Below the pieces are notes generated by a model, which was given only the letters and a program-made list of their open reading frames with translations, ran no database searches and was not told the DNA's origin. The position numbers were made by a program, and so were the translations under genes. 38,740 bases of DNA from Gammaproteobacteria bacterium (GTDB taxonomy: Bacteria > Pseudomonadota > Gammaproteobacteria > Steroidobacterales > Woeseiaceae), in NCBI GenBank assembly GCA_030426325.1, contig JAUHYO010000002.1:1-38740 (forward strand), read 5' to 3'. Positions 1 to 38,740 of this stretch are shown here, one piece after another. Numbering within the stretch: position 1 is the stretch's first letter; each line of letters starts with the position of its first letter.

Positions 1-929
1 TGGTGCGCCCAGACAATGAACGACAGGAATGCGATACAGGCCAGTGCGTAAACCATCGAGTCATGGCCAAACAGTTTTTTGCGCGTAAACGTCGGAATGA
101 TTTCTGAAACGACTCCGAAAGCCGGCAGAATCATGATGTACACCTCGGGGTGCCCGAAGAACCAGAAGATGTGCTGGAACATGACCGGATCGCCGCCGCC
201 CGCTGCGAGGAAGAAGCTCGTGCCGAAAAACTGATCGGTCAGCAGCATCGTTACCGCACCGGCAAGAACCGGCATGACGGCGATGAGGAGGTAGGCTGTG
301 ATCAGCCAGGACCAGACGAACATCGGCATTTTCAGCAGCGACATTTCCGGTGCACGCATGTTGATGATCGTGACGATGACATTGATCGCGCCCATGATGG
401 ACGACAGGCCCATCAGGTGAACCGAAAAAATCAGGAATGGGAACGAGTCGCCGGTTTGCAGCACGAGCGGCGGATACATCGTCCAGCCACCTGCCGGCGC
501 TCCACCGGGCATGAGCAAGGTCGAGAGCAGGATGCCGAATGCGACCGGCAGAATCCAGAATGACCAGTTGTTCATTCGTGGCAGCGCCATATCGGGTGCG
601 CCGATCATCATCGGGATCATCCAGTTCGCGAGACCGACAAAGGCTGGCATGACAGCGCCGAAGACCATGATGAGCGCGTGCATCGTCGTCATCTGGTTGA
701 AAAACTCAGGGTGTACGAATTGCAGCCCCGGTATCGCAAGTTCCGAGCGAATGACCATTGCCATTGCACCGCCGATGAAGAACATGGTCAGACTGAAGAC
801 CAGGTACATCGTGCCGATGTCTTTGTGGTTGGTTGAAAACAGCCAGCGACCGATACCCTTGGCCGGTCCGTGGTCGTCGTGGTGGTCGTCGTGCGCGACG
901 ACGGTGTCATTAGTGGTTGCTGTTGTCAT
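1..929 (-). CDS. ctaD: Cytochrome c oxidase subunit I, 3' end truncated by window edge
   Basis: Reverse-strand translation from ATG at 929: [45 protein letters not shown]...[25 protein letters not shown]; heme-copper oxidase subunit I motifs. Open to position 1. Confidence 0.96.
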
Positions 930-932
930 TTC

Positions 933-1718
933 TTAAAGCTCCGCGTCTTGGCTGGCAAGCCAGGCCGCAAAGGCCTCGGGCTCGACAACTTCGACAACGA
1001 TTGGCATGTAGCCGTGATCCTTGCCACACAGTTCGGCGCACTGGCCGCGGTAAGTGCCGGTCTCGTTTGCACGGAACCAGGTTTCATTCACCATTCCAGG
1101 AACGGCATCTTTCTTGATTGAAAGCTCAGGCACCCACCAGGAGTGAATGACATCGTTAGCCGTCAGCAGCAGGCGAACTTTTGCGCCGCGCGGAACAACC
1201 ACGGGATTATCGACCTCCAACAGGTAATTCGGCACCGAGAACGGGTCGATTTCAGATTGCTTGCGGCGCGCCTCCAGGCTGGACCGGGCAAGGCTCGAGT
1301 AGAAGTCGACGTTTGAGTCCTGGTACTTGTAATGCCATTTCCACTGGTAGCCGGTGATGACGATGGACAGGTCAGGGTTTCGTGAGTCTTCCATCTTCAC
1401 CATGGTTTCGGCGGTCGGAACGGCCATCAGCACCAGGATTACGACCGGAATCGCGGTCCAGATAATTTCCGCGGTCGTGCTGTGCGAAAACGTTGCAGCC
1501 TCAGCACCTTTGGATTTGCGGTGCTTGATCAGCGAAATGATCATCACGCCGAAAACAACGATGCCAATCGCAACGCACCACCAGAACACCATCATGTGCA
1601 GGTCGTATGTCTCGAGGCTGAGGTCTGTCACGCCTTTGGGCATATTTATCGCCCAGTCGGCTTCCGCTGCACTTGCCAGCGAAAGGCCGAGCAAGCCCAG
1701 GAATAAGTTTCGTATCAT
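933..1718 (-). CDS. coxB: Cytochrome c oxidase subunit II
   Basis: Contains CuA site GTYRGQCAELCGKDHGYMPIVV and N-terminal TM segments; likely start MIRNLFLGLLGLSLA (ORF opens at 1775). Confidence 0.94.
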   Translation of the reverse strand: MIRNLFLGLLGLSLASAAEADWAINMPKGVTDLSLETYDLHMMVFWWCVAIGIVVFGVMIISLIKHRKSKGAEAATFSHSTTAEIIWTAIPVVILVLMAVPTAETMVKMEDSRNPDLSIVITGYQWKWHYKYQDSNVDFYSSLARSSLEARRKQSEIDPFSVPNYLLEVDNPVVVPRGAKVRLLLTANDVIHSWWVPELSIKKDAVPGMVNETWFRANETGTYRGQCAELCGKDHGYMPIVVEVVEPEAFAAWLASQDAEL

Positions 1719-1892
1719 TGATTGTTCACCTTGCGAGCCGCGCAAACGGCTGGGTCGACAGGGACGGCCTGCCAAAAAGCTCGCGAAGTGTACTCAAATA
1801 GGACGGGCCATGCAATCCGGGCTCGCCGAGTGTCTGTCCGTCAATTCTTTATTTTACAGCCACTTAAAGGCTGCTTCGCAGGGCGATTTGCG

Positions 1893-2741
1893 TCATTTTT
1901 TGCGCAGCGGTATCCGGCTCGCGTCAATTCGATAGTTTGCCGGGTCCATTTTGGGGCCCGCGCCCCAGCAGTGAGCGAAAACGAGCTCGAGTTCGACCGC
2001 GATTTTACCATCGAGCATCCCACGCTCGAGCGCCGCCAGCATTCCCTGAAACTTACGCTTGCCGGTCAACGCGCGCGCGCGATCCTGAAGCATATTTCGG
2101 GCACCCGAAGCGCTCAGGTCAGCCAGTAATGCGTCGGTGCTGCTGTAGCTGACCGTCAAGCGGTCGACGTCGAGCACCGGGTCGCGAAGTCCGGCGCTGA
2201 CCAGGCCATCCCCGAGGTTGTGCATGTCCGGAAACCGGCTGACATGCTGGCCGTCGTCGATTTCGCGCCAGGCACGGTCGATCTCCAGCAAGCTGTCAGG
2301 GCCGAGGGTCGCGAACGCGAAAACGCCCCCCTTTCTGAGCACTCTGGCAACTTCGACGAAAACCTCGTCCGGGTTGGTGATCCACGGCAGCAACTGGTTG
2401 CTGAAAACCACGTCAATACTCTCGTTCGCAAACGGCAGTGAGCGAGCGTCCGCCTGTACAAATTCCGACCGGCTGAACCAGGATCTGCGCGCGCGCGCCG
2501 TCTGCACCATGTTTCGCGCGAGGTCGACGCCAACCAGTCGTGCTTTCGGAAAGCGTCTTTTAAGCGATCGCGACGCAGCACCGGTTGCACAGCCGAGGTC
2601 GACGACGGTCTTCGCGTCAATGAGCAGTGGCTCGATGCGCTGCAACAGGCCATCGCGCGTGGCAGTGTGCGCAAAATCAGCACGGTCAAAGGTGCTTGCA
2701 GCACGCTCGAAGCGTCGGCGAATGTGGCGGGTGCTCAACAT
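1893..2741 (-). CDS. bioC: Malonyl-ACP O-methyltransferase (BioC-like SAM methyltransferase)
   Basis: MLSTRHIRRRFERAASTFDRADF...VVDLGCATGAASRSLKRRFP...FSNQLLPWITNPDEVFVEVARVLRKGG; SAM-binding motif and BioC-like N-terminus. ORF could start at 2795. Confidence 0.8.
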   Translation of the reverse strand: MLSTRHIRRRFERAASTFDRADFAHTATRDGLLQRIEPLLIDAKTVVDLGCATGAASRSLKRRFPKARLVGVDLARNMVQTARARRSWFSRSEFVQADARSLPFANESIDVVFSNQLLPWITNPDEVFVEVARVLRKGGVFAFATLGPDSLLEIDRAWREIDDGQHVSRFPDMHNLGDGLVSAGLRDPVLDVDRLTVSYSSTDALLADLSASGARNMLQDRARALTGKRKFQGMLAALERGMLDGKIAVELELVFAHCWGAGPKMDPANYRIDASRIPLRKK

Positions 2742-2824
2742 TCGGGAAACGGTAGCACGCTTTCGCGCGCAATCGCCTGCTTTTGCGAACGGCATATCCT
2801 GGCTTCATCTGCGATGGTGGCGTG

Positions 2825-3451
2825 ATGTTATTGCTCGACTTTCTGGCGCCGAAAAGCTGCGCATTTTGCGGCGTTCTTTCAACTGGCGATGAACACAGTC
2901 TTTGCGTCAACTGTTTCGATGATCTGCCCTGGCGTGTGCCCGCTGCCTCGCCCGCCCCGGGCATTTTTAATTGCAGCCTGTCGATGATGGACTACGCGTT
3001 TCCGGTCGACGTCGCGATCAAGGCGCTGAAGTTCAAACGGCAGCTTTACTATGCGCCGGCCCTGGCCGAAGTGCTGTGCGCGGCGCGCCAGTCCTTGCCA
3101 GCCGACATTGACTCTATTCTGCCGGTGCCGCTGCACTGGCGTCGCAAGACAGTTCGCGGTTTCAACCAGGCCAGCGAACTCGCGGTTCCTGTCGCGCGTG
3201 CTCTGGGCATCAGGATTCTTCGCGGCGTAAAGCGATGCAAGGCACCGCCGTCGCAGTCGGGTCTTGGCGCAACCGAGCGTCGCAAAAATCTGCGGCGGGC
3301 GTTCTCAACCCGGGAACAAGTCGCAAGCAAACACGTCCTGATCATTGATGATGTAGTAACGACCGGCGCGACATTAACCGAGCTCGGCAAGGTGTTGCTC
3401 CGAAACGGCGCCGACAAAGTCAGTGCGCTTACCGTTGCGAGTGCTCGCTAG
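2825..3451 (+). CDS. comF: ComF family protein (phosphoribosyltransferase fold)
   Basis: CAFCG...CVNCF zinc-finger-like N-terminus and PRTase motif HVLIIDDVVTTGATL; ORF opens at 2783, likely start MLLLDFLAPKSC at 2825. Confidence 0.85.
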   Translation: MLLLDFLAPKSCAFCGVLSTGDEHSLCVNCFDDLPWRVPAASPAPGIFNCSLSMMDYAFPVDVAIKALKFKRQLYYAPALAEVLCAARQSLPADIDSILPVPLHWRRKTVRGFNQASELAVPVARALGIRILRGVKRCKAPPSQSGLGATERRKNLRRAFSTREQVASKHVLIIDDVVTTGATLTELGKVLLRNGADKVSALTVASAR

Positions 3452-3455
3452 AAAG

Positions 3456-4001
3456 TCAGCTGCCGCGGAATTTATTGCGTGCCGCGTCCGGACCCATCGA
3501 TACCAGGACCCTGTGAAAAAACGGCTTGATTGCATTGCGTTTGATGAATAGCACGAATGCGGCGAACAGGGCAAACGGTGCGAAAGCGACAAACAGCGCA
3601 ATAAACACGAACACAAATATCAGAATGCGTTTTTGCAGGTATGGCAAAGCGGTAAACAGCAGCCAAAGTGACTTCCAGTCCGTTTCGTTGGATGCAATGC
3701 GGGATCTTGGTCGCGGTCCAGCCTCGGGTTCAGGCGCTGGGTGACTCAATGGGACAGCAAGTGGTGTGACGTCGCTGCTGTGCGAATGCGTGTCGGCAAA
3801 TCGCCGCACCTCATCGTCAATTTCAAGTTGCCGGAGGATGGACCGCGCCTGTCTTGCCTCGATGCTGACCGGGTATCGCCGAATGACACGATTCGCGAGT
3901 CGAATCGCCCGGGAACGGCGCCGCTTTTCGTCCGTGGCGCCCGGCGCCACGTTCTGGAGTTCGAAAAAAGCCTCTTTGATCAGTTCTTCTGCGCTGGCCA
4001 A
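3456..4001 (-). CDS. Uncharacterised protein, soluble N-terminus plus C-terminal hydrophobic segments
   Basis: 181-aa ORF directly downstream of ubiA on the same strand; charged helical N-terminus, Pro-rich linker, then LQKRILIFVFVFIALFVAFAPFALFAAFVLFIKR. Confidence 0.7.
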   Translation of the reverse strand: MASAEELIKEAFFELQNVAPGATDEKRRRSRAIRLANRVIRRYPVSIEARQARSILRQLEIDDEVRRFADTHSHSSDVTPLAVPLSHPAPEPEAGPRPRSRIASNETDWKSLWLLFTALPYLQKRILIFVFVFIALFVAFAPFALFAAFVLFIKRNAIKPFFHRVLVSMGPDAARNKFRGS

Positions 4002-4007
4002 AGCGAC

Positions 4008-4913
4008 TTACCCGGTGGCCGGGTGAAATGTGTAGTGCAGGACAATGCCGATAAACACCACCATACCAATGTAGTGATTGTGCAGAAATGCCGCAAAACA
4101 GCCGGCCGGCTGCCGATCGCGGGCGAGCCACAGGTGATAGGCCATCAATACCGCGGCAACGGCAACCGACAGGTAATACCAGGTACTCAATCCGGCGCGG
4201 ATGCCGATGAGCAGCAAGGCGACGAGCATCAGTGCCTGCAGACCGGCGATGACAAACAAGTCGACTTCGCCAAACAGGATGGCGGTTGATTTGACCCCGA
4301 CCCGGAGGTCGTCTTCCCGATCCACCATCGCGTAGAAGGTGTCGTAAATCACCGCCCAGATCATGGCCGTGCCAAAAACCAGCCAGGCGAGCTCCGGCGT
4401 TTCCGCGGTCTGCGCCGCGAAGGCCATCGGGACGGCCCAGCCAAACGCTGCGCCGAGGATGAACTGCGGAATCGAAATGAAACGCTTGATGAATGGATAA
4501 GTAACAGTCAGCACGGCAGCAACAATAGCGAGCATCTGCGCAGGGCGATTCAGCATTGTTGCCAGCCCGATCGCGATCAGGCTGAGTGCGGTGAACAGGA
4601 TCACTGCTTCGAGCGGCGCTACGGCACCGGACGCGATCGGACGACTTCGGGTTCGTTCGACGTACGGATCAATCTTGCGGTCAACGTAGTCATTCAATAC
4701 GCAGCCGGCGGATCGCATCACGACAACACCGAGCATGAACACGACGAACAAACCCTGGTCCGGACTGCCCTCGCCGGCGAGCCAAAGCGCCCAAAGTGTC
4801 GGCCACAGCAGCAGCCAGATGCCAATGGGTTTGTCGATACGCATCAGCTTGCCGTAATTACGAAGCTGGTTGATGACGTCCGGCGCGAAATTCGGGGCGA
4901 TCAGCTTGTTCAT
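4008..4913 (-). CDS. ubiA: 4-hydroxybenzoate octaprenyltransferase
   Basis: UbiA signatures NDYVDRKIDPYVERTRSRPIASG and DREDDLRVGVKSTAILFG. Confidence 0.94.
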   Translation of the reverse strand: MNKLIAPNFAPDVINQLRNYGKLMRIDKPIGIWLLLWPTLWALWLAGEGSPDQGLFVVFMLGVVVMRSAGCVLNDYVDRKIDPYVERTRSRPIASGAVAPLEAVILFTALSLIAIGLATMLNRPAQMLAIVAAVLTVTYPFIKRFISIPQFILGAAFGWAVPMAFAAQTAETPELAWLVFGTAMIWAVIYDTFYAMVDREDDLRVGVKSTAILFGEVDLFVIAGLQALMLVALLLIGIRAGLSTWYYLSVAVAAVLMAYHLWLARDRQPAGCFAAFLHNHYIGMVVFIGIVLHYTFHPATG

Positions 4914-4922
4914 GCGCGAAGT

Positions 4923-7016
4923 TTACACTTTCCCGTATCGGCTGGCGTCACCGAGCCAGCGACGAACGATTGCAGCGGCGATCGATCCGGATTCTCGTGC
5001 AATGACTTCCGCCGTTTTCTGTACCTGTGGCATCAATGCCGCATCGCGAACGAGATTGGCAATGCGATATTCGGGCAGCCCGGTCTGCCGAGTGCCGAGC
5101 AATTCGCCCGGCCCGCGCAATTCAAGATCACGCTGTGCAACGACAAAGCCGTCGTTGGTGTCTCGCAGAACGCCGAGCCGTTCTTTTGCGATGCGCCCGA
5201 GAGGCGACTTGTAAAGCAATACGCAGTGACTCTGCGCTGCACCGCGTCCAACGCGACCACGCAGCTGATGCAATTGCGACAGCCCCATTCGCTCCGCGTT
5301 CTCGATGATCATCAGGCTCGCATTGGGCACATCGACACCCACTTCGATGACGGTTGTCGCGACCAGCAACTGGATGCGCCCCTCCTTGAAAGCACTCATG
5401 CCGCGCTCTTTCTCCGCCGGACGCATGCGGCCGTGAACGAGCCCGACACGCAAGTCCGGCAGCGCCTCGGTCAGCATCGCGTAACTGGCTTCGGCTGCCT
5501 GGTAGTCGAGTACGTCGGATTCCTCAATGAGCGGGCAGACCCAGTACGCCTGCTGCCCCGATTCGCAGGCTGATCGCACGCGTTCAACAACTTCGCTGCG
5601 CCGAGAGTCGGGAATCGCGATGGTTGTAACGGGCTGCCGGCCGGGCGGCAGCTCATCGATGATCGAGGTGTCGAGATCCGCGTAGGCGGCCATCGCGAGC
5701 GTACGTGGTATCGGCGTTGCGGTCATGACGAGCTGGTGCGGGTGAACGCCCTCCGACACGCCCTTCTCGCGCAATGCCATGCGCTGGTGAACGCCAAAGC
5801 GATGTTGCTCATCAATGACGACAAGGCCGAGGCGGTGGAAGTCGACGCCCTCCTGGAACAAGGCATGGGTGCCCACAACCAGTTGCGCGGATCCGCCTTT
5901 TATAGCTTCGAGCGATTCCCGTCGTGCCACAACTCGCTGACTTCCGCTGAGCCAGGCCGGTTCGATGCCGAGTGGACGAAACCAGTCGGAAAAGCTGCGC
6001 CAGTGTTGCTCGGCAAGAATTTCGGTGGGCGCCATGATGGCAGCCTGCACGCCGCAGGCGATCGCCTTCAGACAGGCAATGGCGGCCACAACAGTCTTGC
6101 CCGAACCGACATCACCCTGGATCAGGCGCATCATCGGGTGCGGTTCGGACAGGTCGCCGAGAATTTCGTCGACAACGCGTTGTTGCGCGCCGGTCAGTTT
6201 GAAAGGCAGCGATTCAATGAAGCCGCCGACGTCGTCATCGCCGTTCGCCAGCGCGAGTGCGCCCTGGGTTGCTGCAAGTGTTCGCACTTTGCGCAAACTC
6301 AAGTAGTGCGCGAGCAGCTCCTCGAATGCCAGGCGCTGCTGGCAGGGATGAGTGCCCGCGAGCATCTGCTGCACATCAGCGTCCGGCGGCGGCCGGTGCA
6401 AATACCGAATGGCATCGGCCAGCGAGGGCATGCCGAGTTTCTCGGTAACGGTCCTGGGCAGGAGCTCGCGCGGCGGTGAACGAGTCATTTGTTGCAACGC
6501 CTGTTCGGTGAGATTGCGAAGCCGCCCTTGCTGGACGCCCTCGGTGGCCGGATATATGGGGGTTAGAGAATCACTGGTTACCGCGTCCTGGTCTTTCTTC
6601 AGGACGCGGTACTCTGGATGGATGATCTCGAAACCCTTCTGTCCGCGCCGTATCTCGCCATAACACGTGACGTGTACCCCAACCTGAAACTGAGCCTGTT
6701 GCTGTTTCGAAAAATGAAAAAACCGGAGCGTCAACTGGCCGCTGCCGTCACCGATTCGTACGAGCAAGTTGCGGCGTCCGCGAAAAACCGTTTCTGCAAG
6801 TAAGACCTCGCCGGTGACCAGGCTTCGCATCCCAGCCTCAAGTGCGCCGATCCTGACGAGCTGCGTTCGATCTTCGTAACGCAGCGGCAACAGGAAAAGG
6901 AGGTCGTCGACGCGATGCAGGCCGAGCTTCTCGAGTTTTTTTGCAAGCGCCGGACCGACGCCTTTCAGTTCGGTAAGCGGTGAATCAGATTGCAATGACG
7001 GCATCTGCCTCGACAT
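4923..7016 (-). CDS. recG: ATP-dependent DNA helicase RecG
   Basis: [48 protein letters not shown]; full-length 697 aa. Start could be 7004. Confidence 0.97.
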
Positions 7017-7365
7017 CTGCGCCTTTTGGCAGCGCGGCGACGCCTACTGCCGCACGGGCCGGATACGGCTTCTCAAAATAGCGCTCCATGACCGAATTGA
7101 CTGTCGCAAAATTGCCGAGGTCGGTCAGAAAAACGGTGATCTTCACCGCGTCGTTCAAGGTGCCGCCAGCCGCTTCGGCCACTGCTTTCAAGTTTTCGAA
7201 AACCTGAACTGTGCGTGCCTCGAAGTCACCTTCGATAATCTCGCCCGTTGCCGGAACCATCGGAATCTGGCCCGATAGAAAAACCAGGTTGCCTGCGACA
7301 GCTGCCTGGGAATAGGTCCCGATGGCCGCCGGTGCGTTGTCACTGTGTACTGCTTTCTTGCCCAT
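6985..7365 (-). CDS. ridA: RidA family enamine/imine deaminase
   Basis: [29 protein letters not shown]...[13 protein letters not shown]...[29 protein letters not shown]. Confidence 0.93.
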
Positions 7366-7379
7366 CTATTCTTCCTGTT

Positions 7380-9536
7380 TTATGCGCATTCACGCGAAAC
7401 GCGAATGACGTTCTTCATGTTGCGCACGCTGCGCATGATTTTTGCGAGATGCACGCGATCCTTCACCAGCAGCAGGAACGACAGTACGGAACAGTCTTCG
7501 TGGCGTCCGAGTACCGATACCTGTTCGATATTCGATTTGCAATCGGCAATGGTCGCTGCAACTTCTGCGAGAACACCTGGCTTGTTTCGGGTATCGATGT
7601 GTACCAGCGTTGAAAAATCACGATCAATATCCTTTTCCCAGCTGACCGTAATCCATTTGTCCGGTTGTTTGCGAAAATTCGAAAGGTTGCCGCACTGGTT
7701 GCGATGAATTACGACGCCACGACCCGCCGTCAGGTAACCCATGACCGGGTCACCCGGGATCGGGTGGCAGCACTTCGCATAGGTGACAACCATGCCCTCG
7801 GTTCCCGCGATGACCAGCGAGGCTTCCTTGGGTTCCGTTTGCGACGCGTCACCGACACCAACCAGGATTCGCGCGGTCAGAGGTGCGAGTCGCTCACCCA
7901 GTCCAACCTGCTCGAAGAGCTCGTTGCTGTTGTTCAGGCCGAGTTCCTCAAGCGCTTCCGACATGCGGATCTTGCCGACCTTGCGCAATGAGGCGCCAAG
8001 GTCTTTCAGGGCCCGGTCGAGGAGCCGTTTGCCAAGATCGACCGATTCCGTCGAACGCAGGTTCTTCATGTGATGGCGAATTGCCGTTCTGGCCTTGGCG
8101 GTTCGCACAAACGTCAGCCAATTCGGATTGGGTCTCGCCCCTTTCGAGGTAATGATCTCGACGGTCTGGCTGTTGTGCAATTCAGTGCGCAGCGGTACCA
8201 ATCCGCGATTCACTTTGGCCGCGACACAGCGATCGCCGATATCGGTATGCACGGCATAGGCGAAATCAACGGTAGTCGCGCCTTTCGGCAGCGGCATGAT
8301 GTCGCCCTTTGGCGTGAAGACGTAGATCTTGTCAGGGAAGAGATCGACCTTGACGCTTTCGAGGAACTCCTCTGAGGTTCCGATCTGCTGCATCTCTTCG
8401 AGGTTAGACAACCACTCGCGTGTGCGGCGCTGCGGACTCGCGTCGGATTTCTCGTCGGCCTTGTATATCCAGTGCGATGCGACACCGGATTCGGCGAGAC
8501 GGTCCATGTCACGGGTTCGAATCTGTACTTCCAGCGGCAATCCCTTTGGCCCGAACAGCGTTGTGTGCAGTGATTGATAGCCATTGATGCGCGGAATGGC
8601 AATGTAATCCTTGAAGCGCCCCGGCATCGGTTTGTACAGCCCGTGCACGATGCCGAGGATCTGGTAGCAGGTATTGACGTCCGTAGCGACAATTCGAAAA
8701 CCGTACACGTCGACGATGTCGGACAGCTGGCGCCGTTTCCCCGACATTTTCTTGTAAATACTGTAGAGGTGCTTTTGCCGGCCGAAAACCTCGGCGCTGA
8801 TGCCCTCATCCGCCATTGCGTCGACAAACTCTTCGGAAATCTTTTTGACAATCTGTTTCTGACTGCCCTGGCTCTTCTTCAGCGCAGCCTCAAGCACCCG
8901 GTAGCGAAACGGGTGCAGGTGTTTGAAGCTCAGGTCTTCAAGCTGCACTTTCATACGATTGATACCGAGCCGATTCGCGATTGGCGCGTAGATGTCGAGT
9001 GTTTCACGCGCAATGCGTTTTCTCTTGGCGGCCGGCATGGCGCCGAGTGTTTGCATGTTATGCAATCGATCCGCGAGCTTGACGAGAATGACGCGAATGT
9101 CTTCGATCATTGCCAGCATCATTTTGCGAAAGCTTTCGGCCTGGGCTTCCGCGTGGCTGCGAAATTCGATTTGATCGAGTTTACTGACGCCGTCAACAAG
9201 CAAAGCGACTTCACTGCCGAATTTTTCGCTTATTTCATCAAGCGAGGCAGACGTATCTTCAACTGTGTCGTGCAGGATCGCCGCTATGATGGCCTCGGCG
9301 TCGAGATGCATCTCGGCAAGTTCCTGGGCGACGGCAATCGGGTGGGTAATGTAGGCCTCGCCCGTCTTTCGCTTTTGGCCCGAATGCGCGTCGGCACCAA
9401 ACTCGTAGGCGGCCGTTATCGACGCCAGCTGTTCCTCGGGCAGGTAGGATGAAAGTGTATCGATCAGCCGCCGCACGCCGTGGTCGCGGCGGTGCGCACC
9501 CGGCAGTCTGGCAAGAATAGTAGCGGCGTAGTCCAT
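7380..9536 (-). CDS. spoT: Bifunctional (p)ppGpp synthetase/hydrolase (SpoT/RelA family)
   Basis: HD hydrolase motif ILHDTVEDT, synthetase segment RFKDYIAIPRINGYQSLHTTLFGPKG...EVQIRT, TGS and C-terminal ACT domains. Confidence 0.96.
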   Translation of the reverse strand: MDYAATILARLPGAHRRDHGVRRLIDTLSSYLPEEQLASITAAYEFGADAHSGQKRKTGEAYITHPIAVAQELAEMHLDAEAIIAAILHDTVEDTSASLDEISEKFGSEVALLVDGVSKLDQIEFRSHAEAQAESFRKMMLAMIEDIRVILVKLADRLHNMQTLGAMPAAKRKRIARETLDIYAPIANRLGINRMKVQLEDLSFKHLHPFRYRVLEAALKKSQGSQKQIVKKISEEFVDAMADEGISAEVFGRQKHLYSIYKKMSGKRRQLSDIVDVYGFRIVATDVNTCYQILGIVHGLYKPMPGRFKDYIAIPRINGYQSLHTTLFGPKGLPLEVQIRTRDMDRLAESGVASHWIYKADEKSDASPQRRTREWLSNLEEMQQIGTSEEFLESVKVDLFPDKIYVFTPKGDIMPLPKGATTVDFAYAVHTDIGDRCVAAKVNRGLVPLRTELHNSQTVEIITSKGARPNPNWLTFVRTAKARTAIRHHMKNLRSTESVDLGKRLLDRALKDLGASLRKVGKIRMSEALEELGLNNSNELFEQVGLGERLAPLTARILVGVGDASQTEPKEASLVIAGTEGMVVTYAKCCHPIPGDPVMGYLTAGRGVVIHRNQCGNLSNFRKQPDKWITVSWEKDIDRDFSTLVHIDTRNKPGVLAEVAATIADCKSNIEQVSVLGRHEDCSVLSFLLLVKDRVHLAKIMRSVRNMKNVIRVSRECA

Positions 9537-9584
9537 GCCTCGATCATACCGCGGTGATCAAGGGTTAACAGGGCCTAGTTGACG

Positions 9585-9866
9585 CTAGTCGCCAATTGAA
9601 ATTCCGCGAACCGGCAGGACGTCTTCGGCGGCCTCGGCCTGCAGCAGGTCTTCAGTGACCGGCTCTTCGATTTCTTCCAGAATCGATGGCGAAACAAGAC
9701 CCTCGGCAATCTCGCGCAATGCGATGACTGTCGGCTTGTCATTTTCAAGATCAACCAGTGGATCGGCACCGTGGGCAACCCGGCGCGCACGCTTGGCGGC
9801 AACCAGCACCATCTCAAAAATGTTATCGATGTTCTTGAGGCAATCTTCAACTGTAATTCGGGCCAT
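9585..9866 (-). CDS. rpoZ: DNA-directed RNA polymerase omega subunit
   Basis: [56 protein letters not shown]; located between gmk and spoT. Confidence 0.96.
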
Positions 9867-9968
9867 GATCGATTCCTGTTGCCGGGTTGTTCCCGGGGCT
9901 TTGAATAAGGGGCGCGAGTCTACGGGAAGCGGGCAGCAGCACGCGACTATATATAAGAAAACGTTATA

Positions 9969-10592
9969 TCAGTCGCCGCGGACAATGCGCGAAACCTTGC
10001 GCCGTAAGGCCCGGTTCTTCGTCGAGGTTGCCTCGCCCCTGCCCTGGAGCACGGCTTCGAGCTGGGATACGGCCGTGCCGAGATCGTCATTAATAATGAC
10101 GTGGTCAAATTCGTTCCAGTGCGACATATCGCTCCGCGCATCGCGAAGACGACGTTCGATGACCTCCTCGCTGTCCGTACGCCGGTTTCGCAGTCGGCGT
10201 TCAAGCTCATCGATTGATGGCGGCAGGATGAATACGCTGACGCAGTCCGGCATTGACTCGCGGACCTGCCGGGCGCCCTGCCAGTCGATTTCGAGAACCA
10301 CGCTTCGGTTGTCGGCGAGATGCCGTTCAACCTGGCTGCGACTGGTGGCGTAGTAGTTGTCGAACACCTCGGCAAACTCGAGCATCTCACCGGCGTCCTT
10401 GAGCCGCATGAACTCTTCTTCGCTGACGAACAGGTAGTCCACCTCGTTGGCTTCGTTTCTGCGCGGCTCACGGGTCGTATAGGAAATCGAAAAGCGAAGC
10501 TCCGGGTGTTTCGTGACGATTGCATGCACGAGGGTCGTTTTGCCGGCGCCCGACGGGGCGGCGAAAACAAACAGCTTGCCTTTTTCCGTCAT
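9969..10592 (-). CDS. gmk: Guanylate kinase
   Basis: P-loop FAAPSGAGKTTLV, SYTTREPRRNE, EIDWQGARQVRE. Confidence 0.97.
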   Translation of the reverse strand: MTEKGKLFVFAAPSGAGKTTLVHAIVTKHPELRFSISYTTREPRRNEANEVDYLFVSEEEFMRLKDAGEMLEFAEVFDNYYATSRSQVERHLADNRSVVLEIDWQGARQVRESMPDCVSVFILPPSIDELERRLRNRRTDSEEVIERRLRDARSDMSHWNEFDHVIINDDLGTAVSQLEAVLQGRGEATSTKNRALRRKVSRIVRGD

Positions 10593-10601
10593 CAGCCGGC
10601 C

Positions 10602-11468
10602 TTACTCAACATTCTGTATTTGTTCGCGCATTTGCTCGATCAGTACCTTGAGATCGACGGCTGCTTTCGTCGTTTCGCTGTCCGCGGATTTCGAGCCAAG
10701 CGTATTGGCCTCGCGATTGAGCTCTTGCATCAGGAAGTCGAGACGACGGCCGACCGGTTTGTCGTCGTCCAATGCGTCCCGGATTTCGACCAGGTGACTT
10801 TCGAGCCGGTCGAGTTCTTCATCGACATCGATTTTCTGCGCGATCAGTGCGAGCTCAACCTCAAGCCGTGCCGGATCCGCCTCCACATCCAGCTTCTCGA
10901 TGCGCTCTTTCTGCTTGGCGCGGGTCGCCGCCAGCACGTCCGGCATGCGAGCGCGAACGGCGGCTGCAATGCCTTCGATATCGACACAACGCGATTGCAG
11001 CATCTCGCGGATTCGTTGCCCCTCGCTCAGTCGCATGGCATTGACCGCGTCGAGTGTTTTCGCAAGCAAGGCACTGGCGTCATCAAACAAGGGTTCGGCA
11101 TTGAACTCCGGTTGTTGCAGAACACCCGGCCAGCGCAAAACATCGAGCGGATTGACAGCGGCGGCCTGCGGAAGCTCAACCGCGATCTCATCGAGGCGCG
11201 CTCGCAAAACGCCGACCAGCGTCGCATCGAGCTGCATTTCCGATTGCTGGTCGACAACACGCCTGAAGAACAGCCCGCATTCAACCTTGCCGCGGCCCAG
11301 AGCCGTGCTGACCTGCTGGCGAAAAGCCTGCTCTTTCGGCCGCAAATCCTCCGGCAGCTTGAGCTGCACATCCAGGTAACGGTGGTTGACGGCCCGGACC
11401 TCCCAGCTCAGCGTTCCGAGATCCGTGTCAAGCGACTCTCGCGCGAAGCCTGTCATACTGTGTAACAT
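10602..11468 (-). CDS. yicC: YicC family protein
   Basis: MLHSMTGFARESLDTDLGTLSWEVRAVNHRYLDVQLKLPEDLRPKE...GRRLDFLMQELNREANTLGSKSAD; upstream of gmk. Confidence 0.95.
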   Translation of the reverse strand: MLHSMTGFARESLDTDLGTLSWEVRAVNHRYLDVQLKLPEDLRPKEQAFRQQVSTALGRGKVECGLFFRRVVDQQSEMQLDATLVGVLRARLDEIAVELPQAAAVNPLDVLRWPGVLQQPEFNAEPLFDDASALLAKTLDAVNAMRLSEGQRIREMLQSRCVDIEGIAAAVRARMPDVLAATRAKQKERIEKLDVEADPARLEVELALIAQKIDVDEELDRLESHLVEIRDALDDDKPVGRRLDFLMQELNREANTLGSKSADSETTKAAVDLKVLIEQMREQIQNVE

Positions 11469-11578
11469 CAGTCTTGAACTCCTGGGTGTGCCAAACGTGC
11501 TACCTGGGTCACGCTTTCTCAGAGGGACGACATTCTAAGCTGTGGCCGCACGATTAAGCCACCTGCCACTCGGATCCA

Positions 11579-12325
11579 ATGCAAATCGAATACGCCAAAG
11601 TTTCTGCCCTCGGTGACCGCCAGGACAACCAGGACCGCGCCGCGGTTGTGGTGTCAGAGAACGCCGCGCTGATGCTCGTTTTTGACGGCATGGGCGGTCA
11701 CTCCGACGGTGCTCGTGCCGCCGAAACCGGGCTCAAGGTTGTGCAGGATCGATTTATTGCGGCGAAACAGCCGATATTCGATCCACAGGGCTTTCTTTAC
11801 GCGGCGCTCGCAGCCGCGCACGATGAAGTCGTTCGTGCTGGCAGCGATGTTCCTGTTGACTTCCGTCCTCGTGCGACCTGCGCAATTTGCCTGGTGCAGG
11901 AAGGCGGCGCTTTCTGGGCACACATTGGCGATAGTCGTATCTACCAGGTGCGCGACGGCGCCGTGCTGCGACGTTCCCGAGACCACAGTCATGTCGAAGT
12001 GCTGATTCAGGAAGGTGCGATTAGCGAAGAAGAAGCGCAGGACCACCCGATGCGCAATTTCGTCGAATGCTGCATCGGCGGTGATGCACCGGTGCCGGAC
12101 ATGAGCATTACCAACCAAATGCGTCTCAAGCACGGTGACGTGTTGCTTGCTTGCTCGGACGGGCTATGGTCCGGCATGAGCGACAATGACATGGCGCAGA
12201 TTGCCGCGCCTGGCGGGCAAAACATCGTTGAAAACCTGAAAGCACTCAGCATCAAGGCGCTCGAGGTCAATGCACCCTACAGTGACAACACAACGGGCAC
12301 CGCGTTAAGGTGGCTCGGCAACTAA
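11579..12325 (+). CDS. PP2C-family Ser/Thr protein phosphatase
   Basis: LVFDGMGGHSDGARAAE, ATCAICLVQEGGAFWAHIGDSRIYQ, LLACSDGLWSGMSD, YSDNTTG PP2C motifs. Confidence 0.93.
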   Translation: MQIEYAKVSALGDRQDNQDRAAVVVSENAALMLVFDGMGGHSDGARAAETGLKVVQDRFIAAKQPIFDPQGFLYAALAAAHDEVVRAGSDVPVDFRPRATCAICLVQEGGAFWAHIGDSRIYQVRDGAVLRRSRDHSHVEVLIQEGAISEEEAQDHPMRNFVECCIGGDAPVPDMSITNQMRLKHGDVLLACSDGLWSGMSDNDMAQIAAPGGQNIVENLKALSIKALEVNAPYSDNTTGTALRWLGN

Positions 12326-12352
12326 ACCGGCTTATCCCTTCGGAGAATCAGT

Positions 12353-13078
12353 ATGCGTCCCAGTGGCCGCGATCCCGCGACTATGCGCGAAGTTCAGTTT
12401 CAGACTCATTTCACCAAGCATGCCGAAGGCAGCGTGCTGGCATCGTTCGGCGACACGCAGGTGTTGTGTACAGCCAGTATTGAAGAACGTATTCCTGGCT
12501 GGCTACGCGGCAAGGGCAGCGGCTGGGTGACCGGTGAGTATGGCATGCTGCCGCGCGCAACCCATACGCGCTCGGGTCGGGAGGCATCGCGCGGCAAGCA
12601 GGGGGGGCGAACGGTTGAGATTCAGCGTCTTATCGGCCGGTCACTTCGCGCAGTCACCGACTTGAAGGCACTCGGCGAGCGCTCGATCACGCTGGATTGC
12701 GACGTGCTGCAGGCCGACGGCGGTACTCGCACGGCGTCGATCAGCGGTGCCTATGTTGCGCTGGCGATTGCGATTGAGCGTCTTGTAGCTCAGCGCAAGC
12801 TCAAGAAGAATCCACTGTACGGTCAGGTTGCCGCGGTTTCCGTCGGCATCTACCAGGGAATGGCCGTACTTGACCTCGATTACGCGGAAGACTCCGAAGC
12901 AGAAACCGACATGAATATCGTCATGAATGACGCTGGCCGTTTCATTGAAGTACAGGGCACGGCCGAGGGACATGCGTTTACTGACGACGAATTCAACGCC
13001 ATGCTCGGACTCGCGCGAAGCGGGATTGCGGACATTATCGCGGCGCAAAGCGAGGCGATAGCCAGCGCCCGAACATGA
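12353..13078 (+). CDS. rph: Ribonuclease PH
   Basis: [73 protein letters not shown]. Confidence 0.97.
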
Positions 13079-13683
13079 ACCGGCTGCCGGAAAGGGTCGT
13101 CATGGCCAGTGGCAATCCGGGAAAAATCCGAGAAATCGCCCGGCTCCTTGCGGACGCCGGCGTTGAGGTCGTCGCACAATCCGAATTCGGTGTGCAGGAT
13201 GCTGACGAGACCGGCACGAGCTTCGCTGCGAACTCGCTGATCAAGGCCCGACATGCTGCTTTAGCAACCGGCCTGCCCGCCATTGCCGATGACTCCGGAC
13301 TTGCGGTCGATGCGCTCGACGGCGCGCCCGGTGTCTACTCGGCGCGCTATGCGGGCGCCGGTGCTACGGACGCGATGAACGTCGACAAACTGCTTGATGC
13401 GCTTCGTGATGTTGCGGTACCTGACCGCGGCGCGGCCTTTCATTGCGCCGCAAGTTTCGTCACGCCGGACAACGAAACCTCGTTGCTCTTCGAAAGCGAA
13501 TGGCGCGGCGCCATATTGCTCGCCCGGCAGGGGGATGGCGGCTTTGGTTACGATCCGGTGTTTCTCGATCCCGAGAGCGGCATGAGTTCCGCGATGCTGA
13601 CGCCGGATCAAAAAAATGCCCGCAGCCATCGTGGAAAAGCCCTGCGTGGGCTGGTCGCGCTGATACAAAATCACTATTCATGA
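13075..13683 (+). CDS. rdgB: XTP/dITP (non-canonical purine NTP) pyrophosphatase, RdgB/HAM1 family
   Basis: [54 protein letters not shown]. Confidence 0.95.
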
Positions 13684-14825
13684 AAACACCGCCACTCTCG
13701 CTGTACATGCACCTCCCCTGGTGCGTGCGAAAGTGCCCGTACTGCGATTTCAATTCGCATACGGCGGGTGAATCCGCGCCAAAACGACGCTACATCGATG
13801 CACTGTGCCGCGATCTGGAGCGGGAGCGCGAACGTGCTGACGGTCAGCCGCTGCAGAGTATTTTTCTCGGCGGCGGCACGCCGAGTCTGTTTTCACCGGA
13901 CGAGATCGCCGAGCTGTTGCAGGCTGTTCGAGATCGTTTTGCCGTCGTTCCCGATGCGGAGGTGACGATGGAGGCCAATCCCGGAACGGTGGAATTCGGT
14001 TCGCCAGCCGGATACCGCCAAGCGGGAGTGACACGGCTGTCCATCGGTGCGCAAAGCTTTGACGATGCCATGCTCCGGTCGCTCGGCCGTATTCACAGCA
14101 GCGACGATATTTCGCGCGCGGTACGCCAGGTGCGCGACGGCGGATACGACAATTTCAACATCGACCTGATGCATGGCCTGCCAGGACAAACCCTGGAAAT
14201 GGCGCTGTCGGATCTCAAGGCGGCGCTCGAGCTCGAACCCACCCATATTTCCTGGTATCAGCTGACGCTTGAGCCGAATACCGTTTTCTATGCACGGCCG
14301 CCGGCCAACCTGCCGGATGACGAACTGGCTTTCGAGATACAGGAAGCTGGCCGTGCGCTGCTCTCAGAACAGGGCTTCGAACAGTACGAAGTGTCCGCCT
14401 ATGCACGCGACGGTCAGCGCTGTCTGCACAACATGAACTACTGGACCTTCGGCGACTACCTGGCCGTCGGGGCAGGAGCCCACGGCAAGGTCAGCCGCCG
14501 GGGCGGTGTTTGTCGCTATCAGAAACCGGCCAATCCCCTGCAGTACATGGTGTCCTGCGAGAGCGGCGCACCCGGCAAACCGGAGCTGGTCCTGTCCCCG
14601 GGCGAGTTGCTGTTCGAATTCATGCTGAACGCGCTCAGGCTCAGCGATGGCTTTGCCGAGTCCCTGTTCGAGGATCGAACCGGCCTGTCACCGGGCATTC
14701 TGATGCCGGCGACCGAGAACGCCCGGCGCCGGGGCCTGATTGAGCGAGGCGCGAGCGGGACCTGGAAGCCGACCGAGCTGGGCGGCCGCTTTTTGAATGA
14801 TCTGCAGGCCGAGTTTGTGCCCTAG
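13680..14825 (+). CDS. hemW: Radical SAM heme chaperone HemW (coproporphyrinogen III oxidase-like)
   Basis: LYMHLPWCVRKCPYCDFNSH radical-SAM CxxxCxxC, SIFLGGGTPSLFSPDEI; ATGA overlap with rdgB. Confidence 0.94.
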   Translation: MKTPPLSLYMHLPWCVRKCPYCDFNSHTAGESAPKRRYIDALCRDLERERERADGQPLQSIFLGGGTPSLFSPDEIAELLQAVRDRFAVVPDAEVTMEANPGTVEFGSPAGYRQAGVTRLSIGAQSFDDAMLRSLGRIHSSDDISRAVRQVRDGGYDNFNIDLMHGLPGQTLEMALSDLKAALELEPTHISWYQLTLEPNTVFYARPPANLPDDELAFEIQEAGRALLSEQGFEQYEVSAYARDGQRCLHNMNYWTFGDYLAVGAGAHGKVSRRGGVCRYQKPANPLQYMVSCESGAPGKPELVLSPGELLFEFMLNALRLSDGFAESLFEDRTGLSPGILMPATENARRRGLIERGASGTWKPTELGGRFLNDLQAEFVP

Positions 14826-15025
14826 CCCCCGACCGGCCAAAGTCGATTTATGCACAAGTGCCGAACGAAGCCTATATTTTCAGCGCAAGAGGGCCTTGAT
14901 CTCACTTGACGGGTTGCAAAGTGAGCATAACTTATTGTTTTTCATCAATAATCGAAAATGGACATAAAATAGTCATATTGACAACGGGCTATGAAAAACC
15001 GCAGCTTAGGGCATTCACTCAATTT

Positions 15026-15060
15026 TCATCCACAGTCTTATCCACAGCTTCTGTGGATAA
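15026..15060. promoter_or_regulatory. DnaA-box cluster: two perfect consensus 9-mers plus one with a single mismatch
   Basis: tcatccaca (15026-15034, 1 mismatch), ttatccaca (15038-15046), tgtggataa (15052-15060, reverse complement of TTATCCACA); AT-rich DNA at about 14920-15000. Confidence 0.6.
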
Positions 15061-15144
15061 AAAACGGGGCTTGCGGCGGCAATCGCTTCGCTATATCCTA
15101 CGCGGCCTTTTTTACGCAAGTAGCGCGCTCGGGAGAGCCAGATC

Positions 15145-15354
15145 ATGAAAGCCGACATTCATCCCAATTACTCCGACATCAAGGTCACCTGTAGTTGTGG
15201 TAACGAGTTCAACACTCGCTCGACCCTCGGTGAGGACCTCCTGATTGAAGTGTGCTCCTCGTGCCACCCGTTTTATACGGGCAAGCAGAAGATCGTCGAT
15301 ACCGGCGGACGTGTAGACAAGTTCCGCAAAAAATACGGTATGCCCAAGACCTGA
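15145..15354 (+). CDS. rpmE: 50S ribosomal protein L31
   Basis: [65 protein letters not shown]. Confidence 0.97.
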
Positions 15355-15463
15355 CCCGCAGACGCGGTATACGGTTTCTGATAATACGATTTTTGATCAT
15401 CCCGGAACCCCGGGGGCTCTGCTATGCTCGTCTGGTTGTACATACGGATATTGAGGATAGAGG

Positions 15464-16756
15464 ATGAGCCAGGATTCATACCGCCTGACAAGCCCTGATG
15501 GCTTGGAAATGGAGTTGCCCGTTCGCAAAGGGACCGTCGGCCCCGACGTTATCGACGTAGCGCGACTGTATCGGGAACAGAAAGTATTCACCTACGACCC
15601 GGGATTTGTCTCGACGGGAAGCTGCGAATCCGAAATTACCTATATTGATGGTGAGCAGGGCATCCTGATGTACCGGGGCTACCCGGTCGAACAGCTTGCC
15701 GCAAACTCAAATTTCATCGAAGTCTCGTACCTGCTGCTCCACGGGAATTTGCCGACTGCTGACGAACTCGCGGCGTTCGACAATACGATTCGTCGTCACA
15801 CCATGCTCAACGAAGGCATGCTGAGTTTCTTCGGCGGTTTTCGCTACGACGCGCACCCGATGGCAATGCTGTCGGCTGTCGTCGGTTCAATGTCGGCCTA
15901 CTATCACAATGAGATGGATGCTTCGAACCCGTTGCATCGCGACATTTTCTCACACCGCATTCTCGCCAAACTGCCGACGATTGCAGCCGCAGCTTACAAG
16001 CTGAACATCGGCCAGCCGTTCATTTATCCACGCAATGATCTCAACTTCACCGAGAATCTGTTGCACATGTTATTCGCGGTGCCCGCGGAGCCGTACGAAA
16101 TCGACCCGGTTGCCGCCGAAGCGCTGGACCTGCTGTTCATCCTGCACGCAGACCACGAACAAAACTGCTCAACATCGACGGTACGCATGGCGGGCAGTTC
16201 CGGCGCCAACCCTTACTCTGCAATTGCAGCCGGCATCTCGGCGCTCTGGGGACCCGCACACGGCGGCGCCAACGAGGCCGTGCTGAACATGCTCGAAGAA
16301 ATTGGCGATGTCAGCCAGATAGGCAAGTACGTCGAGAAAGCGAAAGACAAGAACGACCCGTTCCGATTGATGGGCTTCGGTCACCGCGTCTACAAGAACT
16401 TCGATCCGCGAGCGACCATCATTCGCGAGATGTGCTACAAGGTTTTGCAGAAACTCGATCGCAAGGACACACCGCTGTTCGACCTGGCACTCGAACTCGA
16501 ACAGGTCGCGCTCAAAGACGACTACTTCATCGAGAAAAATCTCTACCCGAACGTCGATTTCTATTCCGGCATTATCTACCGGGCCCTCGGTATCCCGACC
16601 TCAATGTTCACCGTCATGTTCGCGATCGGCCGTTCCGTCGGCTGGACCGCGCACTGGCGAGAAATGATCGCGGACCCGCACGGCAAGATCGCACGTCCAA
16701 GACAGCTCTACACCGGCCCGGCGGCAAGAGACTACGTCAAAATCGAAAAACGATAA
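15464..16756 (+). CDS. gltA: Citrate synthase (type II)
   Basis: [85 protein letters not shown]. Confidence 0.97.
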
Positions 16757-16788
16757 GCAGAACGGCAGATACTCGGGCGCGTAATTTC

Positions 16789-16867
16789 GCCGCGCCCGGG
16801 AAACTGTTTATCGGAATGGCTCCCTTCGGTCCGCTTTATTTCCTTTAAACAGTTTCCCGGACGCGGC
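16789..16867. repeat. Palindromic intergenic element, copy 1 (22-nt arms, 35-nt core)
   Basis: Left arm GCCGCGCCCGGGAAACTGTTTA (16789-16810) pairs with right arm 16846-16867 at 21/22 positions; core TCGGAATGGCTCCCTTCGGTCCGCTTTATTTCCTT (16811-16845) recurs at 30070-30104 (reverse complement) and 30184-30218. Confidence 0.9.
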
Positions 16868-16871
16868 TTAC

Positions 16872-17483
16872 TTATACGTGTTCGAGTAGCTGTTGTACGG
16901 CGTTGGTGTCTACTCGTTTCATCGGCTTTCCGTCAATCGGACTCATCGGCGCCTGCCGAATCCCGTCGATCGGGAAGACGGTGACCTGGATCGTCGTATT
17001 GCTGTGATGAAACTCAAAGCCCGAGTAAAGCTCAATCTGACCGCGACGACTTTTGAGCCGGCGCTCGTACGGCCGGTAATTGATTCCGATTTCGGCCAGC
17101 TCCATCGCAACCGTTTCTGCGCTGTCTGCAAAAACGTGCAGGTTCACAGCAGAGTTCTCGTCCGCCGTGCCGACGAGGACCGGGCCGACCAGTCGCGGCG
17201 AATGCGCGGACAAGAGTTCCATGGCAGAGAGAGCCGCGACTCGCATCAGGCGTAAATGATCTTCGTGGGATTCGCCACCAAAAATCTGCAGATGCTCGGC
17301 AACAGCGGCCTCGATTTCCGGATTACCGGGAAGGGAGCCGCGATTGTTCATGCCCAGGCGGTCCGCGGCCTTCTGTTTGGCGATGCGGTAGTCGCGAACG
17401 CCATGGTTGACGATAATGCGCGCGGCTTCCTGAGCCACGATCCGTCGCTCACGTTCTGATTCGCTGCTGCGTTTTCTTTTCAT
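16872..17483 (-). CDS. Conserved uncharacterised protein, possibly nucleotidyltransferase-like
   Basis: 203-aa ORF starting 5 nt after the ponA stop on the same strand; RRIVAQEAARIIVNHGVRDYRIAKQKAADRLG...HSPRLVGPVLVGTADENSAVNLHVFAD...GIRQAPMSPIDGKPMKRVD. Confidence 0.75.
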   Translation of the reverse strand: MKRKRSSESERERRIVAQEAARIIVNHGVRDYRIAKQKAADRLGMNNRGSLPGNPEIEAAVAEHLQIFGGESHEDHLRLMRVAALSAMELLSAHSPRLVGPVLVGTADENSAVNLHVFADSAETVAMELAEIGINYRPYERRLKSRRGQIELYSGFEFHHSNTTIQVTVFPIDGIRQAPMSPIDGKPMKRVDTNAVQQLLEHV

Positions 17484-17488
17484 TGTTC

Positions 17489-20101
17489 CTAGAAGATGGG
17501 TTCGCTGTCTTCTTCGTCTTCTTCATCACCGAGTGGACGATTCGAATCGATGCCGGCCGCGTTGTTGAATGGATCGGCAATTTCCTCGAGTCGTTCGCAA
17601 TCCGGGACGTTGCCGGCCCGAAACACCTCGAACATCGTGTTCGTCTGGCCTGCCCGGGCGGGGCAGCCGGTTTCCCTGTCTATTTTGACCGTGACGATAC
17701 CTTCAGGCATCGGCATTTGGTGTTCGGGTGCACCCGCCAGTGCGATGCGCATGAAGTCGACCCAGATTGGCAGTGCGGTGCGCGAGCCTTCCTCACGCGG
17801 CCCCAGCGGCAGATCGTCGTCATAGCCGACCCAGACAACTGCCGCGATGTCGGCGTTGAATCCGCCGAACCAGGCGTCGCGACGATCATTCGAGGTACCG
17901 GTCTTACCGGAGAGGTCGCGGCGGCCGAGTTCGCGTCCCGCTCTTGCGCCGGTGCCACGCACAACCACATCGCGCATCATGTCCTGGATCAGGAACGCGT
18001 TCTGCGGCGTTATTGCCTGAGGTGCAAGGTTTACGTCCTTGAAAAGCTCGGGCGCTGCTGTCGCGTCCGGCCGGTAAGTTTCAACAACCGCCGCCATTTG
18101 TTCCAGCAAGAACTCGGTGTCTTCGGGTTCCTCGGAATCGGTATCCTGCACCATAGCGGCCGTCGCGTCCGGTTCGCACTCGTCGCAGGCAACGGCAGGC
18201 GTCGCACGGAACAGGGGTTCACCAGTCGAATCAAAAATCGAGTCGATGATGTAGGGCTTAATCGCCCGACCGCCATTCGCCAGGATCGCGTAAGCCTGCG
18301 CCATATCCAGCGGTGATGCCTGGCCGCCACCGAGGGCGAGCGAGCCGTTTCGAATCAGGGTTGCGTCGCTGAAGCCGAATTTTTCGAGATGACGGACCGC
18401 GTTGCCAACGCCGGTTTCAAACAACAGCAAACGCACCGAGACCAGGTTCATCGACTTGACGAGCGCCTCGCGCATGCGAGTCGGACCGTAGAATCGACCG
18501 CTGTAGTTGATGGGACGCCAGATCGCTTCGAGTTCCGACGAACTGATGACGACCGGTGCGTCGAGAACCACGGTTGCCGGCGTATTTCCGTGTTCGAGCG
18601 CAGCGGAATAAATAAAGGGTTTGAATGCCGAGCCGGGCTGCCGGTAGGCCTGACGCGCCCGGTTGAATTTGCTGACTGTGTAATCGAAGCCGCCGGTCAG
18701 CGCCGTCACTGCACCGTCGTAAGGGTCTATGGAGACAACGGCGGACTGCGCATCCGGCACCTGGGCCAGCGCCCAGCTGTTGTCGGCCGTCGGCATGACG
18801 TAAATCACGTCGCCGACCGCCACGACTTCGGCCGCAGTCTTTGGCGCCGGCCCGAAGCTTTCGCGGTCGATGAACGGATTGGCCCACCGCAGCCCGCGCC
18901 ATGGAATCAGTGCGGTTGTCCTGTCGCGGAACAGGATTCGAGCTTCGTTGCGGTCGGTCACCTCGATAACCAGCGCGAAGGACAGGCCGCCGGGCGCATA
19001 ACGATCGAGCGGCTGGAGCAGCTCCTCGGGCCACTGGTCGACCGGCAGGGCCAGTATCTCGTCGCTGAGTTCCACCTGGCCGTCCGGACCCTTGTAGCCA
19101 CGCCGCCGCGTGAACTCAAGCAAGCCATTGCGAAGGGCGTAGTTGGCCGCTTCCTGCATGCGGGAATCCAGCGTCGTCACCACCTGGTAACCGGCTGTGT
19201 AGCTTTCCTCGCCGTAGCGCTCAAGCATTTGACTGCGCACCATTTCGGCTATGTATGGGGCGTTCAGTTCAATTGCGGCGCCGTGAAGCCGGGACTCCAT
19301 CGGGTAGGCCATCGCCTCGTCATACTCGGCTTTACTGATATAGCCAAGGTCGCGCATGCGGCCGAGGACGTAACCGCGACGAACCCTGGCGCTGTCCGGA
19401 TTGGATACCGGGTTGTAACGCGACGGTGCCGGGAGCACGCCGGCGAGTGTCGCCGCCTCGGCAATATTGATCTTGCCCAGGTCCTTGTTAAAGAATGCTT
19501 GCGCAGACGCCGCAACACCATAGGCACGCTGGCCGAAAAACATCTTGTTGAGGAACAGCGCCATGATCTGTTCCTTGGTAAATTCCTGCTCGATCTTGAT
19601 GGCGAGGAACGCCTCGGTCAGCTTGCGCTTCAGGGTCTGCTCGCGTGTCAGGAAATAGTCCCGCGCAAGTTGCTGCGTCAGTGTACTGCCGCCGCCACCC
19701 GAGGCGTTGCCCGTTCGCAAAAGGCGCGAAAAAGCGCGCAGTACGCCCCGGTAGTCGATTCCCGGGTGTTCAAAGAACCGCCGGTCCTCGGCCGCGATGA
19801 AGGCCTGTACCACGTGGGGTGGGACGTCCTCATAGGTCACCGGGATGCGCTTGCGCTCACCGATTTCACTGATCAGGTAGCCGTCGCGGCTGAAAATCCT
19901 GAGTGGCACCTCGAGGCGGATGTCGCGGATAGTCTCGGCCGATTGCAGGCTGGGCTGCACATAATAATAGGCGCCAATAGCGCCGGCGACGGCCCCAATG
20001 GTGCCAATGACACCCATTACGAGCAAAACCAGCCCGGTACGGGCCAGTCTTCGTCGTCGAATGTGACGTGGTTTCGCTTTTTTTGGCGGAGGATTATGCA
20101 T
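17489..20101 (-). CDS. ponA: Penicillin-binding protein 1A (bifunctional glycosyltransferase/transpeptidase)
   Basis: GT51 EDRRFFEHPGIDYRGVLRA, GGGSTLTQQLARDYFLTREQTLKRKLTEA; transpeptidase RQPGSAFKPFIYSAAL and SGKTGTSNDRRDAWFGGF; divergent from pilM. Confidence 0.96.
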   Translation of the reverse strand: MHNPPPKKAKPRHIRRRRLARTGLVLLVMGVIGTIGAVAGAIGAYYYVQPSLQSAETIRDIRLEVPLRIFSRDGYLISEIGERKRIPVTYEDVPPHVVQAFIAAEDRRFFEHPGIDYRGVLRAFSRLLRTGNASGGGGSTLTQQLARDYFLTREQTLKRKLTEAFLAIKIEQEFTKEQIMALFLNKMFFGQRAYGVAASAQAFFNKDLGKINIAEAATLAGVLPAPSRYNPVSNPDSARVRRGYVLGRMRDLGYISKAEYDEAMAYPMESRLHGAAIELNAPYIAEMVRSQMLERYGEESYTAGYQVVTTLDSRMQEAANYALRNGLLEFTRRRGYKGPDGQVELSDEILALPVDQWPEELLQPLDRYAPGGLSFALVIEVTDRNEARILFRDRTTALIPWRGLRWANPFIDRESFGPAPKTAAEVVAVGDVIYVMPTADNSWALAQVPDAQSAVVSIDPYDGAVTALTGGFDYTVSKFNRARQAYRQPGSAFKPFIYSAALEHGNTPATVVLDAPVVISSSELEAIWRPINYSGRFYGPTRMREALVKSMNLVSVRLLLFETGVGNAVRHLEKFGFSDATLIRNGSLALGGGQASPLDMAQAYAILANGGRAIKPYIIDSIFDSTGEPLFRATPAVACDECEPDATAAMVQDTDSEEPEDTEFLLEQMAAVVETYRPDATAAPELFKDVNLAPQAITPQNAFLIQDMMRDVVVRGTGARAGRELGRRDLSGKTGTSNDRRDAWFGGFNADIAAVVWVGYDDDLPLGPREEGSRTALPIWVDFMRIALAGAPEHQMPMPEGIVTVKIDRETGCPARAGQTNTMFEVFRAGNVPDCERLEEIADPFNNAAGIDSNRPLGDEEDEEDSEPIF

Positions 20102-20348
20102 AGTTACGGGCGTTTTCAGCCGAACATCCCTGTTTTTGAAGGCGTTTGCTGACCTTATTAGAGGTTACCGTGGTGCTCGGCTGGTGCAAGGAATGTGGCT
20201 TTCTACGGGCAAGGGCTCGAGATGGGGCATCAGTCGGCCGATGATAGACGCCTGAACCTGAACCCTGCAATAACGAGTCTCGTGATGGGCCGACGACTGG
20301 TTCACGGAATTCGGGTAGCAAGTGGCATTACCATGGGGATATTGGGTT

Positions 20349-20364
20349 CGTGAACAAAGTCACG
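20349..20364. promoter_or_regulatory. CRP/Vfr-like operator CGTGA-N6-TCACG
   Basis: cgtgaacaaagtcacg: perfect 5-bp inverted repeat with 6-bp spacer, the geometry of TGTGA-N6-TCACA; about 100 nt upstream of pilM. Confidence 0.4.
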
Positions 20365-20381
20365 TTTTATTTAACATTTTA

Positions 20382-20410
20382 TTGATATATAGTTAAATCG
20401 CGTTGCTAAT
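20382..20410 (+). promoter_or_regulatory. Candidate sigma70-type promoter for pilMNOPQ
   Basis: TTGATA (20382-20387), 17-bp spacer, GCTAAT (20405-20410). Confidence 0.35.
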
Positions 20411-20459
20411 GTCCGACCTAGAATTGACTCGCAACTTACCGACTTAGAAGGAAAAAAAC

Positions 20460-21521
20460 GTGCTTTTTGGCAATAAATCACAGCCATTGCTGGGCCTCGA
20501 CATCACGACATCGTCGGTTAAATTGATAGAGCTCTCGCAGAGTGGAAAGCGCTATCGGGTCGAGTCCTATTCAGCAGAGCCAACCCCCCCGAGTTCAGTG
20601 AATGAAAAAGCGATCGTTGACGCCAAGGCCGTCGGCGAGGCCATTCGCCGCGCGGTTAAACGCGCAGGGGCCAAGGCAACAGACGTAGCCGTCGCCATCA
20701 GTGGTGATGCGGCTATTACCAAAGTCATCCAGATGCCCTCGAGTCTTTCCGAAAGAGACCTTGAAGGGCAGGTCGAAATCCAGGCGGACCAGTACATACC
20801 GTTCCCGATGGAAGAGGTCAGCTTCGACTACGAAGTGATCGGGCCGAACGAGAAAGACCCGGAACTGATGGACGTGTTGCTCGTTGCAACACGAACCGAA
20901 AACGTCGAGCAGCGCCAGAATGCTGTCGCGGCCGCCGGTCTCCAGACGCAAATCGTGGACGTCGAGGCTTTTGCGCTTGAGAATGCCTGCCGCCTGTTGA
21001 GTCACCAGATTCCGGATGGCGGCATCGGTCAATCCGTTGCCGTGGTCGACATTGGCGCCAGCAGCACGACCTTCAGTGTGTTGCAGGACCTCAAGGTGGT
21101 CTATACCCGGGACTTTAACTTCGGCGGCCAGCAGCTGACCGAGGAAATCATGCGTACGTACGGCTTATCAATGGAAGATGCGGGACGCGCGAAGAAGCAG
21201 GGCGGCTTGCCAAGCAACTATCAACCGGAAGTACTCGAACCCTTTATTGATGACATGACACAACAGGTCAGTCGTTCGTTGCAGTTCTACCTGGCTTCAG
21301 GTGGCGGGCGTGAACAGCCTGACATGATCCTGGTTTGCGGCGGCTGCGCAAACATCCCGGGAATCGCGGACGTTATTTCGAGTCGAGTGGGAATCCCGAC
21401 TGAGGTCGGCGATCCGCTTGGACAAATGAAAATTTCTTCCAAAGCCAAATCACAGGGCGTAAACAAAGATGCGACAGCACTTCTTACTGCTTGCGGTCTT
21501 GCATTGAGGAGCTTTGACTAA
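20460..21521 (+). CDS. pilM: Type IV pilus assembly protein PilM
   Basis: GTG start; MLFGNKSQPLLGLDITTSSVKLIELS, actin-like ATPase; first gene of pilMNOPQ. Confidence 0.96.
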   Translation: MLFGNKSQPLLGLDITTSSVKLIELSQSGKRYRVESYSAEPTPPSSVNEKAIVDAKAVGEAIRRAVKRAGAKATDVAVAISGDAAITKVIQMPSSLSERDLEGQVEIQADQYIPFPMEEVSFDYEVIGPNEKDPELMDVLLVATRTENVEQRQNAVAAAGLQTQIVDVEAFALENACRLLSHQIPDGGIGQSVAVVDIGASSTTFSVLQDLKVVYTRDFNFGGQQLTEEIMRTYGLSMEDAGRAKKQGGLPSNYQPEVLEPFIDDMTQQVSRSLQFYLASGGGREQPDMILVCGGCANIPGIADVISSRVGIPTEVGDPLGQMKISSKAKSQGVNKDATALLTACGLALRSFD

Positions 21522-22087
21522 TGCCTAGTATTAATCTACTCCCCTGGCGCGAGGCGGAACGACAAAAGCGTCAACGAGACTTCGGCATCGCAATGGGTGC
21601 GGCAGTTCTTGCGGGCATTGCCGTTGTCATGCTCACGATGCTTTTCTATTCGCAGCTTATATCGGCGCAGGAGTCGCGTAACAATCGCCTCAAGGCAGAG
21701 ATCGCGATCCTTGAAGAAGATATCAAGGAAATCGACAGCCTGGAGCGTCAGAAGGAACGACTGCTCGCGCGAATGGAAATCATTGAACAATTGCAGAAGA
21801 GCCGGCCGGAAATCGTGCACCTGTTCGACGAGCTTGTGCGCCAGCTTCCCGAGGGTGTTTACCTGACAGGCATGAAGCAAACCGGATCGCGAGTCGAACT
21901 GCGAGGCATTGCACAGTCAAGTACGCGAGTCTCGGCACTGATGCGCCAGATCGATGCTTCTGTCTGGTTGTCGGACCCCGAAGTTGAACGGGTTGAAACC
22001 AAGCAGTCTGGAAGCTCCAGGCAATCGGAATTCGTCGTCTATGCGAAACAGGTTCGTTCGGACGCTGAACTGGAGGACGACGTATGA
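21521..22087 (+). CDS. pilN: Type IV pilus assembly protein PilN
   Basis: MPSINLLPWREAERQKRQRDFG with a single N-terminal TM; TAATG junction with pilM. Confidence 0.95.
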   Translation: MPSINLLPWREAERQKRQRDFGIAMGAAVLAGIAVVMLTMLFYSQLISAQESRNNRLKAEIAILEEDIKEIDSLERQKERLLARMEIIEQLQKSRPEIVHLFDELVRQLPEGVYLTGMKQTGSRVELRGIAQSSTRVSALMRQIDASVWLSDPEVERVETKQSGSSRQSEFVVYAKQVRSDAELEDDV

Positions 22088-22683
22088 GTCTCGTAGACGA
22101 ACTCCAAAGTCTTGACGTCAACGATATTGGCCGTTGGCCGCTGGCTTTCCGCGCTGCCGTCATTGTGCTTGTGTTCATCGCTGTGGTCGGCCTTGGAATC
22201 TGGTTCACGATTATCAAGGACAAACGTCCGCAACTGTTGCGCGCCGAAGCGGATCAGCTGGCTTTGCAAACCACGTTTGAGAACAAACAGCGCAAGGCTG
22301 TCAACTACGATGCCTACAAGGCGCAGTTGGCGCAGATCGAACAGTCCTTCGGAACCATGCTGCGACAACTGCCGGGCGAAACGGAAATTCCGAGCCTGAT
22401 TGTCGACATTTCGCAGACGGGTCTTGCGGCTGGACTCCAGGAGAAGCTCTTCGTACCGCAAGCTGAAATTCCAAAGGAATTCTACGCGGAAAAGCCAATC
22501 CAGATTCGCCTCACCGGCAGCTATCATGAGATCGGTAATTTCGTCAGCGGTATCGCTGCATTGCCGCGAATCGTAACGCTGCACAATATTACGATTACGC
22601 CGGAAACGACCGACGCCTACGACGTGCTGAGCATGGAGGTGACCGCTCAGACCTACCGTTATCTCGATGAGGAGGCCAACTAA
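22084..22683 (+). CDS. pilO: Type IV pilus assembly protein PilO
   Basis: Position in pilMNOPQ; MSLVDELQSLDVNDIGRWPLAFRAAVIVLVFIAVVG, EIPSLIVDISQTGLAAGL. Confidence 0.95.
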   Translation: MSLVDELQSLDVNDIGRWPLAFRAAVIVLVFIAVVGLGIWFTIIKDKRPQLLRAEADQLALQTTFENKQRKAVNYDAYKAQLAQIEQSFGTMLRQLPGETEIPSLIVDISQTGLAAGLQEKLFVPQAEIPKEFYAEKPIQIRLTGSYHEIGNFVSGIAALPRIVTLHNITITPETTDAYDVLSMEVTAQTYRYLDEEAN

Positions 22684-23207
22684 TGAGCACTTCTCAATCA
22701 CTCAGAAACGGATTGTTGCTGGCGCTGCTCGGGCTTGGCCTTTCGGCCTGCGGTGGTGGCGGTGACGACCTCGACAAATACATCAACGAAGTCAAGGCGC
22801 GCCCTGGCGGTCGCATTGAACCGTTGCCGGAAATTACGCCTTACGAAGTCTTCAGTTATGTTGCGGACGTTCAGGGCCTGCGCTCACCATTTCGACCCGA
22901 TACGCCCCAGGCCGGCGGCAAGGGCGGTGGCCCGAGGCCGGACGTTGAGCGCAGTCGCGAATACCTTGAGAGCTTTCCGCTCGATACCCTGAGTATGGTG
23001 GGCACGCTGCACATTGGCGAGACGATGTACGGCCTGGTACAAACTTCAGACGGTCTGATTCACCGTGTCACTCCCGGCAACTACATGGGCCAGAATGACG
23101 GACGAATTACGGAAATTTCTGAATCGGAAATCGGCTTGGTAGAGATTATTTCTGATGGTATTGGCGGCTATATCGAAAGAGACGCCGCGGTTGGTCTTTC
23201 AGACTGA
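22683..23207 (+). CDS. pilP: Type IV pilus assembly lipoprotein PilP
   Basis: Lipobox LGLSACGGG; LDKYINEVKARPGGRIEPLPEITPYEVFSY. Confidence 0.95.
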   Translation: MSTSQSLRNGLLLALLGLGLSACGGGGDDLDKYINEVKARPGGRIEPLPEITPYEVFSYVADVQGLRSPFRPDTPQAGGKGGGPRPDVERSREYLESFPLDTLSMVGTLHIGETMYGLVQTSDGLIHRVTPGNYMGQNDGRITEISESEIGLVEIISDGIGGYIERDAAVGLSD

Positions 23208-23235
23208 CACCTGCATGGAACTGGGAGTTATAGGA

Positions 23236-25416
23236 ATGATGTTCAAATTCAAACCGACAGCCGGACGCCGTAATCCGACGTTAAAAATGGCTGTACTGGC
23301 ACAAGCGGCGCTGCTGCTTTTCTGGGGCGCGGCTGCTAGCGCACAGGAAGGTAACCGGCTGCAGGATATTCAGGTTCAAAGTCTGCCCGGCCAGCGCGTC
23401 GAGCTGAAGCTCATCATGAGCGACACGGCACCTGAGCCGCTTGCCTTTACCATTGAAAATCCGGCGCGCATTGCGCTCGATTTGCCCGATACGGCATTGG
23501 GCCTGAGCTCGCGTCGTCGCGACGTTAACTTAGGGCCACTGAACACGGTGCTGACCGCCGAGGCCAACGGCCGAACACGTGTCGTCCTGAATCTTGGTTC
23601 CATGGTTCAGTACCAGACGATGCGCAGCGGCAACACGGTAACCGTAATTCTAGGTGACGGAGATGACTACAGCGCTGGTTCCACCCAGTTCGCCAGCGCC
23701 GCAGCCACAAGCAACCGTTCCTATGCGGCACCGGGTGTCCGATCGATTTCAAGCGTCGACTTCCGTCGCACGCGTGATGGTGGTGGCCGGGTTGTTGTCA
23801 ACCTGACTGACCCATCCACGCCGGTTGATATTCGCCAGGAAGGTGGGCGTGTCGTTGCAGTATTCAAAGACACCAGTCTGCCGGCTGAATTGATGCGCCG
23901 TCTGGATGTAATGGACTTCGCTACACCGGTGACAACAGTTGATACATTGCGCACCAATCTTGATACGCGCATCGTAATTTCTGCCGACGGCAAGTACGAG
24001 CAACTCGCTTACCAGTCCGACAACGAATTCACGATTGAAATCAATCCCGCGCCGGAAACAACGGACGCAGAGTCCAGCCTGTTCTCGGCAACCAAGGAAT
24101 ACGAAGGCCAGCGCCTGACGCTGAACTTCCAGGACATCGAGACACGCGCGGTTCTGCAGTTGCTTGCTGAAACTTCAGGCAAGAACATCGTGGTATCCGA
24201 CACGGTTCAGGGCAACGTGACACTGCGTCTGCGCAACGTTCCCTGGGACCAGGCACTGGACATTGTGATGACAACGAAGGGCCTGGACATGCGCCAGAAC
24301 GGCAATGTCATCATGGTTGCACCGGCTGAAGAAATTGCGGCCCGCGAAACCGCGGATCTTGAGGCACAGCTGGCTATCCGCGAGCTTGAGCCGACCTATT
24401 CCGAGTTTTTGCAGGTGAATTATGCGAAGGCATCGGACCTGGCTACGCTGATCACCGGTGGTGCAGGCAACAAGAGCATGCTGTCGGAACGCGGCAGCCT
24501 GGGTGTTGACGAGCGTACTAACACGCTGCTCGTGCAAGATACCGCAGAGCGCCTGCAGATCGTCCGTCGCATGGTTCGAACGCTCGACGTGCCAATCAAG
24601 CAGGTCTTGATCGAGTCGCGCATTGTTGTCGTTAACGATGACTTCAGCCGTGACCTTGGTGTCCGACTGGGCGTTACAACCAACAATATCGGCCCTCGCG
24701 ACCTGCTCGTGACATCCGGTACCGGAACTGGCGCCAACAACTTCGCGGATTCGATTGCTGAAGCATTCAACGATCCGACCGGAGGGACGCCGATCGAATT
24801 CCCGGCGCAGAACGAGCGCTACAATGTCAACGTTCCGATTGCAGACGCAGCCGGCCGATTCTCTCTGGCGCTCATCAAGAGCGACATTCTGGTCGACCTG
24901 GAGTTGTCCGCGCTGGAAGCTGAAGGACGTGGCGAAATCGTGTCGACACCGCGCGTAATTACGGCGAATCAGAGCGAAGCGACGATCAAGCAGGGTGTGG
25001 AGATTCCGTACCAGCAATCGGCGTCCTCGGGTGCCACGACCATTCAGTTCAAGGAAGCGGTTCTTGAGCTGGTCGTAACGCCTCAAATTACGCCGGACAA
25101 CAACATCATTATGGATCTTCGCGTCAGCAAGGATAACGTTGGCGAGATCATCTCGACCGGCGGCTTCGGCGGAACGGTGCCGAGTATCGATACTCGATCC
25201 GTCGAAACCCAGGTGCTTGTCGCCGACGGCCAAACGGTTGTTCTCGGCGGTATCTACGAGACAGAGCGTCGCGAGACCATCAACAAGGTGCCGTTCCTCG
25301 GTGATATCCCCGTTGTTGGCGCGATGTTCCGCAGCAAGCAACGGCTCGACAACAAGGCCGAGTTGCTGATCTTCGTGACACCGCGCATCCTTGAGGAAGG
25401 CGCAAGCGTTTACTAG
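23236..25416 (+). CDS. pilQ: Type IV pilus secretin PilQ
   Basis: AMIN-domain N-terminus; EYEGQRLTLNFQDIETRAVLQLLAETSGKNIVVSDTVQGNVTLRLRNVPWDQALDIV; secretin C-terminus VPFLGDIPVVGAMFRSKQ. ORF opens at 23155; MMFKFKP at 23236 is the likely start. Confidence 0.95.
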   Translation: MMFKFKPTAGRRNPTLKMAVLAQAALLLFWGAAASAQEGNRLQDIQVQSLPGQRVELKLIMSDTAPEPLAFTIENPARIALDLPDTALGLSSRRRDVNLGPLNTVLTAEANGRTRVVLNLGSMVQYQTMRSGNTVTVILGDGDDYSAGSTQFASAAATSNRSYAAPGVRSISSVDFRRTRDGGGRVVVNLTDPSTPVDIRQEGGRVVAVFKDTSLPAELMRRLDVMDFATPVTTVDTLRTNLDTRIVISADGKYEQLAYQSDNEFTIEINPAPETTDAESSLFSATKEYEGQRLTLNFQDIETRAVLQLLAETSGKNIVVSDTVQGNVTLRLRNVPWDQALDIVMTTKGLDMRQNGNVIMVAPAEEIAARETADLEAQLAIRELEPTYSEFLQVNYAKASDLATLITGGAGNKSMLSERGSLGVDERTNTLLVQDTAERLQIVRRMVRTLDVPIKQVLIESRIVVVNDDFSRDLGVRLGVTTNNIGPRDLLVTSGTGTGANNFADSIAEAFNDPTGGTPIEFPAQNERYNVNVPIADAAGRFSLALIKSDILVDLELSALEAEGRGEIVSTPRVITANQSEATIKQGVEIPYQQSASSGATTIQFKEAVLELVVTPQITPDNNIIMDLRVSKDNVGEIISTGGFGGTVPSIDTRSVETQVLVADGQTVVLGGIYETERRETINKVPFLGDIPVVGAMFRSKQRLDNKAELLIFVTPRILEEGASVY

Positions 25417-25440
25417 GCGGTCAACCCTCAAATAAACTGC

Positions 25441-25471
25441 AAAGCCAACCTTCGGGTTGGCTTTCTTTTAT
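25441..25471 (+). terminator. Intrinsic terminator downstream of pilQ, immediately 5' of aroK
   Basis: AAAGCCAACC-TTCG-GGTTGGCTTTCTTTTAT: strong stem, UUCG-type loop, U-rich tail. Confidence 0.85.
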
Positions 25472-25486
25472 CAGGCAACTTCATTC

Positions 25487-25999
25487 ATGAGGCATCCAAG
25501 GAACATTTTTCTTGTCGGACCCATGGGTGCGGGAAAATCGGCGGTCGGACGCTACCTGGCCCGCTCCCTGCACCTCGCGTTTGTTGACAGCGATGATGAA
25601 ATCGAATCGCGTACCGGTGTGGACATTCCCTTTATTTTCGAGAAAGAGGGGGAACCGGGTTTCCGCAAACGCGAAGCGGTCGTCATTGACGACCTCAGCA
25701 AGATGGATGGCGTCGTGCTGGCGACCGGCGGCGGTGCGATCCTGGATCCGGACAGCCGCAGCCGGCTGGGTGGCCGTGGTTTCGTCGTTTACCTGTTTAC
25801 CAGCGTTGATCAACAGGTCACAAGGACAGAGCGCGGGCGTGAACGTCCGCTGCTTGGAAATGGCGATCCGCGAAAGACTCTGACGGCATTGCTGGAAATC
25901 CGAGACCCGCTGTACCGTGAAATCGCCGATATCGTTGTCGAAACCGACGGGCGCAAGGTGAAGTCAGTCGCCAACGAAATTATCGAACAGGTGTCCTGA
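25487..25999 (+). CDS. aroK: Shikimate kinase
   Basis: [58 protein letters not shown]; upstream of aroB. ORF opens with TTG at 25457; ATG at 25487 more likely. Confidence 0.95.
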
Positions 26000-26028
26000 T
26001 CTCTGCTGCATTGATGTAGTCTTCCGTC

Positions 26029-27099
26029 ATGACCACGCACGCCAGTCTCACCGTCAATCTCAATGACCGCAGCTACCCGATTATCATCGGCAGCGGGCTG
26101 CTCGGTGGGGGCTACGACCTGGCCGCGACCATCCACGGGCCCGATTGCCTCGTCGTGAGCAACACCACAGTTGCACCGCTTTACCTGGACAAACTCAAGG
26201 CCAATCTGGGCGACAAACAGGTCGGCAGCATCGAGCTTCCCGATGGAGAAGCGCACAAAACCATCGTGACCTTGCAAACGATACTGGACCGTCTGGCTGA
26301 GAGTGGGGCCGGTCGCGACACGACGGTCATCGCACTGGGCGGCGGCGTTGTCGGCGATATCGCCGGATTTGCTGCGGCCTGCTATATGCGCGGCGTCGCT
26401 TTTATCCAGGTTCCGACCACGCTGCTGGCCCAGGTCGATTCGTCAGTTGGCGGAAAAACCGGGGTGAACCACCCGCGCGGCAAGAATCTTGTCGGTGCGT
26501 TTCACCAGCCCAAAGCGGTCCTGATCGATACCGGTACGCTGGCGACACTGCCGGAGAGGGAGCTGAAGGCCGGACTGGCAGAAGTTATCAAGCACGGCGC
26601 CATATGCGACATCGAGTTTTTTGCGTGGCTCGAGGAGCACATGCAGGCCTTATTGCAAAAAGACCCGGCTGCACTGGCTCATGCCATTCAGCGGTCCTGT
26701 GAAATCAAGGCGGCCGTTGTCGCCGAGGATGAGCACGAGGCCGGGCGGCGCGCAATCCTGAATTTCGGGCACACCTTCGGCCACGCGATCGAGCGCTGCG
26801 AGGGCTATGGCGCATGGCTGCATGGCGAGGCCGTCGCTGCCGGCATGATAATGGCGGCGCGCTTGAGCGGCATTAAGGACGCTGATGTTGAAAGACTGCG
26901 GGCGCTGATCGCGCAAGCGGGTTTGCCGACGGCACCACCTTCGATCTCCCCCGGTGCCTGGATGGAGGCGATGGGCATGGACAAAAAAGTCCAGCAGGGA
27001 AAGCTTCGGTTTGTGCTGCTGCGTGAACTCGGCGATGCTCATGTCGGCACTGCCTACGAAAGCGAGCGCTTGCAGCAGATTGTCGGCGCCAGATCCTGA
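26029..27099 (+). CDS. aroB: 3-dehydroquinate synthase
   Basis: ALGGGVVGDIAGFAAACYMRGVAFIQVPTTLLAQVDSSVGGKTGVNHPRGKNLVGAFHQP; NFGHTFGHAIE. Confidence 0.97.
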   Translation: MTTHASLTVNLNDRSYPIIIGSGLLGGGYDLAATIHGPDCLVVSNTTVAPLYLDKLKANLGDKQVGSIELPDGEAHKTIVTLQTILDRLAESGAGRDTTVIALGGGVVGDIAGFAAACYMRGVAFIQVPTTLLAQVDSSVGGKTGVNHPRGKNLVGAFHQPKAVLIDTGTLATLPERELKAGLAEVIKHGAICDIEFFAWLEEHMQALLQKDPAALAHAIQRSCEIKAAVVAEDEHEAGRRAILNFGHTFGHAIERCEGYGAWLHGEAVAAGMIMAARLSGIKDADVERLRALIAQAGLPTAPPSISPGAWMEAMGMDKKVQQGKLRFVLLRELGDAHVGTAYESERLQQIVGARS

Positions 27100-28223
27100 T
27101 GGACGCCGTGCTGGCATCCTACGCAGCGCAGGAATCACTCAGTCGTGGCCGGCGGTACAAGGAACCGCCCTCAGTGTATCGCGGTGAGTACCAGCGTGAT
27201 CGCGACCGCATTATTCATTCAACGGCGTTTCGCCGGCTCATGTACAAGACCCAGGTATTCGTCAATCACGAAGGTGACTTGTATCGAACGCGACTGACAC
27301 ACTCCCTCGAGGTCGCGCAGATAGGCCGAACCGTCGCGGTTGCGCTGCAATTAAACGAAGCGCTGACAGAGGCGATCTGCCTGGCACACGATCTTGGTCA
27401 TACGCCGTTCGGGCACGCCGGACAGGACACGCTGAACGCCTGCATGCGTGACTACGGTGGGTTCGAGCACAATCTGCAGTCGCTCCGCGTTGTGGACGTA
27501 CTCGAAGCCAAGTACGCCGATTTTCCGGGCCTGAATCTTATGTTCGAGACGCGCGAAGGCATCCTGAAACACTGCTCGAAGCGCCATGCCCGGGAACTTG
27601 GCGATGTGGGTGAACGATTTCTGCTGCGCAAGCAGCCCGGCCTCGAGGCGCAGCTTGCGAACATTGCCGATGCCATCGCCTACAACAATCACGATGTCGA
27701 CGACGGCTACCGTGCGGGACTTTTGAGCCTAGACCAGCTCCGGCAGCAACCCCTGTTCGGCGATCGCCTGGCCAAGGTCCAGAAGCGCTACCCCGATCTC
27801 GACGACCGGCGGCTGATCTATGAGGTAATCCGCCGCATGATCGGCTCCGTCGTTAGCGACCTGATCGAGGAAACACGCCGCCGGCTCCTGGCCGCGGAGC
27901 CGCAATCCATAGACGACGTCCGTGATGCGGGCGCGCCGCTGGTCTCCATGTCGGATGCGATGTACGAACAGCACACCGCGCTCAAGAAATTCCTGTACGA
28001 GAGTCTGTACAGCCACGAGAAAAAACTCGCGATGACGGAGGAGGTACAGGGGATCGTAAAAGACCTGTTTACCGCGTACATAAGCGATGCGAGGCAGATG
28101 CCAGACGAGTTTGCCGAGGCGGCCGAGAACGCTGCGGGTGCCGAGCGCGCCCGCGTTGTGGCAGACTTCATCGCCGGAATGACCGATCGCTACGCGATTT
28201 CGGCCCACGAAGCCCTAGGCTGA
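27099..28223 (+). CDS. dgt: Deoxyguanosinetriphosphate triphosphohydrolase-like protein
   Basis: YQRDRDRIIHSTAFRRLMYKTQVFVNHEGDLYRTRLTHSLEVAQIGRTVA...AHDLGHTPFGHAGQ HD-domain dGTPase motifs. Confidence 0.92.
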   Translation: MDAVLASYAAQESLSRGRRYKEPPSVYRGEYQRDRDRIIHSTAFRRLMYKTQVFVNHEGDLYRTRLTHSLEVAQIGRTVAVALQLNEALTEAICLAHDLGHTPFGHAGQDTLNACMRDYGGFEHNLQSLRVVDVLEAKYADFPGLNLMFETREGILKHCSKRHARELGDVGERFLLRKQPGLEAQLANIADAIAYNNHDVDDGYRAGLLSLDQLRQQPLFGDRLAKVQKRYPDLDDRRLIYEVIRRMIGSVVSDLIEETRRRLLAAEPQSIDDVRDAGAPLVSMSDAMYEQHTALKKFLYESLYSHEKKLAMTEEVQGIVKDLFTAYISDARQMPDEFAEAAENAAGAERARVVADFIAGMTDRYAISAHEALG

Positions 28224-28235
28224 CAAGGACACTCA

Positions 28236-28952
28236 GTGAAACACAAGGATATTCCCAATAAAGATCGCCTGATCTTCGCCATGGACGTGCCCGACTGCGG
28301 ACGCGCGCGACAGTTGGCGAACGAGCTGGGCGACGCCATCAGCTTCTACAAGATCGGCCTCGAGCTGATGATGAGCGGCGAGTACTTCGAGTTGCTCGAC
28401 TGGATGCTCGAACGGGACAAGAAGGTATTCTGCGACCTGAAGTTTTTCGACATACCCGCAACGGTTGGCTCGGCGGTCCAACAACTGAAAGACCGCGGCG
28501 CCAGTTTCGTCACGGTGCACGGCAATCGCTCGATCATGGAAGCGGCCGCCGAAAACAAGGGCGACACGTTGAAGGTCCTGGGCGTGACGGCACTGACCAG
28601 CCTCGATCGCGGCGACCTCGATGACCTGGGCTTTGCCTGCGACCTTGAAGCATTGGTGCTATCACGAGCGAAACAGGCACTGGCGGCCGGTTGCGACGGC
28701 GTTATTTCGTCCGGTCTCGAGGTTCCGAAGCTCCGGGAGCACGTCGACAACAAGCTGCTCGTTATCTCGCCAGGAATCCGGCCGGTCGACAACAAGCCCA
28801 TGGGCGACCAGAAACGCGTTGTGACGGTGGAAACGGCATTTTCGAATGGCGCTGACTACATTGTTGTCGGTCGACCAATTCGCGATGCAGAAAGCCCGCG
28901 TGCTGCAGCAGAAGCCATGCAGGCGTCAATCGAAGCACAGGTCGGAAGCTGA
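28236..28952 (+). CDS. pyrF: Orotidine 5'-phosphate decarboxylase
   Basis: [60 protein letters not shown]. Confidence 0.95.
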
Positions 28953-30019
28953 TGTCTGAACTCAAAAATGATGTCCTGTTGCGCGCGCTGATGCGCGAGC
29001 CGGTCAACCGCACCCCGGTCTGGATCATGCGCCAGGCCGGCCGCTATCTTCCCGAGTATCGTGAATTGAGAGCCCAGGCGGGCGATTTCATGAGCCTCTG
29101 CCAGAATCCCGAGCTGGCCTGCGAAGTTACCGTGCAGCCTTTGCGCCGCTTCAAACTGGACGCCGCCATCCTGTTCTCGGATATCCTGACGATCCCCGAT
29201 GCCATGGGCCTGGGCTTGTATTTCGTCAGCGGCGAGGGCCCGAAATTCGAGCGCCCGGTTCAGGACGCAAGAGCGATCAAGGCGCTTAAAGTGCCGAACG
29301 TCGAGAAAAAGCTCGATTACGTCTTCAAAACGGTCGGCAGGGTCCGAAAAGAGCTCAACGGTGATGTCCCGCTGATCGGCTTCGCCGGCAGTCCGTTTAC
29401 CGTCGGCACCTACATGGTCGAGGGCGGTTCAAGCCGCACATTTCCAACCATCAAGGGCATAGCCGCCGAATCCCCGGAAGTCCTCGACTTGCTAATGGAC
29501 AAAATTGCCGAGGCCACCATCGAGTACCTGAACGCGCAAATCGATGCCGGTGCGCAGGCCGTCCAGATATTCGACACCTGGGGCGCAGCCCTCGAAGCCG
29601 ACCAGTTCCGGCGCTTCTCAATGGCCAGCATGCAAAAAATCATCGACGGACTGACCCGAACGCATGACGGCCGCCAGGTCCCGGTCATCGTCTTCACCAA
29701 GGGCGCCGGACCCTTGCTCAAAGACCTCGCCGAAACCGGCTGCGACGCACTGGGCGTCGACTGGACAACCGACCTCGCCACCGCACGGCAATACGTTTCC
29801 GACAAGGTCGCATTACAGGGCAACCTGGATCCGGCAACCTTGCGGGAGAGTCCGGAGGTCATCCGGCAGGGCGTGGCGGATACGCTGGCCAGCTACGGAG
29901 ACGGGCCGGGACACGTCTTCAATCTCGGTCACGGAATCACGCCGGACATCAAGCCAGAACACCTGGGCGCATTGGTCGACGCCGTCCACGAGCTAAGCCC
30001 GCAATACCACGATCAGTAA
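28952..30019 (+). CDS. hemE: Uroporphyrinogen decarboxylase
   Basis: [50 protein letters not shown]. Confidence 0.97.
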
Positions 30020-30045
30020 ATCGCATAATCGTCTGCGACGATGCA

Positions 30046-30128
30046 GCGAAGCGTTCCGGAAAGTGTTTAAAGGAAATAAAGCGCAGCGCAGCGAGCCATT
30101 CCGATAAACACTTTCCGGAACGATTCGC
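30046..30128. repeat. Palindromic intergenic element, copy 2 (24-nt arms, core inverted relative to copies 1 and 3)
   Basis: Left arm GCGAAGCGTTCCGGAAAGTGTTTA (30046-30069) pairs with 30105-30128 at 23/24 positions; core 30070-30104 is the reverse complement of the copy 1 core with 4 differences. Confidence 0.9.
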
Positions 30129-30165
30129 GGGCCGTTACGTACAAAGCGTCGCACGAATCCCGGGT

Positions 30166-30236
30166 CGACCGGAAAACTGTTTCTAGGAATGGCTCCCTTC
30201 GGTCCGCTTTATTTCCTTGAAACAGTTTTCCGATCG
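30166..30236. repeat. Palindromic intergenic element, copy 3 (18-nt arms, 35-nt core)
   Basis: Left arm CGACCGGAAAACTGTTTC (30166-30183) pairs with 30219-30236 at 17/18 positions; core TAGGAATGGCTCCCTTCGGTCCGCTTTATTTCCTT (30184-30218), one difference from copy 1. Confidence 0.9.
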
Positions 30237-30262
30237 CCCCTTTGTTGGTCGCGGGGTTTTGT

Positions 30263-30640
30263 TTATAGAAGTTCGATTTCGAGTATTTGGCATTGTTGGA
30301 CGACGTTGGCGTTTTCACCGCCGTGGGTGATGGCATCTGCCCAGACGACTTGTCCGAACTTGAACTCTTCCATGTGCCGGTTTCCGTTGCCGTCATCCTC
30401 AAGCCAGCCGCAGGTCTGCAGGTAAACCAGCAGTCGATCCGGGTGGGCATGCAGTGGTTGGTTCTCGCCGTTTCGGACGGTTTGTTTCAGAACACGTACG
30501 CGTTCGTTCTCAAACTCGAGTGAAAAGATGTGCGGTGCGACGCGCAGCGGGTCGAGTGGTTTGGGGACGGCGGCAGCGACGACGGCGGCGAGCAGCAGGA
30601 GAGGTACGAATGCCAGCAGTTTTGAGCCGGGACTATTCAC
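30263..30640 (-). CDS. Small cupin-like protein with N-terminal signal/anchor
   Basis: Hydrophobic N-terminus LLAFVPLLLLAAVVAAAV then NGENQPLHAHPDRLLVYLQTC...ITHGGENANVVQQCQILEIELL, cupin-like His motif; start overlaps fadD end by 8 nt. Confidence 0.7.
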   Translation of the reverse strand: MNSPGSKLLAFVPLLLLAAVVAAAVPKPLDPLRVAPHIFSLEFENERVRVLKQTVRNGENQPLHAHPDRLLVYLQTCGWLEDDGNGNRHMEEFKFGQVVWADAITHGGENANVVQQCQILEIELL

Positions 30641-32291
30641 GCAGAGCCCTCCGGAGGATTTTGCCGACGTTGGTTTTCGGCAGTTCGTCGCGGAATTCGA
30701 TGATGCGTGGTCGTTTGTAGCCGGTGAGGTTTTCCTTGCAGTAGTCGAGGATGTCCTGTTCTTTCAGGTTCGGGTCCTTGCGCACGACGAAGACCTTGAC
30801 GATTTCACCGGAACGCTCGTCGGGCAGGCCGATGGCGGCGGCTTCCAGGACGCCGGGCATTTCTACGATGACGTTTTCGATTTCGTTCGGATAGACGTTG
30901 AACCCGGAGACAAGGATCATGTCTTTTTTGCGGTCTTCGATGAAGGTGTAGCCGTTCTCATCCATGCGTCCGACATCGCCGGTTCGCAGCCAGCCGCCGG
31001 GAAGCATGGTTTCGGCGGTTTCGGCCGGGCGTTGCCAGTAACCTTCCATGACCTGCGGGCCGCGGATGCAGATCTCGCCGATTTCCCCGATGGGCAATGG
31101 GTTGCCGTCGTCGCCGGCGATCATGACATCGGTCGAGGGGACCGGGAGGCCAATGGTTCCAGTGAATTCACTGTCGATTCGGCAGACGATCGCGACCGGT
31201 GAGGTCTCGGTCAGGCCGTAGCCCTGCAAGATGGTGGTGCCTGTCTTTTCCTTCCATTCCTTTGCAATTGCGGGTTGCACTGCCATGCCGCCGCCGACGC
31301 AGACCCGCAGGTGGCTGAAGTCTATTCTGGAGAAACTTGGTGTATCCATCAGGGCGGCAAACAGCGTGTTCACACCCGTGAACATGTTGAACTTGTGCTT
31401 CGCGATTTCTTTGGCGAAGCCCTCAAAGTCTCGCGGGTTTGTAATGAGGATGTTTTCACCGCCTTGTGCCATGACGGTCAGGCAATTCCCCTGCAGCGAA
31501 AAAATGTGATAGAGCGGCAGGGCGGTGATCGCGACGACCGGTAACACACCCTCGTAAGCGTCGGCCTGCCAGGTCATCGACTGCTGAACGTTGTACACCA
31601 TGTTGCGGTGGCTCAGCATCGCGCCTTTGGACGCGCCGGTTGTGCCGCCGGTGTACTGCAGAAAGGCGATATCGGCGTAGCCGATCTCAACCTCGTCGAG
31701 CACCTGGTCGGCTCCTGCGCTGAGCGCTTGCCGAAAGCTGAATTTACCCGGCAGGTTGAACGACGGAACCGCTCGCTTGATGTAGCGCAGCGCGAAATTG
31801 ACCAGGGTGCTCTTCGGGAAACTCAGCAGATCGCCCACGCCGGTGGTAACAACATGTTGCACGTCCGTTTCGGCGATAACGTCTTCGAGAACGTGCGCAA
31901 AGTTCTCAAGAATGATGATGCACTTGGCGCCGGAGTCCTTGAGCTGGTGTTTGAGTTCACGGGCGGTATACAGCGGGTTGACGTTGACGACGACCAGCCC
32001 CGCCCGAAAAATGCCGCAAAGCGCTACCGGGTATTGAAGGACGTTCGGCATCATGATCGCCACGCGTTCACCGCGTGTCAGCTTGAGCTTCTTTTGCAGA
32101 AAACAGGCGAACTGCAGCGACAGCCGGTCAAGATCGGCGTAGCTCAGCGTCGTTCCCATGTTGGTGTAGGCATTGTTGTCCGGGTAGGCCTCGAACGCCT
32201 GTTCACACAGTTCACGAACCGAACGAAACGGTGGTGTCGGAACCACTGCGGGCATGCCCGGCGGGTAGGACTTGAGCCAGATTTTCTCCAA
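30633..32291 (-). CDS. fadD: Long-chain fatty-acid-CoA ligase
   Basis: MEKIWLKSYPPGMPAVV; AMP-binding motif QYTGGTTGASKGAMLSHRNMV; GYGLTETSPV; GWLRTGDVGRMDENGYTFIEDRKKDMILVSGFNVYPNEIE. Confidence 0.95.
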   Translation of the reverse strand: MEKIWLKSYPPGMPAVVPTPPFRSVRELCEQAFEAYPDNNAYTNMGTTLSYADLDRLSLQFACFLQKKLKLTRGERVAIMMPNVLQYPVALCGIFRAGLVVVNVNPLYTARELKHQLKDSGAKCIIILENFAHVLEDVIAETDVQHVVTTGVGDLLSFPKSTLVNFALRYIKRAVPSFNLPGKFSFRQALSAGADQVLDEVEIGYADIAFLQYTGGTTGASKGAMLSHRNMVYNVQQSMTWQADAYEGVLPVVAITALPLYHIFSLQGNCLTVMAQGGENILITNPRDFEGFAKEIAKHKFNMFTGVNTLFAALMDTPSFSRIDFSHLRVCVGGGMAVQPAIAKEWKEKTGTTILQGYGLTETSPVAIVCRIDSEFTGTIGLPVPSTDVMIAGDDGNPLPIGEIGEICIRGPQVMEGYWQRPAETAETMLPGGWLRTGDVGRMDENGYTFIEDRKKDMILVSGFNVYPNEIENVIVEMPGVLEAAAIGLPDERSGEIVKVFVVRKDPNLKEQDILDYCKENLTGYKRPRIIEFRDELPKTNVGKILRRALRE

Positions 32292-32323
32292 AATAATCCC
32301 CTTTTAGTGCTTTGCGCCCCGGA

Positions 32324-32935
32324 TCAGTTATCCAGTGTAGCGCTTATGATTGGCCAGGCGTTATCGAGCAGTATCGGTTGCGCCGTCGCATTGGGGTGAA
32401 TGCGATCGCTCTGCAACAGCTCGTCATTCAATGCGATGCCGTCCATAAAGAATTCGATCCACTGGATGTCCATCTCGTCGGAGACTTCGCGGAACACGTC
32501 TTCGAACGCTTTCGAATAACGTGCTCCGTAGTTTATCGGAATCCGGATGCCCAGCAGCACGACAGCCGCACCCGATGCCTTGGCGCGGCTGATAATGGTG
32601 GTCAGGTTCGCTTTCATTCGCGCGGGCGGAAACCCGCGCAGCCCGTCATTGGCACCGAGTTCCAGGATCAGGAGCTCCGGTGCGAAGGTATCAAGGGCCT
32701 CGTCAATCCGCGTGACGCCCCCCTCGGTTGTCTCTCCACTGATACTGGCGTTGACGACCCGATGTTCGTACCCTTGTTCTTCAAGTCGGGCCTGCAACAA
32801 TGCGGTCCAGGACTGGTCAACTTCAATACCGTAACCGGCACTGAGGCTGTCGCCAAAGACGAGCACTGTCGGTACATCGGTAGCCTCCGCGCCAGCGGCC
32901 AGCAAGAGCAACAGAAGGGAAGCTATTTTTCGCAT
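32324..32935 (-). CDS. tesA: SGNH-family arylesterase/acyl-CoA thioesterase I (TesA-like)
   Basis: Signal peptide; VLVFGDSLSAGYGIEVDQSW, LELGANDGLRG, DRIHPNA catalytic blocks; divergent to a YbbA-type ATPase. Confidence 0.93.
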   Translation of the reverse strand: MRKIASLLLLLLAAGAEATDVPTVLVFGDSLSAGYGIEVDQSWTALLQARLEEQGYEHRVVNASISGETTEGGVTRIDEALDTFAPELLILELGANDGLRGFPPARMKANLTTIISRAKASGAAVVLLGIRIPINYGARYSKAFEDVFREVSDEMDIQWIEFFMDGIALNDELLQSDRIHPNATAQPILLDNAWPIISATLDN

Positions 32936-33641
32936 GTCGAATCAGTCATCAAAAGCAGGCAGTGTCCTAGAGGCGCATAAGCTCAGCAAACAGGTTAGCA
33001 GTCCGGAAGGGACTCTGACCATTCTTTCGGACGTCAGTTTCAGTATTGCAGCCGGCGAGTCGGTGGCGGTCGTCGGGCCCTCCGGCGCCGGAAAATCGAC
33101 ATTGCTGGCACTGCTGGCGGGCCTGGACCTGCCGAGCACCGGGCATGTCGTACTGAACGGGTCAAATCTGTCGACACTGAGCGAAGACGGTCGTGCAAGC
33201 TTGCGGGCAGAGAGCGTCGGCTTCGTGTTTCAGTCGTTTCACCTGGTGCCGTCATTGAATGCGCTGGAGAATGTCATGTTGCCGCTCGAGCTCGCCGGCC
33301 AGCCCAATGCACGAACGGCAGCCCGTGAAATCATTGAGAAAGTTGGCCTCGGCGAACGCTGGAGCCACTATCCGTCGCAATTGTCCGGCGGCGAAAAGCA
33401 GCGCGTTGCGATTGCCCGGGCATTTGCAACCGAGCCGGCTGTCCTGTTTGCCGACGAGCCTACCGGGAATCTCGACAGCCGAACCGGCGCCAATATCATG
33501 GAGCTGATGTTCGAGCTCAACCGCGACTCCTCGACGACGCTGGTGCTTGTTACCCATGACCAGGTGCTTGCGGAACGCTGCGACCGGATACTTTCCCTGG
33601 ATGTTGGCAAGCTGGTCAGTGATACCAGGGCGGCCGCGTGA
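32934..33641 (+). CDS. ABC transporter ATP-binding protein (LolD/YbbA-type)
   Basis: VVGPSGAGKSTLLALLAGLD, QLSGGEKQRVAIARAFA, LFADEPTGNLD. Confidence 0.94.
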   Translation: MSNQSSKAGSVLEAHKLSKQVSSPEGTLTILSDVSFSIAAGESVAVVGPSGAGKSTLLALLAGLDLPSTGHVVLNGSNLSTLSEDGRASLRAESVGFVFQSFHLVPSLNALENVMLPLELAGQPNARTAAREIIEKVGLGERWSHYPSQLSGGEKQRVAIARAFATEPAVLFADEPTGNLDSRTGANIMELMFELNRDSSTTLVLVTHDQVLAERCDRILSLDVGKLVSDTRAAA

Positions 33642-36136
33642 AGGCACTCGTCTTTGCATTACGGAGCTTTGGCCGGGAATTACGTTCGGGCGAAGTGCTC
33701 GTGCTGCTCGCTGCGGTTGGTCTCGCCGTAGCAGCGCTCACTGCTGTCGGCTTCCTGACAGATCGTATCGGCAAGGCCGTCGCGCGGCAGGCCAACGAGG
33801 TGCTCGCAGCGGATCTCAGGTTGCGATCACAGGAACCGGTGCCCCAGGAATGGCGTGATCTCGCGAAAGATTATGATCTCGAAACGGCTGACACGCTCTC
33901 GTTTCCGTCAGTGGTGTTCAAGGATGACGACAGTGCGCTCGCGACGATCAAGGTTGTCAGTGACCAGTACCCTCTGCGCGGAAAGGTAAGAGTCGCGGAC
34001 GCGCTGTTTGGTGAACAGCGGGCTGTGGATGGTATTCCGGCAACAGGTGAGGTTTGGGCCGATGGGGCCTTGCTGGCTCGTGTCGGTGCAGACGTCGGCG
34101 ATACCCTGTTCGTCGGCGAGCTCGGGGTTCGCGTTGCGGCGGTGCTGACCTATCGCCCCGACCAGTCCATTGGATTCGCTTCACTGGCACCGTCGTTGAT
34201 TATGAATATTGCCGATGTGTCCCAAACCGGTCTGATCGGTGAAGGCAGTCGCGTTGCCTACGCCCTGCTTGTCGCTGGCGACGAACAGGATGTCGCCGAT
34301 TTCAATGAGGCGATCGAGGACAGGCTTCCTGACGAAATCCGTGTTCGCAGCCAGGAAGAAAGCAGCGAACGCGCCTACAGTGCTGCCGATCGCGCGCAAC
34401 GCTTTCTGTCGCTCACGGCCGTGATCAGTTTGCTGCTCAGCGCGGTTGCTGTCGCCATGTCGGCAAGGCGATTCGCACATCGCCGTATGGATACCGTAGC
34501 GCTGATGAAAAGTCTCGGTGCAACGCAAGGCTTCGTTATTTCGGTTGCACTGGTGCAATTGCTTTTGCTCGGTGCGCTCGGCGTCGTAGGCGGTAGCTTT
34601 ATCGGGTTTGCGGCAGAGGAATTGTTATCGCGTATCCTGATTGACCTGTTACAGCAAGGCGAGTTACCCGGTGTCGGCTTGCGCCCCGTCATTCTTGCCT
34701 GCAGCAGCGCGATGGTTTTGCTGCTCGGCTTCGCGTTGCCGTCGCTGATACAGCTTCGCAACACGCCGCCGCTGAGGGTCCTGCGGCACGACGCGATGCC
34801 GCCGGCGCCGTCACGATTGTTCGTTGCCGGATTGTCACTGGCTGCCGTTGCGGCCCTGTTGTACCGGTCCGTTGGCGACCCGGTAATGCTGTTAATCCTG
34901 ATTGGCGGAATCATCGTCATCGCCGGGCTTTTGTACTTGCTCGGCAGGGCAATGGTTTCGGTCATCGGTCGCGCCCGCTCCGGCGTGGGCGTTGCGTGGC
35001 GTTACGGTCTTGCCAATATCGCGCGACGGGGTCGCGACAGTGCCGTGCAGGTCGTAGCATTCGGGCTGGGTATCACCGTGTTGTTGTTGCTCACGCTGGT
35101 CAGGACCGACCTGCTCGAGGGATGGCGCAGTACGCTCGCCGATGATGCACCGAATCACTTTCTCATCAATATTCAGCCACATGAGCTTGAGGCGGTCAGA
35201 GCGCGGTTTGAAGCGAGTGACATCGACGCGCCGGTTTTCACGCCATTGGTTCGAGCAAGAATGTCGACCATCAACGATGAGTCGGTCAAGGATCGCGAGT
35301 ATCCGAATGAGGACGGCAAGTGGCTTGCAAATCGCGAGGCTAACCTGTCCTGGGCGGCCGAGCTGAGCTCGAGCAATGAGCTGCTTGAGGGTGAATGGTG
35401 GCCGGCGGATTACGCGGGGCCGCCACTCGCCTCCATCGAAACGGAGGCGGCCGAAAATGCCGGGCTGAAGATTGGTGACCGGCTGAAATTCGTCATCGCG
35501 GGACGTGAAGTCGAAGCGGAAATAAGAAGCACGCGTAAGGTCAACTGGGATTCGTTCCAGCCGAATTTCTTTATCGTGTTGTCGCCGGGTGCGCTGGACG
35601 GAATGCCGACGACCTATATTTCAAGTATGCGCGTTGCAGACGACAAGCAGGCGCTTCTTGTCGACCTGATGCGAGCGCATCCCAGTATCTCTGTTATTGA
35701 TCTCGGCGCGATTCTGGAACAGGTTCGCGGCATCATCGAAAAGGCGAGTCTCGCTGTTCAGGCCGTGTTCGTATTCACGCTTGCGGCAGGCATTGCCGTG
35801 CTGTTCGCCGCAGTGCAGTCGACGATTGATGAGCGTCGCTTCGAGAGTGCAATGCTGCGCGCCCTCGGCGCAAAAAAACGGACGGTTTTTGCAGGCGTCA
35901 TGGCCGAGTTCGCCGCACTGGGTACCGCGGCGGGCATTCTTGCTTCAGCCGGCGCATCGGTACTGGCGTACCTGATCGCGACGCGATTGTTCGAGTTGCC
36001 GTATGAATTCAGCCCAATGCTCTGGCTTGCAGGCGTCTCGGGCGGCGTGTTCGTGGTTTGCATCAGTGGCTATTTCGCCGCTCGCAGCGCGGTGAACTCA
36101 CGGCCAGCCGATGTTCTGAGGAAGGTCAACACCTGA
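33638..36136 (+). CDS. ABC transporter permease (FtsX/YbbP-type)
   Basis: 832 aa, multiple TM segments, FtsX-like repeats; GTGA overlap (GTG start) with the ATPase gene. Confidence 0.92.
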   Translation: MKALVFALRSFGRELRSGEVLVLLAAVGLAVAALTAVGFLTDRIGKAVARQANEVLAADLRLRSQEPVPQEWRDLAKDYDLETADTLSFPSVVFKDDDSALATIKVVSDQYPLRGKVRVADALFGEQRAVDGIPATGEVWADGALLARVGADVGDTLFVGELGVRVAAVLTYRPDQSIGFASLAPSLIMNIADVSQTGLIGEGSRVAYALLVAGDEQDVADFNEAIEDRLPDEIRVRSQEESSERAYSAADRAQRFLSLTAVISLLLSAVAVAMSARRFAHRRMDTVALMKSLGATQGFVISVALVQLLLLGALGVVGGSFIGFAAEELLSRILIDLLQQGELPGVGLRPVILACSSAMVLLLGFALPSLIQLRNTPPLRVLRHDAMPPAPSRLFVAGLSLAAVAALLYRSVGDPVMLLILIGGIIVIAGLLYLLGRAMVSVIGRARSGVGVAWRYGLANIARRGRDSAVQVVAFGLGITVLLLLTLVRTDLLEGWRSTLADDAPNHFLINIQPHELEAVRARFEASDIDAPVFTPLVRARMSTINDESVKDREYPNEDGKWLANREANLSWAAELSSSNELLEGEWWPADYAGPPLASIETEAAENAGLKIGDRLKFVIAGREVEAEIRSTRKVNWDSFQPNFFIVLSPGALDGMPTTYISSMRVADDKQALLVDLMRAHPSISVIDLGAILEQVRGIIEKASLAVQAVFVFTLAAGIAVLFAAVQSTIDERRFESAMLRALGAKKRTVFAGVMAEFAALGTAAGILASAGASVLAYLIATRLFELPYEFSPMLWLAGVSGGVFVVCISGYFAARSAVNSRPADVLRKVNT

Positions 36137-36549
36137 TGGAGCACAAGCTATCCTGCGGCTTTGTGGTGTTACGCAGGACGGACGGCGACTGGAAGACGCT
36201 GATGCTTCGGGCCTATCATCACTGGGACTTCCCGAAGGGTATTCGCGAAGCGGGCGAGGAACCGATGCAGGCGGCGTTCCGTGAGGTCCACGAGGAAACC
36301 GGGATTGATGATCTCGCCACCGAGTGGGCGGACCGCTTTTTCGAGACCGGGCCCTATAGCAAGGGCAAGGTTGCGCGTTACTACCTGGGCCGAACCGAAA
36401 AAGCCGAAGTGGTTATGGGACTGTCGCCGGAAACGGGCCAGCCGGAGCATCATGAGTGGCGCTGGGTTTCATTCGATGAGGCCTACGATCTCGGCTCGCC
36501 ACGAGTCCGGCAGATCGTGCAGTGGGCAAGGCAGATTGTCGGGGGCTGA
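36136..36549 (+). CDS. NUDIX hydrolase
   Basis: Nudix box GIREAGEEPMQAAFREVHEETGI; ATG at 36136 overlaps the permease TGA. Confidence 0.92.
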   Translation: MEHKLSCGFVVLRRTDGDWKTLMLRAYHHWDFPKGIREAGEEPMQAAFREVHEETGIDDLATEWADRFFETGPYSKGKVARYYLGRTEKAEVVMGLSPETGQPEHHEWRWVSFDEAYDLGSPRVRQIVQWARQIVGG

Positions 36550-36555
36550 CGGCGT

Positions 36556-37509
36556 TTAAATGACGCGATTGCGGCGTTCACCCGCCAGGAAGGCAGCCAC
36601 GTTCGCGACCAGTTCGTCGATCGCAGTCTGGCGTGCGTCGTTTGTAGCCCAGGCGATATGCGGGGTGATGAGCAGGTTCGAACCCGCGTAATCGAGCAGG
36701 GGGTTCCCACCCACCGGCGGTTCTTGCGGCAGCACATCAATCGCGGCACCCGCGATGGCACCCGTTTCCAACGCCCTGGCAAGCGCCGCCGAATCAATCA
36801 GCCCGCCGCGCGCCGAGTTGATCAGGATTGCGTCCGATTTCATTTTCTGAAACTCACGGGCGCCGAACAGGTTCGTCGTTTCCGGCGTCAACGGGCAATG
36901 CAGCGATACTGCATCCGACCGCTCGAGTACTTCCTCGAAGGCTACGCGATCAGCTTCGATGCTGGTTGCCCCCGGTCGTGCGGAAACAAGGATGTTCATA
37001 CCAAACGCTTTCGCGATCCTGGCGACACCTTTTCCAAGCGCACCGTAGCCGACAATCCCGAGCGTCATGCTGCTCAACTCGCGAATTGGATACGTCAGCA
37101 GGCAGAAGTCTTTGGATTCCTGCCAAGCACCTCGTTTGACGGCGGCGTCGTAGCGCGGCAGGTTGTGTGCAAGGCTTAGCAGGCAGCCAAACACGTGTTC
37201 GGCGACGGACGTGGTGCAATAATTGCGTATATTGCAAACCGCTACACCGTGTTCGCGCGCCGCATCAAGATTCACGTTATCCGTTCCCGTGGCAGTAAGC
37301 CCGATCAGGCGCAGCGACGGATTGCGGCTCAGCAGCTCGCCGGAGAATCGTGCCTTGTTTGTCAAAACGATACCGGCGCCGGTGATACGCTGCTCGAGCT
37401 CATCGCTTCGCGTGCTGTCGAAAATTTCGAGCTCGGGCAAGAGCGCACGCATGGCGCTGACGTCGAGACCGGGTCCCATCGTGGCGAAGTCGAGAAATAC
37501 AGCTTTCAT
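36556..37509 (-). CDS. D-2-hydroxyacid dehydrogenase (NAD-binding)
   Basis: [84 protein letters not shown] extends to 37746 but MKAVF at 37509 is the plausible start. Confidence 0.9.
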
Positions 37510-37547
37510 ATGGATATTCGCGGCGCGGTAGAGCAGAGTACCGGACG

Positions 37548-37976
37548 ATGAACGATCAATTCTGGAAACGCAAATCGCTTTCGCAGATGAGCGCCGCGGA
37601 GTGGGAGTCGCTTTGCGATGGTTGCGCGCTATGTTGCATGCACAAGCTTGAAGACGAAGAAACCGGCGAGGTTTTCTACACGGATCTTGCCTGCAGGCTG
37701 CTTGATCTCGATACCTGCCGCTGCACGGATTACGCTCATCGCGCAAAGCAGGTTGCAGACTGCCTCACGCTGACGATCGATGAGCCGGAGGCATTCAGCT
37801 GGCTGCCGACGACCTGTGCCTATCGCCTGATTGCAAATGGCGATGATCTGGCTCCCTGGCATCCGCTAGTATCGGGTCGTGCGGAAAGCGTGCATGAAGC
37901 TGACATTTCGGTGCGCGGCCGCGCCGTTTCCGAACGCGACACGGATGAGTGGAGTGTCCTGCAGAAAAGGAGCTAG
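37548..37976 (+). CDS. YcgN/UPF0260-like Cys-cluster protein
   Basis: [44 protein letters not shown]; conserved Cys pattern. Confidence 0.88.
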
Positions 37977-37977
37977 T

Positions 37978-38652
37978 GTGACCGATTATCCGAGCATCCC
38001 CCTGGAACGATATCGCGAGTACCCGATCGACGAGATGCGCGAGCGCGTCAGGAGCTTTTACGAAAACCTGGATCGCCGTCGAACGGTTCGCGAGTTTTCA
38101 GACCGCCCGGTTCCGCGGGACGTAATCGAAACGGCGCTCAGGGCAGCGAACACGGCACCGAGCGGCGCCAATCTGCAGCCCTGGCATTTCGCTGTCGTCA
38201 GTGGTCCCGAAACAAAAAGGCGAATCCGCGAAGCGGCCGAAATCGAGGAGCGCGAATTCTATGAACACCGGGCGTCGGAAGAATGGCTCGCTGCGCTGGA
38301 GCCGCTTGGTACCGACGAGCACAAGCCCTTTCTGGAGACGGCACCGTACCTGATCGCCGTGTTCCTGCAGAAATACGGCGAACTACCCGATGGCCGCAAG
38401 GTGAAACACTACTATCCCAGTGAATCGACAGGCCTCGCCACGGGGTTGCTGATTGCCGCGCTTCACGAGGCGGGACTCGCGACACTGACGCATACACCCA
38501 GCCCGATGAAGTTTCTGAACGACATCCTGGGACGGCCAAAAAGCGAGCGCCCGTTCCTGTTGCTGGTTGTTGGCTATCCCGATGACAATGCCAGGGTTCC
38601 GGACATACGGCGGAAGGAACTGGTTGACTACGCGTCATTCATCGAGTCGTAG
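37978..38652 (+). CDS. Nitroreductase family protein
   Basis: GTG start [81 protein letters not shown]. Confidence 0.9.
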
Positions 38653-38662
38653 ACGAAGGGTT

Positions 38663-38740
38663 CTATTCCAGCGGACGCCGTTCCATCCAGGCATTCATGT
38701 AGGCGTCCATAGCGGCTTCGTCGTCGGAATCGCCCCACGA
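38663..38740 (-). CDS. C-terminal fragment of an unidentified protein, truncated by window edge
   Basis: Reverse-strand frame SWGDSDDEAAMDAYMNAWMERRPLE* open to the window end. Confidence 0.4.
   Translation of the reverse strand, partial: SWGDSDDEAAMDAYMNAWMERRPLE

Follow-up and report, generated by a model that had tools for sequence, protein, structure and literature searches.

A hairpin between gltA and a convergent gene

In the window (the whole 38,740-nt stretch of DNA analyzed here), the citrate synthase gene gltA, with relatives 86% identical in Woeseiaceae MAGs, faces a gene for a 203-aa protein that is present in 68 of 73 congeners. The gap between these convergent genes contains a palindrome (Table 1) which the sequence-only reading had located correctly: of the 22 positions of its arms, 21 form Watson-Crick pairs, and 35 nt are enclosed. 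The energy z-scores of the fold are -7.2 and -8.6 when it is computed for RNA and near -7 when computed for DNA, with a strong fold on either strand, and none of 200 shuffled sequences folds as well. The hairpin does occupy the convergent gap, but the description of this gap as nearly filled was too generous, given that it spans 115 nt, of which the hairpin takes up about two thirds. The reported lack of a U-tract holds for both arms, with no T-run past either, so that the element is not a canonical intrinsic terminator, that is, a GC-rich hairpin followed by a T-run.

Table 1. Features of the gltA hairpin region and of the sister hairpins (positions in the window)
Feature	Position	Strand	Remarks
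gltA (citrate synthase)	15464..16756	+	upstream of hairpin
Hairpin in gltA convergent gap	16789..16867	+	arms 16789-16810 / 16846-16867, 21/22 paired
Conserved 23-nt tip ATGGCTCCCTTCGGTCCGCTTTA	16816..16838	+	C-GNA-G mini-hairpin on - strand
Gene for 203-aa protein	16872..17483	-	convergent to gltA
Second hairpin	30046..30128	-	tip 30077-30099 on - strand, GCTGCGCTG variant
Third hairpin	30162..30240	+	tip 30189-30211 on + strand

The second and third hairpins constitute an inverted pair whose arms are 41 nt apart, located in a gap between a plus-strand ORF ending at 30019 and a minus-strand ORF with its 3' end at about 30263. The sequence-only reading had the entire 35-nt core recurring twice at this distance of about 13 kb. 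What actually recurs is the 23-nt tip, of the form ATGGCTC-X-CTNCG-X'-T-X''-CGCTTTA, together with the closing GGAA/TTCC bases; the 35 nt differ by 1 base at one sister site and by 4 at the other, and the arms differ among all three copies. The element is better described as a conserved tip with free but self-complementary arms than as a conserved core. The core search pattern originally proposed, with a spacer of N10, has one N too many and matches nothing; with N9, it matches exactly three sites, where none is expected by chance.

A family of hairpins in Woeseiaceae

The copies in the window are not the only ones, as the sequence-only reading had considered they might be: the tip occurs 7 times in the source genome. 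An initial sampling of the genus showed a longer pattern in 42 of 61 genomes, and the tip pattern, with one mismatch allowed, was found in 59 of 107 genomes of the family, representing 7 of 12 genera, with up to 54 copies per genome; within the genus alone, the copy number ranges from 0 to 54. Among 369 genomes of the class, the exact tip was present in the two members of the same genus and in none outside it. Judging by the names of the closest gltA relatives, the source genome belongs to Woeseiaceae, a group of marine-type bacteria, and the hairpin family appears to be restricted to this group. Searches of plasmid and phage records at blastn sensitivity returned no match to the element. A single tip copy lies on a contig labelled as viral (L196, IMGVR_UViG_3300044724_002702, positions 5067-5089, minus strand).

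The other finding that would have refuted the sequence-only reading, a match to an already catalogued REP/MITE or Rfam family, was not obtained either. The Rfam search gave no match above the gathering score, the one hit being a chance Drosophila match far below threshold, and none in six other loci; a literature search joining Woeseia with palindromic repeats retrieved nothing relevant.

Conserved tip and covarying arms

The anatomy of the element was derived from 144 distinct hairpins. The inner C-G pair of the tip is invariant (144/144), and the X-X' pair is C-G in 80 hairpins, G-C in 55 and A-T in 2, with 7 mismatched. On the complementary strand, the loop of the tip is GNA in 141 of the 144; C-GNA-G loops are unusually stable DNA mini-hairpins. 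At one locus (L043), the tip stem is lengthened to seven pairs while the loop is unchanged. Two further peculiarities of the tip were observed: X'' covaries with the X-X' pair (135 of the 144 hairpins have CGC or GCG at the three positions), which no simple pair accounts for, and the same 21-nt insert, CCCGTCAAGCGGGAYCGAGRT, is found within the tips of L211 and L218, at two positions and in two species.

The arms are free in sequence, with all four Watson-Crick pairs occurring at most positions, and 91.7% of the arm cells are paired, compared to 27-35% when the arms are slid against each other and 45% with shuffled partner arms. Both this covariation and the dispersal of the family are supported by good evidence. 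One genome (G038) carries 12 copies of a single hairpin in several arm variants, including indels, in which the two arms are always matched; even among the length variants there are no mismatches and no intermediates. These variants look as if one arm had served as the template of the other, although they may also have arisen by stepwise selection.

Residual arm mismatches in 48 dissimilar hairpins are more often A.C than G.T (33 vs 8, p = 1e-4), a bias that shrinks to about 18 vs 10 once positions shared by descent are merged. The excess of A.C over G.T implies that the strand complementary to the written tip tolerates wobble pairs, and there is moderate evidence that this strand is the active one.

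Empty sites and inverted flank copies

In G038, more than 10 copies of a non-coding paired unit of about 300 nt, bounded by terminal inverted repeats, are located at unrelated loci. Nearly all congeners read have 0-90 nt between murA and degS, whereas G038 has 356 nt, including the unit; among the exceptions, the long value for L283 arises from a gene boundary misplaced by the script, and L280 leaves its contig inside another hairpin. Similarly, the LysM-dprA gap measures 485 nt in G038 and 89-145 nt in the relatives read. Thus, the empty sites in relatives that the sequence-only reading had proposed to look for do exist for this unit. These orthologous empty sites indicate that the paired unit inserts, the direct evidence of insertion being limited to the G038 unit. 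The relatives are diverged (70-90% protein identity), and hence the empty sites are not recent.

At about half of the G038 insertions, the chromosomal flank on one side reappears, inverted, beyond the opposite end of the unit. The inverted match at murA is 45 nt long including the terminal repeat and covers the last codons and the stop codon of the gene; the match at LysM, also 45 nt with the terminal repeat, contains few differences. Outside the shared repeats, the own-flank scores are 38, 28, 21, 15, 14 and 12, with five more near background, whereas 110 pairs with swapped flanks gave a mean of 6.1 and a maximum of 15. No direct target-site duplication is evident by eye in the G038 flanks, which at several sites contain the inverted copies instead, and no inverted flank copies were found at the paired units of other genomes. 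These matches are suggestive of an inverted duplication of the target upon insertion; we know of no bacterial interspersed repeat that spreads in this manner. A pre-existing target hairpin as the source of the murA match was rejected, given that the relatives read have none on the murA side (the ancestor of G038 itself is not visible). At L130, a separate inverted repeat of 44 nt encloses the unit and probably belongs to another repeat family.

Placement at gene 3' ends

The copies are intergenic, single or in inverted pairs, and mostly lie at gene 3' ends. A simple script gene caller placed 131 hairpins: 69 (53%) between convergent genes, 55 between tandem genes and 5 (4%) between divergent genes, these shares being derived from hairpin loci alone; of the remaining two, one lies within a probably overcalled ORF and the other at a contig edge.

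Such placement is what would be expected of a structured RNA at gene 3' ends (a terminator, a stability hairpin or an sRNA), the second possibility raised by the sequence-only reading, in which case the arms would covary under selection for an RNA stem; the strong folding of both strands and the wobble bias in favor of one of them fit this possibility as well. Orientation speaks against it: within tandem gaps, the tip points with the genes in 33 cases and against them in 22, with no clear bias, inverted pairs by their nature contain both orientations, and the gltA gaps of congeners carry the tip in either orientation, depending on the species, or no hairpin. These three observations make an RNA element at 3' ends the less likely reading. 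When the missing U-tract, the matched indels without intermediates and the absence of an Rfam family are considered too, we regard it as doubtful.

Relationship to known repeat families

The alternative closest in kind is an ordinary REP or REPIN that is moved by a RAYT (a Y1 HUH transposase) encoded elsewhere in the genome. Like REP, REPIN and BIME elements (PMC2817692), the hairpins are short, lineage-specific extragenic palindromes in many copies, often arranged as inverted pairs at intergenic 3' locations, with compensated changes in the arms, and are targeted by IS110 elements (see below); moreover, genes for Y1 transposases are present in 40 of 61 congeners. The differences are nevertheless substantial. 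The hairpins are 75-85 nt long, compared to about 20-40 nt for REPs, and their conserved part is an asymmetric tip, whereas in REPs it is a GT(A/G)G head, which the aligned copies do not share beside the palindrome; in addition, the sequence of the arms is nearly unconstrained. None of 12 RAYT loci has a tip copy nearby, let alone flanking the RAYT gene, the numbers of tips and RAYTs are uncorrelated (rho -0.18), and nine genomes with 8-23 tips have no RAYT that could be found. In view of the lack of both a link in cis and a correlation of counts, RAYT was rejected as the mover, and an ordinary REP appears unlikely. The assignment to REP/MITE-type interspersed elements made by the sequence-only reading is borne out by the many intergenic copies, the inverted pairs, the empty sites and the lack of an Rfam match, but it does not extend to a canonical, RAYT-linked REP.

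Bacterial MITEs are short non-coding units bounded by terminal inverted repeats and dispersed over unrelated loci. In the present family, all these features, along with empty sites, were demonstrated for the G038 unit; it may differ from MITEs in that no parent transposon was found and that the duplication seen at several insertions is inverted rather than direct. No autonomous transposon was seen in a non-exhaustive look; between paired tips, just one ORF was found, of 375 aa and enclosed by two inverted tip hairpins (L168:2083-3210, plus strand). This ORF, possibly captured cargo, has no Pfam match, and for that reason was dropped as a candidate autonomous partner. Near several paired units of the same genome (G005, loci L168-L187), repeats AAAAGGTGTCAGACACGAT and CGTGTCTGACACC were noticed.

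The hairpins could, alternatively, be old, vertically inherited bidirectional terminators that do not move and whose arms drift with compensation, as might be surmised from the presence of a tip hairpin in the same orientation in the gltA gap of several species. In other congeners, however, this gap contains a tip hairpin in the opposite orientation, a different palindrome or nothing, and vertical inheritance at gltA was accordingly rejected as a general rule. These differences imply that the gltA gap is a hot spot and that the copy in the window was not simply inherited. The empty sites elsewhere and the range of copy numbers within the genus count strongly against static terminators, which we consider improbable. 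The unrelated palindromes in the gltA gap are of the GGGGACACC..GGTGTCCCC or GGGGGACAGTGACCC type (L217, L220, L229, L236 and L237), and one of these types is also found in the murA gap of L302; the 128-nt gltA gap of L210 lacks the tip and has a perfect 19-bp inverted repeat, GAGCGGCCAATGGCCGCGA, at both ends.

Finally, it is highly improbable that the hairpins are integron attC-like recombination sites: attC sites, as described in PMC2727003, likewise have variable self-complementary arms and function as a folded single strand, but there the base of the stem is conserved, whereas here it is not and conservation is at the tip, and neither cassette arrays nor an integron context was seen at the loci examined.

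A tentative model of spread and arm maintenance

Taken together, these comparisons suggest that the hairpins are probably non-coding, non-autonomous mobile elements of the REPIN/MITE-like kind, restricted to Woeseiaceae and unlinked to RAYT, with a putative trans-acting mover and with arms that are maintained by copying. The active form would be the single strand opposite the tip, which bears the C-GNA-G mini-hairpin and the wobble pairs. A putative trans-acting enzyme would recognize the folded tip and spread the element into gene 3' ends, and the arms would match because hairpin-templated strand switching, in the course of replication or transposition, copies one arm onto the other. Two reports describe template switching between inverted repeats as a process that homogenizes their arms (PMC8604942, PMC7202029), and we infer by extension that it may have acted on the G038 flanks, so that fold-back copying could also account for the inverted flank copies at several of the paired-unit insertions. 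A more specific version of this model, which we put forward only as a possibility, is that insertion, or later growth, of the element copies the neighboring chromosome in inverted orientation through hairpin fold-back synthesis, with the arms rewritten by copying, on the strand with the GNA-loop tip and independently of RAYT.

Hairpins of the REP type are common, but little is understood of how they spread and how their arms are kept matched. The approximately 140 distinct copies constitute a natural archive of changes made on both arms, matched indels included, along with empty sites and inverted flanks. With this archive, hairpin-templated copying can be tested directly against RNA selection; the conserved tip, for its part, can serve as bait for finding the mobilizing enzyme.

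The tip as a target of IS110 elements

In G005, IS110-family elements (PF02371, PF01548) are inserted in the tips at two CT dinucleotides (loci L172, L174, L175, L179-L181, L183-L185, L321, L323, L326, L329 and L333; all were fetched by the tip and are thus a sample of tip loci rather than of IS copies). These junctions fit the CT core described for IS621 as well as the insertion of IS110 elements into REPs (PMC11208160, PMC1525189), where the targets are likewise fixed positions of a repeated hairpin; the target here differs in being this particular tip, with two CT dinucleotides that are used by IS copies with different ends. The tip, as a site at which IS110 recombinases naturally land, should be useful for reading bridge-RNA targeting. 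At one of the two dinucleotides, the sequence is GGTCCG-CT-TGTATGTTGAT across the left junction and CAACATAGAAT-CT-TTATT across the right one, CT being present at both, with the left and right ends read on different contigs; other IS110 copies are inserted at the earlier CT, with the junction CAACATAGAAT-CT-GCGGTCCG.
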